A stretch of DNA of 56,436 nucleotides from an uncultured Bacilli bacterium (GTDB lineage: Bacteria; Bacillota_I; Bacilli_A; RF39; UBA660), in NCBI GenBank assembly GCA_944363785.1, contig CALVVF010000010.1:1-56436 (forward strand). Direction: 5' to 3'. The stretch's first letter is position 1; the number at the start of each line of letters is the position of its first letter. The position numbers and the translations under genes are program-made. The notes beneath the pieces were generated by a model. It was not told the DNA's origin. It was given only the letters and a program-made list of their open reading frames with translations, and searched no databases. Below are positions 1 through 56,436 of this stretch, piece by piece.

Positions 1-105
1 TTGGTCAATTAACATTTTAAGGCATTAATCGCTTTTTGTATACCATCTTAGTCTCACATCAATTGTAACTCAACATATTTGCCTAGGCTTTTTTCTGGAA
101 ACTAC

Positions 106-134
106 TTTACTTTCTATTTTTTTCTTGTTATAAT
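106..134 (+). promoter_or_regulatory. Probable promoter of tRNA-Leu
   Basis: A perfect TATAAT (129-134) lies 10 nt before the tRNA, with a TTTACT-like -35 at 106-111 and a 17-nt spacer. Seen directly; activity is inferred. Confidence 0.6.
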
Positions 135-144
135 TGATTTACTT

Positions 145-230
145 GCCCGAGTGGTGGAATGGTAGACGCGATGGACTCAAAATCCATTGGTAGCAATACC
201 GTGTCGGTTCAAGTCCGACCTCGGGCACCA
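145..230 (+). tRNA. tRNA-Leu (anticodon CAA)
   Basis: The acceptor arms GCCCGAG and CTCGGGC pair over 7 bp and are followed by discriminator A and an encoded CCA. The anticodon stem ATGGA/TCCAT encloses the loop CTCAAAA, giving anticodon CAA, which reads UUG leucine codons. The long variable arm (about 196-205) is as expected for a class II leucine tRNA. The T-arm contains GGTTCAAGTCC. Confidence 0.95.
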
Positions 231-270
231 TAAAAGATTAATGCGAACATTGTAATGTTCGTTTAAAAGT

Positions 271-306
271 AACTCCCTTTCAGAACGTTAAGTGGAGTTT
301 TTTATT
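271..306 (+). terminator. Intrinsic terminator after tRNA-Leu
   Basis: AACTCC (271-276) pairs with GGAGTT (294-299), followed by a T-rich run. A second short hairpin, CGAACATT/AATGTTCG (244-261), precedes it without a T-tract. Confidence 0.6.
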
Positions 307-352
307 TGTAATTAATCATAAAATGATATACTATATGGTACAGGTGATGATA

Positions 353-1366
353 ATGGAACAATATATAAATATTTTTGTGGATGAAAGTTATCCTGATTTT
401 ATAGATAAATATTTAACGACAAAAACATTGACTAGATTAAAATACGTTACTCAATTTTGTGGTTGTGATTATACAAAAATGTATTCTCCATTATTTTTAT
501 ATACAAGATTTGATCACAGTTTAGTAGTTGCCCATATGACATGGCATTTTACTCATGATAAAAAAGAAACTATTGCTGCATTATTGCATGATGCGGGAAC
601 TCCATGCTTTGCCCATTGTATAGATTATGTTTTTGGCGATTATGTAAATCAAGAGTCTTCCGAGAAAAAAATTAGCGACATTGTGCTTCAAGATAAAGAA
701 ATATTACAATTTTTAAAAGAAGACAGTATAGACTTAGTTGATTTAGATGATTTTTCAAGATTTCAGATTTTAGAAAATAAATCTCCTAAGCTTTGCACAG
801 ATAGACTTGATGGAGTACTACATACTTGTTATATTTGGCTACATACACATTCTTTAGAACAAATTAAAGAAGTATATAATAATATGGTTATTTTAAAGAA
901 TGAGGATGGAGATTTAGAAATAGGTTTTCGTGATTTAAAAATAGCTGAAAAATTTGTATGTATGGTTTACAATTATGCTAAAGAATTACAGAGAAATACT
1001 GATAAATATGTAATGAAATACATTTCAGAAATAGTAAAATTAGCTGTACAAAGAAATTTAGTATCATTAGAGGATTTATATACAAAAAGAGAAAAAGATA
1101 TTTGTGATATTTTTGCTGCAAATTTTCTTTCATGGTCAATTTTTAATGAGGCCAGTACCTTAGTTCAATCAGAAATTGAGCCTAGTGATGTCTTTTATAT
1201 TTCTTTTGATACCAAAAAAAGAAATGCTATTCCATTAATACAAACTCCTTACGGATCCAGAAGAATCACAGAAGTTTCCGATAATGCTTTAGAAAAATAT
1301 AATGAATTAAAAGAGTATAAAGATAGTAAATACGCCTACGTTAAAAAAATAAGAAAAATCTATTAA
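353..1366 (+). CDS. HD-domain phosphohydrolase
   Basis: A 337-residue cytosolic protein with an N-terminal HD metal-dependent phosphohydrolase domain. The metal-binding set is visible: H55 in RFDHS, H79-D80 in LLHDAGTPCFAH, and D150 in CTDRLD. The HDAGTPCFAH signature resembles the HD-[IA]-GHPPFGH loop of dGTPase-like proteins, so a nucleotide or phosphomonoester substrate is likely but not determinable. The start at 353 is preferred over 323 because AGGTG at 342-346 is correctly spaced for it. The gene stands alone, with a terminator upstream and 0.9 kb without a gene downstream. Confidence 0.75.
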   Translation: MEQYINIFVDESYPDFIDKYLTTKTLTRLKYVTQFCGCDYTKMYSPLFLYTRFDHSLVVAHMTWHFTHDKKETIAALLHDAGTPCFAHCIDYVFGDYVNQESSEKKISDIVLQDKEILQFLKEDSIDLVDLDDFSRFQILENKSPKLCTDRLDGVLHTCYIWLHTHSLEQIKEVYNNMVILKNEDGDLEIGFRDLKIAEKFVCMVYNYAKELQRNTDKYVMKYISEIVKLAVQRNLVSLEDLYTKREKDICDIFAANFLSWSIFNEASTLVQSEIEPSDVFYISFDTKKRNAIPLIQTPYGSRRITEVSDNALEKYNELKEYKDSKYAYVKKIRKIY

Positions 1367-2271
1367 TTTTATTAGTTATAATATGTACAGATGTTATAAA
1401 TTAATTTTCATTTCAATGAAGCATATTATATAAATGTTACAAATTTGTAAAAAAATAGTTTGCTATCTTAGAATAATTTAATATATTGTAGTTGTATTGG
1501 GGCAGATGTAATAGTTAATTATAAAGTTCAGTATCTTAAAAGGCACTAGATTTTATTTACCCTTCCTTTTTATAGGGGTTAATATGCTTAAATTTAATTA
1601 AATACTAAATATATTTTAAATGGTGATTTAGAGTATTGTTTTTAACAATTGAACAAGTAAAGAAATTTGAAAATGATTATGAAATTTAGTTTTTAAGGAA
1701 AATAGAAATTGGAAATGATAATAATAAAATCATATTTCGTATGATAAGAAATTTTGTTAGATTTAGTGCTTTTTTATTTTAAATTTAGTAGACAATCAAT
1801 TCTAACTTAGGATTGATTTTTTCTTTTTTGGAGAAAATTCTATTCAAGGAAGGATTGATCAAAATAGAAAATATTATTAGTAGGGAGTTAGGATAAGAAG
1901 ATTAGAGGTTATATATATGTTGTAAGGTTAGATCATATTGCTTATGGTAATTTACTCCATAAGATATCTACTATATTTATAGTCAAATGATTACTGAAAA
2001 ATATTAATAGAATTTTAATTTAGTTATTCTGATAATTTATTATAGTTATGGTACAATATATTTATAGAGATAAAGTGCTTTCTTAATTTAAAAACATATG
2101 ATAGGAAAGTGATTCTATGTATTGATATAGTTAGGAAGTTTTATATGAAAAATGCCATGTGACATTATATAAAATTGTAGAGGATATACGATATGGCGGA
2201 TAGAAAAATAGTTTTAAAATTGATGAATAAGTGAGTCTAAGAAGATAAAGAAATAATAAGGAGAAAGTTTT
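1367..2271. other. 905-bp stretch without a convincing gene; gene relics
   Basis: No complete reading frame with a ribosome binding site is visible. Around 1650-1780 one frame reads like the end of a RelE/HigB-type toxin (VKKFENDYEI, one stop, then EIGNDNNKIIFRMIRNF), so this may be a decayed toxin gene. A terminator follows at 1794-1826. A 13-codon ORF at 2193-2234 (MADRKIVLKLMNK) with an AGAGGA sequence upstream is a possible leader peptide only. TACAAT at 2052-2057 may be a -10 box for the next gene. Confidence 0.4.
1794..1826 (+). terminator. Intrinsic terminator
   Basis: AATCAATTCT (1794-1803) pairs with AGGATTGATT (1809-1818) with one G-U pair and a 5-nt loop, followed by a T-rich tract. 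It marks the end of a former transcription unit upstream. Confidence 0.7.
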
Positions 2272-3141
2272 ATGATGGAAGCAATGGAAGAAAGAAAAAA
2301 ATTAGAATTATTAAAAGAAGACATTTTAAGAAGGGAAAGCGCGAGACAAAAATATTCTAGAGGTTATCATCAACTATCTTTGATTTCTGTAGAGGAAAAT
2401 ATTGCCTTGTGGAAGGAAAGTAGTTTTCCTGATCATGAGGAAGAATACTTTTATACAGATTTAGAAGGAAATCTATTATTTAATGGTAAAAAATTTCAGT
2501 ATGCTACTCCCTTTTATAATTCTCTAGCTTGTGTAAATGATAGAATAGATGGGTGGTATTTAATGGATATTGAAAAAAAACAATTAGTTTTTCTACCTAA
2601 AGAGATATCTTTTGATAATATTAATGGATTCCGACAAGAAAATTTGGCTTTATTTGATAAGGAAAAGAGACATTGGGGTAGCTATTGTTATACTCCGGAA
2701 AGTGCAGAATTTCGAGAAGAGATTCCCTTTATTTGGGATAACTTAGAGTTTTCGCGGGATAATGGTTTTGTTTATACTGGACTTGTCGATCGTAGTCCTA
2801 TTTGTTTTGGTGCTGATAAGAGAAGAGTTTTTCAAATTAATGTGGTTAAACTTCCTATTGATAAAGCTTATGATTTGTCTTATTATCAGTATTTGATGGA
2901 GACTTATCGAGTAGCGATTAATCAGAATACCATTCGTTATATTACGGAAGAGTTAGAAGACTTATATAGTCAAGCTCAAGAAGAATGTTTAATTCAAGCT
3001 TATATTGGTAGTGCCTATTCGCTTAGTGATTATTATTTTGAGGAGCGAGATAAGAAAGAATATCAGCGAAATGATGGGGCTAAGGTTGAGTTAGGAGATC
3101 TTGGTGATTATCAAAAAGTATTAGCTAAAGTGGTTAAATAG
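2272..3141 (+). CDS. WG-repeat-like protein of unknown function
   Basis: A 289-residue protein without signal peptide or membrane segment. The middle part (about residues 58-165) has loosely repeated units of the form 'YxDLEGNLLFNGKxFxYATPFYNxLA' and 'DGWYLMDIEKKQLVFL', reminiscent of WG/KWG beta-repeat proteins. The C-terminal ~100 residues are helical and charged. AAGGAG at 2258-2263 fits the ATG at 2272. The protein ends 46 nt before the NUDIX gene and may share its transcript. No reaction can be assigned. Confidence 0.5.
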   Translation: MMEAMEERKKLELLKEDILRRESARQKYSRGYHQLSLISVEENIALWKESSFPDHEEEYFYTDLEGNLLFNGKKFQYATPFYNSLACVNDRIDGWYLMDIEKKQLVFLPKEISFDNINGFRQENLALFDKEKRHWGSYCYTPESAEFREEIPFIWDNLEFSRDNGFVYTGLVDRSPICFGADKRRVFQINVVKLPIDKAYDLSYYQYLMETYRVAINQNTIRYITEELEDLYSQAQEECLIQAYIGSAYSLSDYYFEERDKKEYQRNDGAKVELGDLGDYQKVLAKVVK

Positions 3142-3187
3142 TATGATAGTGTGAATTTTCGATAGAAGGGATAAAGGAAAAATTATA

Positions 3188-3805
3188 ATGAATACTAAAG
3201 AAGATAATATTTTAGAGGAAATTCGGAATTTAAGTGTATCGGAACGAAGAAAAATTTCTTATGAAGAACTAAAAGAAATGTTACCTAAGCTTTCTTGTGA
3301 TGAGATTATCGAGATGTGTGGATTGATCGGATACCCAGTATTTACTAGACTTTGTATGGGAGAAATTGGTCATCAATTTGTTTTACTACAGGATGGAGCG
3401 GCTGCGATTATTGTGAATTCAGATGGACAAATTTTACTACAAAAACGCAGAGACAATGATGAGTGGGGATTACCTGGAGGTTGTCAGGAACTAGGAGAAA
3501 GTTTCTCAGAAGTAATTCTTCGAGAAGTAAAAGAAGAAACTAATCTTGAAGTTGATCATCTTCAATTGATTGATGTTGTCTCAGGAATGAGTAGAAAAAA
3601 TGCTTATCCAAATGGGGATGTGGTGATTAACAATACAGTTTTATATTATATCGATCAATATCATGGGGAGTTGAAATGGGATGAAGAGTCAAAAGAACTT
3701 CGGTTCTTTGATTTAGAACAATTACCAGAAGAGGATAAACAAAACGATCCGGATTTAATTAAAGTGTATAAGAAATGGAGAGAAAACAATGAAACTAGAA
3801 GATAA
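3188..3805 (+). CDS. NUDIX hydrolase with N-terminal helical extension
   Basis: A 205-residue protein. Residues 1-65 are a helical extension, and residues about 70-195 form a NUDIX domain whose box reads GGCQELGESFSEVILREVKEE, matching GX5EX7REUXEE. The family hydrolyses nucleoside diphosphates linked to another moiety using Mg2+ held by the REVKEE glutamates. The substrate cannot be read from the sequence. The stop codon overlaps the start of the SDR gene by 17 nt, indicating translational coupling. Confidence 0.85.
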   Translation: MNTKEDNILEEIRNLSVSERRKISYEELKEMLPKLSCDEIIEMCGLIGYPVFTRLCMGEIGHQFVLLQDGAAAIIVNSDGQILLQKRRDNDEWGLPGGCQELGESFSEVILREVKEETNLEVDHLQLIDVVSGMSRKNAYPNGDVVINNTVLYYIDQYHGELKWDEESKELRFFDLEQLPEEDKQNDPDLIKVYKKWRENNETRR

Positions 3806-4541
3806 AATTGCGTTTGTGACAGGAAGCACTAGAGGAATTGGTTATCAGATTGCTCGTTTGTTTTTACAAGAGGGGGCTAAAGTTATTGTTTGTGGCAGTA
3901 GAGAAGAAACTGTTCAGCAAGCTGCTAGACAACTTGAAGAAGAGCTTTCTTTACCTGAGGATAAAATTTATCCCATCTCTTTAAATATGAAGAATAAAGA
4001 AGAAATTAGAAGTAGAGTAAAAGAAGTGATCGCTAAATGGGGAAGAATCGATATCTTAGTGAATAATGCAGGAATTACTTCTCAGAAAAATTTAGTGGAT
4101 TCTACAGATGAAGAATTTCAAGAGATGTTTGATGTCAATTTTTTTGGCCCGGTTTGTCTAACAAGAGAAGTTGTTTCTTATATGAAGGAATATGGTGGTA
4201 GTATTATTAATACCAGTTCAATGGTTGGTGTTAATGGTGGGCGAGGACAAGCAGCTTATGCGACAAGTAAAGCGGCAATAAATGGTCTTACGAAGTCATT
4301 AGCCAAGGAACTTGGTGAGTATAAAATTCGTGTGAATGCCGTAGCACCTGGTGTTGTTGGAACTGAAATGGTAGAAGAACACGTTACTGCTGAAATGAAA
4401 CAAATATTGATTGGCATGACACCGTTAAAACGAATGGCAACACCTAACGATCTTGCCCCTATTTATTTATATTTAGCGAGTGATGATTCTTCATTTACGA
4501 CAGGAACGATTATTCAAGTAGATGGCGGTTTAATTATGTAA
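3789..4541 (+). CDS. Short-chain dehydrogenase/reductase (FabG-like)
   Basis: A 250-residue classical SDR. It shows the NAD(P)-binding TGSTRGIG near residue 11, NNAG near residue 94, catalytic S (INTSSM), YATSK with Y and K four residues apart, and the C-terminal TGTIIQVDGG typical of FabG and sugar/steroid dehydrogenases. The length is normal for the family. The substrate is open: 3-oxoacyl-ACP, a polyol and a steroid are all possible. The start overlaps the NUDIX gene, and a terminator follows directly after the stop. Confidence 0.85.
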   Translation: MKLEDKIAFVTGSTRGIGYQIARLFLQEGAKVIVCGSREETVQQAARQLEEELSLPEDKIYPISLNMKNKEEIRSRVKEVIAKWGRIDILVNNAGITSQKNLVDSTDEEFQEMFDVNFFGPVCLTREVVSYMKEYGGSIINTSSMVGVNGGRGQAAYATSKAAINGLTKSLAKELGEYKIRVNAVAPGVVGTEMVEEHVTAEMKQILIGMTPLKRMATPNDLAPIYLYLASDDSSFTTGTIIQVDGGLIM

Positions 4542-4542
4542 G

Positions 4543-4570
4543 GTGCGGAAAAATATTTCGCACTTTTTTC
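4543..4570 (+). terminator. Intrinsic terminator after the SDR gene
   Basis: GTGCGGAA pairs with TTTCGCAC (one G-U) around a 5-nt loop, followed by six T. The in-frame GTG at 4543 that would extend the next gene lies in this hairpin and is therefore not taken as a start. Confidence 0.75.
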
Positions 4571-4593
4571 TTTGTTCTACATATAAAAATATT

Positions 4594-5931
4594 ATGAAAA
4601 GAAAATTGAAGAAGAAAAAAGTTTCTATTATCATTCTAACGTATAATCAGCTTGAATTTACCAAAGACTGTATCGAAAGTATCCGGAAGTATACTAAACC
4701 GGGTAGTTATGAACTGATTATAGTGGATAATTATTCTACAGACGGGACGAGAGAATGGTTAATTGAACAACAAAAAAACAACACGGATATTCAAGTTGTG
4801 TTGAACGAAGAGAACCTTGGCTTTCCTAAAGGATGTAATATTGGGATTAGCCATAGTCAAAAATCTAATGATATTTTATTACTAAATAACGATACTATTG
4901 TTACTATCCATTGGTTAGACAATCTTGTTACTTGTTTAGAGAGTGATGAAAAAATTGGGGCAGTAGGGGCAATATCTAATCATCAAGAAAACTTACAGGG
5001 ATGCGATTTTGTTTATCAAACAACTGAAGAAATGCACCAAAAAGCTTGTCAAAATAATTGTTTAGATCCTACTCGTTGGGAAGACAAATTATTTTTAATT
5101 GGTTTTTGTCTCTTAATTAAACGAGAAGTATTCGACCAACTTAAGAGTCTAGATGAAGAATATTCCCCAGGATATATTGAAGATAATGATCTATCTCTTT
5201 CTATTATTCGTTTAGGATATCGCTTAGTTCTTTGTCATGATGTCTTTATTTATCATTATTTGGGTACTTGTTTTCGAAAAGACAATACTGAATTTCAAAA
5301 ACTGTTAGCGAAAAATCGATCTTATTTTTTTCATAAATGGGGCTTTTCTCCTTTTGCCTTTGATGCAGTAAAAATCGCTTCTTTAGAAGTGTTACCATCT
5401 AATCTTTATAAGATATTAGAATTTGATTGTGGAATAGGAACTACCTTTTTAAAACTCAAGTATCAACATCCTGATTTAGTGATTCATGGAATAGAAAAAG
5501 ATTCTCATCAAGCTGCTTTTTCTTCTTTGTATGGTACGGTCTATTCTTCTTTAGAAGAAGTAATAGATACTGATTATGATTGTATTTTTATTGGTAGAGA
5601 ATTAGAACGTGTTAGTGATCCTAGAAGTTTTCTTTCTACTCTTAAGTCTTATCTTAAGAAAGATGGGTATATCATTGGCGAGTTTCGTAATATTGCTTCG
5701 TTAACTTCTATTTTATCTCTTGCCGAAGGAAATTGGATTAATACGGATCAATTCAGTAATTATTTGACGATAACCAATATTTGGACTTTATTTCAAGAGT
5801 TATCCTATCAAAATGGTTTTGTCTTTTCTTGGTGTCGAAATTTGGAATCAAAAGAAGAAAAAGAATTAGCTGACTTTCTCTATCATCGAGATTATGATAT
5901 TACTTATTATTCTTTTCGTTTTCAAAAATAG
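4594..5931 (+). CDS. GT2 glycosyltransferase fused to a methyltransferase-like domain
   Basis: A 445-residue protein. Residues about 10-245 form a GT-A family 2 fold: VSIIILTYNQ, IIVDNYSTDGT, the DXD-like LLLNNDT, and GYIEDNDLSLSIIRLGYR as the ED acceptor-base region. Residues about 270-445 resemble a class I SAM-dependent methyltransferase, with ILEFDCGIGTTFLKL as motif I, but several later motifs are weak. This layout is seen in cell-surface and O-antigen-type glycosylation proteins. The ATG at 4594 is chosen because upstream codons fall in the terminator; no good Shine-Dalgarno sequence precedes it. Confidence 0.75.
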   Translation: MKRKLKKKKVSIIILTYNQLEFTKDCIESIRKYTKPGSYELIIVDNYSTDGTREWLIEQQKNNTDIQVVLNEENLGFPKGCNIGISHSQKSNDILLLNNDTIVTIHWLDNLVTCLESDEKIGAVGAISNHQENLQGCDFVYQTTEEMHQKACQNNCLDPTRWEDKLFLIGFCLLIKREVFDQLKSLDEEYSPGYIEDNDLSLSIIRLGYRLVLCHDVFIYHYLGTCFRKDNTEFQKLLAKNRSYFFHKWGFSPFAFDAVKIASLEVLPSNLYKILEFDCGIGTTFLKLKYQHPDLVIHGIEKDSHQAAFSSLYGTVYSSLEEVIDTDYDCIFIGRELERVSDPRSFLSTLKSYLKKDGYIIGEFRNIASLTSILSLAEGNWINTDQFSNYLTITNIWTLFQELSYQNGFVFSWCRNLESKEEKELADFLYHRDYDITYYSFRFQK

Positions 5932-5963
5932 TAGAATAGGGTATAATTCTATTAGGTGGTAAC

Positions 5964-6260
5964 ATGCATATTTCTTTAATTGAACAGTTTAAAATATTAG
6001 TATCTGGTTATTACGGAATAACAGAAATGGATGAGTATGATTTAAAAGTATATCTTTTAAAGGATATAGAAAATTATATTCGTGATTTTTTGAAAGCTAA
6101 TCCGATAGAAAATTTTGATTATAAGAAGAATGCGGAAGATATATTAGATCGTGTTTCTTTAAAAAGAAAATTACAGGATAGTTTACTCGTTCTTCATTGG
6201 ATTAATGCCCCGATTGAGATAGTGTTGTTGGTAAAGGCAAGATTAAAGAGCTTGTCCTAA
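5964..6260 (+). CDS. Hypothetical protein, 98 residues
   Basis: A small, charged, mostly helical cytosolic protein without a recognised motif. AGGTGG at 5954-5959 supports the start, and TATAAT at 5942-5947 just after the previous stop may be its own -10 box. It is convergent with the glycosyltransferase gene on the other strand, 24 nt away. No family was recognised. Confidence 0.5.
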   Translation: MHISLIEQFKILVSGYYGITEMDEYDLKVYLLKDIENYIRDFLKANPIENFDYKKNAEDILDRVSLKRKLQDSLLVLHWINAPIEIVLLVKARLKSLS

Positions 6261-6284
6261 ATGATAGATGGGTAAAAGAAGTGG

Positions 6285-7388
6285 TTATGAATGTTTTTCC
6301 ACTTCTTTTAGTTTGCTTTCGATTAGTTTTTTGTTTTCTAATAATCGCTTTTCTTGGGGCGATTTTTCTATGGCTTTATTTACGTATATGAGAGATTTCT
6401 GATATTGTTGTTGATAATATGTGCTGATAGAGAGTAAATCATATATAGTATGATCCCAGCTGAATGGTTCATTGATATATGTTTTTTGATGAGTGGTAAT
6501 TTTTAAGGCGTTTAGACAGTCTTCTTCTACTTTAGGCCAATTTTGTTGTTGATATTCAAGTAGCGCACTTTCGACATACGGATCTCTTAGATAAGGAGCT
6601 TCTTGAATCGCTTTTTGTAGCCACATTCTAGCTTCTTCTATTCTGTTTAGATGAGTGTAACATCTTGCGATAAAACGCATTGATGCTGAACGTTCATCTT
6701 TCCAAGTTGCTTTTTCTAAGCTAAGGTGTCTAATTAAGGTATCGATTGCTTGATTCCATTTTCCGTAATACATGTATTCTCGCCCTAAGTAATGCATATT
6801 TCTGTCGTCGGTTGGGTCTTCTTCAACAGATAATTCCAGTAATGGTAGATAAGAACTACGAGATTTTTTTGAGTCAGGATAATGGTTTAAAGTCATTGTT
6901 AGAATGATAATTTTGTTTTCTTGTTGTTTTCCAATATAAGAAAGTACTTCATGGACAGGGTGTGTCCATTTGTAGTCGTTTCTTGTGTGTATTTTTTCAA
7001 TATAGAAGTTGACAATTGGCTTATTGTTTTCGTCTAGGCTCCAATTGTAGTTATAAAGAGCGCGAGTAGTTTCTTTTTGCCAAGCTTTTTCTAATTCCTC
7101 TCTCCATCCTGGTACAAAGACTTCGTCTAAATCGGTACAGATACAGATATCGGCGTCTTTTGGTACCATTTCTAAAGATTGATTTCGTGCTTCGTCAAAG
7201 CGCCAAGGAGTAATCGTTTTGCTTTTGACGGTTACATGATGCTTCTTTAGCTTTTTTACTGTGTTATCATGAGAGCCAGTATCTAGTACGTATATACCAT
7301 CTGCTTCTTGCATAGAGTTTACCCATCTATCGACAAATTTTTCTTCATTTTTAGAAATCGCATAGACATATACTTTATATTTTCCCAT
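6285..7388 (-). CDS. GT2 glycosyltransferase with C-terminal TPR repeats
   Basis: A 367-residue protein. The N-terminal ~180 residues are a family 2 glycosyltransferase (YAISKNEE, YVLDTGSHDNT, CTDLDEVF as the DXD-type metal site, and a WTHPVHEV region). Residues about 190-365 are tetratricopeptide-like helices (YLGREYMYYGKWNQAID, ARCYTHLNRIEEARMWL). Enzymes of this layout glycosylate peptides or surface proteins. The gene follows the collagen-like gene by 18 nt on the same strand, so the inference is that it modifies that Thr-rich protein, as in exosporium glycoproteins. Confidence 0.8.
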   Translation of the reverse strand: MGKYKVYVYAISKNEEKFVDRWVNSMQEADGIYVLDTGSHDNTVKKLKKHHVTVKSKTITPWRFDEARNQSLEMVPKDADICICTDLDEVFVPGWREELEKAWQKETTRALYNYNWSLDENNKPIVNFYIEKIHTRNDYKWTHPVHEVLSYIGKQQENKIIILTMTLNHYPDSKKSRSSYLPLLELSVEEDPTDDRNMHYLGREYMYYGKWNQAIDTLIRHLSLEKATWKDERSASMRFIARCYTHLNRIEEARMWLQKAIQEAPYLRDPYVESALLEYQQQNWPKVEEDCLNALKITTHQKTYINEPFSWDHTIYDLLSISTYYQQQYQKSLIYVNKAIEKSPQEKRLLENKKLIESKLKEVEKHS

Positions 7389-7406
7389 ATTATGGACCTC
7401 TTTCTA

Positions 7407-8009
7407 TTAGTTTTGAGCATTTCTAATGATAGATATGGAAGCTGAGTAGGTTCCATTTTTTACTAGATCAAATGGAATTACAGAACTGTTGATTAATCGG
7501 AAAGTACTGTTTGCTGCTGCTGTAAATACGGCATTTCCATTTACGGTAGCGGTAGCGTTTTGTGCTAGTGAATTATGCGAAGATGATGAGGAGATCAAGA
7601 TTGCAGCTGGTGTTATTTGATTAAGAGTAATGATAACTGGTGCGGTAGTTGGGGTAGTGATCGCTTTATGTCCACTGCTGTTTTTAACGTTAGCCCACCA
7701 ATGGATGATGTATTGGCCGGCTTGTAAAATAGTAAATACGCCATTTACAGGATTATAGTTAACATTACTGCTTAAGTTTGTTGTTGTGAATAGGATTGGG
7801 TTACCGGTATTTACAGTACTAGTTGTTTCATCATGAGCCATTAGGGCAGCTGTAGTTATTGTTGGAGTAGCACCCGTTGCTCCTGTTGCGCCAGTTGCGC
7901 CACTTGGCCCTGTAGGTCCAGTAGGTCCCGTTGGTCCAGTCAAACCTGTCGCACCAGTAGGTCCACTAGGTCCAGTTGGTGCGTATCGGAATTTCTTTTT
8001 AGACGTCAA
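7407..8009 (-). CDS. Collagen-like (Gly-X-Y) spore-surface-type protein with C-terminal beta domain
   Basis: A 200-residue protein. Residues about 10-48 are Gly-X-Y triplets rich in GPTGPT and GATGAT. The rest is a Thr/Ser/Asn-rich beta domain, like the C-terminal trimerising domains of BclA/C1q-like proteins. Only a TTG at 8009 is available upstream of the repeats, with no Shine-Dalgarno sequence, so the true start is uncertain and the N-terminus may be missing. The gene lies just outside the metal cassette and upstream of a TPR glycosyltransferase. Thr-rich triplets are typical O-glycosylation sites. A surface or exosporium role is inferred. Confidence 0.75.
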
Positions 8010-8033
8010 GTGAAAAAAAAGTTTTATATGTTC

Positions 8034-8087
8034 TTGACAATTGAATAACTGTTCAACTATAATTTAAATAGTTGAATAATTATTCAA
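8034..8087 (+). promoter_or_regulatory. cadC promoter with two ArsR/SmtB-type operators
   Basis: TTGACA (8034-8039), an 18-nt spacer and TATAAT (8058-8063) form a near-perfect SigA promoter. The imperfect palindrome TTGAATAACTGTTCAA (8041-8056) fills the spacer. The perfect palindrome TTGAATAATTATTCAA (8072-8087) covers the expected start of transcription. Both fit the TGAA-N6-TTCA pattern bound by ArsR/SmtB/CadC dimers, so autorepression is expected. Confidence 0.85.
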
Positions 8088-8121
8088 TTGATTGGGTAGA
8101 CTAAAAAGGAGAAATGAATAT

Positions 8122-8484
8122 ATGACAAGAAATGAATTTATCTGTGATTGTAATGTGATTCATCAAGAAGCAGTAGACAAAGTATTATCGAAGTTACCTA
8201 ATGAAGATACTTTTAATCGGCTAGCTGATTTATATAAATTAATTGGTGATACGACAAGATGTCGAATCTTATTTGCTCTTGATCAGGATGAAATGTGTGT
8301 TTGTGATTTAGCTAACGTTTTAAACATGACTAAATCTTCCATATCTCATCAATTGGCTGTATTAAGGAGAAGTGGTATTGTTAAATGCCGAAGAAATGGT
8401 AAGGAAGTTTACTATACTTTAGATGATGATCATATCGTAAAATTATTTGAAATTGGATTAGAACATATTAATCATAAAGGATAA
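8122..8484 (+). CDS. cadC: ArsR/SmtB-family metal sensor, CadC type
   Basis: A 120-residue winged-helix repressor. Cysteines C8 and C10 in the N-terminal arm (FICDCNVIH) and C59/C61 in EMCVCDLA match the CadC thiolate site for Cd/Pb/Zn. The recognition helix follows (NMTKSSISHQLAVLRRSGIV). AAGGAG at 8106-8111 selects the ATG at 8122. It starts an operon with an HMA protein and a P-type ATPase. Metal binding should release the two operators just upstream. Confidence 0.88.
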   Translation: MTRNEFICDCNVIHQEAVDKVLSKLPNEDTFNRLADLYKLIGDTTRCRILFALDQDEMCVCDLANVLNMTKSSISHQLAVLRRSGIVKCRRNGKEVYYTLDDDHIVKLFEIGLEHINHKG

Positions 8485-8495
8485 GGAGGGATATT

Positions 8496-8720
8496 ATGAA
8501 AAAATGTAAATTTAAAATAACTGGATTAGATTGTGCTGCTTGTGCGAGTCATTTAGAAGATAAGTTACAGAAAATAGATGGTGTAGAGGATGTTAGTATT
8601 TCTTTTATGACAGAGAAATTTTCCTTTTCTTGTCAAGAAGATCGTAAAGAGGAGATTTTAAAGATAATAAAAAAGGTTATTCATAAGGAAGAACCTGATG
8701 TAGAAATCGAGGAAGTATAA
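8496..8720 (+). CDS. Stand-alone heavy-metal-associated (HMA) domain protein
   Basis: 74 residues forming one ferredoxin-like HMA domain with the metal motif GLDCAAC (two cysteines two residues apart). It lies 11 nt after cadC and overlaps the ATPase start in a TAATG junction. In most CadA/ZntA pumps this domain is fused to the N-terminus of the ATPase; here it is a separate, translationally coupled gene. It probably delivers Zn/Cd to, or regulates, the downstream pump. Confidence 0.88.
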   Translation: MKKCKFKITGLDCAACASHLEDKLQKIDGVEDVSISFMTEKFSFSCQEDRKEEILKIIKKVIHKEEPDVEIEEV

Positions 8721-10573
8721 TGAATAAAAAAATGAAAAAGAAACTAGGATTAATTATTAGTGCGTCAATATTTTTTGTGATAGCTTTTTGTTGCCCACTA
8801 GATTGGATTATATTAAAAAATAGTTTATTTGTTGTTTCTTATTTATTGGTTGGCTTTGAAATTTTAAGAAAAGCTGCTCGTAATATTGTAAATGGTCATG
8901 TGTTTGATGAAAACTTTTTAATGACCGTTGCTACTCTTGGTGCTTTTGGAATTGGGGAGATAGAAGAAGCAGTAGCTGTTATGTTGTTTTATCAAGTTGG
9001 TGAATTTTTCCAGAGCTATGCTGTTGATAAGTCTAGAAAGTCCATTACTGCTTTGATGGATATTCGTCCAGATTACGCAAATGTGTATCGTAATAAGGAA
9101 ATTCTTAAAGTGGATCCTGATGAAGTGAATGTAGGGGAAATTATTTTAATTAAGCCTGGTGAAAAGGTACCTTTGGATGGAAATGTAGTAGAAGGTGAAG
9201 GAATGCTTAATACTCTTGCGCTTACCGGAGAAGCCATGCCTAGACATGTTAAAAAGGATGATTTAGTATTAAGTGGATGTATCAGTATGGATGCTACATT
9301 AAAATTAAAGGTAGAAAAAGAATTTTCAGAGTCCACAGTGAGTAAAATTTTAGAATTGGTAGAAAATGCTAGTAGTAGGAAATCAAAATCAGAAAATTTT
9401 ATCAGTAAGTTTGCGAGATTTTATACTCCAATTGTCGTTGGTATAGCGGTATTACTTGCTCTTCTTCCGCCTATGTTTTTGGGCTGGGATACATTTTCTA
9501 CTTGGCTTTATCGTGCTTTATCTTTCTTAGTGGTTTCGTGTCCGTGTGCATTAGTGATTTCCATTCCTCTTTCTTTTTTTGGCGGAATTGGTGCTGCTGC
9601 TAAGCGAGGAATTTTGGTAAAGGGTAGTAATTATCTTGAAGCATTATCAAAAACAGAGTTAGTTATTTGTGATAAAACAGGAACATTAACCGAAGGTGTA
9701 TTCAAGGTTCAAGAAATTGACGGAGTAGGCTATTCTGATCAAGATGTCTTAAAGTATGCTGCTTACGCAGAATATTATTCTCTTCATCCAATTTCTCTTT
9801 CTTTAAAGGAAGCTTATGGAAAGGAAATTGACGAGAAGTTGATTACGAAAAATAAAGAGTTGTCTGGAAAAGGCGTTTATTCTGTGGTAGACGGGAAAAA
9901 AATTTTGGTTGGTAACGATAAGTTGATGGAAGAGTATCATATTTCTTATACGAAAAATCATAAAGTGGGAACAATCATTTATGTTGCTATCGATTCTCAA
10001 TTTGCTGGTTCTATTGTGATTAGTGATAAAATTAAAGAAGATGCTTATTTAGCTATGGAACAGTTTAGAAAGAATCAAGTTCAAAAAGTTGTAATGTTGA
10101 CAGGAGATAAAGAAAATATCAGTAAAAGTGTTGCTAAAAAATTAGGAATTGATGAATATCATGCTGAACTTTTACCTCAAGAAAAGGTGAAGTTAGTAGA
10201 AAAATATATGTCAGAAAAAAGTGCGGATGGGAAACTAGTGTTTGTAGGGGATGGCATTAATGACGCACCAGTCTTGGCTTATGCCGATATTGGAATTTCG
10301 ATGGGCGGTTTAGGAAGTGATGCTGCAATCGAAGCTTCTGATGTGGTTATTATGACTGATCAGCCTTCTTTAATTAGTACTGCGATTCAAATTTCTCATC
10401 AAACGATGCGCATTGTGAAAGAGAATATTGTTTTTGCGATAACCGTTAAGATTGCTGTTTTACTTTTAAGTGCTTTTGGTTTAGCTACGATGTGGGCTGC
10501 AGTATTTGCTGATGTTGGAGTTTCTGTTATTGCGATTTTAAATGCTCTTCGTATTTTAAGAATAAAGAAGTAA
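8720..10573 (+). CDS. cadA: Zn/Cd/Pb-type P1B ATPase (CadA/ZntA-like) without an N-terminal HMA
   Basis: A 617-residue membrane pump. It shows the actuator TGEAMP (169-174), transmembrane CPC (274-276), phosphorylation site DKTGT (D318), the nucleotide-binding HP (LHPIS), GDGIND, and the MGGLGSDAAIEASDVV stretch typical of the Zn/Cd branch. The family exports divalent soft metals at the cost of ATP. The N-terminal metal-binding domain is encoded separately just upstream, so the pump is shorter than usual CadA (~700). It is transcribed with cadC. Confidence 0.9.
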   Translation: MNKKMKKKLGLIISASIFFVIAFCCPLDWIILKNSLFVVSYLLVGFEILRKAARNIVNGHVFDENFLMTVATLGAFGIGEIEEAVAVMLFYQVGEFFQSYAVDKSRKSITALMDIRPDYANVYRNKEILKVDPDEVNVGEIILIKPGEKVPLDGNVVEGEGMLNTLALTGEAMPRHVKKDDLVLSGCISMDATLKLKVEKEFSESTVSKILELVENASSRKSKSENFISKFARFYTPIVVGIAVLLALLPPMFLGWDTFSTWLYRALSFLVVSCPCALVISIPLSFFGGIGAAAKRGILVKGSNYLEALSKTELVICDKTGTLTEGVFKVQEIDGVGYSDQDVLKYAAYAEYYSLHPISLSLKEAYGKEIDEKLITKNKELSGKGVYSVVDGKKILVGNDKLMEEYHISYTKNHKVGTIIYVAIDSQFAGSIVISDKIKEDAYLAMEQFRKNQVQKVVMLTGDKENISKSVAKKLGIDEYHAELLPQEKVKLVEKYMSEKSADGKLVFVGDGINDAPVLAYADIGISMGGLGSDAAIEASDVVIMTDQPSLISTAIQISHQTMRIVKENIVFAITVKIAVLLLSAFGLATMWAAVFADVGVSVIAILNALRILRIKK

Positions 10574-10627
10574 GTTAGTTAAATGGAAAATTGCAAGTTT
10601 TATAAAGTCTAACTTTTTCTTTAGTTA

Positions 10628-10636
10628 TGGTATAAT
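10628..10636 (+). promoter_or_regulatory. Extended -10 promoter of copA
   Basis: TGGTATAAT (10628-10636) is an extended -10 element without a clear -35. It lies 68 nt upstream of the copA start, in the 131-nt gap after cadA, and suggests that copper export is transcribed separately from the cadC unit. No CopY/CsoR operator was recognised. Confidence 0.6.
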
Positions 10637-10704
10637 GAGTCCATATTGGGTGATAAATAATCTGGAGTAATTAAAGAAAATACTGGAAGAAAGGAGAACT
10701 TTAG

Positions 10705-12884
10705 ATGAAAAAGGTAGTTTTAAGAATAGATGGTATGACTTGTAGTGCTTGTTCTTCTGGATTAGAAAAGTATCTGTTAAAACAAAATGGTGTATTATCA
10801 GCTTCTGTTAACTTAGTACTTTCTTTGGCGACTATCGAATATGAAAGTTTGGAAGTAAAAGATTTGGAACACTTTGTTAAGGAAGCCGGTTTTCAAAGTT
10901 TAGGAGAGTTTAAGGGAGTAGGCGATTTTGAAGTTAAGAAGGAAGATAAAAAAGTTTATATTCTGTTAGCTATTCTTCTATTGGTGATGATGTATCTTGG
11001 TATGGGTGAGATGTTAGGCTTTCCCGTCATTCCTTTTCTTTCTTCTCCTCTAATTTTATCTACCATTCTACTTTTGATTAGTTTGATTTTTCTTTTCTTT
11101 GGAAGAGATGTTTTAAAAAGTGGTTTTTTGAATTTAATTCATAAAATGCCTAATATGGATACTCTTGTGTTGTTTAGTGTTTTCTTTAGTATGATTTATA
11201 ATTTATATGGATATGTGATGATTCTTTTAGGAGATACTATGTATTTACATCATTTGTATTTTGAATCTTCTTCGATGGTGATTTATTTTGTAAAACTAGG
11301 GCGCTATATTGAGTCATTTAGTAAAGATAAAACGAGAGGTGCGATTCAAAAATTAGTTCAAATTACGCCATCTCGGGCAACTTTAAAAGTAGATAACGGT
11401 GAAAAAGAAGTGACAATCGATGAAGTTTCTTCAGGAGATATTTTGATTGCTAAAGCAGGAGACAAAATCGCAGTTGATGGTGTTGTTGTTAGTGGTAAAA
11501 CGTATGTTGATGAGAGTTTTATTACGGGAGAGAGTGTGCCTGTATTAAAGGTAGAAACCAAAAAAGTAATAGCTGGTTCTATTTGCTATGATGGCTATAT
11601 TGAATATCAAGCAGAGAAAATTGGCCGTGACTCAACGATTTCTGAAATTGTAAAAATGGTAGTTGAAGCTACCAATACGAAAAGTAAAATTCAAAAATTA
11701 GCGGATAAAATCAGTGGCTATTTTGTGCCAATCATTGTTATTTTAGCGGTTTTTACTTTGGTGATTAATCTTTTACTTGGTTTATCTTTTGAAATTAGTT
11801 TTACTCGTTTTGTTACGGTACTAGTTGTTGCTTGTCCTTGTGCATTAGGTTTAGCTGTACCGTTAGTAGTCGTTGTTAGTAATGGTTTGTGTGCGAAAAA
11901 AGGATTGTTTTTGAAAAATGGCGAGGTGCTAGAAAAAGCGAAAACAATCGATACGATTGTGTTTGACAAAACGGGTACTTTGACATTAGGAAAACTTAGC
12001 ATCTTTGATTTTCAACATGATTCTAGTTTAACGAGTCAAAAATTTTTAAATATTGTTAGTAATTTAGAAAGCTATTCTACACATCCAATTAGAACTGCAT
12101 TTACGGTAACTGAAAAGTTAAATGTTCGTGATTTTGAAAGCTTATCAGGGCTTGGTTTGAGTGGTAGAATTGGTAAGGATGTCTATCATTTAGGCAACCA
12201 TAAGCTACTTACTTATTTGAATATAGATAATCATTATGGTTCAGAAGAGGAAAGATTAACTAAAGTAGGATGTAGTATTATTTATGTTGTTCGCAATAAA
12301 AAATTAATTGGTATTATTGGGGTTAAAGATGTCGTGAGAGAAGAAACGAAGCGGGCGATTTATGAAGCTGGGCACCGAGGAATTGAAGTGGTAATGTTAA
12401 CGGGAGATCACTTAGAAGTAGCTAGGCAAGTGGCTTCTGAACTTGGAATTAAACAGAATAATGTGAAAGCGGATATTATGCCGAAGGAAAAGGCAAACTA
12501 TATTAAGGGTTTAGTGAGTGAAAATAAAAAGGTCATTATGGTAGGGGACGGGATTAATGATGCGCCGGCTTTGATTAATGCCACGATTGGAATTAGTATT
12601 AATCAAGCAACTGATGTAGCAATGGATTCTGCCGATGTGATCTTAATGAACAATAATCTTGCTAATATTTTGGATTTTATCGATATTAGTAAACGTTCTT
12701 ATCAGTTGATTGGTCAAAATTTATTTTGGGCATTTTTCTATAATCTCTGTATGATTCCGATTGCTATGGGGGTATTTTCTGGTGTTGGGATTACAATGAA
12801 TCCAATGATAGGAAGTATAGCGATGACGCTTAGTAGTTTAACAGTAGTTGTGAATTCTTTGCGCTTAGGAGGTGTAAAACGAAA

Positions 12885-12894
<10 letters not shown>
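10705..12894 (+). CDS. copA: Copper-exporting P1B ATPase
   Basis: A 729-residue pump with one N-terminal HMA domain (MTCSAC, C13/C16), actuator TGESVP (about 274), CPC (377-379) in the sixth membrane segment, D421KTGT, THPI, GDGINDAP, and the late-helix residues FYN...P.AMG and MTLSS. The YN and MxxSS helix signatures are those of the Cu(I) branch (CopA), not of Zn/Cd pumps. It should export Cu(I) from the cytosol. AAGGAG precedes the start. The CopZ-like gene overlaps its end by 10 nt. Confidence 0.93.
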
Positions 12895-13518
<624 letters not shown>

Positions 13519-13674
13519 TAAATTGTTGTAAAAAAATATTATGAGTTTAAAGCTTAAGGACTAATTATGAAATAGAAAAAAGAGATTCATAGGATTTCAT
13601 TTTACTATTTGATTTTTTTGGTAAAAAAAGGTGTCAATATTCTGTGTAAAGGAATATTAGAATTTGTTCTTTTG

Positions 13675-13683
13675 TGGTATACT
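13675..13683 (+). promoter_or_regulatory. Extended -10 promoter of pflB
   Basis: TGGTATACT (13675-13683) is an extended -10 element 26 nt before the pflB start; GGAGG lies at 13698-13702. Confidence 0.55.
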
Positions 13684-13708
13684 AATTACTGTAAAAAGGA
13701 GGTATAAA

Positions 13709-15940
13709 ATGAAAGAAGAATGGAGAGGTTTTAAAGAAGGAAAATGGACGACAGAAATCAATGTTCGTGACTTTATTCAACTTAACTATAGACCTTACCA
13801 AGATGATGAACAATTTTTAGCGAGTACTACACCTAAAACTAAAGCTGTTTGGGATAAATGTAGTGACTTATTAAAAGAAGAATTAAAAAAACATGTATTA
13901 GATATCGATACTGATCATATGTCAGGAATCAATGCTTATGAAGCTGGATATATCGATAAAGATAACGAGGTAATCGTTGGACTTCAAACGGATGCTCCAT
14001 TAAAGAGAATCGTTAATCCTTATGGTGGGATTAGAATGGTATATCAAGAGCTTGAGGCATACGGATATCAACTTAATCCAACGGTGGATAAGTATTTTAA
14101 TGAGTTTAGAAAGACACATAATCAAGGTGTTTTTGATGCTTATACTGATGAAATCAAGAAAGCAAGACATGTTGGTTTATTGACAGGATTACCTGATGCT
14201 TATGGACGTGGTCGTATTATTGGTGATTATCGTCGTGTAGCTTTATACGGAATCGATTTCTTGATGGCAGAAAAGAAAAAAGATTTCGAACAATTACTTG
14301 GACCAATGACGAATGATTTGATTCAGTTAAGAGAAGATGTTTCGATGCAGTATCGTGCTTTAGACGAAATTAAGAAGATGGCGGCTAAGTACGGTTATGA
14401 TATTTCTAAACCTGCTCGTAATAGTAAAGAAGCTGTTCAATGGACATATTTTGGTTATTTAGCTGCTGTTAAAGAAAATAATGGTGCAGCTATGAGTTTA
14501 GGAAGAGTAGATGCCTTCTTAGATATTTATATTACTCGTGATATGGAAGAGGGTACTTTGGATGAAGCTGGCGCTCAAGAGTTGATTGACCAATTCATTA
14601 TTAAACTTCGTTTAGTTCGCCATTTAAGAACTCCAGAATATGATGAATTATTCTCAGGAGATCCAACTTGGGTTACTTGTTCAATTGGTGGTATTACTGA
14701 AGATACTCATACTAGTATGGTAACGAAAACAAGTTATCGTATTTTACACACTTTGACAAATTTAGATCCAGCACCAGAGCCTAATATGACAGTTTTATGG
14801 AGTGAAAAGTTACCTGAGTCATTCAAAAAATATTGTGCAAAGATGAGTATCAATACCGATGCGATTCAATATGAGAATGATGATGTTATGCGTCCAATTT
14901 ATGGTGATGATTACGCAATTGCTTGTTGTGTTTCAGCTATGCGCGAAGGAAAAGATATGCAATTCTTTGGTGCTCGTTGTAACTTAGCTAAGGCGTTACT
15001 TTATTCGATGAATGGTGGCGTTGATGAAGTTAAAGGTGGTTTAATTGTACCTGGTTTTGAAAAGATGACAGACGAGGTATTAGACTATAATAAGGTAAAA
15101 GAATCTTATTTCAGAATGCTTGAAAAAGTAGCTGAAATTTATGCGAATGCGATGAATATTATTCATTACATGCATGATAAATATGCTTATGAAGCTGGAC
15201 AGATGGCTTTACATGATACGAATGTCAACCGCTTGATGGCATATGGTGTTGCTGGATTATCGGTTGTTGCTGATAGTTTATCCGCTATTAAATATGCTAA
15301 AGTAAAACCTATTCGTAATGAAGAGGGTATTGCTGTTGATTTTGAAATCGAAGGAGATTTCCCTAAATATGGTAATGATGATGACCGTGTAGATTCTATC
15401 GCTGTTGAAGTATTGGAAAAATTCTCAGCAGAGTTAAAGAAACATCCATGTTATCGTGATGCCCATCCAACATTATCTGTTTTAACGATTACGTCAAACG
15501 TTGTTTATGGTTCTAAAACTGGATCTACTCCAGATGGTAGAAAAGCAGGAATTCCATTCGCACCAGGTGCTAATCCTATGCACGGTAGAGATGCTAGTGG
15601 AGCAATTGCTAGTTTAAATTCGGTTGCTAAAATTAATTATGGAGACTGCTGCCGTGATGGTATCAGTAATACTTTCTCGATCGTACCAACTACTTTAGGT
15701 CATACGAAAGAAGAACAAGTAGAAAATTTAGTTAGTTTATTAGATGGTTACTTTATTCAAGGTGCTCATCACTTAAATGTTAACGTGTTAAATCGTGAGA
15801 CGTTAATTGAAGCAATGGAAGATCCTGATAAATATCCATTACTTACGATTCGTGTATCTGGATATGCTGTTCGCTTTAACCGTTTAACAAGAAAACAACA
15901 AGAAGAAGTAATCGCTAGAACTTTCCACGAGAAAATATAA
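13709..15940 (+). CDS. pflB: Formate C-acetyltransferase (pyruvate formate-lyase)
   Basis: A 743-residue glycyl radical enzyme that converts pyruvate and CoA into acetyl-CoA and formate under anoxic conditions. The active-site pair C406-C407 lies in IACCVSAM, and the radical-carrying G718 lies in [10 protein letters not shown] near the C-terminus. The ATG at 13709 is selected by AAGGAGG a few bases upstream, not the in-frame ATG at 13664. It overlaps pflA by one base. Together with NifJ this gives two routes from pyruvate to acetyl-CoA. Confidence 0.97.
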
Positions 15941-16662
15941 TGACTAAAGGTAGTGTTGATTCCTTAGAGACTTTCGGTTTAGTAGATGGTCCAGGAATTA
16001 GAACAGTTGTTTTCTTAAGTGGATGTAGACTACGTTGTAAGTATTGCCATAATCCCGAAATGTGGGTAAAAGGAAAGGAGAATTATACTCCAGAAGAGTT
16101 AGCCCGTAAAGTGTTACGAAACAAGCCTTATTTTAAAAGAAATAGTGGTGGGGTAACTTTTTCTGGAGGGGAACCTCTTTTACAAAGTGAATTCGTAATC
16201 GAAGTGTGTAAACTATTAAAAAAAGAAGGCATTCATATTGCCTTAGATACAGCTGGTGTTGGAAATTGTGATTATGACGAAATTTTATCTTATGTAGATT
16301 TAGTTTTATTTGATATCAAGCATGTAACACCAGAAGGATATAAAGATTTGACCGGACACGAAATTGATGACTCCTTGAAATTTATTGAAGCAATGAATAA
16401 AAGTGGTGTTCCTGTTTGGATTAGGCAAGTTATCGTACCAGGATTAATGGATAATGACGAGTATATGAAAGGCTTAAAAGACACTATAAAAAAGATAAAG
16501 AACGTTCAAAAAATTGAATTTTTGCCTTATCATAAACTAGGAGATGAAAAATATCAGAAGTTAGGAATTGTTAATCCTTATCAGGATAAAGAAGCGATGG
16601 ATGCAACTTATTGTCAAGAACTATATGAGAAATTTATGAGGATGTATTATGAAGGAAAATAA
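15940..16662 (+). CDS. pflA: Pyruvate formate-lyase activating enzyme (radical SAM)
   Basis: 240 residues. CX3CX2C at C29, C33 and C36 (GCRLRCKYCHNPEMW) binds the 4Fe-4S cluster that cleaves SAM. SGGEP follows. The enzyme abstracts hydrogen from G718 of PflB. Its start overlaps the pflB stop (TAATG), and its own end overlaps the next ORF by 14 nt. Confidence 0.96.
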   Translation: MTKGSVDSLETFGLVDGPGIRTVVFLSGCRLRCKYCHNPEMWVKGKENYTPEELARKVLRNKPYFKRNSGGVTFSGGEPLLQSEFVIEVCKLLKKEGIHIALDTAGVGNCDYDEILSYVDLVLFDIKHVTPEGYKDLTGHEIDDSLKFIEAMNKSGVPVWIRQVIVPGLMDNDEYMKGLKDTIKKIKNVQKIEFLPYHKLGDEKYQKLGIVNPYQDKEAMDATYCQELYEKFMRMYYEGK

Positions 16663-17224
16663 AATTAACAATGTTTATGTTGAATATGGTTGGGATCCTG
16701 AGATTGAAGAAAAGTTTTTATCTACTATTTTGGTAGAGAAGAGTAGTGGACATTCATATTTTTCTGTTCCTAATTATTATTTAAAATTGAGTCCAGACAA
16801 GAAATTAAAAATTCAAAATAAATTATTAAAAAATTTTATAAAATTAAAAAAGCAAGTAGGGAAGGATAAAATTTTTGTGGATACAGAAGAAGGACATCGC
16901 CAAATCGAGAAATATAAAGAGTCATACATTAATGTTCAAGATTTTTTTGATTTGTCTCAAACAGTATTTCCCTTTATTTTTTCTGCTCCTATGGGAATAT
17001 TTTCTTATCTTTTATTTGTTAATAGTTTGATTCATGGAATTAGTACTATTCATCGAAATCTTGATTTACCCAAATTGAAAACGCTTAACAGAGTGAAATT
17101 GATTCTTAGTGCTTTTTTTCTTAGTTTAAATGTATCATTTGGGATAAAAAATCTTGCGGTTAATATGGATGTTGCTAAAGAACAAGTTTTTCTATTCAAC
17201 GAGACTTACTACTTGGTAGAGTAG
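16649..17224 (+). CDS. Hypothetical membrane protein, possibly the N-terminal half of a split gene
   Basis: 191 residues. The first ~110 are soluble and lysine-rich. Two hydrophobic stretches follow (TVFPFIFSAPMGIFSYLLFV and VKLILSAFFLSLNVSF). No family was recognised. It overlaps pflA and is preceded by an AGGATG-like site. The frame of the following metalloprotease-like ORF is open upstream of its ATG back to 17179, overlapping the end of this one. The two ORFs may therefore be one gene interrupted by a frameshift within 17179-17224. Confidence 0.5.
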   Translation: MKENKINNVYVEYGWDPEIEEKFLSTILVEKSSGHSYFSVPNYYLKLSPDKKLKIQNKLLKNFIKLKKQVGKDKIFVDTEEGHRQIEKYKESYINVQDFFDLSQTVFPFIFSAPMGIFSYLLFVNSLIHGISTIHRNLDLPKLKTLNRVKLILSAFFLSLNVSFGIKNLAVNMDVAKEQVFLFNETYYLVE

Positions 17225-17250
17225 AAAATCCTTTCTCTGATGGAAACGAG

Positions 17251-18051
17251 ATGATAACGGATAAAGATGCGGCTGTTAATTTGTTAATGGGTGCGTTTGA
17301 TCTTAATCCTTTTATTGAAGAAGAAGATGTAAAAATTGCTTCTTCTTTAAAACAATATTTTTTAGATAATCCTTACTTGGATTATGAAAGAATCTATGAT
17401 TGTTATCTTTCTTTAGATATTGTCGATCGTCCTTTGATGAATGAATCAACGTTTGGAAAAATTAGTGCTCAATATAATTGTTCTACAAATAGGATTTATA
17501 ATAATATTGAAGGAAATGAAAAATCTTTTGAGGATTATCGTGATAATCTAGAACATGAATTAGTTCATGTGACAGGATATTTAGAGTGTAGTTTTTTAAA
17601 TGAAGGGATGACTACTTTAATTACTTCTGAATATATGAATGACTTTTCTTTGGGAGATGTGTCTTATTATGATCAAGTATTAATTACGAAGTGTTTTTGT
17701 GAAATAATTGGCTCAGATAAAATGTTGGAAGCATATTCTACTAATCAAATGGATATAATAAAAACGGAATTATTAAAACTTAATTCCGATGCTAACTCTT
17801 ATGAAGAGCTTATCACATTATTGAATGATTATCATAAGGCTTTTAGCGATGGCAATAGCGATTATGTTTTTTCATCTAGGTCAAAATTTGTTCAAGCACT
17901 TCTACCTTACCTAGCCAATATTCCTATAGAAAATCAGGCTCGTATTGGGGAATATTTCCAATTGTTAAATACCTTTGATTATGATGCAATTCCTAAGCTT
18001 GCCTATTATAATCATAATGGATTAGCTGAGGAAAATTTAAAGTCGAAATAA
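17251..18051 (+). CDS. HExxH metalloprotease-like protein
   Basis: 266 residues. H102-E-L-V-H106 (LEHELVHVTGY) and a downstream NEGMTT with E118 give a gluzincin-like zinc site. The rest is not recognised, and no signal peptide is present in this ORF. The start codon has only a weak GGA nearby, and coding-like sequence (LLLGRVENPFSDGNE) continues in frame upstream of it. A fusion with the membrane segment of the preceding ORF, giving a ~455-residue membrane-anchored peptidase, is plausible. A terminator follows. Confidence 0.55.
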   Translation: MITDKDAAVNLLMGAFDLNPFIEEEDVKIASSLKQYFLDNPYLDYERIYDCYLSLDIVDRPLMNESTFGKISAQYNCSTNRIYNNIEGNEKSFEDYRDNLEHELVHVTGYLECSFLNEGMTTLITSEYMNDFSLGDVSYYDQVLITKCFCEIIGSDKMLEAYSTNQMDIIKTELLKLNSDANSYEELITLLNDYHKAFSDGNSDYVFSSRSKFVQALLPYLANIPIENQARIGEYFQLLNTFDYDAIPKLAYYNHNGLAEENLKSK

Positions 18052-18080
18052 AGATATCGTTTTGTGATATCTTTTTCTTT
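18050..18080 (+). terminator. Intrinsic terminator
   Basis: AAAGATATC (18050-18058) pairs perfectly with GATATCTTT (18066-18074) around a 7-nt loop, followed by T. The GTG at 18064 lies in this hairpin. Confidence 0.8.
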
Positions 18081-18107
18081 GGCTTCTTTCCAAAAGTGTG
18101 GTAAACT
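18079..18107 (+). promoter_or_regulatory. Promoter of the methyltransferase gene
   Basis: TTGGCT (18079-18084), a 17-nt spacer and TAAACT (18102-18107). This predicts transcription from about 18114, which places the ATG at 18112 outside the mRNA. Confidence 0.5.
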
Positions 18108-18126
18108 ACTGATGAAGGTGATGGAA

Positions 18127-18993
18127 GTGAAATTAGCTGATTCGTGGAAAGATTATGAGATTATAGACAGCTCTTTAGGAATGAAGTTAGAAAGATGGGG
18201 AGATATTTATCTTTTGAGACCTGATCCGCAAGTAATTTGGGATAGAGGAGATTTACTAAAGCGTTATCCTAATATTCATGCTTGTTATTATCGTAGTAAT
18301 AAGGGTGGAGGACATTGGGAAAATTTAAAAAAGACTAAAGATTCTTGGAATATTCATTATAAAAATTTGACGTTTCATATTAAACAGATGGGGTTTAAAC
18401 ATACGGGGTTATTTCCTGAACAAGCTGTTAATTGGGATTTTATGATGGAAAAAATCAAGAATGCTGGTCGTCCAATTAAAGTACTTAATCTTTTTGCCTA
18501 TACTGGTGGGGCAAGTGTTGCTTGTCTTTCGGCAGGGGCAAGTGTTGTTCATGTGGATTCTTCTAGAGGGATGATCGAATGGGCAAAAGAGAATGTCAAA
18601 TTATCTGGTTTAGAAAACCGTCCGATTCGTTTTATTGTCGATGATGTTGTAAAGTTTGTAAAGCGAGAGATTCGTCGTGGTAATCATTATGATGTGATTA
18701 TCATGGATCCACCTAGTTATGGTAGAGGGGCTAATGGTGAAGTTTGGGATATCGAAAAAGATTTGGATCCATTAATTTCTCTATGTACAGAGTTACTTAG
18801 TGAACACCCATTATTCTTTTTGATTAATTCTTATACAGCTGGTTTTTCTAAAGAAGTATTAGCTAATCTTTATAAAGTACATTTTACTCATTTTTCTGGT
18901 ACGATTGAAACAGAAGAAATTGGCCTACCGATTAAAGAAGGTAACTTAGTATTACCATGTGGTATTTATGGGAGATATATTTTCGATGAATAA
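18127..18993 (+). CDS. Class I SAM-dependent methyltransferase (RlmI/COG1092-like)
   Basis: 288 residues. The SAM-binding stretch is VLNLFAYTGGASVACLSAGA, followed by VHVDSS as the acidic loop and IIMDPPSYGRG as the catalytic DPP[SF] motif of rRNA/nucleic acid cytosine methyltransferases. An RNA target is likely. GTG at 18127 is preferred because AAGGTG (18115-18120) is well spaced for it and the promoter predicts a start of transcription near 18114. ATGs at 18112 and 18121 are alternatives. It overlaps the pseudouridine synthase gene by 8 nt. Confidence 0.8.
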   Translation: MKLADSWKDYEIIDSSLGMKLERWGDIYLLRPDPQVIWDRGDLLKRYPNIHACYYRSNKGGGHWENLKKTKDSWNIHYKNLTFHIKQMGFKHTGLFPEQAVNWDFMMEKIKNAGRPIKVLNLFAYTGGASVACLSAGASVVHVDSSRGMIEWAKENVKLSGLENRPIRFIVDDVVKFVKREIRRGNHYDVIIMDPPSYGRGANGEVWDIEKDLDPLISLCTELLSEHPLFFLINSYTAGFSKEVLANLYKVHFTHFSGTIETEEIGLPIKEGNLVLPCGIYGRYIFDE

Positions 18994-19651
18994 GTTAGAA
19001 ATTTTATATGAAGATAATCATGTAATCGTTGTGGTGAAGCCATGTAATGTGCTCAGTCAAGCAGATGCAACTGGAGATATGGATATGCTTAGTTTAATCA
19101 AGGCTTATTTGAAAGAAAAATATCATAAACCAGGTAATGTTTATTTGGGATTAGTTCACCGCTTGGATCGTCCGGTTGGGGGTGTTATGGTCTTTGCGAA
19201 GACGTCAAAAGCAGCAGCTAGATTATCTAAACAAGTTCAAAAACATGAACTAGAGAAACAGTATTATGCGATTATTTGTGGAAAAATGGATAATAAAAAA
19301 GGCGAATTTTGTGATTATTTAAAAAAATTAGAAAATGGGAATACAGTTGTAGTTTCTTCTTCTGGTCCCGATGGAAAAGAAGCAAAGTTGTTTTATCAAA
19401 TAGTAAAAGAAAAAGATAATTATTCTTTAGTAGAAGTGCATCTAATGACTGGCCGTCATCATCAAATACGAGTTCAGTTTGCTTCAAGGGGGTATCCATT
19501 AGTAGGGGATTATCGATATGGTGGAGAACATGCAGAAATGCTTATGTTATATAGTTATCATCTTGCTTTTTTCCATCCTATTACTAAAGAGAAAATGGTT
19601 TTTGAGAAAAATCCAAGTGATTTAGCTATTTGGGAAAACTTTTTTAATTGA
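18986..19651 (+). CDS. RluA-family pseudouridine synthase
   Basis: 221 residues. HRLDRPVGGVMVFAKTSKAA contains the catalytic aspartate of the RluA family, which isomerises uridine in rRNA or tRNA. ILYEDNHVIVVVKP at the N-terminus and GRHHQIRVQFA further on are typical. The start at 18986 overlaps the stop of the methyltransferase gene (ATGAATAA), so the two RNA-modification genes are coupled. There is no separate S4 domain, making it one of the shorter family members. Confidence 0.9.
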   Translation: MNKLEILYEDNHVIVVVKPCNVLSQADATGDMDMLSLIKAYLKEKYHKPGNVYLGLVHRLDRPVGGVMVFAKTSKAAARLSKQVQKHELEKQYYAIICGKMDNKKGEFCDYLKKLENGNTVVVSSSGPDGKEAKLFYQIVKEKDNYSLVEVHLMTGRHHQIRVQFASRGYPLVGDYRYGGEHAEMLMLYSYHLAFFHPITKEKMVFEKNPSDLAIWENFFN

Positions 19652-19655
19652 CATG

Positions 19656-19682
19656 AGTTTACATTTTCTGTAAACTTTTTCT
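19656..19682 (+). terminator. Intrinsic terminator
   Basis: AGTTTACA pairs with TGTAAACT around TTTTC, followed by T. Confidence 0.8.
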
Positions 19683-19720
19683 TTTGTTTAGTTTTTCTAT
19701 TTTAAAAGTTTGAAAAAGAA

Positions 19721-19749
19721 TTGCATTTATTGCTTTTTTTTGCTATCAT
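19721..19749 (+). promoter_or_regulatory. Promoter of the Pro/Thr-rich membrane protein gene
   Basis: TTGCAT (19721-19726), a 17-nt spacer and TATCAT (19744-19749) with TG at -14. Confidence 0.65.
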
Positions 19750-19780
19750 GTTAATAGAATAAAATAAGGGAGATGGATTT

Positions 19781-20701
19781 ATGAATATTTTAGCGATTGA
19801 CCTAGGTGCTTGGTTTACAAGTGTATCTGGGATTCTTATAACTTGTGGTGTTATTTTATTAATTATTGCACTAGTTTTATTTGTTGTTGGAGGTAAGAAA
19901 GCAAAGAAAGACTCAAAAGCAGTAAATTCTTCAGTATCAGGAGAAACTAATGCTAATGTAGAACAACCTAATCCTACAACGGATGTTAATGCTACGGCGA
20001 ATAATGTTGAGACTGTTCAACCTAATGTAGCTGCAACTGTTTCACCTGAATTAGTGATCAATAGTAATGATGTATCAGCAGCTGAACAAGTACAAACAGT
20101 TGCTACACCTGAGACAGTTAGTATTGATCCTACAGTAGGAGTAGCACCTGCAAGTGTTCAACCTGAGCCTGTTGTTTCAACTACAGAAATTAATCCTGTA
20201 CCTACTATTTCTAATGAAGAATCTTTAGAAATGCCTGATGCAACGAATCTAGATAAAACGATGGTTTCCGTTTATGGTGGTGCTAATCCAATAGATGCAA
20301 TTGCTAATGTAACAGTAGATGAACATAAACCTATTTACGGTGGTAATGATCCATTAGAGGCAACCCAAAACTTACCAAAGATGGATGAGCATCATGAACC
20401 TTATGGAGGTGCTATGGATGAAGGGAAAATTGCCGAAGCTGTTAATCAGACAATTCCTTCTGTTCCAGAAGTACAACCAATTCAAATGCCTGAATTACAA
20501 CCTATTGAACCGGTTAATACTGTAGTAGAAGAAGTTAAACCAATTGCTGTTGAAACACCTAATGTAGAACCTGCTGTAGCACCAACACCTATTGAAATTC
20601 CAACACCTAATGCTGAAGCTACACCTGTTGCACCTGTTGAAATTCCAACACCTGCTGCTCAACCAACAACAACAGCTCCAGAACAAGTTGAAGAATTATA
20701 A
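19781..20701 (+). CDS. Membrane-anchored Pro/Thr/Val/Glu-rich disordered protein
   Basis: 306 residues. One membrane helix lies near residues 12-38 (GILITCGVILLIIALVLFVV), followed by a KKAKK stop-transfer. The remaining ~260 residues are low-complexity and acidic, rich in P, T, V, E and N. Three YGG units (VYGGANPIDA, IYGGNDPLEA, PYGGAMDEGK) recur at about 28-40 residue spacing. The membrane topology and function of the tail are unknown. GGGAGATGG precedes the start; a strong promoter and terminator make it monocistronic. Confidence 0.6.
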   Translation: MNILAIDLGAWFTSVSGILITCGVILLIIALVLFVVGGKKAKKDSKAVNSSVSGETNANVEQPNPTTDVNATANNVETVQPNVAATVSPELVINSNDVSAAEQVQTVATPETVSIDPTVGVAPASVQPEPVVSTTEINPVPTISNEESLEMPDATNLDKTMVSVYGGANPIDAIANVTVDEHKPIYGGNDPLEATQNLPKMDEHHEPYGGAMDEGKIAEAVNQTIPSVPEVQPIQMPELQPIEPVNTVVEEVKPIAVETPNVEPAVAPTPIEIPTPNAEATPVAPVEIPTPAAQPTTTAPEQVEEL

Positions 20702-20726
20702 GATGTGAAAAACACATCTTTTTTCT
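20700..20726 (+). terminator. Intrinsic terminator
   Basis: AAGATGTG pairs with CACATCTT around AAAAA, then a T-tract. Confidence 0.85.
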
Positions 20727-20765
20727 TGTAGAAAATTCAACTTTTATTGACATTTAAATGGTAAA

Positions 20766-20801
20766 TAAAAACATCAGTTACTAATTCAACTGATGTTTTT
20801 A
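20766..20801 (-). terminator. Terminator of serS (symmetrical)
   Basis: AACATCAGTT pairs with AACTGATGTT around 8 nt, with A/T tracts on both sides, so it can end transcripts of both strands. Confidence 0.75.
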
Positions 20802-20838
20802 AATGAAAATATGATTATCATGTTCATATTTATTTTAT

Positions 20839-22128
20839 TTATTTACTGATTGGTTCAATCTTTTCTTTTCCACCCATATATGGTTGTAGAGCTTTTGGTA
20901 TTTTAATACTGCCATCTTCTTGGACATTGTTTTCTAAGAAAGCAATAAGACCACGAGGAGTAGCTAAAACCGTATTATTTAAAGTATGAACGAGATAAGT
21001 TCCTTTTTCTCCCTTTGTTCTAATTCCAAGTCGTCTAGCTTGTGCATCGCCTAATGTTGAACAACTTCCTACTTCAAAGTATTTTTGTTGACGTGGACTC
21101 CATGCTTCAACATCGCATGATTTTACTTTTAAATCTGCAAGATCACCACTACAACACTCTAATGTTCTAACGGGAATGTCTAAACTTCTGAAAAATTCTA
21201 CAGTGTAAGACCACATTTTATTGTACCAGTCCATACTTTCTTCAGGTTTACATAAAACAACCATTTCTTGTTTTTCAAATTGGTGAACACGGTAAATTCC
21301 TCGCTCTTCGATACCATGAGCTCCAACTTCTTTTCTAAAACATGGTGAATAACTAGTAAGGGTAATAGGTAACTCATTTTCTTCGACAATTTGTCCTTTA
21401 AATTTTCCAATCATTGAATGTTCACTAGTTCCAATTAAGAAGAGATCCTCATTTTCAATTTTATACATCATTGCTTCCATCTCTTCAAAACTCATGACTC
21501 CATTTACGACGTCACTTCTAATCATGAATGGAGGAATACAATAAGTAAACCCTTTATTGATCATGAAATCTCTAGCATAACTAATCATTGCTGAATGGAT
21601 CCTTGCGGCATCTCCCATTAGATAATAGAAACCATTTCCACTAGTTCTACCAGCACTTTCTTTGTCTAGACCGTTAATCTTAGCGAGAATATCAGCATGA
21701 TAAGGAACTTCAAAATCAGGAACAACTGGCTCACCGAATTTCTCAATTTCTACATTTTCATTATCGTCTTTTCCAATCGGAACACTTTCATCGATTATTT
21801 GTGGGATTATCATGAGTTTTTCTTTTAATTTAGTATTATATTCTGCTTCTTCTTTTTCAAGTGTAGTTAAACGCTCATTAATTTCTACTACTCGTTTCTT
21901 TAAGTTTTCTGCTTCTTCTTTCTTTTTCTCTCTCATATAAGCCCCAATTTGACTAGAAGCATTATTTTTTTCACTACGTAAGTTGTCTCCTTCTAACTTT
22001 AACGCACATACTTTATCATAAAGATCTACTACTTCATCTACTAATGGTAATTTTTTGTCTTGAAATTTCTTTTTTATATTTTCTTTAACTAGTTCTTTAT
22101 TTTCTTTAATGAATTTGATATCTAACAT
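20839..22128 (-). CDS. serS: Seryl-tRNA synthetase
   Basis: 429 residues, the usual length. The N-terminal ~100 residues form the tRNA-binding coiled coil (LKLEGDNLRSEKNNAS ... EEAENLKKRVVEINERL). Class II motifs are visible: motif 2 around CFRKEVGAHGIEERGIYRVHQF and motif 3 at NNTVLATPRGLIAFLEN. The enzyme charges tRNA-Ser. It lies 1 nt after the HD hydrolase gene and is transcribed from a promoter controlled by a serine T-box. Confidence 0.97.
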   Translation of the reverse strand: MLDIKFIKENKELVKENIKKKFQDKKLPLVDEVVDLYDKVCALKLEGDNLRSEKNNASSQIGAYMREKKKEEAENLKKRVVEINERLTTLEKEEAEYNTKLKEKLMIIPQIIDESVPIGKDDNENVEIEKFGEPVVPDFEVPYHADILAKINGLDKESAGRTSGNGFYYLMGDAARIHSAMISYARDFMINKGFTYCIPPFMIRSDVVNGVMSFEEMEAMMYKIENEDLFLIGTSEHSMIGKFKGQIVEENELPITLTSYSPCFRKEVGAHGIEERGIYRVHQFEKQEMVVLCKPEESMDWYNKMWSYTVEFFRSLDIPVRTLECCSGDLADLKVKSCDVEAWSPRQQKYFEVGSCSTLGDAQARRLGIRTKGEKGTYLVHTLNNTVLATPRGLIAFLENNVQEDGSIKIPKALQPYMGGKEKIEPISK

Positions 22129-22129
22129 G

Positions 22130-22687
22130 TTATATCATCCTTTCTTTTACTAATTTTAATTTCTTTAGTGGCTCGCTATATTTTTTAGTAAACCATTCTC
22201 TTTTTTCTTCTGGTAACCCATTAAGTCTTTCTGGATTATAATTGTCTGACATATCCGCTGTTTTTAATTCGATTGCCAAAAGATTTTTACTTTCGATAAT
22301 GGTATCGATTTCTTGATAGTAGTAATTTAGTTTTTCTTCTTTAGATAGGGGATGAGTAGGTGGTGTTTTGGTAACTAACTGTAAAGCTTCGATAATTTCT
22401 TCTGGAATTCCAATGTCTCGTAAATCGTCGAAGGTAACATCTAATTCAGGAAAGTCAGGTGTTTTAATATCTTCTACGACATCATGGAGTAGTCCCGCAA
22501 CTTTTCCATCTAAAGTAGTCATTTTTTCTGAAACTCGGTAAAGGTGTCCTAAATAAGGTTTTCCTGCTTTATCTTTCTTTTCCGCAAACAACAAGTCAAC
22601 GAGTATTTTGGTTTTTAAATACAAATTGTCATATGTCTTTATTTGATTTAACCTCTCTTTACCAATATAAAATTCTAAATGATTCAT
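22130..22687 (-). CDS. HD-domain hydrolase of the RelA/SpoT-hydrolase (MESH1-like) type
   Basis: 185 residues. The HDVVED motif (HDxxED) and the later LKTADMSDN correspond to the HD motifs of (p)ppGpp hydrolases. GKPYLGHLYRVSEKM provides the first histidine. No synthetase, TGS or ACT domain is present, so this is a small stand-alone HD protein. GGAGGAG before 22687 fixes the start; the longer frame to 22801 runs into the T-box. It is cotranscribed with serS, so its level should rise when serine tRNA is uncharged. Confidence 0.75.
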   Translation of the reverse strand: MNHLEFYIGKERLNQIKTYDNLYLKTKILVDLLFAEKKDKAGKPYLGHLYRVSEKMTTLDGKVAGLLHDVVEDIKTPDFPELDVTFDDLRDIGIPEEIIEALQLVTKTPPTHPLSKEEKLNYYYQEIDTIIESKNLLAIELKTADMSDNYNPERLNGLPEEKREWFTKKYSEPLKKLKLVKERMI

Positions 22688-22702
22688 ATTCTCCTCCAAT
22701 TG

Positions 22703-22897
22703 AAAAAAGAATGGTAACAAGGAGTGCATAATATACACGGTACCATCCTTTCTTTCTCTTTTTTTTTGATAACGGTAATTACCGGGACTGATTAAATCCA
22801 CAAAGAAAGTAGATTAAATAGGTTATTATCTTAGTTTTCACCAACCACTAAGTCTCTATGAATAACTTCCTATTATTGTCTTTCTTATCGCGTTTAC
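22703..22897 (-). promoter_or_regulatory. T-box leader (serine), terminating type
   Basis: On the minus strand the leader has a long stem I whose 3' side contains TAATCTACTTTC. UCU (22811-22813) followed by A fits a serine specifier. The T-box core reads GGATGGTACCGTG (22737-22749). The following CACTCCTTGTTACCATTC pairs with GATGGTACCGTG to form a terminator with six T (22703-22708). Uncharged tRNA-Ser would favour the antiterminator and switch on the HD-serS operon. That the gene served is serS supports the specifier call. Confidence 0.85.
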
Positions 22898-22903
22898 AAG
22901 TTT

Positions 22904-22932
22904 ATTATATCCAAAAGAGTTTTTTTTATCAA
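22904..22932 (-). promoter_or_regulatory. Promoter of the T-box/serS operon
   Basis: Minus strand TTGATA (22927-22932), a 17-nt spacer and TATAAT (22904-22909). Confidence 0.8.
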
Positions 22933-23050
22933 GTTATTTTCTTGAATATTTAAATAGAGATTTTTAAATTTAGCCTAATTTTTCTTTTTCTATTTTTATT
23001 CTCTTATTTTAAGGATAAATAACTTTTTCTTTTGGATGAGGAAAAAACGA

Positions 23051-23317
23051 TTAAATTGCTTCGATGATCAACTTAATCGCGGTTCTTTCTTCACCATCGA
23101 TCGTAATATCTGTAAACGCAGGAATACATACTAAGTTTTTACCACTAGGAGCGACGAATCCTCTTGCGATAGCAATAGCTTTGATTGCTTGATTTAAGGC
23201 TCCAGCTCCTACGGCTTGTATTTCTACTGTACCTTTCTCCCGAAATACATTGGCTAAGGCTCCAGCTACACTATTGGGGTTAGACTTAGATGAAACTTTA
23301 AGTGTTTCCATGTTCAT
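23051..23317 (-). CDS. spoVS: Stage V sporulation protein S
   Basis: 88 residues matching the highly conserved SpoVS fold: METLKVSSKSNPNSVAGALA, then VEIQAVGAGALNQAIKAIAIARG and DITIDGEERTAIKLIIE. SpoVS is an Alba-like small protein needed for spore coat assembly and septation control in Bacillus, and is also found in non-sporulating relatives. AAGGA precedes the ATG. It is divergent from the thioredoxin-like gene. Confidence 0.95.
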   Translation of the reverse strand: MNMETLKVSSKSNPNSVAGALANVFREKGTVEIQAVGAGALNQAIKAIAIARGFVAPSGKNLVCIPAFTDITIDGEERTAIKLIIEAI

Positions 23318-23477
23318 TTTATCATTCCTTTCTACACTTTATCATATGTCTCAACAGTTTTAGATATCCCAACTTTTCTTTTTTTCTTTTTGACTTTGAT
23401 TTTCAGTTTCATACTTTTTGTTATTTTTACCATATTTTTCCCATATTTTGGTATTAGAATGAATAGTGAAAGGAGAG

Positions 23478-23732
23478 ATGGATATCGAAGTAAAAGTAAT
23501 TGGTTCCAATTGTAGTGATGGAATGAAGTTAAAAAAAGAATTAAGAAGAGCAATTGACCATTCTGATTTGGAAATTAATCTAACAGAATTAAATGATCCT
23601 AAAGATAAGAAGAAATATCGTATTGAAAATATTCCTGCTTTAGTGATTAATGATGTTTTAGTTAGTCAAGGAAAAGTACTTTCCGAACGAGAAATTTCTA
23701 GAATTTTTATCAGAAGTTGTTTAGAAGTATAA
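23478..23732 (+). CDS. Small thioredoxin-fold protein lacking a CxxC motif
   Basis: 84 residues. The pattern VKVIGSNCSDG ... ENIPALVINDVLVSQGKVLS resembles the redox-active disulfide protein 2/MTH895 group of miniature thioredoxins, with IPALV as the cis-proline loop. Only the first cysteine is present (NCSDG instead of CxxC), so classical disulfide exchange is doubtful. AAAGGAG lies 2-3 nt upstream of the ATG. It has its own terminator. Confidence 0.6.
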   Translation: MDIEVKVIGSNCSDGMKLKKELRRAIDHSDLEINLTELNDPKDKKKYRIENIPALVINDVLVSQGKVLSEREISRIFIRSCLEV

Positions 23733-23768
23733 TTGTAGTATCGCAGATGTGTTTATATATAGATTAGG

Positions 23769-23814
23769 AAGGATAACCGATCGAGTAAAATCAGTTATCC
23801 TTTTCTTGTTTTTT
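23769..23814 (+). terminator. Intrinsic terminator
   Basis: AAGGATAAC (23769-23777) pairs with GTTATCCTT (23794-23802), followed by TTCTTG and six T. Confidence 0.8.
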
Positions 23815-23856
23815 AAGGGGGATTTGTTATGCTTATGAATATAAGGAGGTTTTCTT

Positions 23857-24489
23857 ATGATTACGATTAATGAACAAAGTAGTATTCGTTTAAATTTAGA
23901 TAAGATTATTTATTTTGATCCTTTTCATCTTTTAGAGTCTAAACATGATGCCGATATCATTTTTATTACTCATGCTCATTATGATCATTTTAGTATTGAA
24001 GATATTTTGAAGGTAAAGAAAGAGACGACGATTATTGTTTGTCCTTATGATTGTGTAGAAGAAGTAGGTAAGTTTTTTTCTACTGACAAAATCATTGCTG
24101 TACAACCTCAAGATCACATACTAATAGCTGGTTATCCGGTAACGGTTGTCGATGCTTATAATATTGATAAACCTTTTCATTCTAAAGAGAATAAATGGGT
24201 AGGGTATTTATTTCAGAATAATGATGTTACTTATTATGTGATGGGAGATACGGATGTACTTCCTTTTATGGAAAAGCTGAAAGTGGATTATTTATTTATC
24301 CCGATTGGTGGAAAGTTTACGATGAATGTGGAAGAAGCGGTTTCTTTAGTGAATAAGATGAAACCTAAAGTAGCTATTCCCATTCATTATGGTACGATTG
24401 TTGGAGAATCTACTTTAGGAGCTAGTTTTCAGAAACAATTAAATGATGAGATAGAATGTCAGTTACATCTTTTTCCTTCTTTACATTAA
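23857..24489 (+). CDS. Metallo-beta-lactamase-fold hydrolase (UlaG-like)
   Basis: 210 residues. ITHAHYDHFS is the HxHxDH metal motif, MGDTD supplies the bridging aspartate and PIHYG the last histidine. The short length and the lack of other domains resemble the YtkL/UlaG-type MBL hydrolases. The substrate is unknown. AAGGAGG lies directly upstream. Confidence 0.8.
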   Translation: MITINEQSSIRLNLDKIIYFDPFHLLESKHDADIIFITHAHYDHFSIEDILKVKKETTIIVCPYDCVEEVGKFFSTDKIIAVQPQDHILIAGYPVTVVDAYNIDKPFHSKENKWVGYLFQNNDVTYYVMGDTDVLPFMEKLKVDYLFIPIGGKFTMNVEEAVSLVNKMKPKVAIPIHYGTIVGESTLGASFQKQLNDEIECQLHLFPSLH

Positions 24490-24568
24490 TTTTGTCTAAT
24501 TAAGTCAAATGGTCGTTAAATCTTCTCCAACTTTACATTTTATGTTATAGTAAAATAGGTGAGATTTT

Positions 24569-25132
24569 ATGGCAGATGATTTTAAGGAATTGATCGATGT
24601 TTTAGATGAAAATGGGCAGCTTGTGGGAAAACAAGAAACAAAAGAAGAATTATATCAGGATGGGCATTGGCATCGTTCTGTTCATATTTGGATCATGAAT
24701 GATAAACAGGAACTACTAGTGCAAAAGAGAAATCCTTACAAGAAGACATTCTCTAATTTATGGGCAATTTCAACAGCTGGACATGTTCTGGCGGGAGAAA
24801 ATAGTCTTCAAGCAGGAATTAGAGAACTAAAAGAAGAACTTAATTTAGATGTCCAAGAAAAAGAATTAGAATACTTATTTACCATCAAGAGAAGTCAACA
24901 AGAACGTGAGTATCAAATTAATGTCTTTGATGATGTTTATCTTCTTCATCGTAATTTAGATGTCGATCACACAAAGTTACAAGTAGAAGAGTTGACAGAT
25001 ATTAAGTTTGTTTATTATGAATACTTAGAATCTATTTTTAAAAATGGTGATCATGATTATGTTCCTTACACAGAAGAACATCAAAAATTATTTGATTTAT
25101 TGGATCATCGATATCAATTAGAAATTATATAG
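24569..25132 (+). CDS. NUDIX hydrolase (YfcD/IPP-isomerase-like)
   Basis: 187 residues. GHWHRSVHIWIMN and LLVQKRN...FSNLWAISTAGHV are typical of the YfcD group and of type 1 isopentenyl diphosphate isomerase. The NUDIX box is GHVLAGENSLQAGIRELKEEL. The IPP-isomerase catalytic Cys motif is absent (TAGH instead), favouring a hydrolase. TGTTATAGT (24543-24551) may be an extended -10. A terminator-like hairpin (CAGT/ACTG plus seven T, 25138-25160) follows. Confidence 0.8.
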   Translation: MADDFKELIDVLDENGQLVGKQETKEELYQDGHWHRSVHIWIMNDKQELLVQKRNPYKKTFSNLWAISTAGHVLAGENSLQAGIRELKEELNLDVQEKELEYLFTIKRSQQEREYQINVFDDVYLLHRNLDVDHTKLQVEELTDIKFVYYEYLESIFKNGDHDYVPYTEEHQKLFDLLDHRYQLEII

Positions 25133-25486
25133 AAAGCAGTTTAAAATACTGTTTTTTTGTTTTTAAATATTAATTTACGTGTATAATAAGAATACTATTT
25201 TATTTTGATAGAAAAAACTCTATTAGAATAAGATAGTTAGTCAAGTTAGATTGATTTTAGTTGAGCTAGGAAAGAAAGGATAGGATTGATTGAAGAGATT
25301 TTACTAAAAAAAATGATTTTTATTACTTGTTGTCTAGTTTAGATAGAAGTTAATCATTACGTAAAAAAGTAGCTTGTTCATTTACTTTTTATTTCACTTA
25401 CGGTTGCTTTTTCTACTAGTGAAATTGTTGGTGATTTATTTACTTGTTATTAAAATTTTGTTATACTAATCTATGATAGGAGAGCG
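25133..25486. other. 354-bp intergenic stretch
   Basis: After the terminator of the NUDIX gene (25138-25160) no gene is visible. A promoter for the next gene is present: TTTACT (25439-25444), a 17-nt spacer, and TATACT (25462-25467) with TG at -14. Confidence 0.5.
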
Positions 25487-26053
25487 ATGTTCATGAGAAA
25501 TAAAGCTTTTATTTTAGGAATTATCGGTTTTTTCTTTATTTTAAGTGGTTGTATTTGGTTAGTAGTTAGTTCGTTACAAGAGAGTCATCAGCAGATGGTA
25601 GATAAACAAAATGCTGTAGAAAAATATAGTAATGTATTTCAAGAGAATGCTTTGGCTGTTCAAGAAGGTAGAAAAGAGTATATAGAAGTAGTAGTTGAAG
25701 ATTTATTTCATGAATCTGTATTAGAAGATTATGCTATTTGGATTAAGCAACTTACTACGTATCAACAATTAGTGGATCAAGTCATTGATTCTGCTCGTGA
25801 ATTAGAAACATTGTGTATTGATCAAGAATATCCAGATAGAGAAACAATCAATAGTTGTGATTCTTATATTAATAATTATGAGACAGTAATGAATTATTTT
25901 GTTAAAGATGTAGAGAACTTTAACTTATTTATCGAAGAATATTTGAGTTTATATGGAAATACAAATTCTAATATTGTTCCATTTACTATTGATTCTACTC
26001 GTTATTTTTATTTAGATGTTAATGATGACGGTAGATTTATCGGTCAAAATTAG
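25487..26053 (+). CDS. Hypothetical membrane-anchored protein
   Basis: 188 residues. One hydrophobic segment at about 7-29 (FILGIIGFFFILSGCIWLVV) anchors an acidic, helical extracytoplasmic domain with repeated heptad-like patterns (QESHQQMVDKQNAVEKYSNVFQ). LSGC resembles a lipobox, but the hydrophobic stretch continues past the cysteine, so a plain membrane anchor is more likely. AGGAGAG precedes the start. It lies 16 nt upstream of the phosphodiester glycosidase gene and probably works with it. Confidence 0.55.
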   Translation: MFMRNKAFILGIIGFFFILSGCIWLVVSSLQESHQQMVDKQNAVEKYSNVFQENALAVQEGRKEYIEVVVEDLFHESVLEDYAIWIKQLTTYQQLVDQVIDSARELETLCIDQEYPDRETINSCDSYINNYETVMNYFVKDVENFNLFIEEYLSLYGNTNSNIVPFTIDSTRYFYLDVNDDGRFIGQN

Positions 26054-26069
26054 AAAAAGAGGTTATGAT

Positions 26070-27119
26070 ATGAAAAAGGCAAATAAAAAGAAGAAGATAC
26101 ATATTAGTTTAGGAGTAAAAAGGGCTTTTTTATTGTTGTTTTCATTTGGTATTATGGGTTTATCTTTAGGATCTTTTATTTTATATGGTCCTTGGAATTG
26201 GGTAAGAGAAAGATTGATTACGACAGCTATGACAACGATGAGTCATCAATACTTAGCAACTTGGTTTTTTGGTGATGATATTATTAGTGAAGTACTTGCG
26301 CATAATGTGACAATCGAACCTGATGAAGATACTAATCCAGATTATATTAATATGGATCAAGAGATCAAAAAGTATAAATCAAAATATGATAAAGAGATTT
26401 TGGATCATGAAGAGGGTGATTTATACAAAGTAATTAATGTAAGTGGTACTGGATATAAGGGCTTCTTAGTGGCTATTTATGATCCTTCTAAGGTAAAGAT
26501 TGGTACTTCAACTAAGTTAGGTCAAACAGGTCAATCGGCACGTGTAATTGCACGTAATAATGATGCGGTTGTTGCGATTAATGCAAGTGGCTTTTATGAT
26601 CCTGATTGGAATAGTAATGGTGCGATCCCACATGGTACGGTAATCAAGGATGGTAAAATTGTCTATGATTATACAGATGCCAAAGTTGGTGGTGGGTTCG
26701 TTGGATTCAATGAGGATGATGTATTAGTGCTTGCTCGTACAGATAAGTATTCGGCGATTAATAAATATCATTTACGTGATGCAGTTGAGTTTGGACCTTT
26801 TCTTATCGTAAATGGTAAACCTTCTTTTGTTAAAGGAGATGGCGGTTGGGGTATTGCTCCTAGAACAGCTATTGGTCAACGAGAAGATGGAATCGTTTTA
26901 TTCTTAGTTATAGATGGTAGAGGATATGGCGGTTCATTAGGTTGTGGTATGGTAGAGCTTACAGAAATTATGATGAACTATGGAGCAGTTAATGCGGCTA
27001 ATATGGATGGAGGTTCATCGAGTGCGTTGATTATTGAAGATGAAATTATTAATCATCCGACTGCTGGGGGAGAAGGAGGACTACGGAATATTCCTACTGC
27101 TTGGGTAGTTACAGAATAA
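26070..27119 (+). CDS. Phosphodiester glycosidase family protein (NAGPA/DUF2233), membrane-anchored
   Basis: 349 residues. The N-terminus is basic (MKKANKKKKIH), followed by a membrane segment (AFLLLFSFGIMGLSLGSFIL). The extracytoplasmic domain has the family signatures VVAINASGFYD, APRTAIGQREDG, LVIDGRG and AANMDGGSSSALI. Such proteins remove N-acetylglucosamine or similar residues from phosphodiester-linked glycans, here presumably cell-wall or capsular polymers. GAGGTTATGAT supports the start at 26070 rather than 26016. Confidence 0.85.
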   Translation: MKKANKKKKIHISLGVKRAFLLLFSFGIMGLSLGSFILYGPWNWVRERLITTAMTTMSHQYLATWFFGDDIISEVLAHNVTIEPDEDTNPDYINMDQEIKKYKSKYDKEILDHEEGDLYKVINVSGTGYKGFLVAIYDPSKVKIGTSTKLGQTGQSARVIARNNDAVVAINASGFYDPDWNSNGAIPHGTVIKDGKIVYDYTDAKVGGGFVGFNEDDVLVLARTDKYSAINKYHLRDAVEFGPFLIVNGKPSFVKGDGGWGIAPRTAIGQREDGIVLFLVIDGRGYGGSLGCGMVELTEIMMNYGAVNAANMDGGSSSALIIEDEIINHPTAGGEGGLRNIPTAWVVTE

Positions 27120-27132
27120 AAGTTATTCTAAA

Positions 27133-27160
27133 AAGGGAGTTGCTTTCTCTTTTTTTTTCG
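27133..27160 (+). terminator. Intrinsic terminator
   Basis: AAAAGGGAG pairs with CTCTTTTT across TTGCTTT, followed by a long T run. Confidence 0.6.
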
Positions 27161-27195
27161 TTAGTTGTGTTATATAATGATAAGGAAGGATAGTG

Positions 27196-30100
27196 ATGAG
27201 CATGTATAAAATTATGGATGGAAATGAAGCTTGTAGTACAGTATCGTATTATTTTTCAGAAGTAGCAGGGATTTATCCAATTACGCCTGCTTCGCCAATG
27301 GCAGAGCTTGTTGATAATTGGAGTAGTGAGGGTAAAAAGAATTACTTTGGTCAATCGGTTAAAGTAATGGAAATGCAGTCTGAAGCTGGTGCGGCAGGAT
27401 TAGTACATGGGAGTTTACAATCAGGTTGTTTAACAACTACTTATACCGCTAGTCAGGGATTATTATTGATGATTCCTAATATGTATAAAATTGCGGGAGA
27501 ACTATTGCCTTGTGTAATTCATGTAGCCTCACGTAGTATCGCTACTCATGCGTTATCTATTTTAGGAGATCATCAAGATATTTATGCCGCTAGAATGACG
27601 GGCTTTGCTTTTCTTGCTTCTAGTTCTGTTCAGCAAGTTATGGATTTAACAGGAGTTGCTCATTTGGCAGCAATAAAAGGAAGAGTTCCTTTCGTTCACT
27701 TTTTTGATGGTTTTCGAACGAGTCATGAATTACAAAAAGTTCGGCTTATCGATACGGATTTCTTAAAGACACTTATCGATCAAGATGCTTTAGACGAGTT
27801 CCGTAAAAGAGCCCTTCAACCTGATTCGCCAGTTACTAGGGGAACTGCGCAAAATGATGATATTTATTTTCAAATGACAGAAGCTAGAAATCGCTATTAT
27901 GAAGCATTACCCGATATTGTGAATGATTATATGGAAAATATCAATCAATTAACCGGTGAAGAATATCATCCTTTTCAATATTATGGAAATAAGAAAGCTA
28001 CAAAAGTAATTGTTGCGATGGGGTCAGTTTGCGAGACGATTCGAGAAGTAGTAGATTATTTAAATCAGACAGGAGAAGCAGTTGGTCTTATCGAGGTTCA
28101 TTTATATCGACCATTTTCTAAAAAATATTTTCTTCAAGCTTTACCTAAGACAGTAAGAAATATTGCGGTACTTGATCGTACTAAAGAACCAGGTAGTATT
28201 GGGGAACCCCTTTATTTAGATGTTGTTAGTGTTTTAGCCGATTATCCAACTTCTATTCGTGTTATTGGAGGTAGATATGGATTATCTAGTAAGAATACAA
28301 CACCTGCCGATATATACGCGGTTTATCAATTATTGGGTAGTAAGAAAGAGTTTCATGGCTTTACCCTTGGTATTGTTGATGATGTAACTAATAAAAGCTT
28401 AGCTCCAGTAGAGATTTCACTTCATCGTAAACAAGTAGAATTTTTAATCTATGGCTACGGTAGTGATGGTATGGTTAGTGCTGGTAAGGATGTTATGAAA
28501 ATAACCGGTAATTATAGTAATGCTTATGTACAGGGTTATTTTCAATATGATTCTAAAAAGAGTGGAGGAGTTACCAAGTCTCATTTACGATTTAGTAAGA
28601 GTCCTATTCATTCTACTTATTATGTAGAACATCCTCATTTAGTGATGTGTACTAAAGAGTCTTATTTAGATAATTTTAAAATGTTAGATGGAATTGAAGA
28701 AGAAGGAACATTTATTTTAAATACCGATAAGTCTGCAGAGGAGATTCTTACTCGTTTATCTAATCATGATAAAAAGATTTTAGTAGAGAGAAAGATTAAA
28801 TTTTATATTGTTGATGCTTTAAAGATTGCGAAAGAGGTTGGACTTGATCATAAAATTAGTTCTATTATGGAAACGATTTTATTTAAGTTGGGTAAATTGA
28901 TTGACTTTGATTTTGCGAAGGAGCATATTAAGAAAGCAATTGAAAAGAAGTTTTCTAAGAAAGCAGGACATGTTGTTGATAAAAATTTACAGGCTATCGA
29001 TAGAGCTTTAGAAAATTTGACTCTTGTTTCTTTGAATGATGTTCGTTATCGGGAAAAAGAGGAGAAGGAAGAGGTTACTAATATTTTTGAAGTTATTTCT
29101 AGTGGTAGAGGAGATACATTAAAAGTCAGTGATTTTATTGAATATGAAGATGGTACTTTTGATCCTGGTTTATCCCGTTTAGAAAAGAGAAGCATTTCTG
29201 ATATTGCACCCGCCTTTATTCCTGAGAATTGTATTCAATGTAATATGTGTTCTTTCGTTTGTCCTCATGCCGTTATTCGTCCTTTCTTATTAAATGAGGA
29301 GGAGGTAGAAAATGCCCCAGAATCGTTAAAAGAGGATTTACTAGATGTGAATATTAAGGGAGAAAAGTTAAAATATACGATAGGTATTTCATTACCAGAT
29401 TGTACCGGATGTAATTTGTGTAGTAATGTTTGTCCAGGTAAAAAAGGGCAGAAGGCATTGGTAATGGAGAATATAGAAAAGTTAAAGCAGACTAAGCAAG
29501 AGGCATATGATTATCTATTTCAACGAGTAAGTGAGAAAAAGATTATGCCAATTTCCACAGTTAAGGGTAGTCAATTTGTTACTCCTCGTTTTGAATTTAG
29601 TGGTGCATGTGCTGGTTGTGGAGAAACGGCTTATTTGAAACTTTTAACCCAATTGTTTGGAGATAGAATGGTAATTGCTAATGCAACAGGTTGCTCTTCT
29701 ATTTACAGTGCATCTTTACCGACAACAGCTTATTCTGTTCCTTGGGCAAATTCTTTATTTGAAGATAATGCGGAATTTGGTTATGGTATGGTGATTGCTG
29801 ACAAAGCACGAAAAGATAAGATTCGTCAGTTGATTGAAGAACATGTTTCAGAACTTGGTGATGAAGAAATTGATATTTATATGAATTATTTAGATGATTT
29901 TTCTTTGGAGCATGCAAATCAACTATATGAAATTATTGATTCTACCCCAATTGATGAGTTACGTGAATATAAAGATTATATTAAAAAACGTTCTTTTTGG
30001 TGTATTGGTGGAGATGGTTGGGCTTATGATATTGGGTTCAGTGGTATCGATCATGTATTAGCTAATCAAGAAGATATTAATATTTTAGTTTTGGATACAG

Positions 30101-30642
30101 AGGTATATTCTAATACAGGTGGTCAGTCATCTAAGTCATCTAAAATAGGTAGTGTTGCGAAATTTACGGCTAAAGGTAAGCAAGTAGCGAAGAAAGACCT
30201 TGCTAAGATTGCCCTTACTTATCCACATGTTTATGTTGGCAGTATTTCTTTAGGAGCCAATATGCAACATACAGTAAAGACATTGATGGAAGCTGAAGCT
30301 TATCCAGGACCATCTATTGTGTTTGCTTATTCACCTTGTATTGCCCAAGGTATTTTAACAGGAATGTCTTCAACAGTCGAAGAGGAGAAGAAAGCGGTTC
30401 AGTCGGGATATTATCCATTATTCCATTATGATCCAACAACACGTAAATTTACCCTTGATGCGAAACCAGATTTTGATCACTATTATGAGTTTATTGCTGG
30501 TGAAGATCGTTATCGTATTTTAAAAAAGGTTAATCCTGAAAAATATCGTGAATTGTTGGAGCAAAACCGTCTTTATGCGATCGAAAGATTTCGCTATTAT
30601 GAGCAATTAGAAAAACAAAGTGAAGAAGAAGTAGTGGAGTAG
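27196..30642 (+). CDS. nifJ: Pyruvate:ferredoxin (flavodoxin) oxidoreductase
   Basis: A 1148-residue single-chain PFOR with all domains in order: the pyrimidine-binding domain with YPITPASPMAE, the gamma domain, and two 4Fe-4S motifs (CIQCNMCSFVCP and CTGCNLCSNVCP). The C-terminal TPP domain has CAGCGET, GDGWAYDIG and NTGGQ. It oxidises pyruvate to acetyl-CoA and CO2 and reduces ferredoxin. AAGGAAGGA lies 5-6 nt before the ATG at 27196, which is preferred over the GTG at 27193. Presence together with PflB marks a strict fermentative lifestyle. Confidence 0.97.
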   Translation: MSMYKIMDGNEACSTVSYYFSEVAGIYPITPASPMAELVDNWSSEGKKNYFGQSVKVMEMQSEAGAAGLVHGSLQSGCLTTTYTASQGLLLMIPNMYKIAGELLPCVIHVASRSIATHALSILGDHQDIYAARMTGFAFLASSSVQQVMDLTGVAHLAAIKGRVPFVHFFDGFRTSHELQKVRLIDTDFLKTLIDQDALDEFRKRALQPDSPVTRGTAQNDDIYFQMTEARNRYYEALPDIVNDYMENINQLTGEEYHPFQYYGNKKATKVIVAMGSVCETIREVVDYLNQTGEAVGLIEVHLYRPFSKKYFLQALPKTVRNIAVLDRTKEPGSIGEPLYLDVVSVLADYPTSIRVIGGRYGLSSKNTTPADIYAVYQLLGSKKEFHGFTLGIVDDVTNKSLAPVEISLHRKQVEFLIYGYGSDGMVSAGKDVMKITGNYSNAYVQGYFQYDSKKSGGVTKSHLRFSKSPIHSTYYVEHPHLVMCTKESYLDNFKMLDGIEEEGTFILNTDKSAEEILTRLSNHDKKILVERKIKFYIVDALKIAKEVGLDHKISSIMETILFKLGKLIDFDFAKEHIKKAIEKKFSKKAGHVVDKNLQAIDRALENLTLVSLNDVRYREKEEKEEVTNIFEVISSGRGDTLKVSDFIEYEDGTFDPGLSRLEKRSISDIAPAFIPENCIQCNMCSFVCPHAVIRPFLLNEEEVENAPESLKEDLLDVNIKGEKLKYTIGISLPDCTGCNLCSNVCPGKKGQKALVMENIEKLKQTKQEAYDYLFQRVSEKKIMPISTVKGSQFVTPRFEFSGACAGCGETAYLKLLTQLFGDRMVIANATGCSSIYSASLPTTAYSVPWANSLFEDNAEFGYGMVIADKARKDKIRQLIEEHVSELGDEEIDIYMNYLDDFSLEHANQLYEIIDSTPIDELREYKDYIKKRSFWCIGGDGWAYDIGFSGIDHVLANQEDINILVLDTEVYSNTGGQSSKSSKIGSVAKFTAKGKQVAKKDLAKIALTYPHVYVGSISLGANMQHTVKTLMEAEAYPGPSIVFAYSPCIAQGILTGMSSTVEEEKKAVQSGYYPLFHYDPTTRKFTLDAKPDFDHYYEFIAGEDRYRILKKVNPEKYRELLEQNRLYAIERFRYYEQLEKQSEEEVVE

Positions 30643-30713
30643 CTTCTTTTTCTTTTAGAAAAATCAAAGAGAATATGGTATTTCATATATAAAATAGAAA
30701 AGGAGAAAATAAG

Positions 30714-31592
30714 ATGAAAACAATATTGACGGTGGATAGTGGTATTTGTCCAATTTTACGTGAGGATACGATTGTTATTCCTGCGCAGATTATTTCTAGT
30801 TCAATGGCTACTTATCGGGATAATGGTCAGGAAATTAGTAACCAGGAAATGTTAGAAAGTGGGAATCGGTATCGAACTTCGGCTCCACTACTAGGGGATT
30901 TTGAACAAACATTTCGATCACTATTGGAATCAGGAGTGGATGTTGTTCATTTGAGTATGAGTAGTGGAATAAGTGAGGGAAGTGTGAATACTAGTCAGTT
31001 GGTTGCTGATAATTGTAATGAGGAGTACGATAATCACGTCTATGTTGTCGATAGTTTAACAGGTGCTACTGGTGGTACTTTACTATATGAACTTGTTTAT
31101 CAACAACTTTTAGAAAGTGATTTAAGTGGCAAGGAATTATGTTCTGCTTTAGAGTCATTAAAGAAAAAAATACAAACTTCTTTTTATGTTCCAGATGCTA
31201 GTGGCTATGTGCAAAGTGGCCGTGATCGTTCTTCTTCTCATCTAGTTGATCATGCTCTTTCTTGGAGTACACGTTTAGCCAATTTGACCTCACTTAAGTT
31301 TAGAGTGGATTTTCATGAAAATGGCGATTTGTATTTGAAAAAAATCTTTCGTAGCTCTAGTAAGAATGGAATGCTTCAGATGGTAAAAGATATCGTTAAT
31401 GATCAGACGATAGATCATTATGAATCAAAATTGGCGGTAGTTGGTAATTTATATCCAAAATATGTGGATATGGAAGCAGTAAAATCTTATTTATCTCAGT
31501 ATTTTGATCAGGTGTTAGAACGAGAAATCGGAGCGGTTGTTGCGGCATATGGATGTCCTGATTTGTCTGGACTAGCTCTTGTTAAGAAATAA
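30714..31592 (+). CDS. DegV family fatty-acid-binding protein
   Basis: 292 residues with the DegV order of motifs: TVDSGICPIL at the N-terminus, YRTSAPLLGDF (TSxP loop), LSMSSGISEGSVNTSQLVAD and VVDSLTGATGG. DegV/FakB proteins bind a fatty acid and present it to the FakA kinase for phosphorylation. No fakA is nearby. GGAG precedes the start. A strong terminator follows. Confidence 0.88.
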   Translation: MKTILTVDSGICPILREDTIVIPAQIISSSMATYRDNGQEISNQEMLESGNRYRTSAPLLGDFEQTFRSLLESGVDVVHLSMSSGISEGSVNTSQLVADNCNEEYDNHVYVVDSLTGATGGTLLYELVYQQLLESDLSGKELCSALESLKKKIQTSFYVPDASGYVQSGRDRSSSHLVDHALSWSTRLANLTSLKFRVDFHENGDLYLKKIFRSSSKNGMLQMVKDIVNDQTIDHYESKLAVVGNLYPKYVDMEAVKSYLSQYFDQVLEREIGAVVAAYGCPDLSGLALVKK

Positions 31593-31609
31593 TTTTTATA
31601 GATAAGAAA

Positions 31610-31648
31610 ATGACCATAATTAACATTCTAATTATGGTCATGTTTTTT
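31610..31648 (+). terminator. Terminator of degV
   Basis: ATGACCATAATT pairs perfectly with AATTATGGTCAT around 8 nt, followed by G and six T. Confidence 0.9.
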
Positions 31649-31651
31649 CAT

Positions 31652-31754
31652 AAAAAAATAGAGACCGTACCCCCTGGGACGGTCTCCTAAAAAGAATAAA
31701 AAGGGGTTGGCTAGTGTGATACTAGCGACCAATTCGCCAATTTCGAATTGGTGA
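31652..31754 (-). ncRNA. Candidate small RNA (~103 nt), minus strand, between degV and recG
   Basis: There is no usable reading frame. On the minus strand the predicted transcript starts with ACCAATTCG/CGAATTGGT (9 bp, arms 31744-31752 and 31728-31736). It continues with ACTAGC/GCTAGT (31721-31726, 31710-31715), a linker containing ACCCC (31703-31707) and an A/T-rich stretch. It ends in the GC-rich terminator GAGACCGT/ACGGTCTC (31661-31668, 31679-31686) with a following T-rich tract at 31652-31660. The terminator loop holds GGGGGT, complementary to the ACCCC linker, so a pseudoknot is possible. It has its own promoter. It matched no RNA family known to me. Confidence 0.7.
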
Positions 31755-31759
31755 GTCTT

Positions 31760-31788
31760 ATACTAATCGAAATATTAACATTTGTCAA
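31760..31788 (-). promoter_or_regulatory. Promoter of the minus-strand small RNA
   Basis: Minus strand TTGACA (31783-31788), a 17-nt spacer and TAGTAT (31760-31765). A perfect -35, with start of transcription expected at about 31753, directly before the first hairpin. Confidence 0.75.
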
Positions 31789-31946
31789 TAGTTTTTTTAT
31801 TAAAATGTCGATTATTTATGTTGATGAGGAAATGAGAAAATCGTTTTGATTTATTGTTTTGTATTTTTTAACATCTTTCTTTTCTTTTTTCTTCTTCTTT
31901 TCTTTTGAAGTTCTCTATTTTACTTTTCTAATATTTGTTTTTGTGA

Positions 31947-31952
31947 TATAAT
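31947..31952 (+). promoter_or_regulatory. Extended -10 promoter of recG
   Basis: TGATATAAT (31944-31952) is an extended -10 element. A long pyrimidine-rich tract (about 31871-31905) lies just upstream. Confidence 0.55.
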
Positions 31953-31975
31953 AAGCAAAGAACTGGAGGGGTAAT

Positions 31976-33970
31976 ATGGTTAATGTATCTGCGGTAAAAG
32001 GTATTGGCCCAAAGGCAGTTTCACTTCTGAATAAATTGGGGATTTATACGATTGATGATTTAGCTACCCATTATCCTTTTCGTTATGATATTTTAAAAAG
32101 AAGTGATTTAAGTAAGACTTTACCTGATGAAAAAGTAATTATAGATGGAAAAGTGGAGAGTGTGCCAATTTTACTTCGTTTTAAAGCTGGTTTAAATAAA
32201 TTAAACTTTCGTTTAGTAACGGCAAGTGGTGTTATTGGAGTATCTATTTTTAATCGTGCTTTTATGAAGAATAATTTGACGATCGGGACTAATGTTATTG
32301 TAATTGGTAAGTTTGATCGTGGGAAAAATATTTTAACTGCTTCGGATATTAAGTTTGGTCTTTTAAATAATCAAGCTAAAATAGAAGCGGTATATCATTG
32401 TACTAATGGATTAACCAATAAGAATATGGCAACTTATATCAATACGGCTATTTTATTTCATGGTAAAGAAATTAGTGATTACATTCCTTCTTATTTGCAA
32501 GAAAAATATCATTTTTCTAATAAGCGTACGGCACTTAATATTGTTCATAATCCCCCTACATTAGAAAAGTTGAAGGAAGCACAAATTCGTTTAAAATATG
32601 AAGAACTATTTACCTTTATGTTTAAAATTAATTATTTGAAAGAATTGCACAAACAAGAAAAATCTGGAATTGGTCGTTCTTTGAGTAAAGAAGATGTCGA
32701 GTCTGTTTTACGGATGATTCCTTTTTCATTAACGAATGATCAGTTAAAGGCAATCGATGATATATTTCATGATTTGAATAATTCTTCTAGAATGAACCGT
32801 CTTTTACAAGGAGATGTAGGTAGTGGAAAGACTATTGTTGCGATTGTTGCCATGTATTTAAATCATATTAGTGGTTATCAAAGTGCATTGATGGCACCTA
32901 CTGAAATTCTAGCTACGCAACATTATCAAAATATTGTTCAGTTGTTGGAAAAGACAGATATTCAAGTAGAATTGTTAAAAGGATCTCAGACAAAGAAAGA
33001 GAAGATGGAAATCTATCAGAAGTTAAAAAATGGAGAAATCGATATTATTGTTGGTACTCATGCCTTGATTCAAGAAGATGTTATTTATCAGAGCTTAGGT
33101 TTGGTAGTAACGGATGAACAACATCGTTTCGGTGTTAATCAACGGGCACTATTAAATAATAAAGGCCTTATGCCTGATATTTTATATATGAGTGCAACAC
33201 CGATTCCTAGGACATATGCTTTGACCATTTATGGGGATATGGATGTTTCAACAATTAAGGAGATGCCTAAAGGAAGAATTCCAGTTAAAACGGTGGTTAA
33301 AAAGGAAAGTGAACTTCGAGATGTATTAGAGATGATGAATGAAGAGTTAAAGAAACATCATCAGATTTATGTGATTGCACCACTGATCGAAGAAAGTGAA
33401 AACTCTGATCTTACTAATGTATTACAATTGAGAGATAAGATGAATTTAGCTTTTGGCTCACGTGATAAGATTGATATTGTCCATGGTAAAATGGCTAGTG
33501 GAGCAAAGGATGCTATTATGGAAGAATTTAAACAAAATCGCGTCCAAATTCTGATTAGTACTACTGTAATTGAAGTAGGGGTCGATGTTCCTAACGCTAC
33601 TATGATGGTTATTTTTGATGCCAATAGATTTGGACTTTCTACACTTCATCAATTACGAGGGCGTGTTGGACGAAGTAGTCTAGAAAGTAAGTGTGTGTTG
33701 ATTAGTAATACAGATACGAAACGTCTTGAAGTGATGGAACGTACGACTGATGGTTTTGAAATTAGTGAAGAAGACTTTAAGTTACGTGGACATGGTGATT
33801 TATTTGGAACTAAGCAAAGTGGAGATATGACTTTTAAAATTGCCAATTTAAAGCAGGATTACAAGATTTTAGTTCAAGCTAAAAAAGATTCACAGGAATA
33901 TTTACTTGACACTTCTTATGATGAGGATGAACTAAAAAAATCCTTGATAGATTCAATTAATCATAATTAG
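31976..33970 (+). CDS. recG: ATP-dependent DNA helicase RecG
   Basis: 664 residues. The N-terminal wedge/OB domain begins with VKGIGPKAVSLLNKLGI, followed by YPFRYD. Helicase motifs follow: GDVGSGKT (Walker A), DEQHRFGV (DExH variant of RecG), MSATPIPRT and QLRGRVGRS. RecG remodels stalled forks and Holliday junctions. The length is typical. GGAGGGG precedes the ATG. Confidence 0.96.
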   Translation: MVNVSAVKGIGPKAVSLLNKLGIYTIDDLATHYPFRYDILKRSDLSKTLPDEKVIIDGKVESVPILLRFKAGLNKLNFRLVTASGVIGVSIFNRAFMKNNLTIGTNVIVIGKFDRGKNILTASDIKFGLLNNQAKIEAVYHCTNGLTNKNMATYINTAILFHGKEISDYIPSYLQEKYHFSNKRTALNIVHNPPTLEKLKEAQIRLKYEELFTFMFKINYLKELHKQEKSGIGRSLSKEDVESVLRMIPFSLTNDQLKAIDDIFHDLNNSSRMNRLLQGDVGSGKTIVAIVAMYLNHISGYQSALMAPTEILATQHYQNIVQLLEKTDIQVELLKGSQTKKEKMEIYQKLKNGEIDIIVGTHALIQEDVIYQSLGLVVTDEQHRFGVNQRALLNNKGLMPDILYMSATPIPRTYALTIYGDMDVSTIKEMPKGRIPVKTVVKKESELRDVLEMMNEELKKHHQIYVIAPLIEESENSDLTNVLQLRDKMNLAFGSRDKIDIVHGKMASGAKDAIMEEFKQNRVQILISTTVIEVGVDVPNATMMVIFDANRFGLSTLHQLRGRVGRSSLESKCVLISNTDTKRLEVMERTTDGFEISEEDFKLRGHGDLFGTKQSGDMTFKIANLKQDYKILVQAKKDSQEYLLDTSYDEDELKKSLIDSINHN

Positions 33971-33988
33971 CTTTAAAATATTGAATGT

Positions 33989-34018
33989 AAAAAGAGAAAA
34001 ATTTTTCTCTTTTCTTTT
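33989..34018 (+). terminator. Terminator of recG
   Basis: AAAAGAGAAAA pairs with TTTTCTCTTTT directly, followed by CTTTTG. Confidence 0.7.
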
Positions 34019-34027
34019 GTATGTTTA

Positions 34028-34056
34028 TTGACTTCTACTTTTATTTATATTATCAT
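34028..34056 (+). promoter_or_regulatory. Promoter of the plus-strand small RNA
   Basis: TTGACT (34028-34033), a 17-nt spacer and TATCAT (34051-34056). Transcription is expected to begin at about 34062-34064. Confidence 0.7.
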
Positions 34057-34062
34057 TAAGGT

Positions 34063-34163
34063 ACGTGAAGTTCGCTTCACGTAAAAAGGTACTCTTACGG
34101 TTTCAATGTGAGAGTAATTCAACCAAAACCCCCTGAAGGAGCCGAGAGGCTCCACTTTTTGTT
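34063..34163 (+). ncRNA. Candidate small RNA (~100 nt) downstream of recG
   Basis: Three hairpins in order: ACGTGAAG-TTCG-CTTCACGT (34063-34082); TACTCTTAC/GTGAGAGTA (34090-34098, 34108-34116), nine pairs with one G-U; and the terminator GGAGCC-GAGA-GGCTCC (34138-34153) followed by ACTTTTTG. The second loop begins GGTTT (34099-34103), complementary to AAACC (34126-34130) in the linker, which would give a pseudoknot. The linker also has five C in a row. No open reading frame is present. It has its own promoter and matched no family known to me. Confidence 0.7.
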
Positions 34164-34332
34164 TGTATCAAAAAGTTTGTGATCTTTTCGATATATGTTA
34201 AGTAGTTAAAGATTTGGAAAAATCTTTTTTGTATAAAGAAAACCATTAGATAATCTAGTTGCTCAATGAAACTTTAGCAATGTTCTTTTGATAAAAAATA
34301 ATAGGTTTTCTAAGTACAATAATATATGTTTC

Positions 34333-34353
34333 AAAGTGCAATAATTGCACTTT
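34333..34353. repeat. Perfect inverted repeat
   Basis: AAAGTGCAA-TAA-TTGCACTTT. It could be an operator or a weak terminator; no T-tract follows on either strand. Confidence 0.4.
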
Positions 34354-34360
34354 ATAAGAA

Positions 34361-34582
34361 CAAGCAATTATTAATATAATAAAAGCTAATCCATCAATTA
34401 CACAAGTTGAAATTGCAGAATAAATTAATAAATCATTAAGAACAGTAAAAACTAGAATGATAGAGATGCAGGAAAAATGGTTAATTGGAAGAAAAAACGG
34501 TAAAAGTGATGGAGGATGGCATGTGCATTGCGGGGAATTTTTTGAATTCTCTTTTTTCTTTACAAGGGTTTTAGAACTTTAA
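34361..34582 (+). pseudogene. Relic of a winged-helix regulator or ATP-binding protein C-terminus
   Basis: One frame reads IIKANPSITQVEIAE, a stop (TAA), then INKSLRTVKTRMIEMQEK and LIGRKNGKSDGGW. This is the winged-helix domain typical of the C-terminus of AlbA_2/COG2865-type proteins or of small regulators. No start codon, no ribosome binding site and an internal stop: a decayed fragment. Confidence 0.55.
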
Positions 34583-34741
34583 AAATATATATTTTTTAAA
34601 TTAATATTCATATTATATTTACATTTATTACTAATATGGCTATTAGGTAGAACAACTTATTTATTAAAAACAAATTATTTTCTATATTGTAGTAAAAGTT
34701 AAACTAATATGGTAAAATCGAGAAAAAGGAGATATTAAAAT

Positions 34742-35236
34742 ATGAAAAAACAAGAGGCAATGGAATTATCTATAGATAGATCAAGAGTAATGATAGAATA
34801 TCTAGAACAAATATTAAATGATAATGGTATATCGGGTAATATGACTTTTCGTTCTAGTAAAGTAGAAGGAGAAGGGGAGAAAATGTGTACTGTAGATATT
34901 ATGCTAAATAATGGTACAGAAAGACACTTAAATTTAGGTATCACTAGTATGCATAGTGATATTTTTACAAAACAGTTTACTAGTGATTTAGTAGATAGGT
35001 TTGCAAAAGATGACATAATGGGAGTAAGCCCTTATTTTGAAATTAAAAGTATGCCTTCAATGAGTAGAAATGGAATGGATGCTATAAGTATAAATAAAGA
35101 AACAGGTAAGATTAATAATCATATAAAAATAGATTTCTATTATGGAGGACAAAATTTTAATTCTATTATGGAAGAGTATAATAAAAAGTTAAAAGAAGCA
35201 CAAAAAGAAATAGAAGAAATAAAGGTAAGAAAATAA
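34742..35236 (+). CDS. Hypothetical protein, 164 residues
   Basis: A cytosolic protein with no membrane segment and no recognised motif. The N-terminal half is helical; the C-terminus is a Lys/Glu-rich helix (EEYNKKLKEAQKEIEEIKVRK). AAAGGAG lies upstream (34726-34732) and TGGTAAAAT (34709-34717) may be an extended -10. It opens a more AT-rich, accessory-looking stretch with decayed neighbours. Confidence 0.5.
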   Translation: MKKQEAMELSIDRSRVMIEYLEQILNDNGISGNMTFRSSKVEGEGEKMCTVDIMLNNGTERHLNLGITSMHSDIFTKQFTSDLVDRFAKDDIMGVSPYFEIKSMPSMSRNGMDAISINKETGKINNHIKIDFYYGGQNFNSIMEEYNKKLKEAQKEIEEIKVRK

Positions 35237-35334
35237 ATATCGTTATATATTTATAATTTTGGATATTCATAATAAAAAATTGACAAGTATATTAAAAAAG
35301 AATAATATATCCACCAAGAAGGGAATGGATTCGT

Positions 35335-36184
35335 ATGGAATTACCTAGGTTAAATTTAGAAAAGTTTTTGGAGGAGAATAGAGGGTTTAAAATATTAAAA
35401 AGATGTAAAGATACTACAATAATCCAGCTTCCTAATGGTGAGTTATTAAAAATTCTTGATGATGAATTATTGAAAATGTTATCTAATACGGGATTTGATT
35501 TGGAAGAACGATTAACGAAGTAGAAAAACTGTCTGAATACGTTAATTTTGCTCTTCCAACAAGAAAACTTGAGAGTGATGGTATTGTTAATTCTTATACT
35601 ATGCCATATATTTCAGGTGTTGATTTTACAGATTATTATGAGAATATATTCGATTTAATGAGTTATGCAAAGATACATTCTCAAATTGAAAATAATATAA
35701 AAAAAGGAAATAAATTAGGTATAGTATTTCCTGATTTATGTACAACAGAAAATATTAGAATTACTGAAGAGGAAAAAGTAATTTTCATTGATTATGACGG
35801 CTTACAAATAAAAGAAATGCCAGCGGTAGGATTTTCAGATTTTTTAGGAACACCTGAAGAAGTATTAACTAGTAAATATTATGACTTTGGGACAGGATTA
35901 TTTACAAAAGAAATAGATATTAAGAGTGCTATATAGATGTATCTGGAATAAATTTATCCATTATAAATAGAATAAATCCACAGACTGGGCAACTAATTAC
36001 TTTGGATGAGATCTTTTCTATAATTAATCTCCAAGATGTGGATATACAGCAAAAAGTGTGGAAATTATATCAACAATCTGTGTCAAATGAATTTTTAGGT
36101 GATGATATTTATGCACTTGCTGAACAATATAGATTAGTTGAACTTTTTCCTAATGCAGGAATAAAGAGACTGATAAAAAAATAA
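35335..36184 (+). pseudogene. Protein-kinase-like gene broken by two frameshifts
   Basis: Three consecutive open segments (35335-35523, about 35499-35936, about 35924-36184) lie in three different frames and join smoothly at the protein level. The first shift falls within 35499-35523 (GFDLEE / INEVEKLSEYVNF), the second within 35924-35936 (EIDIKSA / YIDVSGINLS). The middle part reads AKIHSQIE ... KLGIVFPDLCTTENIRI ... VIFIDYDGLQI. This resembles the catalytic loop and DFG-like region of a kinase fold, though the HRD aspartate context is altered. The reconstructed protein would be about 280 residues. Inactive as it stands, unless the assembly has errors. Confidence 0.65.
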
Positions 36185-36312
36185 TATTATAGAATTATAA
36201 GATATATTTTAAACGATTATTACAGTAATACATGAAGGATTTGGCCAATAATGTCAATTCTTTTTCTTTAATGTTAAAGTATTATATACTTTTATTAATA
36301 GGTGGTGGTTAT

Positions 36313-36813
36313 ATGCGGGAAAGTATAAAAATTAAAACTGAAGATTATAATTTTAAATTTAGAGTATCTGGTTTAATTATAAAAAATAATAAAGTATTGT
36401 TAGTAGATATGGAAGATAGTGGTTTTCTTTGTTTGCCAGGTGGTTACGTAGAATTAGGGGAAACAACAGAAGTTGTGGTTAAACGTGAACTATTAGAGGA
36501 AATAGGTAAAAAATTTGAAATTAGTAAATATTTAGGTGTAGCGGAAAATTATTTTATCAATAAATACTCTAGAAAAATGCATGAAATATCTTTCTTTTAT
36601 TTAATGATGCCTATAGAAAATATAGATACTAATGATTTTACTATTATTGAAAACGATAAAGGACATAAAATAAAATTAGATTTTAAGTGGGTTGATTTAA
36701 AAGAAATAGAAAATTATGATATTAGACCTAGTTTCTTTAAACAAATTTTAGAAAGTGAAAATCTTGAATTTAATCATTTAATTTATCATGAATTAAATAA
36801 TGTTAAAAAATAA
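36313..36813 (+). CDS. NUDIX hydrolase
   Basis: 166 residues. The NUDIX box is GGYVELGETTEVVVKRELLEEIG, within a domain starting FRVSGLIIKNNKVLLVDM. GGTGGT before the ATG at 36313 supports this start over 36232. The substrate is not determinable. It is the third of four NUDIX proteins in the window and lies in the accessory stretch. Confidence 0.8.
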   Translation: MRESIKIKTEDYNFKFRVSGLIIKNNKVLLVDMEDSGFLCLPGGYVELGETTEVVVKRELLEEIGKKFEISKYLGVAENYFINKYSRKMHEISFFYLMMPIENIDTNDFTIIENDKGHKIKLDFKWVDLKEIENYDIRPSFFKQILESENLEFNHLIYHELNNVKK

Positions 36814-36835
36814 AGTTGTAAGATAAAAAGTAATT

Positions 36836-36879
36836 AGACAACTTTGTTGTCTGAAGGAGCTGAAAAAGCTCTTTTTTTG
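36836..36879 (+). terminator. Double-hairpin terminator after the NUDIX gene
   Basis: AGACAAC-TTT-GTTGTCT is followed at once by GGAGCT/AGCTC and seven T. The second part (CTGAAGGAGC..GCTC) closely resembles the 3' end of the small RNA at 34063-34163. Confidence 0.75.
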
Positions 36880-36953
36880 TTTTGATTAATTTTATTAGAA
36901 TTACTTAAAGAAGTTAAATTAAAATAGAAATATATAAAAAATTACAAGTTATC

Positions 36954-36982
36954 TTGTCAAAAATGAATATTTAATATATACT
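36954..36982 (+). promoter_or_regulatory. Promoter of the XRE-like gene
   Basis: TTGTCA (36954-36959), a 17-nt spacer and TATACT (36977-36982). The 5' leader is about 135 nt long and contains a TGAACT/AGTTCA hairpin (37085-37104) just before the AGAGGAGG ribosome binding site. Confidence 0.65.
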
Positions 36983-37123
36983 GAATTCACAATTTAAATA
37001 TTTGATGTGAGGTTTTCACTAATCTTATTCTTATGACCTTAAGAAAAAGTAGAGATATTGTTGAATAATCTGAATATATAAAGTTGAACTGAGAAATAGT
37101 TCAGATTAGAGGAGGTCAATTGT

Positions 37124-37492
37124 ATGTGTACGAAGATAAGAGAATATTTAAATTGTAACAAGTCAATGAGTTTTAGTGAGGTGCTTTTTTCCTTTATTGA
37201 TGAAAGTGGTCACAAGGACTCAGAGATATACAAAAAGGGTGATATAGATAGAAAATTATTTTCTAAAATAAGATGTAATGACAATTACATCCCTCGAAGA
37301 AATGTGATTATTAAATTATGCTTAGCTTTAGAATTAGAGAGAGCTGAATTTAATCAATTATTAAATTCAGCTGGCTATTCTTTAAGTAATAGTAAATTTG
37401 ATCAAATTATATCTTATTGCTTAGATAATAAGGTTTACGACTTAGATAAAGTAAATGAATATTTATATACTTTTTGTAGCGCTTCTTTGTAA
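37124..37492 (+). CDS. XRE-like small helical protein (SFSEVLFSFIDE...DRKLFSKIR family)
   Basis: 122 residues. The pattern SFSEVLFSFIDESG ... GDIDRKLFSKIR ... PRRNVIIKLCLALELERAEFNQLLNSAGYSLSNS is a Cro/XRE-type helix-turn-helix variant. I recognise it as widespread in Firmicutes, often next to macro-domain or VWA-domain proteins. Whether it binds DNA is not known. A very strong AGAGGAGG site precedes it. The TROVE/VWA-like gene lies 227 nt downstream on the same strand, beyond a terminator. Confidence 0.65.
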   Translation: MCTKIREYLNCNKSMSFSEVLFSFIDESGHKDSEIYKKGDIDRKLFSKIRCNDNYIPRRNVIIKLCLALELERAEFNQLLNSAGYSLSNSKFDQIISYCLDNKVYDLDKVNEYLYTFCSASL

Positions 37493-37504
37493 GCGTTTTT
37501 TTTG
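37478..37504 (+). terminator. Terminator overlapping the XRE-like stop codon
   Basis: GCGCTT pairs with AAGCG(T), followed by eight T. A second hairpin, GTCGC-TTTTTTC-GCGAC (37504-37520), follows. Confidence 0.7.
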
Positions 37505-37541
37505 TCGCTTTTTTCGCGACCATTTTTATTCTTAATGATTA

Positions 37542-37547
37542 TATAAT
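37542..37547 (+). promoter_or_regulatory. -10 box ahead of the tandem hairpin leader
   Basis: Perfect TATAAT at 37542-37547, with no convincing -35. It would start a transcript at about 37554, covering both hairpins and the DUF2828-like gene. Confidence 0.5.
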
Positions 37548-37563
37548 GAGTTTAATTAAGAGA

Positions 37564-37690
37564 AAGACACTTACAGCATACATATTTAATGATGAGGAAA
37601 ATGATATGATAGATATCTTTGTGTGTCTTGTAATAAAAGCCACATACAGCATTAAAGATATATTAGTTAATAGGAATTTTGTTGTGGCTT
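37564..37690 (+). ncRNA. Candidate structured RNA: two tandem hairpins upstream of the TROVE/VWA-like gene
   Basis: Hairpin A: AAGACAC (37564-37570) pairs with GTGTCTT (37623-37629). Hairpin B: AAGCCACA (37637-37644) pairs with TGTGGCTT (37683-37690). Directly inside both 5' arms lies the shared motif CAC[TA]TACAGCAT (37568-37579 and 37641-37652), and CTTGT ends both 3' arms. The fourth stem pair is A-T in A but C-G in B, a compensatory change. Small AT-rich inner stems close each loop. No reading frame with a ribosome binding site crosses it. It may be a processed small RNA bound by the protein encoded just downstream, or a leader regulating it. Confidence 0.65.
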
Positions 37691-37718
37691 GTTTCTTAAT
37701 GGTAAGGGAGGTAATACT

Positions 37719-39155
37719 ATGGGTCTATTAGATGGAATGAAGAAGAGAAGTACTATAATGAATACTAAAGGTTCCGAGTACTATGCATCAACGTATGATA
37801 GTAATTTAGATGTTTTTACTCTATTATCTAGATATGATTCTGATGAGAAAATAATCAGATTATTTAATCATGCGTTAAATGAAAATGAAGATCTTGCCTT
37901 AGCTAACTTATTGTATATATTAGATATCAGAAATGGAAAAGGAGAAAGAAGAATTTTTAAAACGATTTTTAAAGATTTATGTATTCATCACTGTTCATGT
38001 GCTTTAAGAGTATTACCTTTTATCAGTGAATTAGGTAGATATGATTATGTATTAGTAGGAATGGATACTCCTATAGAAACTGAAGTTATCGCTTTGATTA
38101 AGGAGCAATTAGTTAAAGATATAGAAGCTGAGTCACCTTCATTACTTGCCAAATGGTTACCGAGTCATAGAACGCATAAAGTGAATAGTAAAATGGCTAA
38201 AAAGGTGATGAGAGGGCTAAACATGACGGAAAAAGAATACCGAACATTACTTTCTTCTTTAAGAAAAAAACTAAATATAGTAGAAAGAAATCTTACCGAA
38301 AAATTATATGACAATATTGATTTTAGTAAGGTTCCGACTAAAGCTATGCTCAAATATACGAATGCTTATATGACTAAGATGCCAGACAAGTATCAAGAAT
38401 ATAAAAATAGGGTAAGAAGTAATGATGTGAAAATCAATACGGATGGATTATTTGCCTATGAAATTGTGAAAGCTTTATTATGGGGTGGAAAGCATGATGA
38501 TGAATTATTTGATTTGATGTGGAAAAATCAAAAAGATGTATTAAAAGGGTGTAACAGAAATGTTCTGGTTATGGCTGATACATCTGGCTCTATGACTTGT
38601 TATGGTGGTATACCTTATGCTACTTCTGTTGGGCTTGCCTTATATACGGCTGAAAGAAATACTGGTATATTTAAAAATCATTTTATTACTTTCTCAGAAA
38701 AGCCATATTTGTGTGAAGTAAAGGGTAAAACGATTAGAGATAAAGTAAATAATATACCTTGCTATATCGCTAATACAGATATTGACAAAGCTTTTGAGTT
38801 GATTCTTAATACTGCAATGGAGAATAATGTTAAACAAGAGGAATTACCTAGTCATTTATTGATTATTTCGGATATGGAATTTGATTGTGGAGTTTATTCC
38901 AAGACAGGGACAAATTTCGAAGGTTGGAAACAAGCTTTTCAACAAGCAGGTTATCAGTTACCAATGATTATATTCTGGAATGTGGCAGGATCGTCAAAAG
39001 GAATTCCAATTACTAAGTTTGAACAAGATGTAGCGATGATCAGTGGTTTTTCTACTAATATATTGGCTAATTTATTTACTTTAGAAAAGTATGAACCAAA
39101 GAATGTAATGTTAGAAACGTTATCCTTATATTTAGCTATGTTGAAGGGAGAGTAA
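37719..39155 (+). CDS. TROVE/VWA-type protein, DUF2828-like
   Basis: 478 residues. The N-terminal ~270 residues are helical, with family-like phrases DIRNGKGERRIF, SLLAKWLPSH, YRTLLSSLRKKLNIVERN and FSKVPTKAMLKY. This matches DUF2828 and the HEAT-like region of TROVE (Ro60-type) proteins. The C-terminal VWA-like domain has an intact MIDAS motif, D287-T-S-G-S (VMADTSGSM), and ISDMEFD. TROVE proteins bind small structured RNAs; for DUF2828 an RNA partner is inferred here from the adjacent tandem hairpins. AAGGGAGG selects the ATG at 37719. Confidence 0.75.
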   Translation: MGLLDGMKKRSTIMNTKGSEYYASTYDSNLDVFTLLSRYDSDEKIIRLFNHALNENEDLALANLLYILDIRNGKGERRIFKTIFKDLCIHHCSCALRVLPFISELGRYDYVLVGMDTPIETEVIALIKEQLVKDIEAESPSLLAKWLPSHRTHKVNSKMAKKVMRGLNMTEKEYRTLLSSLRKKLNIVERNLTEKLYDNIDFSKVPTKAMLKYTNAYMTKMPDKYQEYKNRVRSNDVKINTDGLFAYEIVKALLWGGKHDDELFDLMWKNQKDVLKGCNRNVLVMADTSGSMTCYGGIPYATSVGLALYTAERNTGIFKNHFITFSEKPYLCEVKGKTIRDKVNNIPCYIANTDIDKAFELILNTAMENNVKQEELPSHLLIISDMEFDCGVYSKTGTNFEGWKQAFQQAGYQLPMIIFWNVAGSSKGIPITKFEQDVAMISGFSTNILANLFTLEKYEPKNVMLETLSLYLAMLKGE

Positions 39156-39170
39156 CTCTTCTTTTTTTTT
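39145..39170 (+). terminator. Probable terminator
   Basis: GGGAGAGT-AACTCTTC at the end of the DUF2828-like gene is followed by nine T. Confidence 0.5.
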
Positions 39171-39409
39171 GTATATTAGAATAAAGGATAATCAATAAAA
39201 AAAACAAAAAATCTATGGTAATCACTTTTTAGAAGTTAAGTTTCTAGGAGAATAAGTATTATTTTATCTATGAAGTAGAAATCTTGAAATGAGTGTTCAA
39301 GAGAGAATTTTATGAGATAGAATTAAAATCTGTTCTACGTTCGGTATTGCTTTTTGATGATAAAATAAATAGTAAAAGATATAATTTTTCTTTCAAAATG
39401 TTTTTTCAA

Positions 39410-39418
39410 TGTTATAAT
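39410..39418 (+). promoter_or_regulatory. Extended -10 promoter of the mutT operon
   Basis: TGTTATAAT (39410-39418), with a TTTCAA-like -35 (39391-39396), spacer 16. Confidence 0.6.
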
Positions 39419-39444
39419 TTGTTTATACAGGGAGGTAATCAATC

Positions 39445-39513
39445 ATGGCAGAAGGAAACTTTATATATGATGGTGATAATTGTATTTGTTTTTGGATCGG
39501 TGATGTTCTATGA
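39445..39513 (+). CDS. 22-residue ORF coupled to mutT (possible leader peptide)
   Basis: A short ORF, MAEGNFIYDGDNCICFWIGDVL, with a strong GGGAGG site (39430-39435). Its TGA overlaps the ATG of mutT (ATGA). mutT itself has no other good ribosome binding site, so translation of this ORF probably drives mutT. It may be a leader peptide or the remnant of a longer gene. Confidence 0.5.
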   Translation: MAEGNFIYDGDNCICFWIGDVL

Positions 39514-39896
39514 TAACGGTAGTAGCTGCCTTGATATTTCAAAACAATAAAGTTTTATTAGCTAAACGTTCTACTGGTGATCAGGATGTGTTTGGAAAGT
39601 GGGAGTTTCCTGGGGGAAAGGTAGAAAAAGGGGAAGATGAGCTTCTTGCTATTGAGCGGGAAATAACAGAAGAGTTTGAGTTAAAGGTGCATGCCAAGAA
39701 GTTTGTCGTTAATCATGTTTATCAGTATCCTACAAAAATAATAGACTTGAGATTATATGAATGTGAATATATAAGTGGTGAGTTTAAATTACATGATCAT
39801 TCTCAATATGAATGGGTTGATTTAGAACAAATTTTGACTTATGATTTGGCCCCTGCCGATATTCCGTTAGCTAAATATGTAAAGGAGAGGATGTAA
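39510..39896 (+). CDS. mutT: MutT-type NUDIX nucleoside triphosphate pyrophosphohydrolase
   Basis: 128 residues, the usual MutT length. The NUDIX box GGKVEKGEDELLAIEREITEEF follows KWEFPGG. Short MutT enzymes hydrolyse oxidised or modified (d)NTPs such as 8-oxo-dGTP. The gene starts within the stop codon of the 22-residue ORF and its own stop overlaps the start of the SRA/DUF3883 protein (TAATG), so all three are coupled. Confidence 0.85.
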   Translation: MITVVAALIFQNNKVLLAKRSTGDQDVFGKWEFPGGKVEKGEDELLAIEREITEEFELKVHAKKFVVNHVYQYPTKIIDLRLYECEYISGEFKLHDHSQYEWVDLEQILTYDLAPADIPLAKYVKERM

Positions 39897-41158
39897 TGAG
39901 TACATTAAGAGAAGTTGTTCAGCAATCGGTAATTAATTTACATAGGAAAACACAAGAGGAATGGATACATTTGAAAGATATCTATGAAGAGGTTGCGAAA
40001 ACAAAAGAAGTAAAAAACAATGGTGCATCGATAAGAGCTATTTTAGAAAAGCATTGTTCAATTAGTGATGCTTTTTCTGGAACAGAAGAATACATTTTAA
40101 AAGAAAAAGGAACCGGATTATATAAAAGTATTTATTATGATCAACTTCAAAAGATTAATCATTTGAATATTGGAGATGTATTTACTAGAGATCAATTGAT
40201 GGGATTGTTCAAAATTAGTGGTCAGTCCGGGATAATGAAAACGAATAGATTAAATAGTTTAGTATTGATTACTTCTGAATCTAATGGTGTATATGGAGAT
40301 AGTTTGGTAACAGAGGGAACTATTTTATATACAGGAGAAGGATTAGAAGGAGATCAAGAGCTTACAAAAAATAATAGTACTCTTTATCATTCCAAAGAAA
40401 ATAATCTTCCTATTTATTTGTTTACCAAAAATAAAAATCGCCAATATATATTCGAAGGTGAAGTAGAACTATATGATAAACCATTTCAAGTTTCTGAAAA
40501 AGATATTCATGGGATAACTAGATTAGTTTGGAAGTTTCCTCTTCAAATTATCCATAAAGAAAATAGGGAATATGAGAAAGATGAAGAATTGGATAAAGTT
40601 ATTGATGAAGTTATAGAAATTGAAAATCGTTTGGAGGAAAACAAGAATCAGCAGGATTTTGTTTTCAAAGATGGTCCTTTGAATATTAGAAAATATAGAA
40701 AGTTAAATAGACATATTCAAAGAAGTAGTAAACCAGATTATATTGCTGAAGAGATAATTAAAAGTAAACAAGGGATGATCAATGAAAAATATATTTATGA
40801 AAAAGAAAAAGAAAGATTAAAAAGAGAAAATGCTATTGAGCAAGTTAAACGGATGGAAGAATTCTTTGATCATAAAAAAGAAAATGAAGGTTTTGATGTT
40901 TTAAGTTTTGAAAAGGATGAATGTGGAAATTATATAGAAAAATATATTGAAGTTAAATCAACAAAAGCTGGTGAATCGACCCCGATAGATATTACAATAG
41001 ATGAAATAGAATTTGCTAAAGAACATCCAGAAAGTTATTATTTATATCGAATTATTTATAGTGATTCTGAAAGAAGATATGTTAAAGTGGTGAAGGGAGT
41101 AGATTTACTAAAAGATTATCAGTTTGTTCCTGTTGCCTTTAAAATATATTCTAATTAA
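39896..41158 (+). CDS. SRA-like + DUF3883 (PD-(D/E)XK-like) protein, putative modification-dependent nuclease
   Basis: 420 residues. Residues 1-82 are a small helical or winged-helix-like region. Residues about 90-218 look like an SRA/YDG-type base-flipping domain (LNIGDVFTRDQ, SESNGVYGD, EGTILYTGEGLEGDQ). A Lys/Glu-rich linker follows. Residues about 315-415 are DUF3883, with GFDVLSF (D334) and YIEVKST (E352, K354) as the nuclease-like D...ExK. SRA fused to such nucleases is the plan of type IV (McrA/ScoMcrA-like) enzymes that cut DNA with modified cytosine or other bases. Activity is inferred. Confidence 0.75.
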   Translation: MSTLREVVQQSVINLHRKTQEEWIHLKDIYEEVAKTKEVKNNGASIRAILEKHCSISDAFSGTEEYILKEKGTGLYKSIYYDQLQKINHLNIGDVFTRDQLMGLFKISGQSGIMKTNRLNSLVLITSESNGVYGDSLVTEGTILYTGEGLEGDQELTKNNSTLYHSKENNLPIYLFTKNKNRQYIFEGEVELYDKPFQVSEKDIHGITRLVWKFPLQIIHKENREYEKDEELDKVIDEVIEIENRLEENKNQQDFVFKDGPLNIRKYRKLNRHIQRSSKPDYIAEEIIKSKQGMINEKYIYEKEKERLKRENAIEQVKRMEEFFDHKKENEGFDVLSFEKDECGNYIEKYIEVKSTKAGESTPIDITIDEIEFAKEHPESYYLYRIIYSDSERRYVKVVKGVDLLKDYQFVPVAFKIYSN

Positions 41159-41245
41159 GTATGAATTATTTTTGATATTATTAATTTTCTATTTAAATGG
41201 TTTTTGATTGAGTTAGACTGTTACTAAATTAAAATGTTTATCCGT

Positions 41246-41275
41246 AAGATATCACTTAGTTGGTATCTTTTTGTT
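41246..41275 (+). terminator. Intrinsic terminator
   Basis: AAGATA (41246-41251) pairs with TATCTT (41264-41269), then T-rich. The rest of the 231-nt gap holds a probable -10 (TGTTATAAT near 41346-41354) for rarA. Confidence 0.55.
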
Positions 41276-41389
41276 TATAGTCAGTGATTTGATGGATTAT
41301 GGTGTTTTGTCTATATGGTATTTAGTATTTGATTGATATGGACTATGTTATAATATAGTTAGTTTATTCGTTTACTAGGAAGTGATAAT

Positions 41390-42706
41390 ATGAATAATTT
41401 ATTTGATTCTGATGAAGATACACATTTTGAGTTTAAACCTTTAGCTGAAAGAATGAGACCAACTACTTTGGATAATTTCTTTGGGCAAAAAGATATTGTT
41501 GGGGAAGATTCTCCCATTCGAAAGATGATAGAAAATGATACGATTACTTCGATGATTTTTTGGGGTCCGCCTGGGGTTGGAAAGACGACTCTAGCTAAAA
41601 TTATTGCGAAACAAACCAATTCTTTGTTTTATGAACTTTCTGCTGTAACAGCAGGGGTTAAAGAAATTAAAGAATTCATTGAAATTGCTAAATTTAATAA
41701 GGCAAATGGGAAAAAGACAATTGTTTTTGTCGATGAAATTCATCGCTTTAATAAGAGTCAACAAGATGCTTTTTTACCTCATGTAGAAAATGGGAATATT
41801 ATTTTGATTGGGGCTACTACTGAGAATCCTTCTTTTGAAGTGAATTCCGCTTTATTATCTCGTACTAAAGTTTATGTATTGAAGAGCTTGTCTAAGCAAG
41901 ATATTTTAGGAATATTAGCTAGAGCATTAAAAGAAACCTATGAATATAAACGAGTTCAAATTGATGATGAGTGTTTAGAGATTATTGCGGATATTAGTCA
42001 TGGTGATGCGAGAACGGCATTAAATACGTTAGAGAATGTGATTAATATTACACCAGTTAAAAAGAGTAAGAAAGTCATTACTAAAGATTCTTTAGAACAT
42101 TCGTTACAAAGTAAAGTGTTTTTATACGATAAGAAGGGCGAGGAGCATTATAATTTGATTTCGGCTCTTCATAAATCGATGAGAAATAGTGATCCTGATG
42201 CTGCTCTTTATTATTTGGCAAGAATGTTAGAAGCTGGAGAAGATCCTTTATATGTGGCTAGAAGATTGATTCGTTTTGCGTCAGAAGATATTGGATTAGC
42301 TAATCCTAATGCTTTGGTTCAGGCAACAAGTGCTTATAGTGCTTGTCATTATAATGGAATGCCAGAATGTAATGTTAATCTTGCCCAAGTAGTAGTTTAT
42401 TTAAGTTTAAGTCCTAAGTCTAATTCTTTGTATACTGCTTATATGGAAGTAGCAGAGGATGCTAGAAATACTATGCAAGAAAAGGTTCCATTACATTTAA
42501 GAAATGCCGTAACTAAGTTAGACAGTGAATTAGGTAATGGGAAAGGGTATCAATATGCTCATGATTATGAACATAAAATCACGGCGATGCAGTGTCTTCC
42601 TGACAGTTTAAAAAATAAGAAGTATTATCGTCCGACAAACAGTGGACATGAAAAGCAATTTGCGGAAATATTACGGAAGATTGAGACTTATAAGGACAAG
42701 CTGTAG
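41390..42706 (+). CDS. rarA: Replication-associated recombination protein A (AAA ATPase)
   Basis: 438 residues. LAERMRPTTLDNFFGQ at the N-terminus, Walker A GPPGVGKTT, Walker B FVDEIHRF, sensor ATTENPSF and the C-terminal tetramerisation part (EDIGLANPNAL, LHLRNAVT) are diagnostic for RarA/MgsA/WRNIP1. It acts at stalled replication forks. The gene is monocistronic, with its own promoter. Confidence 0.95.
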   Translation: MNNLFDSDEDTHFEFKPLAERMRPTTLDNFFGQKDIVGEDSPIRKMIENDTITSMIFWGPPGVGKTTLAKIIAKQTNSLFYELSAVTAGVKEIKEFIEIAKFNKANGKKTIVFVDEIHRFNKSQQDAFLPHVENGNIILIGATTENPSFEVNSALLSRTKVYVLKSLSKQDILGILARALKETYEYKRVQIDDECLEIIADISHGDARTALNTLENVINITPVKKSKKVITKDSLEHSLQSKVFLYDKKGEEHYNLISALHKSMRNSDPDAALYYLARMLEAGEDPLYVARRLIRFASEDIGLANPNALVQATSAYSACHYNGMPECNVNLAQVVVYLSLSPKSNSLYTAYMEVAEDARNTMQEKVPLHLRNAVTKLDSELGNGKGYQYAHDYEHKITAMQCLPDSLKNKKYYRPTNSGHEKQFAEILRKIETYKDKL

Positions 42707-42775
42707 GTAGATATTAAAATTTAGTATAATTTGTATACATGGATTATATTATCTTTATGATAGGAGAGAAAAAAT

Positions 42776-43435
42776 ATGAAACAAATAGATAAAAATAGCG
42801 AACAAAAAGAACAAGAAAGAAGTCAAACTTCAACTCTTGGTTGGGATGCGATAACGGAAGCATGTGAACGTATATATCCAGATCAAAAGGATCCCAAGCA
42901 TTATGGTACTATTATCAGTTGGCAATTAGGAGGAAATGATCCATTAGATGGGATTAGTATTTACGAGGGAGAAGATTATTGGCATTTCGTGACATATGGA
43001 TTGTCAGAGTTATACGATAAAGAAAGTGAAAATCAAGAAATTAGTGGGTATGGAATGGAACTCACTTTCAAATTAAAAAAAGATCAGTATGAGGATACTG
43101 AAGCAGAAATTAAATGTATCTGTGGTATTTTACAAACGATTGCTCGTTTAACTTTTACTAGGGGAGAAATTTTCAAGCCTTATGAATATTTATATACTGG
43201 ACAAACGGAAGGAATCGATACTAAAATGCGCTCTAACATTACTGGATTTATCACGATTCCTGATCCCCAATTTCAAGAGATTAACACGCCTAATGGAAAG
43301 GTTAGTTTTGTAGAATTGATTGGTGTTACTAATCATGAATTATTGGCTATTATGGATAAACACTTAACCGTAAAGGAACTATATGAGAAATTAGGTAGTG
43401 ATGTTACTAATTATCATCGGAGTTCTCTTGTATAG
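42776..43435 (+). CDS. Suppressor-of-fused (SUFU) domain protein
   Basis: 219 residues. LGWDAITEACERIYPDQKDPKHYGT, ISIYEGEDYWHFVTYGLSELY and GYGMELTFKLKK are typical of bacterial SUFU-domain proteins. These are commonly linked to immunity functions in contact-dependent or polymorphic toxin systems. No toxin gene is adjacent here, so the role is open. GGAG precedes the start, and a symmetrical terminator follows. Confidence 0.85.
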   Translation: MKQIDKNSEQKEQERSQTSTLGWDAITEACERIYPDQKDPKHYGTIISWQLGGNDPLDGISIYEGEDYWHFVTYGLSELYDKESENQEISGYGMELTFKLKKDQYEDTEAEIKCICGILQTIARLTFTRGEIFKPYEYLYTGQTEGIDTKMRSNITGFITIPDPQFQEINTPNGKVSFVELIGVTNHELLAIMDKHLTVKELYEKLGSDVTNYHRSSLV

Positions 43436-43469
43436 ATAAATATTTAACTATGAATTTGATTGATGTTTG

Positions 43470-43503
43470 GTTATAGCTAGAGAATTAGTTATAACTTTTT
43501 TTA
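43470..43503 (+). terminator. Intrinsic terminator between convergent genes
   Basis: GTTATA (43470-43475) pairs with TATAAC (43490-43495), followed by seven T. Confidence 0.5.
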
Positions 43504-43508
43504 TTTGG

Positions 43509-44045
43509 CTAATCTTGTGGGAAACGTTTACTTTGATATTCACTTTTTAAAATATGATCGATTTCTTCAGGACTTTCTTTACAGTCATTATTTAACCATT
43601 TTTTTACGATGGCATTTAATCCAGCCATGAAGAATTCAATGTGATAGTCGATAAATTTATCATCATACATATACTTAGATAGATTAGTATCATATTGTTG
43701 GATAATGAAATGTTTATCTCTATTTAATTTGAAATACGTTTTATAGAAAATCTGATTTTCTTTGATATGGCGAAATAATTTTAAAAAGTCATTGGTATTA
43801 TTCTTTGTTTCTCGTTCTTCTTGGTATAACATGAAGACATCATTTTCAATTTTTTTCACTATTTTTTCTGCTAAATCATAGACATCTAAATAGTTTGCGT
43901 AGAAAGTAGAGCGGTTTAATTTTGCTTCTTTACAGATATCCGTTACTGAGATTTCGTTGATTTCTTTGGTTTGTAAGAAATGTACAAAAGCACGTTCTAT
44001 TTTTTCTTGCGAATTTTTTCTTCTTTTATTATTAGGGGTATTCAT
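43509..44045 (-). CDS. TetR/AcrR family regulator
   Basis: 178 residues. The N-terminal helix-turn-helix is SVTDICKEAKLNRSTFYANYLDVYDLAEKI. The C-terminal domain, with a FRHIKENQIFYKTYF and YHIEFFMAGLNAIVKKWL pattern, matches the DhaS/TetR_C_8 group. It is divergent from a three-gene membrane operon, and the palindrome at 44127-44149 is its likely operator. Confidence 0.88.
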   Translation of the reverse strand: MNTPNNKRRKNSQEKIERAFVHFLQTKEINEISVTDICKEAKLNRSTFYANYLDVYDLAEKIVKKIENDVFMLYQEERETKNNTNDFLKLFRHIKENQIFYKTYFKLNRDKHFIIQQYDTNLSKYMYDDKFIDYHIEFFMAGLNAIVKKWLNNDCKESPEEIDHILKSEYQSKRFPQD

Positions 44046-44088
44046 GATTATCTCTCCTTTATTCCAACAGATGTCTGAAAATTGATGA

Positions 44089-44149
44089 TTGTTTTGTCTG
44101 TCTTTATCGATTATACTAAAAATGTATTAAACAAACAAGTGTTGTTTAA
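44089..44149 (+). promoter_or_regulatory. Promoter with TetR-type operator
   Basis: TTGTTT (44089-44094), a 17-nt spacer and TATACT (44112-44117). Just downstream, TTAAACAA (44127-44134) and TTGTTTAA (44142-44149) form an inverted repeat spanning the region right after the predicted start of transcription, a classical repressor position. Confidence 0.65.
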
Positions 44150-44163
44150 ATGAAAGGAGAATG

Positions 44164-44421
44164 ATGAATATGGTAAAATCAAAATTAGAAAAAGCAAATC
44201 AGAAAATTGAAAAGGCAGTAGTAGGAGGATATGAAAAAATCGAAGATACTGTTGTAGGTGGATACAAAAAAATTGAAAACTCTGTTGTTGGCACATATCA
44301 AAAAATTGAAGATAAGTTTGTTGATCAGTTTTTAACTAAAGATGGAGAAACAGTAGAAGAAGCAAAAAAAAGATTAAAACAAGAATCTAATGCTAAGAAG
44401 GATAGTCATAAAGAGGTGTAA
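44164..44421 (+). CDS. Small repeat protein (VVGGYxKIE units)
   Basis: 85 residues. About 13-residue units recur: KIEKAVVGGYE, KIEDTVVGGYK, KIENSVVGTYQ, KIEDKFVDQF, followed by a charged tail. No membrane segment is evident; a surface-lying amphipathic helix is likely. I recall similar small proteins as common in Firmicutes next to TetR regulators; their function is unknown. The start is 44164 or 44170, as AAAGGAG ends at 44159. It heads the TetR-controlled operon. Confidence 0.7.
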   Translation: MNMVKSKLEKANQKIEKAVVGGYEKIEDTVVGGYKKIENSVVGTYQKIEDKFVDQFLTKDGETVEEAKKRLKQESNAKKDSHKEV

Positions 44422-44422
44422 G

Positions 44423-44818
44423 ATGAAAAAGGATACATTATTAGAAATTATTTTAGGAACAATTGGTGGTTTAGTATTCGCTATCGGAATGTGTATGACC
44501 TTAATACCAGAATGGCACTTATTTAATTTAGGAGTAGTCATCACTGTTATCGGCTTTATTTTATTACTTTGTATTATTCCAGTATATCGTTCTACTCATC
44601 CTAAAAAACAACATACACCGATCAATTGGGGAATCGTATTTACTTGGATAATCGGTGTTGTTGGTGCCTTAATCATGGGCTTTGGTATGAGTAAGGTTAT
44701 GGTCGATGCACCTAGTCAAAGTGAACTTTTATTGGGAATCGTTGTCGGTATAATTGGTTTGTTGATTTGCGTACTTAATTATCCTATTTATTCCTATTTA
44801 AAAGGTAATCAAAAATAA
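44423..44818 (+). CDS. Four-helix membrane protein of unknown function
   Basis: 131 residues with four predicted membrane helices (ILGTIGGLVFAIGMCMTLI, LGVVITVIGFILLLCII, GIVFTWIIGVVGALIMGFG, LLLGIVVGIIGLLICVLNY). GAGGTG before the ATG at 44423 selects this start. It is the second gene of the TetR-controlled operon. No family name is assigned. Confidence 0.7.
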   Translation: MKKDTLLEIILGTIGGLVFAIGMCMTLIPEWHLFNLGVVITVIGFILLLCIIPVYRSTHPKKQHTPINWGIVFTWIIGVVGALIMGFGMSKVMVDAPSQSELLLGIVVGIIGLLICVLNYPIYSYLKGNQK

Positions 44819-44819
44819 G

Positions 44820-44846
44820 AAAAGGAGAATGATTTCTCCTTTTTGG
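44820..44846 (+). terminator. Intrinsic terminator
   Basis: AAAGGAGAA (44821-44829) pairs with TTCTCCTTT (44834-44842), followed by T. It may attenuate transcription into the next membrane-protein gene. Confidence 0.8.
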
Positions 44847-44871
44847 CGTTGATTAATAAGAGGTGTTACTC

Positions 44872-45747
44872 ATGAAAAAGATATTAAAAACGATATTTTA
44901 TCCTAACCGTGTAGTTGGATTGTTCTTTTTTCTTTTCGGGTTTGGTTTATTAATTTATGTTTTTGCTTGTCATTTAGAAGATACTCCACTTGCTTATTTT
45001 AGTTATATTTTATCGACATATGCGTTAATTCTTTTTATAATTTGGTTTTGTAAAGCTTGTAAGTTTAGTAATGAATGGATCAAAAAAACTTCTTGGTATC
45101 AAATTTATAAAAAAAACGAGTCTCTGATACAAAGAGGTTCATTGTACTTTTCTTCCTTTTTAAATATTGTCTATTCGTTATTTAATTTTGTTGTTGGTAT
45201 TTATTATCGATCGTTTTGGTTTATTACATTTGCAGTTTATTATTTTTTACTTAGTTTTATGAGAGTTTCTTTACTTACTCAAGTAAAAGACTTACATAAA
45301 GATTTATTTAAAGAATACGAAAAATTAAGGCGCTGTGGGATCGTTTTACTTTTATTAAATATTGTTTTAATTGGTATGGTAATTTTAATTTTGAGAACTA
45401 ATCAGAATATTCATTATGCTGGTTCGGTTATTTATATTGTTGCTCTTTATGACTTTTATTTGATTATTCTTGCTTTTGTGAATGCTTTTCGTTATCGAAA
45501 GACAAATCACCCTATATTATTGGCCAGTAAGGGAATCAATTTAACTGTCGCAATGATTTCGATGCTTTCTTTAGAAGTTGCTATGATTGAACGGTTTGGA
45601 GAACAGGAACAATCGTTTAAAGTAATGATGACGGGAAGCTTAGGTTTTGGTATTTGTTTAATTAATTCTATTATGGCTTTTTATATGATTATTAAGGCTA
45701 GTAGATATTTAAAAAGGGGAAGGAGAAATTCCTCTGAACTTAGTTGA
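44872..45747 (+). CDS. Polytopic membrane protein of unknown function
   Basis: 291 residues with about eight hydrophobic segments, and short, mostly basic loops (KASRYLKRGRRNSS at the C-terminus). AAGAGGTG selects the ATG at 44872. It follows the TetR-controlled operon after a terminator and may be read through from it. No family was recognised. Confidence 0.6.
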   Translation: MKKILKTIFYPNRVVGLFFFLFGFGLLIYVFACHLEDTPLAYFSYILSTYALILFIIWFCKACKFSNEWIKKTSWYQIYKKNESLIQRGSLYFSSFLNIVYSLFNFVVGIYYRSFWFITFAVYYFLLSFMRVSLLTQVKDLHKDLFKEYEKLRRCGIVLLLLNIVLIGMVILILRTNQNIHYAGSVIYIVALYDFYLIILAFVNAFRYRKTNHPILLASKGINLTVAMISMLSLEVAMIERFGEQEQSFKVMMTGSLGFGICLINSIMAFYMIIKASRYLKRGRRNSSELS

Positions 45748-45798
45748 TATGTTACTGTTAATGAGTTATCTTTTTATTGATTTTAGAGGATTATATAG

Positions 45799-45832
45799 AA
45801 AAAGAAACCTACTTAGCTATCGGTTTCTTTTT
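45799..45832 (-). terminator. Symmetrical terminator between convergent genes
   Basis: AAAGAAACC pairs with GGTTTCTTT, with A and T flanks. It includes the last codons of the MerR gene. Confidence 0.65.
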
Positions 45833-46276
45833 GTATTGTTGATGACTTTGTTCAAATAGAAGTCTTATTTCTTCAGGCATATCGTGAGGATCAAGTTTTT
45901 TCACTCTTTTTTCGCTTCCTTCTTTTAATGCTTCATCATAGTACCAGCATTTGAACTTGATTAAAGCTAAGGCATCTTCTAACTCTTTGATTTCTTGTTC
46001 AATATGGGCTTTTTGGCGAATAAACATTTCTCTTCTTTGGAAAATTGTTTTATCTCCTAGAGAACACCAGTTCATAAATTCTTTAATCTCTTTGATTTGT
46101 AGACCAGATTTTTTTAGACATTCAATTACTCGTAGGGATTCAAGAGTTTTATCATTAAATTTTCTAATCCCTGCAGAATCTCTTACTGTATCGATTAATA
46201 ATCCCTCATTATCGTAGTATCTAAGGGTAGGAATAGGTAAATTTACCATTTTGGAAACTTCTCCGATTGTATACAT
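45809..46276 (-). CDS. MerR family regulator
   Basis: 155 residues. MYTIGEVSKMVNLPIPTLRYYDNEGLL is the winged helix-turn-helix, followed by a coiled coil (EQEIKELEDALALI). The cysteines do not form a metal-binding MerR pattern; the sequence is closer to the AdhR/aldehyde- or multidrug-responsive branch. It lies divergent from a promoter with the typical MerR architecture. Confidence 0.88.
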   Translation of the reverse strand: MYTIGEVSKMVNLPIPTLRYYDNEGLLIDTVRDSAGIRKFNDKTLESLRVIECLKKSGLQIKEIKEFMNWCSLGDKTIFQRREMFIRQKAHIEQEIKELEDALALIKFKCWYYDEALKEGSEKRVKKLDPHDMPEEIRLLFEQSHQQYKKKPIAK

Positions 46277-46310
46277 AGTTTACATCCTTTCATTATGGTT
46301 AATAAAGTGC

Positions 46311-46341
46311 TTGACTTAAAGTTAACTTTAACTTGTAAAAT
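46311..46341 (+). promoter_or_regulatory. MerR-type promoter with 19-bp spacer and perfect operator palindrome
   Basis: TTGACT (46311-46316) and TAAAAT (46336-46341) are 19 bp apart, the over-long spacer that MerR regulators correct. The spacer contains the perfect palindrome TTAAAGTTAACTTTAA (46316-46331). It points to the plus strand, where no gene starts within 190 nt. Confidence 0.8.
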
Positions 46342-46534
46342 GATAGTAACACATGGTGTTTAGTGTGTCAATGGGAAGAATAAGTGAGTAGCGATTAAGT
46401 GGATTGTTGTTTGAACTTCTTTCATAAATGTTTGATTATATCTTTATATGTAGTTAAATGGTTATCATAGATTGAAAAAAAGTTTAATATTTTGTAGCTC
46501 TATGGTATACTATTCACGGAAATGTGGGGATATC

Positions 46535-47617
46535 ATGACGTTACGTGAATATATACAAGCAAATAAAAATGTGACATTTAAAGAGATGCCATTTAATGAA
46601 GTAGATAATCTTTTACTATCTGAACTTAGCTATATTGACTTTGATATGTTCATGCCTTTTTCTGCTAAAGAAAAAATATCATTAAAAATGCTCGCTACTT
46701 TATTTTTTAATCGTTATACTGCAAAAGATATTAAAAAGTTACGAACAGCACCTTCAATTCAAAAAGTTATCTCTTATTTTAGATTGATGGCTACCTCAAA
46801 AAGGTATCAAGATATTCTGATTTATCATTATGTTAATGACGTAGAAGAACGTACGCAGTTTGGAGCTATGTCGATGGTGCTTGGGGATGGAACAATTTAT
46901 ATTGCCTTTGAGGGAACCGATGATTCTATTTCCGGTTGGAAAGAAGATTTTAAATTGTCTTATCAGTTTCCGGTAGTAGCCCAACAAAAAGCAGCGCAAT
47001 ATTTGAACCAATCAGTACCGATGTTTGGACCAAAGGTACGAATTGGTGGTCATTCCAAAGGTGGTAATTTAGCCATGGCAGGATATATGTTGTGTAATTT
47101 TTGGACCCGTCGTCGGATTATTGAAATTTATAATAATGATGGTCCAGGTTTTAGAGAAAAAGAATATGAGTCTATTGCTTATCGTCGGATGACTAAAAAA
47201 CTTCGAATGTTTGTCCCAGAAGAGAGTATTGTCGGTATGTTTTTTAAGCATCCTACAAATTATATAGTCGTAAAGAGTAGCTATCGAGGAATTTTACAAC
47301 ATGATGGAGTTAGTTGGTTAGTGGATAAGACTACTTTTCAGAGAGGGAAGTTATCGGCAAAAAGTAAGAAATTCGAGCGAAAGTTTTCTACTTGGCTTTA
47401 TCGTTATGATGATGAAGAAAGAGAAAAAATCGTGTTGGCCTTATTCTCTATTTTTGAACGAGCAGGAGTAAAAGGGGTTAGCGAATTACGGATTACTAAG
47501 ATAAATAAAATGATTGCTTTAATTAAAGAAAATAGAAATTTAAATAAGGAAACTAGAAAATTATTGTTAGATTCATTTAAAGCTTTACTTTTACAAAAAG
47601 AGGATAAAGGAATATAA
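46535..47617 (+). CDS. Mbeg1/DUF2974-like alpha/beta hydrolase (lipase-like)
   Basis: 360 residues. GGHSKGGNLAM holds the nucleophile elbow GxSxG (S174), preceded by YIAFEGTDDSISGWKEDF, which is typical of the Mbeg1-like/DUF2974 lipase-fold family. No signal peptide is present. GTGGGGA precedes the ATG at 46535, and TGGTATACT (46501-46509) is an extended -10 promoter. The substrate is unknown; a lipid or ester is expected. Confidence 0.85.
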   Translation: MTLREYIQANKNVTFKEMPFNEVDNLLLSELSYIDFDMFMPFSAKEKISLKMLATLFFNRYTAKDIKKLRTAPSIQKVISYFRLMATSKRYQDILIYHYVNDVEERTQFGAMSMVLGDGTIYIAFEGTDDSISGWKEDFKLSYQFPVVAQQKAAQYLNQSVPMFGPKVRIGGHSKGGNLAMAGYMLCNFWTRRRIIEIYNNDGPGFREKEYESIAYRRMTKKLRMFVPEESIVGMFFKHPTNYIVVKSSYRGILQHDGVSWLVDKTTFQRGKLSAKSKKFERKFSTWLYRYDDEEREKIVLALFSIFERAGVKGVSELRITKINKMIALIKENRNLNKETRKLLLDSFKALLLQKEDKGI

Positions 47618-47699
47618 AATCTTTCTGAAATTTCGTTTATTTTCTTTGTTCTTTTGCTATAGCATGGTATAATAATATAGAGTATAGGAGGAGGGACTT

Positions 47700-50222
47700 A
47701 TGAATAATAATATGGATTTTGATTTTTCTTCTAATGCAAATAAGGGAGATAGTAAAAGACAAAATCGCTTTATTTTTTCTGATGATTATTACGATTCACT
47801 TGATTCTTCTGAAGTACAAGATGATGGTGTCAAAGCTGTAGATGCTCCTGTTCAACGGTTTACTCCTTCTTTGATGGATATCGCATCTTCTGGTGAGAAA
47901 AAAGATATCAAAGATGTAAATTCTCCTTCATCTGTTCAACCTACTATATATGATGCTAGTAATTTTGTTAGTCATAACCCAAATGTTTCACAGGCTAGTA
48001 GTTTTGATCAACTTGTTCAAAATAATTATGATCAAGTCGATAATGTGGAAAATGTTTTTGACTTTTTTGGTCATAATGCCCATACTAATTTAAAAAATGA
48101 GGAAAAGCCTGAGGAAGATAACCCTATATTAGATACTGTTGCTATTGCTCAAGATGATCAAAATAAGAAATCTTTTTTAGAAAATTTAGAAGATAAGTTA
48201 AGTAAAAAAAGAAAAGATCCTGGTTTAGATGTTGTTCATGTAGGGGATATAGCTCCAGTTCATTTAGAACCAGAAGAAAAAGAGATGGAGTCTTTTGATG
48301 CTAATGTTGTAACTGAGCCAGTTTCTACACCGGAATTTAATAGTGCTGTTCCGGGATTAAAAGAAGAGTATAACTTGAATAATAGTGCTAGTTTTGTGGA
48401 TAATGTTCCTTCTCAAGCTCCTGTAATGTCTACTCCAGAGGATACTAATCCTTCTACTTTTTCATCTGCTGATACTAGTGTAAAAGAAGATAATCATTCT
48501 ACGGACTTTTTATTGAAGAAAGAAGAAATACCATCAGTAGAAAAAAATATTCAATATGATAAGAAAAATACGAATATCCTTGATTTTTCTTCCTTTCATA
48601 ATGTAAATACTCCAAATCAATTTATTGTGAATCAAGAACCGAATGTAAGAGTAGAAGCAAATGAACAATCTTTTCAACAATTGGCTGTCCCTGATTTTAT
48701 GTCAGGAACAGTAAAAACTGAAGATTTGAATATTGCTACAGGGGTTAACGAGGAATTAGAAAAAGAATTGATTGCACAAAAGCAATTGGAAGAAGAAGAG
48801 AAAAAGAAACTTCAAGCTAGCATAGAGGGATATGATCTATTTAAAAAAGATGAACCAGAAACAGAATTGATTTATAAAGCAGGGGGAAAGAGTATTATTC
48901 GTGAAAAACAAAAAAAACCTAAGTCGGTTTTTACTCCACAACCTGTTGTTGTTACTCCACCACCAGCTGCTGAGGAAGAGGATTCTTCTGAAGAAACTAA
49001 TGTTGTAAATATTGATCAACAATTACAGCAAGAACAAGAGTCTACTCCTCAAGTATATAGTATTCAAGATATGATTGAACAAATTGTAGGGGTTCCTGAT
49101 TTAGATTCTGTTTTGGTTCCTATTGATAAAAAAGCTAATCCTGGTGTTATATTTGGTAATGAACCGCTTAAAGAAAAGAAAGAAGAAGAAAAACCTGTTG
49201 AAGCAACGAATGTTTATCATGAAGATAGAGATAATTTTGATTATGATCAAAATTTTGATCATGTGAAAGTTACTATTTCTGATTTATTGCCAAAATTAAA
49301 AGAAAAAGCGAACCAAGAAGGAAAAATAAGTATTTTGGCTCGTTATGGTGAAGATTTTTGTGCTAGGGAGTATATTACCAATCCAGCTATCGGTAGAGCG
49401 GAAGAAATTAAACAATTAATTTTGATTTTATTGACTCCTGAAAAGTCAGGAATCTTAGTTGGTAAACCAGGTATTGGTAAAACAAGTATTGTAGAAGGTC
49501 TTGCTTATCAACTTCAGCGTGATAATGTTCCGGATGCTTTAAAAGGGTATTGTATTGTTAGTGTTAAAACCCCATCTTTATTAGGTACTTTACCTACGGG
49601 TGAAACAAGATTACAGACATTAGTTGATGAACTAAAAGGATTAGAGAAAATTATATTATTTATTGATGAGATACATATGTTGATTGGTTCTACTAATGAA
49701 TCGGCTATGGATTTTGCTAATATGTTTAAAGAAAGTTTAGGTAGAGGAAGTATCAAAGTTATTGGTGCTACTACAACCGAAGAGTACGAACGTTATATTT
49801 TACGTGATAAAGCTTTTGTTAGACGTTTTCAAAAAGTTGATGTGGAAGAACCTAATCGAGAATTAACGATTAAAATTTTGATGGGTACTTTACCAAAAAT
49901 AGAAAAAACAACGGGAGCTAAATTAAAATATACACAATTTATTCAGTCGGAAATTGTGGGCTTTATTGTTGATATTACATCAGAATATAAACGTATTTAT
50001 GGTATTGGGTCTCGTTATCCGGATATTTGTTTAACTTTACTTGCTCAAGCATTTTCTCAAGCAGTATTTGCTAATCGTAAAGAAGTAACTATCCTTGATG
50101 TTAGAAAAGCAATTGAAAATTCTAAGAATATTTATCCGGATGTAATTAAAAAGGAATTAGTTCACTTTGATCAGAAATTTAAAGATATTATTCGTGAAGA
50201 AGAAACGAGTCCTAAAGTATAG
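47700..50222 (+). CDS. Clp-like single AAA+ ATPase with a very long disordered N-terminus
   Basis: 840 residues. Residues 1 to about 550 are acidic and low-complexity (rich in D, N, S, E, P, V) with no recognisable domain. From about 560 to 835 there is one AAA+ module of the ClpA/B NBD1 type: the preceding RYGEDFCAREYITNPAIGR, Walker A GKPGIGKT (588-595), Walker B LFIDEIH (about 655), sensor GATTTEEY, arginine finger FVRRF and a helical lid. The ClpN, middle domain, second AAA module and ClpP-binding loop are all absent. AGGAGGAGG gives strong translation initiation. Confidence 0.75.
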   Translation: MNNNMDFDFSSNANKGDSKRQNRFIFSDDYYDSLDSSEVQDDGVKAVDAPVQRFTPSLMDIASSGEKKDIKDVNSPSSVQPTIYDASNFVSHNPNVSQASSFDQLVQNNYDQVDNVENVFDFFGHNAHTNLKNEEKPEEDNPILDTVAIAQDDQNKKSFLENLEDKLSKKRKDPGLDVVHVGDIAPVHLEPEEKEMESFDANVVTEPVSTPEFNSAVPGLKEEYNLNNSASFVDNVPSQAPVMSTPEDTNPSTFSSADTSVKEDNHSTDFLLKKEEIPSVEKNIQYDKKNTNILDFSSFHNVNTPNQFIVNQEPNVRVEANEQSFQQLAVPDFMSGTVKTEDLNIATGVNEELEKELIAQKQLEEEEKKKLQASIEGYDLFKKDEPETELIYKAGGKSIIREKQKKPKSVFTPQPVVVTPPPAAEEEDSSEETNVVNIDQQLQQEQESTPQVYSIQDMIEQIVGVPDLDSVLVPIDKKANPGVIFGNEPLKEKKEEEKPVEATNVYHEDRDNFDYDQNFDHVKVTISDLLPKLKEKANQEGKISILARYGEDFCAREYITNPAIGRAEEIKQLILILLTPEKSGILVGKPGIGKTSIVEGLAYQLQRDNVPDALKGYCIVSVKTPSLLGTLPTGETRLQTLVDELKGLEKIILFIDEIHMLIGSTNESAMDFANMFKESLGRGSIKVIGATTTEEYERYILRDKAFVRRFQKVDVEEPNRELTIKILMGTLPKIEKTTGAKLKYTQFIQSEIVGFIVDITSEYKRIYGIGSRYPDICLTLLAQAFSQAVFANRKEVTILDVRKAIENSKNIYPDVIKKELVHFDQKFKDIIREEETSPKV

Positions 50223-50243
50223 TAAAAATTGATCAATATATTC

Positions 50244-50272
50244 AAAGGTGCTTATTATAGGCATCTTTTTGA
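50244..50272 (+). terminator. Terminator of the AAA+ gene
   Basis: AAAGGTGC pairs with GCATCTTT (one G-U), followed by T. Confidence 0.6.
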
Positions 50273-50365
50273 TTGGTTTTTGAAAGAGTATATTTAAGTA
50301 TATGTTGTTGTTTTTATGTAGTAGTATTTGTTTTAAGTAATCATATTTTGGTTATTTTAGCAAGT

Positions 50366-50395
50366 AAAAAGGTACTAGATGTTTAGTACCTTTTT
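50366..50395. terminator. Second, symmetrical terminator
   Basis: AAAAAGGTACTA pairs with TAGTACCTTTTT. It can serve both strands, including the end of the cotJ operon. The rest of the 50223-50517 gap shows nothing else. Confidence 0.7.
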
Positions 50396-50517
50396 CTGTT
50401 AAATGTTTTAGTCTAAAATTGATATACTTTCTATATAATTAGCCATTCTTGTTAGGTTTATAAGTGGTTTATTATCTAGAATGAAGCATTTAAAATAAGG
50501 ATATAATGGATATCATA

Positions 50518-51084
50518 TTATCTTGGCTCTTTTTTATTTTGTTTATAATAATCGTATAATTCTTTGAAACGTTGAAAGTGAATAATTTCTCTTTGTCTAA
50601 GCCATAATAGTGGTCCAATTACATCGGGATCTTCTGTTAAATCAATTAAATTTTCATAAACAGCACGGGCTTTTTCTTCAGCAGCCATATCTTCTGATAA
50701 ATCGGCTAGATAGTCTCCCGTTGTTGCTACATAAGCGATAGTAAAAGGAACCCCATTGGCATCTGTTGGATATAGGGAACGATTGTGTTCAGCATAGTGA
50801 CTAGCTAAACCAGCTGCTTCTAATTCTTCAAGTGTTGCATTTTTCATTAATTGGTAGACCATAGTAGAAATCATTTCAATATGAGCAAGTTCTTCTGTAC
50901 CTATGTCGGTAAGAAGTGCTTTTCCACGATTATCTGGCATGGTATAGCGTTGGTTTAAATAGCGAAGAGCTGCTGCCATTTCTCCGTTAGCCCCACCATA
51001 TTGTGTTACTAAGAATTTAGCCATTCGTAAATCCTTTTTCTTAATTGAAATAGGGTATTGTAGTCTTTTTTCATACTTCCACAT
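50518..51084 (-). CDS. cotJC: CotJC-type manganese catalase, spore coat
   Basis: 188 residues. MWKYEKRLQYPI, ARFLV-like MAKFLVTQYGGANGEMAAALRYLNQRY, TEELAHIEMI and REIIHFQRF are the family hallmarks, with glutamates and histidines for the di-manganese centre. CotJC is a mother-cell-made coat protein. GGAGGA (51093-51098) inside the end of the upstream gene selects the ATG at 51084. It is the second gene of the cotJ operon. Confidence 0.93.
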   Translation of the reverse strand: MWKYEKRLQYPISIKKKDLRMAKFLVTQYGGANGEMAAALRYLNQRYTMPDNRGKALLTDIGTEELAHIEMISTMVYQLMKNATLEELEAAGLASHYAEHNRSLYPTDANGVPFTIAYVATTGDYLADLSEDMAAEEKARAVYENLIDLTEDPDVIGPLLWLRQREIIHFQRFKELYDYYKQNKKEPR

Positions 51085-51085
51085 C

Positions 51086-51532
51086 TTATTTTTCCTCCAT
51101 TTCCCAAGGCCAAGCATATGCTTCCCAACTAAATTGATCCGTATTTGAAAGACTGTTTATAGTCAGTGGCCCATATTTTTTTTCATAAGCTTTAACTGCT
51201 TCATTTGCCATTTGTTGATAGCGGTTGAATAAATTGATCATTTGAGCATCGTTAGGGTAAACATCTAGATATAGATTAAGCTCATGAGCAGCAAAAGATA
51301 ACTGATCCACATTTAATAGTAATTCTGCTTGTTCATTATTGGGTACTAATCTAGTTGGTCTATAATTTTGATATTGTCGATAAAGATGATCAAATAAATT
51401 TCCTCTGATAAATCCTTCATAAGGTTCTTTTAGATTTTGGACAGGTAAAGAATTATTAGGACTTAAAAAAGTCTGTTCAAATATATTCATTGCTGGGCGA
51501 TCATATTGATCAAAACTAAAATTATTATTCAT
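51086..51532 (-). CDS. CotJA-CotJB fusion-like spore coat protein
   Basis: 148 residues. Residues about 16-58 (FEQTFLSPNNSLPVQNLKEPYEGFIRG..FDHLYRQY) resemble CotJA. Residues about 65-148 (LLNVDQLSFAAHELNLYLDVYPND ... KYGPLTINS ... WPWEMEE) match CotJB. In Bacillus these are two separate small genes; here they form one reading frame. It ends 1 nt before cotJC. The promoter at 51551-51580 looks sporulation specific. Confidence 0.8.
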   Translation of the reverse strand: MNNNFSFDQYDRPAMNIFEQTFLSPNNSLPVQNLKEPYEGFIRGNLFDHLYRQYQNYRPTRLVPNNEQAELLLNVDQLSFAAHELNLYLDVYPNDAQMINLFNRYQQMANEAVKAYEKKYGPLTINSLSNTDQFSWEAYAWPWEMEEK

Positions 51533-51550
51533 AAAATCTCTCCTCTAATC

Positions 51551-51580
51551 TAATGTATGATAAATACCTAGATGAGTATG
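51551..51580 (-). promoter_or_regulatory. Sigma-E/K-like promoter of the cotJ operon
   Basis: Minus strand CATACATTA (51551-51559) matches both the SigE -10 (CATACANT) and the SigK -10 (CATAnnnTA). CATACTC (51574-51580) lies 14 nt upstream as a possible SigE -35. Confidence 0.6.
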
Positions 51581-51684
51581 GGCACTTAATTTTTTTATTT
51601 TGAATTATTTTTGATTAAACTAGGTGTTCATACCACTCTTTTTTTTAGTGGATTAATATAATATAGTGAAAGGAGTGTAAAAAT

Positions 51685-51840
51685 ATGATGTATGGCTGTG
51701 GATGCCCAAATTATGGTTATCCTGGATATGGATATAATGATGGCGGCAATAATTGGTTATGGATTATCATTATTGTATTTGTTATTTTCTTTTTATTTTG
51801 TGGTTCAGGCTTTGATCGTGGAAGAAATAACTGTTGTTAG
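51685..51840 (+). CDS. YjcZ-like small sporulation protein
   Basis: 51 residues: an N-terminal Gly/Tyr/Cys-rich part (MMYGCGCPNYGYPGYGY), a single hydrophobic segment (WLWIIIIVFVIFFLFCGSG) and the end RGRNNCC. This is the plan of the YjcZ family of small sporulation proteins. AAAGGAG ends 11 nt upstream of the first ATG; the second ATG at 51688 is an alternative. It is divergent from the cotJ operon and has its own terminator. Confidence 0.85.
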   Translation: MMYGCGCPNYGYPGYGYNDGGNNWLWIIIIVFVIFFLFCGSGFDRGRNNCC

Positions 51841-51845
51841 AGGAA

Positions 51846-51876
51846 AAAGGGATATTTATGATATTCCTTTTTTTAT
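51846..51876 (+). terminator. Intrinsic terminator
   Basis: AAAGGGATAT pairs with ATATTCCTTT (one G-U), followed by a T run. Confidence 0.8.
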
Positions 51877-51916
51877 TTAAGTGGGGTGATTTTCAAAAAT
51901 TAAGGATTGGTAGTAA

Positions 51917-51945
51917 TTGAAAAACATAGGATTCTTTGTTATAAT
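51917..51945 (+). promoter_or_regulatory. Promoter of the pilin/DUF6273-like gene
   Basis: TTGAAA (51917-51922), a 17-nt spacer and TATAAT (51940-51945). Confidence 0.75.
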
Positions 51946-51972
51946 GAGTATGTCTGTAAAGGAGAAATGGAA

Positions 51973-53079
51973 ATGAAGGAATTAATCAATAGTATTGGTA
52001 AAAAGAAATTGATCATGATTTTAGGTGGAACCGTTGGTGTGGTAATTTTGATCATTATTTGTCTTTTGTTATACAATGCTTTTTTTGTAAGTAATACTTA
52101 TTCTTCAGTAGAGAGTAAAATCGTGGATGCAGCAAAGGAATATTATAGTAAACATCAAAATTTGTTACCAAAGAGTCCTAATGATGAAGTTAGTGTAAAT
52201 AGTACTACTTTGACTTCTAGTGGTTATTTAGGAGATTTACAGGAAATGGTACCAGATGAGGGAGTTTCATGTACAGCAACAGTTACTGTTACTAATGTAA
52301 ATAATAATTATCGTTATGTTGCTAATTTAAAATGTGGAGATAAATATCAAACGGAAACATTTGTTGATCATGTTAGAAGTGTAGAACGAACTGTTGTTTC
52401 AGGACAAGGTTTGTATGATATGAATGGGGAACTTGTTTATCGTGGAGAGAATCCAAATAACTATGTTAAATTTGCAAATAGATTGTGGAGAATTGTTAAA
52501 TTTGAAAATGGTAGTCCGATGTTAATTATGGATGAGAAGTATGCTCGTTCTGTTTGGGATGATCGCTTTAATGCTGATCGTAATCGTAATGATGGAATTA
52601 ACGATTATAGTGTTAGTAGAGCTAATGATGCGCTTACGAACTTATATAATGGTGAAGATTTGTTTAGTGCAAGCGATAAATTGCTAATTGTAGCGCATGA
52701 TTTAGCTATTGGTAAACGAGGAGAGACTGTTCAGTATAATGATGGATCTGTTGAAAAGTCTCAAGTATTAGAGGATAGATATATTGGATTACTTCCATTG
52801 TATGATTATATTAATGTTAGTTTAGATGAGAATTGTAGTTCAGCAACGACTCAATCTTGTTCAAATTATAACTATTTGAATTTATTAGAATCTAGTTGGT
52901 GGCTATTGACAGGGGATAGTGATACAACTTATAAAGTTTATCGTGTAGATTCTAGTGGTATAATTGGTCTTACTAGAGCTTCTAGTAATTCTTATTTGAG
53001 ACCGGTTATTTATTTAGCTAAGGATGCTATTTATGTAGGTGGGGATGGTACTTTCGAGAATCCTTATCAAGTGAAGTAG
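51973..53079 (+). CDS. Membrane-anchored surface protein with pilin-like and DUF6273-like regions
   Basis: 368 residues. One membrane helix lies near residues 13-36 (LIMILGGTVGVVILIIICLLLY). Residues about 45-130 resemble the pseudopilin-type domain seen in gut Bacilli surface proteins (VDAAKEYYSKHQNLLP ... CTATVTVTNVNNNYRYVANLKCGD, with two cysteines). The C-terminal part (YVKFANRLWRIVKFENGSPMLIMDE ... YLRPVIYLAKDAIYVGGDGTFENPYQV) looks like DUF6273. AAGGAG ends 8 nt before the ATG at 51973. The function is unknown; an extracellular location is likely. Confidence 0.65.
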   Translation: MKELINSIGKKKLIMILGGTVGVVILIIICLLLYNAFFVSNTYSSVESKIVDAAKEYYSKHQNLLPKSPNDEVSVNSTTLTSSGYLGDLQEMVPDEGVSCTATVTVTNVNNNYRYVANLKCGDKYQTETFVDHVRSVERTVVSGQGLYDMNGELVYRGENPNNYVKFANRLWRIVKFENGSPMLIMDEKYARSVWDDRFNADRNRNDGINDYSVSRANDALTNLYNGEDLFSASDKLLIVAHDLAIGKRGETVQYNDGSVEKSQVLEDRYIGLLPLYDYINVSLDENCSSATTQSCSNYNYLNLLESSWWLLTGDSDTTYKVYRVDSSGIIGLTRASSNSYLRPVIYLAKDAIYVGGDGTFENPYQVK

Positions 53080-53086
53080 AATTAAG

Positions 53087-53135
53087 CGGATGAAAAGAAC
53101 TAAGGATCTTGTTCTTTAGTCCGTTTTATTATTGA
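53087..53135 (+). terminator. Terminator
   Basis: CGGA..AAAGAAC pairs with GTTCTTT..CCG, followed by TTTTATTATT. Confidence 0.55.
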
Positions 53136-53213
53136 TATTAAAATTTAAATAGATGTTATTTGTGAATTGTTTTCTATTTTTTTGAAATTTTAAATAAAAA
53201 GTGAAAAAAGTTC

Positions 53214-53242
53214 TTGCCAAACACTATATTTGCTGATAAAAT
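53214..53242 (+). promoter_or_regulatory. Promoter of tRNA-His
   Basis: TTGCCA (53214-53219), a 17-nt spacer and TAAAAT (53237-53242). Confidence 0.7.
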
Positions 53243-53257
53243 AAATAATGTATTTAT

Positions 53258-53334
53258 GGCGAATATGGTGAAGTGGTTAACACGCCAGATTGTGGCTCTG
53301 GTATGCGTGGGTTCGATCCCCACTATTCGCCCCA
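53258..53334 (+). tRNA. tRNA-His (anticodon GTG)
   Basis: G-1 pairs with C73, which is diagnostic for histidine tRNA. The acceptor GCGAATA pairs with TATTCGC, and CCA is encoded. The anticodon stem CCAGA/TCTGG encloses TTGTGGC, giving anticodon GTG. The T-loop is GGTTCGATCCC-like. Confidence 0.95.
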
Positions 53335-53340
53335 GATGGA

Positions 53341-53398
53341 TACTAAGTCGGAAGACTTGTTGATAGAAATCGATTCTTAGGAGTCGGTTTTTTTGTTT
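53341..53398 (+). terminator. Probable terminator after tRNA-His
   Basis: CTAAG..GACT..GAT pairs in part with ATC..CTTAG/AGTC, followed by GGTTTTTTTG. The exact pairing is ambiguous. Confidence 0.45.
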
Positions 53399-53433
53399 AT
53401 TTTTGTCATGATAGTGGAGTATGGAGTGATAGT

Positions 53434-54270
53434 ATGAAAGAAAAAGATTTAGATTCTAGTATGAATCCTTATCAGGAAAAACATAATTCTATAGGTTATA
53501 TAAAACGATCACAATGGGATATGGCAATTGGATTACAAGAAGTAGATAATTTGAAACCATCTAAGTACTTAGAACAAATATCAGAAAAAAATATTTTAGG
53601 TGAATTAACAATTGAAGAAGTAGAACAGAGTTTAAAAGAATACTACGTAGTAAAAGAAAAACAACATAATATTAATCATAATGAATTAGAATGTGATTTT
53701 GTTTCTATGAGAATTGTAGAACTATTAGAACAAGATAATTTTGAATTATCAGTAGATTATCTAAAATATATTCATCAATATCTATTTCAAGATGTTTATG
53801 AGTTTGCAGGAGAGTTTAGAAAGATTGATTTTTCAAAGCATGAAAAGATACTAAATAATGATTCAGTTGCCTATGGAGATTCTAAAGTATTAATAGAATC
53901 ACTAGAATATGATATTAGTTTAGAAAAGAATAAAAACTATAAAGATATGTCTATTGTAGATGTAATTAAAAATATTACTGATTTTTCTTCTAGTATATGG
54001 CAAGTACATCCTTTTAGAGAAGGAAATACTAGAACAACGGCAGTATTTATAGAAAAATATTTAATTCATTTAGGATATAATGTAGATAACTCATTGTTTA
54101 AAGATAAGTCAGTATATTTTAGAAATGCACTAGTTAGAAGTAATTATTTTAATAATTATTTAGACATCAAAGAAGATAAAAGTTATTTAATTAAATTTTA
54201 TGAGAATTTATTATTGGGTAAAAACAATAATTTACACTCAGAAGATTTAATTGTGAAAGAATTGTTTTAA
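53434..54270 (+). CDS. Fic family protein with N-terminal regulatory region
   Basis: 278 residues. The Fic core motif HPFREGNTRTT (H192) is intact. It transfers AMP or another phosphate-containing group to target hydroxyls. Residues about 25-75 (WDMAIGLQEVDNLKPSKYLEQ ... GELTIEEVEQSLKEYY) match the short N-terminal extension commonly seen in such Fic proteins and related to the VbhA antitoxin, which may inhibit activity. It sits between a tRNA and a type I restriction gene. The target is unknown. Confidence 0.85.
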   Translation: MKEKDLDSSMNPYQEKHNSIGYIKRSQWDMAIGLQEVDNLKPSKYLEQISEKNILGELTIEEVEQSLKEYYVVKEKQHNINHNELECDFVSMRIVELLEQDNFELSVDYLKYIHQYLFQDVYEFAGEFRKIDFSKHEKILNNDSVAYGDSKVLIESLEYDISLEKNKNYKDMSIVDVIKNITDFSSSIWQVHPFREGNTRTTAVFIEKYLIHLGYNVDNSLFKDKSVYFRNALVRSNYFNNYLDIKEDKSYLIKFYENLLLGKNNNLHSEDLIVKELF

Positions 54271-54300
54271 AGCAGGAATATTGTTCTGTTTTCTTTTAGG
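54271..54300 (+). terminator. Probable terminator of the fic gene
   Basis: AGCAG (54272-54276) pairs with CTGTT (one G-U) across GAATATTGTT, followed by TTCTTTT. Confidence 0.45.
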
Positions 54301-54361
54301 ACAACCGCATAGAAATAAATTTTAGTAAAAATTTAAGTAGTTTTATCATTTTAAGAACTAA

Positions 54362-54472
54362 ATTAGCATAAAAGATTTAGAAAATATAAAAAATGATATA
54401 AAATCAAGATTAGAAATTAATAGAATAGATATTGACACTTTTTATGCGGATGCCCTAGCTTTCTTTTTGTAA
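54362..54472 (+). pseudogene. 36-codon C-terminal gene fragment
   Basis: One frame reads ISIKDLENIKNDIKSR, then IDTFYADALAFFL and a stop. It has protein-like composition but no start or ribosome binding site, and is preceded by an in-frame stop. It looks like the leftover C-terminus of a lost gene; the family was not recognised. Confidence 0.35.
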
Positions 54473-54474
54473 TA

Positions 54475-54504
54475 CTGTCAAATTGTAATGTTTAATGCTA
54501 TAAT
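54475..54504 (+). promoter_or_regulatory. Promoter of hsdR
   Basis: CTGTCA (54475-54480), an 18-nt spacer and TATAAT (54499-54504) with TG at -14. Confidence 0.6.
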
Positions 54505-54538
54505 AAATTAGAAGTAAATTGAAGAAAGTGGTGTAGTA

Positions 54539-56436
54539 ATGGGAGTATATGAAAGTGAAGCAAAGCTGGAAGAAAAATTAATTGATCAACTGGTAAAGCA
54601 AGGATATAAAAAAGTTAAAATAGATACTGTAAAAGACTTAGAAAGAAATTTTAGAGAACAAATTAATGAACATAATAAATTTAGATTAGAAGAGAAGCCT
54701 TTAAGTGATAAAGAGTTTGAGCGATTAATGATAAAAATATCAGGTAAAGGTGTCTTTCAAAGTGCCAAAGAATTAAGACAATTGCAAGATATACAACGTG
54801 ATGATGGAACTATTGCTTATATAGAATTGTTTAATACCAGGGAGTGGTGTCAAAATATTTTTCAGGTTACTCATCAAACAACAGTGGAAGGAAAATATAC
54901 TAATAGATATGATGTAACGTTACTTATAAATGGATTACCTCTTGTTCAAATAGAGTTAAAACGTAGGGGAATGGATATGAAGGAAGCTTTTAATCAAATT
55001 AAAAGATATAAAAGACATTCCTATAGTGGATTATATAAATTTATTCAGTTATTTATTATTAGTAATGGTGTAGATACTAAATACTTTGCGAATGGTGATC
55101 AAGAATTAAATTATGGCTTCACTTTTTATTGGACAGATTTGAACAATGAAAGAATCAATAATTTAGAACATTTTTGCTTAACATTTTTGGATAGATGTCA
55201 AATAGGAAAAGTCATCGCTAGATATATGATTTTAAATCAAACAGAGAAAATGTTATTAGTAATGAGACCATACCAAATTTATGCTGTGGAAAACATTGTG
55301 TCAAGAGCTCTTGATACAAATAATAATGGTTATGTTTGGCATACAACTGGATCTGGTAAAACTATAACCTCATTTAAAACTAGTCAAATACTTGCTAAGG
55401 AACCATCTATTAATCAAGTCTTCTTTTTAGTAGATAGAAAAGACTTAGATAAACAAACTTTAGATGAATTTAATAAATTTAAGCCTGGTTGTGTTGATTT
55501 AACAAATAATACAGATAAATTGATAGAACAAATGAAGGATAGTACAAAAGATTTAATCGTAACAACGATTCAAAAGATGGCTAATGCTTGCTCTAATCCT
55601 AAATATGCACCTATTTTAGAAAAATATAAAGATTTAAAAACAGTATTTATTATAGATGAATGTCATAGATCACAATTTGGGGATATGCATAGGCAAATAT
55701 CTAAAACGTTTACAAATGCACAATATTTTGGATTTACTGGTACTCCAAGATTTAAAGAAAATCCATCACAAGATGGTAGAAGTACTGCAGATATATTCGA
55801 AAAATGTCTTCACACTTATCTTATTAAAGATGCTATAAAAGATGGTAATGTTTTAGGTTTTTCTGTAGATTATATGAAGTTTGTTGACTTAAACTCTTCA
55901 CAAACTGAAGAAGATGTAATGGTTGAAGGTATAGATACGGAAGAAGTATTTATGGCTGATGATAGGATTAGATTAATTGCTCAGGATATTATTGATCATC
56001 ATAATTCTAAAACTCGTGATAGAAAATATAATGCATTATTTACGGTATCTTCTATACCATTATTAGTAAAGTATTATAATATGTTTAAAATTTTGAATCA
56101 TGATTTAAAGATTGGAGCAATATTCACTTATGGTGCTAATGAAGATTTAGATAATAATCCGGAACATTCCAGAGAATCTTTAGATAAAATAATAGATGAT
56201 TATAATGAAATGTATAATACGAATTTTTCATCTAGCACCTTTGATGCTTATTTTAGAGATATTTGCAAAAAAATAAAGAATACGGAAATAGATATCGTTA
56301 TTGTTGTTAATATGTTATTAACTGGCTTTGATGCTAAAAGATTGAATACCTTATATGTTGATAAAAGTTTAAAATATCATGACTTAATACAAGCTTTTTC
56401 AAGAACAAATAGAGTGGAGTCAGAAACTAAACCTTT
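54539..56436 (+). CDS. hsdR: Type I restriction enzyme R subunit HsdR (partial, runs off the window)
   Basis: 632 codons are open to the window edge; the C-terminus is missing. The N-terminal nuclease has D125 (RYDVTLL) and E139-L-K141 (QIELKRR). The translocase shows Walker A TTGSGKT (about 269-274), DECH (373-376) in FIIDECHRSQFG, FTGTPRF and QAFSRTNR. HsdR cleaves and translocates DNA as part of an HsdRMS complex. hsdM/hsdS are not in the window and would be expected downstream. Confidence 0.93.
   Translation, partial: MGVYESEAKLEEKLIDQLVKQGYKKVKIDTVKDLERNFREQINEHNKFRLEEKPLSDKEFERLMIKISGKGVFQSAKELRQLQDIQRDDGTIAYIELFNTREWCQNIFQVTHQTTVEGKYTNRYDVTLLINGLPLVQIELKRRGMDMKEAFNQIKRYKRHSYSGLYKFIQLFIISNGVDTKYFANGDQELNYGFTFYWTDLNNERINNLEHFCLTFLDRCQIGKVIARYMILNQTEKMLLVMRPYQIYAVENIVSRALDTNNNGYVWHTTGSGKTITSFKTSQILAKEPSINQVFFLVDRKDLDKQTLDEFNKFKPGCVDLTNNTDKLIEQMKDSTKDLIVTTIQKMANACSNPKYAPILEKYKDLKTVFIIDECHRSQFGDMHRQISKTFTNAQYFGFTGTPRFKENPSQDGRSTADIFEKCLHTYLIKDAIKDGNVLGFSVDYMKFVDLNSSQTEEDVMVEGIDTEEVFMADDRIRLIAQDIIDHHNSKTRDRKYNALFTVSSIPLLVKYYNMFKILNHDLKIGAIFTYGANEDLDNNPEHSRESLDKIIDDYNEMYNTNFSSSTFDAYFRDICKKIKNTEIDIVIVVNMLLTGFDAKRLNTLYVDKSLKYHDLIQAFSRTNRVESETKP

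Follow-up and report, generated by a model that had tools for sequence, protein, structure and literature searches.

Background

RsaE/RoxS (RF01820) and the csRNAs (RF02379) are short sRNAs of Gram-positive bacteria with C-rich unpaired seeds. Base-pairing sRNAs are already known, and so is the use of RNA genes, sRNA genes included, as integration sites. Genomic islands in tRNA and tmRNA genes have been described (Islander, PMC4383910). sRNA genes make up 17% of Salmonella prophage sites according to Bobay (2013), as quoted in PMC5502288. The tandem accretion of IMEs and CIMEs has been reviewed (PMC5704250).

Here we analyze a small RNA gene, designated sRNA-A, that lies downstream of recG in an uncultured Bacilli bacterium. 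The term "window" denotes the whole stretch of DNA analyzed, 56,436 nucleotides long. sRNA-A resembles RsaE/RoxS and the csRNAs but, unlike them, has no Rfam match. The elements found at its gene resemble tRNA/tmRNA islands: there is a tyrosine integrase, the insertion lies in the 3' part of an RNA gene, the element restores the gene, and a displaced fragment is found at the far end. However, the target is outside Rfam and is neither a tRNA nor a tmRNA, and the restored part is an equivalent terminator of a different sequence, only the 8–10 bp core being identical. As in the case of enterobacterial prophages, the integration site is an sRNA gene, but the bacteria and the RNA are different, and the elements, which encode a Mob_Pre relaxase along with defence cargo, are rarely met in IMG/VR. 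As in IME/CIME accretion, elements are stacked between repeated att cores, some of them without an integrase; in contrast to it, the elements accumulate in an sRNA gene, and a terminator comes with every module. Integrons likewise hold small modules arrayed at a single site; the sRNA-A-site elements differ from them in carrying arm-domain integrases themselves and in having a terminator after each core.

The new points are the sRNA-A family, terminator swapping and a possible partner RNA. The family, the exchange of non-homologous terminators at more than 100 loci and the arrangement of two sRNAs (A and B) around recG were absent from Rfam and from the literature covered by a limited search. 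This is an sRNA family nearly universal in a large family of uncultured gut Bacilli, with a strong and testable candidate partner. In its gene the promoter, body and seed are chromosomal, and the terminator is repeatedly replaced by mobile DNA.

An sRNA gene downstream of recG

The initial annotation of the region described an autonomous sRNA with a TTGACT-17-TATCAT promoter, hairpins of 8 and 9 bp, a CCCCC linker and a GAGA-capped terminator, with no ORF present and the next gene 580 nt away. All these parts were found. The TTCG loop of hairpin 1 was given correctly, but its stem is 9 bp long.

31976–33970, + strand: recG, the conserved neighbour between sRNA-A and sRNA-B; precedes sRNA-A, in the same orientation, in 106 of 138 loci
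34028–34056, + strand: sRNA-A promoter, sigma-70-type, TTGACT-17-TATCAT; best score in the 2.4-kb region
34062–34083, + strand: hairpin 1, 9 bp, TTCG loop (from folding; compensatory changes in 9 of 9 pairs, 93% of cells paired)
34090–34116, + strand: hairpin 2, 9–10 bp, loop GGTTTCAAT (from folding; compensatory changes in 9 of 9 pairs, 95% of cells paired)
34120–34138, + strand: single-stranded linker CAACCAAAACCCCCTGAAG, the presumed base-pairing seed, with CCCCC at 34129–34133; CCCCCTG is its most constant part
34129–34138, + strand: attB-like core CCCCCTGAAG, found both in the sRNA gene and at far ends of inserted elements
34138–34160, + strand: intrinsic terminator, GGAGCC-GAGA-GGCTCC and a T-run (stem 34138–34153); a near form of this hairpin is displaced at far ends

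The promoter matches the consensus at 10 of 12 positions, a top score that it shares with two other sites in the 2.4 kb. The terminator is the only one in this region, and shuffled sequences give 0.4. The predicted fold has an energy of -36.4 kcal/mol, compared with -23.2 ± 3.5 for shuffled sequences (z = -3.78). Both ends of the transcript are predicted, the start near 34062. No ORF of at least 60 aa overlaps sRNA-A, and the next one starts at 34742. The gene is present in one copy in the 1.38-Mb genome and has no Rfam match at gathering or relaxed thresholds.

Distribution and structural conservation

BLAST relatives of sRNA-A were found in 41 of 98 genomes, essentially all in the host's own family, and a class-wide scan gave a match in 41 of the 54 family genomes. 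With at most one mismatch allowed, the linker pattern matches 221 of 386 family genomes (106 of 150 genera), and the reversed control pattern is rare; some of the one-mismatch matches may be due to chance, and the pattern also misses true copies. A structural (covariance) search added copies with variant linkers, ACCGAACCCCC, that are invisible to the pattern. It detected sRNA-A in 11 of 20 recG-side loci picked for lacking or mismatching the linker pattern.

Outside the family the sole true copy is in G506, a genome of another family (L236, i.e., contig 5, 3 kb), and includes the terminator. It may result from horizontal transfer or from a misassigned (misbinned) contig. Three weak class-level matches outside the family were rejected because they lack A-like sequence, and matches in plasmid and phage collections are AT-rich and were attributed to chance. 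Three linker matches, L043 (+), L141 and L181, proved not to be sRNAs and were taken out before the hairpin statistics; L043 (+) is still one row of alignment A4. Across the genomes searched, sRNA-A is apparently confined to one family of small-genome uncultured gut Bacilli.

Among 150 retrieved distinct sequences, folding gives two hairpins before the linker in 146. The -35 element is TTGACA or TTGACT in 126, the best promoter score is at least 10 of 12 in 127, and the promoter position is near-constant. In 132 of 133 homologues the core runs straight into an intrinsic terminator, for which 79 hairpin types were counted. The invariance of the linker is inflated by exact-match searching, and CCCCCTG is the constant part among the variants seen.

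A covariance search had been proposed in the initial annotation. Our model, R1, was built from a seed of 17 well-spaced sequences including the window's own, and 101 hits were aligned. In the alignment of 95 distinct sequences, both sides have changed in every one of the 18 stem pairs; 94.0% of stem cells are paired, compared with 74.9% in shuffles and 26–54% when the structure is slid along the alignment. Because R1 strongly matches loci that were found independently and every pair shows double changes, the structure is more than chance. The sequence is kept in close relatives and family-wide, no protein is encoded, and the suggestion of an autonomous sRNA after recG is borne out. As judged from this conservation, sRNA-A is a real sRNA gene and represents an RNA family outside Rfam.

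A second sRNA at recG

sRNA-A had been labelled the second sRNA of the region. The label is apt, the first probably being one at about 31753–31655 on the minus strand. We noticed this sRNA, designated sRNA-B, through a search for CCCCCTGAAG, whose complement lies in a hairpin loop about 2.3 kb upstream on the other strand.

31655–31788, - strand: sRNA-B, with promoter TTGACA at 31788–31783 and RNA at 31753–31655; divergent from recG and upstream of it
31752–31728 and 31726–31710, - strand: sRNA-B hairpins
31709–31703, - strand: sRNA-B linker CAACCCC
31686–31661, - strand: sRNA-B terminator
31669–31676, - strand: CAGGGGGT in the terminator loop, the complement of ACCCCCUG of sRNA-A (34128–34135)

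The fold of sRNA-B has a z-score of -5.53. It was found in 341 of 386 family genomes (144 of 150 genera) and not convincingly outside the family. No Rfam family matches it at gathering or relaxed thresholds; against the RsaE model it scores 18.9 bits with a threshold of 79, and the match mostly covers the terminator and the sequence after it. sRNA-B is conserved more strictly than sRNA-A, and its core of about 35 nt is nearly invariant (GCTAGTATCACACTAGYCAACCCCTTTTTATTCTTT). Second partial copies of this core are found in the same genomes at G020:C1:75205-75243 and G024:C25:6031-6071.

The terminator stem of sRNA-B varies, yet CAGGGGG, the complement of CCCCCUG of sRNA-A, is present in 65 of 74 distinct sequences and missing from nine. 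The two genes lie within 4 kb of each other in 24 of 66 cases. Exact complementarity of 8–11 nt is observed in 18 of these 24 pairs, whereas at least 8 nt is reached in 14 of 480 shuffles. In the other six pairs the complementarity is only 4–5 nt and sRNA-A still has CCCCCUGA; pairing of A and B is therefore hypothetical and would not be obligatory. No reciprocal base change was found between A and B; both sites are nearly invariant, and some B loops are lost with A unchanged. MFE cofolding of the whole A and B gains only 1.9 kcal/mol, by a method that cannot model kissing loops. We regard sRNA-B as a plausible but unproven base-pairing partner of sRNA-A.

A tentative alternative, which we hold to be possible but do not favor, is that sRNA-A is a classical sRNA whose C-rich seed blocks ribosome-binding sites of mRNAs in the manner of RsaE/RoxS or the csRNAs, and that the match to sRNA-B is incidental. 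Seeds of this kind usually look like the CCCCCUGA linker, which is unpaired and invariant, and sRNA-B likewise has an unpaired AACCCC linker. But only five CAGGGGGT sites occur genome-wide, namely the sRNA-A complement, the sRNA-B loop, one in a tRNA and two off start codons; AGGGGGTT is rarer than the reversed control (7 vs. 18), and there is no conserved G-run in recG start regions. The recG mRNA itself was considered as a target of sRNA-A and rejected, its start regions being generally not G-rich.

Integrative elements at the seed DNA

The 600 nt leading to CCCCCTGA are 84–86% identical among the window and its relatives G012, G016 and G001 of the same genus. Past the core, the window has no similarity to its four nearest relatives in the first 600 nt; G016 and G001 are 92% identical to each other there, over about 600 nt. 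Downstream modules, terminator included, can be 0.9–1.0 similar where the upstream parts of the sRNA are only 0.36–0.60 similar, and the reverse case also occurs. Thus sequence upstream of CCCCCTGA tracks the host lineage, and sequence downstream, with the terminator, is mosaic.

Integrase genes were sought in the 77 loci with at least 1.5 kb downstream. They are present in 24, all convergent with sRNA-A and 23 of them at 98–315 nt from the core; in the other 53 no integrase was found within 3 kb. Three integrases tested against Pfam matched Phage_integrase and Arm-DNA-bind_4, two of the Arm-DNA-bind_4 matches being below the Pfam cut-off. The 22 extracted integrases show 39–100% mutual identity and keep HxxRH and the tyrosine region; to judge by this, they are one related group.

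Direct repeats of 8–11 nt follow the terminator in 19 of the 24 integrase-bearing loci, compared with 6% of controls. They are mostly 10–11 nt long and spaced by 11–12 nt, as expected of arm sites. Direct repeats of this kind occur in 19 of the 53 loci without an integrase (10% of controls). Comparison of the loci shows that integrative elements with arm-domain tyrosine integrases use the seed DNA, CCCCCTGA(AG), as their attachment core; these elements are presumably mobile today. In the assemblies, elements were not observed in circular form. The combination of CCCCCTGA, a terminator and paired direct repeats could serve as a sequence tag for integrative elements in little-annotated genomes.

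Among viral contigs, four have the linker and one has the native terminator; the elements are rare in IMG/VR. By these counts, the elements are not mainly phages.

Element arrays and their cargo

In G057, G045, G014 (CCCACTGAAG) and G039, the element is followed by CCCCCTGAAG, a GGAGCC..GGCTCC terminator and the chromosome. The arrangement is found with small changes in G033. The displaced native terminator thus marks the far (right) ends of elements.

Elements can be stacked. Three boundaries were recognized on contig 17 of G014, namely the sRNA junction, an internal core accompanied by its own terminator, and the far end; they enclose 10.5 kb with an integrase and 4.1 kb with TOTE and AbiE genes. 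The 4.1-kb module without an integrase is common to two genera (L186, 5054–9170, in G014 and L185 in G057), lies at the far end of the array and encodes a TOTE primase-helicase together with an AbiEii toxin, for which there is a probable partner gene. Further same-strand cores (tandem att) were found in G313 and G024.

The cargo at the sRNA-A site includes a Mob_Pre relaxase, an AlwI-type restriction-modification system and a reverse transcriptase (RT)-protease protein. Several of the tagged elements have defence cargo: restriction-modification, RT-protease, TOTE and AbiE. G313 has arrays in which CCCCCTGAAG delimits the modules (L279, 3104–14246; L278, 2475–15078). Some of these modules lack an integrase, and the arrays encode an AlwI-like restriction-modification pair, an RT-protease protein, a GNAT/AP-endonuclease pair and a DUF4238 protein. 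This locus gives the impression of a defence-gene hot spot.

Two side observations concern other genomes. Small ORFs inside an element of G024 (L280, 11771–15036) look by eye like WXG100/LXG-type secretion substrates. In G028 (L190–L193), a 100-nt repeat is present in at least four copies. It has TTATTTCCAAAACCCCCTGAATATTC at its end, preceded by a GC-rich hairpin, and is a different repeat family that shares the core.

The tandem att-bounded modules of one or two genes in G313, mostly in the same orientation, raise the question of an integron-like platform, in which the promoter and hairpins would be a leader that expresses downstream cassettes rather than a regulatory RNA. We consider this very unlikely, because a terminator lies directly after the core (132 of 133 loci) and the integrase travels with the element: it is encoded within the elements rather than at the platform and contains an arm-binding domain. 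The compensatory changes that keep all stem pairs also argue against a mere leader.

Proposed mechanism

The account that we favor, and consider probable as a whole on comparative grounds, combines a chromosomal regulatory sRNA-A, pairing through its seed, sRNA-B as the likely partner, an attachment core in the seed DNA, replacement of the terminator and stacking of elements. sRNA-A would be a regulatory RNA about 100 nt long, transcribed from a promoter of its own and made up of two hairpins, the constant unpaired seed (C)AACCAAAACCCCCUGA and an intrinsic terminator. It would act by base pairing through the seed. The loop of sRNA-B carries CAGGGGG(U), so that sRNA-B may titrate sRNA-A or else be acted on by it. 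The comparison of loci shows that insertion of an element at CCCCCTGA joins the host promoter, hairpins and seed to a terminator borne by the element. As the element supplies a replacement terminator, the sRNA-A RNA stays complete. The original terminator is moved to the far end, where more elements can stack.

A bolder combination is conceivable, and we put it forward with less than even confidence. The sRNAs flanking recG would be a family-wide pair in which the B loop kisses the A seed, one group of integrases would be specialised on the seed DNA, and the half-host, half-mobile gene would dock a stacking array that carries defence genes. If this is true, a change of terminator could affect sRNA-A in its 3' end, its stability or its level. 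The sRNA-A loci are a natural experiment on the interchangeability of sRNA terminators.

The initial annotation also suggested a pseudoknot between the loop GGTTT (34099–34103) and AAACC (34126–34130), from which sRNA-A could be read as a pseudoknotted cis-acting or ligand-binding RNA. The two segments are indeed complementary in the window, but the complementarity is not kept across homologues: 5 nt of loop–linker complementarity occur in 6 of 146, compared with 4.4 in shuffled loops, and exact GGTTT occurs in three. Moreover, sRNA-A is ended by its own terminator and no gene follows within 570 nt, and we find this reading hardly credible. Promoter-like matches are common here (17 found vs. 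14.3 expected), but a chance co-occurrence of promoter, hairpins and terminator in an AT-rich gap is refuted by the family-wide conservation and covariation, and its probability is negligible.

The region downstream of sRNA-A in the window

No integrase or second core was found downstream of sRNA-A in the window, and no att remnants elsewhere in it. The terminator of the window's sRNA-A is close to the native type. Two further features were delineated.

34156–34240, + strand: probable eroded left end of an integrative element, by local alignment to L063
34742–41158, + strand: variable region from sRNA-A to the chromosomal rarA, without an integrase

The 85 nt after the terminator align to the left end of the element at L063, a locus of another genus with an integrase 134 nt from the core. 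The score is 80, with a maximum of 39 in 500 shuffles. We infer that the window site is an eroded insertion with a decayed element end. Variable genes fill the following 7 kb, as far as rarA. The variable region contains five small ORFs that match no known family, two NUDIX genes, and genes for a DUF7788/DUF2828 protein and an SRA/NOV_C protein. A SUFU-domain gene lies after rarA.
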